From: Streptosporangiaceae bacterium
GTDB taxonomy: Bacteria > Actinomycetota > Actinomycetes > Streptosporangiales > Streptosporangiaceae
DNA: 5,730 nucleotides
Direction of reading: 5' to 3'
Assembly: GCA_025934635.1 (NCBI GenBank)
Contig: JAICWX010000457.1
Span: 1-5,730 of the forward strand
The position numbers and the translations under genes were made by a program. This document shows, piece by piece, positions 1-5,730 of the stretch (position 1 is its first letter; every line of letters begins with the position of its first letter). The notes beneath the pieces are model-generated. The model was not told the origin of the DNA. It did no database searches and worked only from the letters and a program-made list of their open reading frames with translations.

Positions 1-390
1 GACGTGCCTGAGCACCGACTCGCGGCAGCGCGCGTTGAAGGCGGCCACCCCGTACGCCTCGATGTCCCGCTTGCCGGTCAGGCCGAGTTCCTTCTCCACC
101 GCGACCTCGACCGGCAGCCCGTGGCAGTCCCAGCCGCCCTTACGCGGGACGTGGTATCCCTGCATGGTCTTGAACCGGGGGAACAGGTCCTTGAAGGTGC
201 GCGCCTCCACGTGGTGCGCACCCGGCATCCCGTTGGCGGTCGGCGGCCCTTCGTAGAAGACCCACGCGGGGCCGCCGGCGGTCTGCTTCAGCGACCGCTC
301 GAATATCCCCGCGTCCTGCCAGCGGGCGAGTATCTCTTGCTCGAGCGCGGGCAGGTCGACCTGCGCGGGGAGCGGCTGGAATCCCGGCAC
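1..390 (-). CDS. ileS: Isoleucyl-tRNA synthetase, N-terminal part (runs off the left edge)
   Basis: This class I synthetase charges tRNA-Ile with isoleucine in the cytoplasm. The minus strand reads 130 codons from a GTG at 390 with no stop before the edge. Visible blocks are PLPAQVDLPALEQEIL (about residues 6-21), FYEGPPTANGMPGAHH (46-61), FKDLFPRFKTMQGYHVPRKGGWDCHGLPVE and the start of the editing-domain approach (IEAYGVAAFNARCRES). From memory these match Streptomyces-type IleS closely. The class I HxGH signature appears as GAHH, a variant I associate with this subfamily. I chose GTG at 390 because homologues begin close to this block and a TACGCT -10-like element ends six bases upstream. 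The frame stays open to an ATG at 432, but that would overlap lspA and lacks a ribosome site. The gene is divergent from lspA rather than upstream and co-directional. Confidence 0.95.
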   Translation of the reverse strand, partial: MPGFQPLPAQVDLPALEQEILARWQDAGIFERSLKQTAGGPAWVFYEGPPTANGMPGAHHVEARTFKDLFPRFKTMQGYHVPRKGGWDCHGLPVEVAVEKELGLTGKRDIEAYGVAAFNARCRESVLRHV

Positions 391-396
391 CGGCCC

Positions 397-402
397 AGCG
401 TA
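397..402 (-). promoter_or_regulatory. Putative -10 element of ileS (leaderless start)
   Basis: The minus strand reads TACGCT, matching the actinobacterial TANNNT -10 pattern. It is followed by six bases (GGGCCG) and then the GTG start at 390. A transcript starting at the usual distance would begin at or next to the start codon, so no leader or Shine-Dalgarno sequence is expected. I see no clear -35 hexamer. This is a motif reading only; TANNNT is short and can occur by chance. Confidence 0.45.
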
Positions 403-404
403 GC

Positions 405-428
405 TGAAAGCGCGGATAGGCTCTTTCA
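405..428. promoter_or_regulatory. Inverted repeat between divergent ileS and lspA, possible operator
   Basis: TGAAAG at 405-410 is mirrored by CTTTCA at 423-428, with 12 bases between the arms. The left arm lies just upstream of the ileS -10 element. The right arm lies between the lspA -10 element and its start codon. A dimeric regulator bound here could affect both genes, but six-base arms are short and chance is a real alternative. No known operator consensus was recognised. Confidence 0.3.
417..422 (+). promoter_or_regulatory. Putative -10 element of lspA (leaderless or very short leader)
   Basis: TAGGCT fits TANNNT and ends eight bases before the lspA ATG at 431, placing the expected transcript start at about 429-431. 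Its -35 region would fall near 394-400, on top of the ileS -10 element, so the two promoters overlap physically. A purine stretch (GGATAGG, 414-420) could instead act as a weak ribosome site if the transcript starts further upstream. Confidence 0.4.
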
Positions 429-430
429 CC

Positions 431-946
431 ATGTACAACGCGACGCCGGCGCGGCCGCGCCGGGTCGGCCTGCTGCTCGCGGTGGCCGCGTTCGTCATCG
501 CGGCCGACGTCATCTCCAAGGCCATCGTGGTGGCCACGATGCGGGGCCATCCGAATATCCGGCTGCTCGGCGGCGCCCTGACGATCACGCTGACCCGTAA
601 CGGCGGGGCCGCGTTCAGCATCGGCACGTCGATGACGATCGTGTTCACCGTCATCGCCCTCGGCGTCGTCGTCTATATCTTGCGGACCGCCAGGAACCTG
701 CGCAGCGTCGGCTGGGCCGTGACCCTCGGCCTGCTGCTCGGCGGGGCGGCGGGGAACCTCGGGGACCGGATCTTCCGCTCGCCGGGGCTCTTCCAGGGGC
801 ACGTGGTCGACTGGATCGAGCTGCCGGACTGGCCGGTTTTCAACCTCGCCGACTCGGCCATCGTCTGTGCCGGCGTGCTGGTGGTGCTGCTCGCGCTGCG
901 CGGGATCCGGATGGACGGCACCCGGGCCGCCGGGGAAGCCGCATGA
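431..946 (+). CDS. lspA: Lipoprotein signal peptidase (signal peptidase II)
   Basis: This membrane aspartyl protease removes signal peptides from diacylglyceryl-modified prolipoproteins at the lipobox cysteine. The 171-residue product has the family's usual size and four likely membrane segments, at about 11-31, 66-86, 93-110 and 139-158. Conserved motifs are all present: AADVISK (24-30), [11 protein letters not shown] (53-63), [12 protein letters not shown] (104-115), HVVDWIE (124-130) and FNLADSAI (137-144). The catalytic aspartate pair should be D127 (in VVD) and D141 (in LAD). The N-terminus is short and basic (RPRR) before the first membrane segment, as expected for an inner-membrane protein with a cytoplasmic N-terminus. 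Its last codons overlap the next gene by ATGA, suggesting translational coupling. The predicted -10 element sits directly against the ATG. Confidence 0.96.
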
Positions 947-1872
947 CCGCCTTCGACGAGCGCGAGGTCGAGGTGCCCGAGGGCCTGGACGGCGAGCGGC
1001 TCGACGCCGCCCTGGCCCGGCTGTTCGGCCTGTCCAGGTCCCGGGCCGCCGAGCTGATCACCGGCGGCCTGGTGCTTCTCGGCGGCCGCACCGCGTCGAA
1101 GTCGGACCGGGTCCTGGCCGGGGATCCGCTGCAGGTCACGCTGCCGGCGCCGGTCCCGGCCGAACCTCCGCGCGCGGTCGAGGGCCTGGTCGTGGAGTAC
1201 GAGGACGACGACGTCATCGTGATCGACAAGCCCCGCGGGGTGGCCGCGCATGCGACGCCGGGCTGGACCGGGCCGACCGTCACCGGCGGCCTCGCCGCGG
1301 CCGGGTACACCATCGCCACCAGCGGCGCCGCCGAGCGGCAGGGCGTCGTGCACCGGCTGGACGCCAACACCACCGGCGTGATGGTGGTGGCCAAGAGCGA
1401 GCGGGCCTACAGCGCGCTCAAGCGGGCCTTCCGCGAGCGCACCGTGGACAAGCGGTACCACGCGCTCGTGCAGGGGCATCCCGATCCGCTCCGCGGCACG
1501 GTCGACGCTCCGATCGGCCGGCACCCGTCCGGTGACGGCCGGTTCGCCGTGGTCAGCGACGGCCGCCCGAGCGTGACCCACTACGACACGCTGGAGGCAT
1601 TCCGGGCCGCCAGCCTGGTCTCGGTGCACCTGGAGACCGGCCGCACCCACCAGATCAGGGTGCACATGGCCGCGCTGCGGCACCCGTGCGTGGGCGACCT
1701 GCTCTACGGCGCCGACCCGGTGCTGGCCGCTCATCTCGGCCTGACCCGGCAGTGGCTGCACGCGGTCAGCCTGACGTTCGAGCACCCCGCCGACGGCCGT
1801 GAGGTCACCTTCACCAGCGAGTACCCCCCCGACCTGGCCCGCGCCCTGGACATCCTGACCGCCGAGAGCTGA
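943..1872 (+). CDS. RluA/RluD-family RNA pseudouridine synthase
   Basis: This enzyme isomerises uridine to pseudouridine in RNA; by family and by position next to lspA, ribosomal RNA is the likely substrate. An S4-like RNA-binding domain covers about residues 14-68 ([25 protein letters not shown]). The catalytic domain then runs through [16 protein letters not shown] (88-103), the active-site loop HRLDANTTG (137-145) with nucleophile D140, and [20 protein letters not shown] (231-250). The 309-residue length is normal and the protein looks complete. The loop has TTG where TSG is commoner in the family, a conservative change. The start overlaps the lspA stop (ATGA), and GGGGA at 932-936 gives a ribosome site. 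A lspA-rluD-like pair also occurs in Streptomyces, Mycobacterium and Bacillus (ylyB) by recall. I leave the symbol blank because the exact target base cannot be read from sequence. Confidence 0.93.
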
Positions 1873-1877
1873 CTTTC

Positions 1878-2702
1878 GTGGAGATCGCCGAGCACCTAGA
1901 CGCGCTGCGCCGTCAGGGCGAGCTCATGGCCGGTGCGGCCGGCCGGGCCGGACTGGCCGCGGCCGTCCCGTCCTGCCCGTCCTGGCAGGTCAAGGATTTG
2001 CTGCGGCACACCGGGTACATCCACCGGTGGGCCGCCAGGCACATCACCGAGCGTTCCCGCGAGATCATCGACGGCCCGTCTGAGGCGGAGATCCTGCGCG
2101 GCGGCCCGACCGATGAGGACCTGCTCGACTGGTTCCGCACGGGCCACTCCGCGCTGGTCCAGATCCTGGCCGCGGCTGATCCGGCCGTGGAGTGTGCCAC
2201 CTTCATGGCCGCCCCGTCCCCGCTGGCCTTCTGGGCGCGGCGTCAGGCCCACGAGACCGCTATCCACCGCGCCGACGCCGATATCGCGGCCGCCACGACA
2301 CCGGAGTACCCGGCGGAGTTCGCCGCCGACGGCATCGACGAGCTGATCACCGGCTTCGGTGCCCGTCCCCGGTACCAGGCCCAACTCCAGCCCGAGCACC
2401 CTCACCAGCCCGGCCCCGCCTGCGACGGCGCCCTGCTCCGTGTGGTCACGGCGGACACCGGCGACGCCTGGTCCATCGAGCTCCGCCACGACCGCCTCCA
2501 GCCGCGACGCGAAACAGGAAGCGATACGGCAGTCAGCGCCGGACGCTCGGACGGTGCCGGATGCACGGTGAGCGGCCCCGCGTCCGGCCTCTACCTCTAC
2601 CTGTGGAACCGCGTAGCCGCCGTGGAGGCGAACATCACCATGACCGGAGATCCAGCCCTGCTGGCCTCATGGCAATCAGCCGTCAAGGTCCGCTGGGGCT
2701 GA
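1878..2702 (+). CDS. Maleylpyruvate isomerase (mycothiol-dependent) family protein
   Basis: The N-terminal half matches the DinB-like MDMPI fold. It contains PSCPSWQVKDLLRHTGYIHRW (31-51), a helical acidic region (68-100) and FWARRQAHETAIHRADA (118-134). H44, E126 and H130 sit where the metal ligands of characterised maleylpyruvate isomerase lie (one His, then ExxxH), so a metal-binding four-helix bundle is likely. The C-terminal part (about 183-272), ending in SGLYLYLWNRVAAVEANITMTGDPALLASW, resembles the MDMPI C-terminal/SCP2-like domain. Members use mycothiol or act as uncharacterised thiol-dependent transferases; the substrate cannot be told from sequence, and there are no gentisate-pathway neighbours. 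The start is GTG, five bases after the preceding stop, with only a weak GAGAG (1864-1868) as ribosome site, so co-transcription with lspA is probable. Residues 168-183 and 207-230 look like low-complexity linkers. Confidence 0.85.
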   Translation: MEIAEHLDALRRQGELMAGAAGRAGLAAAVPSCPSWQVKDLLRHTGYIHRWAARHITERSREIIDGPSEAEILRGGPTDEDLLDWFRTGHSALVQILAAADPAVECATFMAAPSPLAFWARRQAHETAIHRADADIAAATTPEYPAEFAADGIDELITGFGARPRYQAQLQPEHPHQPGPACDGALLRVVTADTGDAWSIELRHDRLQPRRETGSDTAVSAGRSDGAGCTVSGPASGLYLYLWNRVAAVEANITMTGDPALLASWQSAVKVRWG

Positions 2703-2733
2703 CCGGCCCGGTCAGAATGTCATAGCCTGGTGT

Positions 2734-2739
2734 TAATGT
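2734..2739 (+). promoter_or_regulatory. Putative -10 element of the DUF222-HNH gene (leaderless start)
   Basis: TAATGT fits TANNNT and ends seven bases before the ATG at 2747, so transcription would start at or next to the start codon. The 44-base gap 2703-2746 is AT-richer than its surroundings and has no Shine-Dalgarno sequence near the ATG, which favours a leaderless transcript. TAGCCT at 2723-2728 is a second possible -10 element that would leave a leader of about ten bases. No convincing -35 hexamer is visible. Confidence 0.42.
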
Positions 2740-2746
2740 CAAATGT

Positions 2747-4294
2747 ATGTTCGATATCGAGGAGCCCGGCCTAGCTCCCGGCAACCCAGTCCCCGGCAGC
2801 GCGGTTCCGGCTGCGCCCTCAGACCCGGTGCCGCTCGAGCGGCTGGAGGCACAGCTGTGCGAGGTGGCGGGTCACCTGGCCGCGGCCACCTGCCGGTTCC
2901 TGGTGCTGCTGGCCGAGTTCGACGACCGTCGCGGCTGGGCCAGCTGGGAGCTGAGCAGCTGCGCGGCATGGCTGTCGTGGAAATGCCAGATGTCCTCCGG
3001 TACCGCCCGGGAGCATATCCGGGTCGCCCGCGCCTTGCGGGACCTGCCGGTGATCCGCCGGGAGTTCGCGGCGGGCCGCCTGTCGTATGTCAAGGTGCGG
3101 GCGCTGACCCGGATCGCGACGGCGGCGAATGAGGCGGGCCTGGCGGAGATCGCCGGGCCGATGACCGGGAACCAGCTGGAGCGGTTCGCCCGGGCGCACC
3201 GGCAGTGCTCCCCGGCTGATGACGCCGCGGCCCGGGTCCGCCGCCGCCTGACGTGGCGGTTCGAGGAGGACGGGTCGCTGGCCGGGACGTTCCGGCTGCC
3301 GCCGCTGGCGGGCGCGGTGCTGCTGAAGGCGCTGCGGGCCGCCGCCAGCCACGAGGATCCCCCGCCAGCCGGCGTTTCCGCGGAAACGCCCCCGCGGCCG
3401 GGAGACCGGGTAGTCGCGACGTCGCCGGACCTGGCCGATGCGCTGGTGGTGGTGGCGGAGTCGTTCCTGGCCGGGAAGATCGCCGGGGCCGATGACGCGG
3501 AGGTCTACCAGGTCGTCCTGCACGTCGGTGCCGGCGTCATCCCGGAGGACGGCGTTTCCGCGGAAACGTCCCCGCCTGGTCCGCGGGATCCAGCCCATCC
3601 GGCCGATCCGGCCCGGTGCCACGTCGAGGACGGCGCCGCGGTGCCCGTCACCACCGCCGACATGGTCGGCTGCACCGCCGCGCTGTCCTGGATGACCCAC
3701 GCCGCCGGCGGCGCCGTCCTGAACCTCGGCCGCCGGCGCCGCCGCCCGAACGCGGCGATCCGCAAGGCCGCCCGCGAACGCGACCACGGCCGCTGCCGCT
3801 ACCCGGGGTGTGAGTCCCGCCGGGTCGACCTGCACCACATCCGGCACTGGAGCAACGGCGGTCCGACCAGCCTGGACAACCTGGTCAGCTTGTGCAAGTT
3901 CCACCACACGGCCGTCCACGACCGCGGCTGCCTCATCGTCGCCCGCGACGACGGCACTTTCGCGTTCTGCGCCCCCGGCGGCACCCAGATACCGCCCAGC
4001 CCCGCCCTGCACAAGCCAGACGGCGGCATCGCCGATGTCCACGATGCCGCGATCACCCCGGGCACGATTACCCCGCCGTGGTACGGGGAGCGGCTGGACC
4101 TGGATTACGCCATCTACACCTGCCTGGCCAACGAGCAGGTCCGCCGGGACCGCGAGGCGGGCCGTGACACCCGCCCCAGCGGCTCCGGGGCCACGGTCTA
4201 CGGACCCCTGGACCCCGACCAATATGCCCGGCTCCGCGAGCGCCTGGCCGGGCCGCCCACCTACCGCCCCGTGCAAATCCCGATCCAGGTGTGA
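2747..4294 (+). CDS. DUF222 domain-containing HNH endonuclease-like protein (13E12 family)
   Basis: The 515-residue protein has the two-part architecture of the actinobacterial DUF222/HNH (REP13E12-like) family, often present in many copies per genome. The helical DUF222 part spans about residues 28-325. It includes FDDRRGW (58-64), WLSWKCQMSSGTAREHIRVA (75-94) and FAAGRLSYVKVRALTRIA (107-124). A basic stretch (RRRRRP, 329-334) precedes the HNH domain: CRYPGC (350-355), DLHHIRHWSNGGPTSLDNLV (361-380) and LCKFHHTAVH (382-391). C350, C355, C383 and H386 could form a zinc site; H363/H364, N378 and H387/H391 are the HNH residues, all intact, so nuclease activity is plausible but unproven. The cellular role of the family is unknown to me. 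A C-terminal tail of about 110 residues is less conserved. GVSAET occurs twice (209-214, 269-274), encoded by a palindromic DNA repeat. It sits between housekeeping genes, suggesting an acquired or duplicated family member. Confidence 0.92.
   Translation: MFDIEEPGLAPGNPVPGSAVPAAPSDPVPLERLEAQLCEVAGHLAAATCRFLVLLAEFDDRRGWASWELSSCAAWLSWKCQMSSGTAREHIRVARALRDLPVIRREFAAGRLSYVKVRALTRIATAANEAGLAEIAGPMTGNQLERFARAHRQCSPADDAAARVRRRLTWRFEEDGSLAGTFRLPPLAGAVLLKALRAAASHEDPPPAGVSAETPPRPGDRVVATSPDLADALVVVAESFLAGKIAGADDAEVYQVVLHVGAGVIPEDGVSAETSPPGPRDPAHPADPARCHVEDGAAVPVTTADMVGCTAALSWMTHAAGGAVLNLGRRRRRPNAAIRKAARERDHGRCRYPGCESRRVDLHHIRHWSNGGPTSLDNLVSLCKFHHTAVHDRGCLIVARDDGTFAFCAPGGTQIPPSPALHKPDGGIADVHDAAITPGTITPPWYGERLDLDYAIYTCLANEQVRRDREAGRDTRPSGSGATVYGPLDPDQYARLRERLAGPPTYRPVQIPIQV
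3371..3395. repeat. Palindromic repeat copy 1, inside the DUF222-HNH gene
   Basis: Positions 3371-3390 form a perfect 20-base palindrome with core CGTTTCCGCGGAAACG (3373-3388). The trailing bases to 3395 are also shared with copy 2; over 25 bases the copies differ only at 3389/3569. In frame it reads GVSAET then P. It lies in a proline-rich linker between two conserved DUF222 stretches. The use of GTT and GAA, uncommon codons in this GC-rich gene, keeps the symmetry intact. Confidence 0.85.
3551..3575. repeat. Palindromic repeat copy 2, inside the DUF222-HNH gene
   Basis: This is the second copy, exactly 180 bases (60 codons) after the first and in the same phase, again encoding GVSAET, followed by S instead of P. 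One base (T at 3569) breaks the outer symmetry, giving a G-T mismatch with 3552 that would be a G-U pair in RNA. The 16-base core palindrome 3553-3568 is perfect. The flanks outside the 25-base unit do not match copy 1, so this is not a segmental duplication. Confidence 0.85.
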
Positions 4295-4309
4295 CCGGCC
4301 GGCGTGCCA

Positions 4310-4330
4310 GACCGGCGGCAAAGACCGGTC
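4310..4330 (+). terminator. Weak hairpin downstream of the DUF222-HNH gene, possible terminator
   Basis: GACCGG (4310-4315) pairs with CCGGTC (4325-4330) around a nine-base loop. An alternative stem, GCCGG/CCGGC (4298-4302 with 4312-4316), would compete with it. There is no T-run afterwards, so intrinsic termination is uncertain; actinobacterial terminators often lack the T-run. The position, 16 bases past the stop codon, is what suggests the role. Confidence 0.25.
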
Positions 4331-4411
4331 TCCGTTAAGGTGGTGAACACCGGTTGATAACCAAACGCGCAGGCCCCTGGGGTCAGGTGCGCTGTGCGGC
4401 ATGCCCACACT

Positions 4412-4418
4412 GAGGAGG
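4412..4418 (+). promoter_or_regulatory. Strong Shine-Dalgarno sequence of dnaE
   Basis: GAGGAGG is followed by nine bases and then the ATG at 4428. It fixes the dnaE start and contrasts with the lspA and DUF222 genes, which lack a clear ribosome site. It also implies that dnaE has a transcribed leader, so its promoter lies upstream in the gap. Confidence 0.85.
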
Positions 4419-4427
4419 CGGATCGTC

Positions 4428-5730
4428 ATGGCGGGATCCGGTGCGCCGTACGCTCACCTGCACGTGCACACCGAGTACTCCATGCTCGACGGAGCCGCCC
4501 GGCTGAAGGACCTGTTCGCCGAGGTCAAGAACCAGGGCATGACGCACGTGGCGATCACGGACCACGGCAACATGTACGGGGCCGCGGAGTTCCACCGGCA
4601 GGCCAAGGACGCGGGGATCACGCCGGTTATCGGCATCGAGGCCTACGTCGCGCCCGAGGCCAGGGGAAACACCACCCGGATCCTGTGGGGCCAGCCGCAC
4701 CAGAAGCGGGACGACGTCTCCGCGAGCGGCGCCTACCTGCACAAGACCCTCTGGGCACGGAACAACGAGGGCCTGCACAACCTGTTCCAGCTCTCGTCCC
4801 GCTCCTACGCCGAGGGCATGCTGGCCAAGTGGCCCCGGATGGACAAGGAGATCCTCGCGCAGCACTCCGGCGGCCTGATGGCCTCCACCGGCTGCCCGTC
4901 GGGTGAGCTGCAGACCAGGCTGCGCCTCGGCCAGGTCGACGAGGCACTCAAAGCCGCCGCCGAGTGGCAGGATATCTTCGGCAAGGAGAACTACTTCCTT
5001 GAGCTGATGGACCACGGCATCGACATCGAGCGCCGGGTCCGCGACGGCCTGACCGAGATCGGCAAGAAGCTCGGCATCCCGCCGGTGGTCACCAATGACT
5101 CGCACTACACCCGTGAGCAGGACGCGGTGTCTCACGACATGCTCCTGTGCATCCAGACCGGGAAGAGCCTGGCGGACACGGACCGGTTCCGGTTCGACGG
5201 GACCGGCTACTTCATCAAGCCCGCCGACCAGATGTACGCCATCGACGGCAGCGACCTGTGGCAGGAAGGCTGCCGCAACAGCCAGCTGCTGATCGCGGAC
5301 CGCGTCGACACCAGCGGCATGTTCGACTTCGTCAACCTGATGCCCAGGTTCCCCATCCCGGAGGGCTTCGACTCCGAGGACCAGCTGTTCCAGGCCGAGG
5401 TGTGGCAGGGCATGGAGCGCCGCTACCCGGACGGGTACGACGACCAGCGCCGCCAGCAGGCCGAGTACGAGATCCAGATCATCTGCCAGATGGGGTTCCC
5501 GGCCTACTTCCTGGTCGTCGCGGACTTCATCATGTGGGCGAAGAACAACGGCGTCGCGGTCGGCCCGGGCCGCGGCTCGGCCGCCGGCTCGATCGTCGCC
5601 TACGCGATGGGCATCACCGACCTCGACCCGCTCACCCACGGGCTCATCTTCGAGCGCTTCCTCAACCCCGAGCGCGTGTCCATGCCCGACATCGACATCG
5701 ACTTCGACGAACGTGGCCGGGCCGATGTGA
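4428..5730 (+). CDS. dnaE: DNA polymerase III alpha subunit, N-terminal 434 codons (runs off the right edge)
   Basis: This is the replicative polymerase subunit that extends DNA within the Pol III holoenzyme. The PHP domain fills about residues 8-290: [13 protein letters not shown] (10-22), [15 protein letters not shown] (42-56), [10 protein letters not shown] (67-76), STGCPSGE (153-160) and [12 protein letters not shown] (221-232). H12, H14, D21, H46, E71, H105, C156, D224 and H226 appear to keep the full metal-ligand set, implying an active proofreading exonuclease as described for mycobacterial DnaE1. The palm follows with [19 protein letters not shown] (357-375), [20 protein letters not shown] (379-398) and [19 protein letters not shown] (408-426), with catalytic aspartates D421 and D423. 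Family members are about 1,150-1,200 residues long, so roughly two thirds of the gene lies beyond the window. The last full codon is 5727-5729; the TGA at 5728-5730 is out of frame. Confidence 0.97.

Follow-up and report, generated by a model that had tools for sequence, protein, structure and literature searches.

ParB acts on parS in chromosome segregation and Noc on NBS in nucleoid occlusion, and KorB, a relative of ParB, is the repressor of plasmid RK2; KorB has no nuclease, and its operator sequence differs from the site described below. REP/BIME units are dispersed palindromes in mosaic A-B-A arrangements, with sites beside the gene of the enzyme presumed to act on them, RAYT. Rickettsia palindromic elements (RPEs), given as ~150 bp in one account (PMC10969869), lie in frame in unrelated genes. 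The 13E12/REP13E12 family, the DUF222-HNH genes of mycobacteria, is described as repetitive and as linked to LexA (PMC10589994, PMC4181829). DUF222 itself stands in Pfam without a stated function.

Here we describe a DUF222-HNH gene with twin palindromes inside its own reading frame. It shares the domain pair and the repetitive character with 13E12/REP13E12, from which it differs in the self-embedded palindrome, a feature absent from the available excerpts of the two descriptions cited above (the families were compared by description only). Within the literature searched, no published account of DUF222-HNH genes with self-embedded sites was found. The best explanation, which we hold with moderate confidence, is that the palindromes are ~20-bp recognition sites for the product of the gene that carries them; this takes up one of two alternatives raised in an earlier note on this DNA, that the encoded HNH protein itself may read the site.

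The window, i.e. the whole stretch of 5,730 nucleotides analysed, comes from a Streptosporangiaceae bacterium and has a GC content of 71%. Its features are collected in the table. The nearest solved sequence match of the HNH domain is the IscB HNH (E 1.6e-4), and His363, His364, Asn378, His386, His387, Cys350, Cys355 and Cys383 are invariant in the 91 rows of alignment A2; these rows and the IscB match show the catalytic His/Asn/His and the zinc cysteines of an HNH nuclease. Among 28 genomes placed by DnaE, G040 is nearest to the window (86% identity); four other members of its clade have a related DUF222-HNH gene. G001, a MAG under the name Trebonia sp. and the source of locus L001, and G082 gave no DnaE match and are absent from this placement. 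The assemblies of the relatives are mostly fragmented, and all structures are predictions. Near the lspA start, an 18-bp GC-only palindrome (446-463) is probably due to chance at 71% GC.

Features of the window and of composite units at other loci (coordinates are those of the window unless a locus is named)
Feature	Position	Strand	Remarks
lspA-type peptidase, RluD-type pseudouridine synthase, MDMPI-type protein, DUF222-HNH gene, dnaE start			window genes (Pfam)
DUF222-HNH nuclease gene	2747..4294	+	515 aa; Pfam DUF222 E 2.2e-8, HNH E 2.9e-7
N-terminal ParB/Noc/KorB-like DNA-binding domain, predicted	2828..3214	+	residues 28-156
Linker 1	3350..3436	+	residues 202-230; disorder predicted, pLDDT <50; hypervariable in alignment A1 of relatives
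Palindromic site 1, GGCGTTTCCGCGGAAACGCC	3371..3390	.	perfect 20-bp dyad; 3371-3388 encode GVSAET
Linker 2	3530..3610	+	around residues 262-288; disorder predicted, pLDDT <50 across 247-348; hypervariable in alignment A1
Palindromic site 2, GGCGTTTCCGCGGAAACGTC	3551..3570	.	perfect 16-bp core CGTTTCCGCGGAAACG at 3553-3568; 3551-3568 encode GVSAET
HNH nuclease domain	3791..3925	+	residues 349-393; PF01844
Composite A-B-A units	L047 1501-1551, L056, L074-L078, L181-L185, L188		

The two palindromes belong to 25-base units that, on reading the window, prove identical at 24 of 25 bases, 180 bp apart from start to start and both in phase 0 of the ORF, so that GVSAET is encoded twice; the repeat and its perfect 20-base and 16-base symmetries are as first reported. 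When the window was simulated as first-order Markov sequence, 4 of 400 runs contained a palindrome of at least 20 bp. One such palindrome is hence about a 1-in-100 event, and independent chance is ruled out for a near-identical second copy, as the earlier note argued. The codons imposed by the symmetry were also rightly called atypical, GTT accounting for 3 of the 37 Val codons of the gene and GAA for 3 of the 27 Glu codons, and two of the three in each case sit in the twin copies. The flanks diverge, as had been remarked, with 86% identity in a longer 35-bp register. Both copies fall where the AF2 model has pLDDT <50, which agrees with their proposed place in flexible linkers. DNA looping at a fixed helical phase was considered and rejected, since 133 copy pairs show no periodicity (p 0.75).

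The second alternative in the earlier note was selection on the peptide. Among the best 120 of 3901 matches of a first protein search (window protein included), 119 contain an SAE[TA] string and 82 of those contain two; all are VSAET-like and lie in hypervariable linkers, except for a chance string in P0080. A second search with a VPAGT-type relative added 117 new proteins among the matches listed (P0121-P0237), with VSAET 87 times, VPAET 28, VPAGT 27, VSAGT 3 and VPVGT once; 25 of the 117 lack the motif, and its position shifts between carriers. In the 237 listed proteins pooled, 352 motifs in 210 proteins are read in frame 0; the other frames yield a single FRGN and a single FPRE, each close to the N-terminus, whereas FPRK and SRGN do not occur.

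At the DNA level, the TT form GTTTCCGCGGAAAC encodes VSAET, and the CC form GTTCCCGCGGGAAC, changed in both halves, encodes VPAGT; a one-sided variant, GTTCCCGCGGAAAC, is sometimes present among the copies of relatives. A set of 74 distinct DUF222 ORFs contains 25 stretches that encode V[SP]A[EG]T, and 20 of these use exactly the codons of the palindrome, each codon set being expected at 3-6e-4; the other five differ. Two of the 20 precede a probable start codon (L001 residue 117 and L096 residue 4), other copies lie upstream of the DUF222-HNH gene in L219 and L107, and elsewhere copies stand between genes, outside predicted coding DNA. Two distant genes bear different palindromes and different peptides in the same linker: L006 (39% identity) has the 20-bp palindrome CGCGGTTCCGCGGAACCGCG in linker 1, read as RGSAEPR, and L008 (31% identity) has the 22-bp palindrome GGAGTCTTCACGTGAAGACTCC there, read as ESSRED. 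Because dyad-compensated variants alter the peptide, and because 20 of 25 motif copies share the codons of the palindrome, the copies are, as judged from the sequences compared, DNA sites rather than a conserved peptide: the symmetry persists while the peptide changes. Some preference at the peptide level is likely to be superimposed on the DNA constraint, VPAET (28) being far commoner than VSAGT (3) although the underlying DNA change is the same in both and differs only in the half-site that it affects. This bias, and L002, in which the TT form lies at a different place, with VSAET at another conserved position (HVSAETSKRLACDA), are what speaks for selection on VSAET as the main cause, an explanation that the constant codons, the variable peptides and the copies ahead of start codons make hardly credible.

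The shape of the site was derived from the window and 22 chosen genomes, which supplied 108 non-redundant sites once those within 20 bp of a locus end had been dropped. They give the consensus GRC-GTTYCCGCGGRAAC-GYC, ~20 bp long. Dyad pairing is clear as far as flanking base 3, exceeds chance slightly at flanking bases 4-7 (e.g. 40 against an expectation of 31) and falls to the chance level further out, and no shared flanks were found around the 108 sites. Since symmetry is limited to ~20 bp, a compact protein site fits better than a long mobile element. A site within one mismatch is present at 18 of 20 loci of the DUF222-HNH gene family. Of the distant loci examined alike, L003, L004 and L009 have no such palindrome inside the gene, and none was found at 30 general DUF222 loci, so the self-embedded palindrome belongs to one branch and a few distant genes. 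At one further copy (L081 around 2001, G098:C14) the core is, by reading, at the centre of a perfect palindrome longer than 40 bp.

A hairpin in the mRNA, or an intergenic terminator, would also produce compensated stem changes, and some intergenic copies do look like terminators (aaaaagcGTTTCCGCGGAAACgctttttt in L209, with a similar one in L211). However, both common forms keep the central CGCG, which would stay unpaired in the loop of a hairpin; VSAGT, the U-G intermediate, is scarcer than VPAET, the C-A mismatch, the opposite of what an RNA stem predicts; and the fixed frame and place inside genes are unsuited to terminators. We regard an RNA element as very unlikely. In G321 and G408, some copies (L209 1885, L211 503, L207 162) read like agcGTTTCCGCGGAAACgctttt and are terminator-like; these genomes may mix two uses of the palindrome.

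The abundance of the site was surveyed by exact matching in the family to which G001 belongs (297 genomes). As the control for GTTTCCGCGGAAAC we took the same letters read backwards, which again form a palindrome. The TT form gave 73 matches in 25 genomes, concentrated in G098 (11), G082 (10), G001 (8), G007 (8) and G143 (5), and its control a single match. This excess in some actinobacterial genomes bears out the suspected over-representation of the core, which the earlier note had made its test against peptide-only conservation, and the outcome goes against the latter. The CC form gave 67 matches in 29 genomes (G019 24, G133 6, G167 5); its control gave single matches in nine genomes, so CC-form singletons are near background. 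Single exact matches in many genomes were not counted as elements, since some resemble ordinary peptides (GVPAGTVKSR in L144) or hairpins.

Genomes rich in the TT form and those rich in the CC form are mostly exclusive. The form in the gene is also the dispersed form in G001, G098, G143 and G058 (TT) and in G019, G133, G167 and G152 (CC), whereas the two disagree in G021. On the DnaE tree, the TT-rich genomes placed are split between two clades, the CC-rich genomes share a single clade, and because the forms cluster in this way shared descent contributes to the pattern. At least three exact sites occur in 11 of the 15 family genomes with the gene, against 3 of the 282 without it; for this table, the in-gene counts to be subtracted were set by hand from the loci, and one G007 site upstream of a gene piece was kept, which leaves the table unchanged. 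Across the class, the TT form is found in 13 of 394 genomes (G408 12, G321 8, G001 8, G314 4, G355 2, and eight genomes with one) and its control gave 1. In a search confined to class members with sites, a relative of the gene is present in G408 (E 1e-103), G355 (1e-101), G314 (4e-47) and, as a fragment, G321 (1e-32). A distant blastn search of plasmids gave no match, while in viral contigs the 16-mer occurs in 19 stretches with varied ORF contexts.

Outside the gene, the sites occur in composite units and in the frames of other genes. In some of the genomes, a CCGCGG-type palindrome (A) alternates with a second palindrome, GCGCAATTGCGC (B), at exactly 18 bp; A sites recur every 36-38 bp, 38-bp units have the alternative middle CTTGTG-N-CACAAG, and some outer sites are reverse complements of each other. 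The loci examined from rich genomes contain 13 distinct GCAATTGC octamers, and for 12 of them the distance to a CCGCGG-type core is exactly 18 bp; these loci (233,577 bases, overlaps included) were mostly picked for the A site, so that closeness is partly expected, but the fixed 18 bp is not. A glycosyltransferase family (L063/L173, G019:C42; P0238-P0357) has V[SP]A[EG]T units of 12 residues (36-bp period) arrayed in frame in one linker and one further copy in a second linker. The motif is found in 39 of 120 proteins of this family among the matches listed (query included) and is absent from the other 81. The ORFs of L074 and L076 also carry the site in frame. Two further observations concern such places: similar membrane-protein genes have a CC palindrome in L171 (G001:C652) and a TT palindrome in L076 (G007:C529) at the same linker position, and L177 1501 (G133:C553) is an in-frame VPAGT palindrome in an ORF resembling the MDMPI-type neighbour in the window.

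These arrangements recall REP/BIME units in being dispersed, mosaic and associated with the gene of a presumed acting enzyme, and RPEs in lying in frame in unrelated genes. They could reflect a family of palindromic repeats that moves by itself or through another enzyme and for which DUF222-HNH genes are a tolerant, favoured landing place. The A-B-A spacing and the patchy glycosyltransferase arrays favour this explanation, yet random landing fails to account for the site at 18 of 20 gene-family loci together with diverged palindromes in the same linker of distant genes. Unlike in REP/BIME with RAYT, the associated gene encodes an HNH nuclease and holds the units inside its frame, and of 12 site-rich genomes only G082 gave a match to the RAYT-type Y1 transposase (PF01797), a count in which fragmented assemblies may miss genes. 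The resemblance to RPEs noted earlier extends to a DNA-level palindromic unit in frame in linkers, including those of an unrelated gene, but not to length, as ~20 bp are conserved over the 108 sites, with slight excess symmetry at bases 4-7 and unshared flanks, against ~150 bp. A repeat family of this kind is in our judgement unlikely, if worth keeping in mind.

The proposal that the gene product reads the site draws on the N-terminus of DUF222, which predicted structures and a profile alignment assign to the ParB/Noc/KorB-type DNA-binding domains, with a predicted ParB-type helix-turn-helix. In hhalign against ParB, a shallow profile gave a probability of 2.7% (E 0.017) and a deeper one E 1.2e-4; with Foldseek alone, neither model reached E <0.001. 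GTTTCCGCGGAAAC shares TTTC-N4-GAAA with parS and NBS as these are given in PMC7383237, and the fold, the profile similarity and the 14-16-bp palindrome are likewise features in common. DUF222-HNH proteins differ from ParB and Noc in that an N-terminal ParB/Srx CTP-binding domain was looked for and not found, with no ParBc Pfam match among 91 members even at an E-value limit of 10 (the HMMER filters drop many weak matches), that only ~28 residues precede the ParB-like domain, which starts near residue 28, residues 1-14 being disordered, and that they have a fused HNH nuclease, a site centre of CGCG and sites in their own gene. A search for residues that switch specificity from TT to CC found no clean determinant; only rows with an R-E pair at 88-89 were kept, which is circular for R88, and that R88 count was not used. 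L008 is the only row of alignment A3 without Arg at the R88 position, and its site (3890), which lacks G at position 1, may form a specificity pair with it; its 22-bp palindrome contains the parS core TTCACGTGAA. No paper joining DUF222 with a helix-turn-helix was found in the literature search, in which words beginning DUF222 include DUF2220.

A different lineage-specific DNA-binding protein, such as a ParB/Noc paralogue or another regulator, might instead own the site as an operator or nucleoid-type element, with the DUF222-HNH gene as a target. The palindrome has the size of a regulator site, copies lie upstream of several genes (L096, L098/L001, L107, L219), and dispersed copies are found outside predicted genes. 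Yet of the ten rich genomes searched with HTH_ParB, nine show a single clear match and G143 shows two weak matches, with no extra ParB paralogue seen by this model, the centre CGCG differs from the ACGT of parS, and the sites are concentrated in one gene family across divergent lineages. We therefore hold a foreign reader to be improbable. A LexA/SOS box was rejected as a candidate, since the window sites GTTTCCGCGGAAAC do not match the consensus TCGAAC-N4-GTTCGA. Just upstream of the DUF222-HNH match in L004, TCGAACAATTGTTCGA (2073-2088) resembles an actinobacterial LexA box.

If the gene product is the reader, a dimer of its ParB/Noc/KorB-type domain would recognise the two half-sites, as ParB does on parS and Noc on NBS, and so deliver the HNH nuclease fused to it to the DNA. 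Copies would be kept inside the gene, in disordered linkers and in one reading frame, as well as upstream. Because sites lie both upstream and in the gene, self-limiting transcription is suggested, and on our analysis it is most likely the everyday role of the copies: product bound at the promoter region and gene body would hinder transcription, as with KorB operators. GVSAET would then follow mainly from the need to keep the DNA site. In these lineages the site family has also spread, as a pattern of distribution, into DNA between genes, in frame into linkers of a few other genes, and into composite units. With its catalytic residues intact, the nuclease could in addition cut at the site or further away. 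We put forward more tentatively that the protein is a self-targeting nuclease that cuts or nicks its own sites, whereby cut-and-repair between alleles or paralogues would spread the sites in frame, make the linkers hypervariable and result in a homing-like drive of gene and site through populations.

The proposal of a ParB/Noc-type reader, together with a concrete 20-bp candidate site, makes the uncharacterised DUF222 family testable. If the gene does carry in-frame sites for its own product, this would be an unusual design, in which a coding sequence doubles, in one frame, as operator or nuclease target. Were self-targeting true, DUF222-HNH proteins would constitute an unrecognised class of ParB-derived nucleases with lineage-specific parS-like sites, and in a homing-like drive the target would lie within the very gene being spread.
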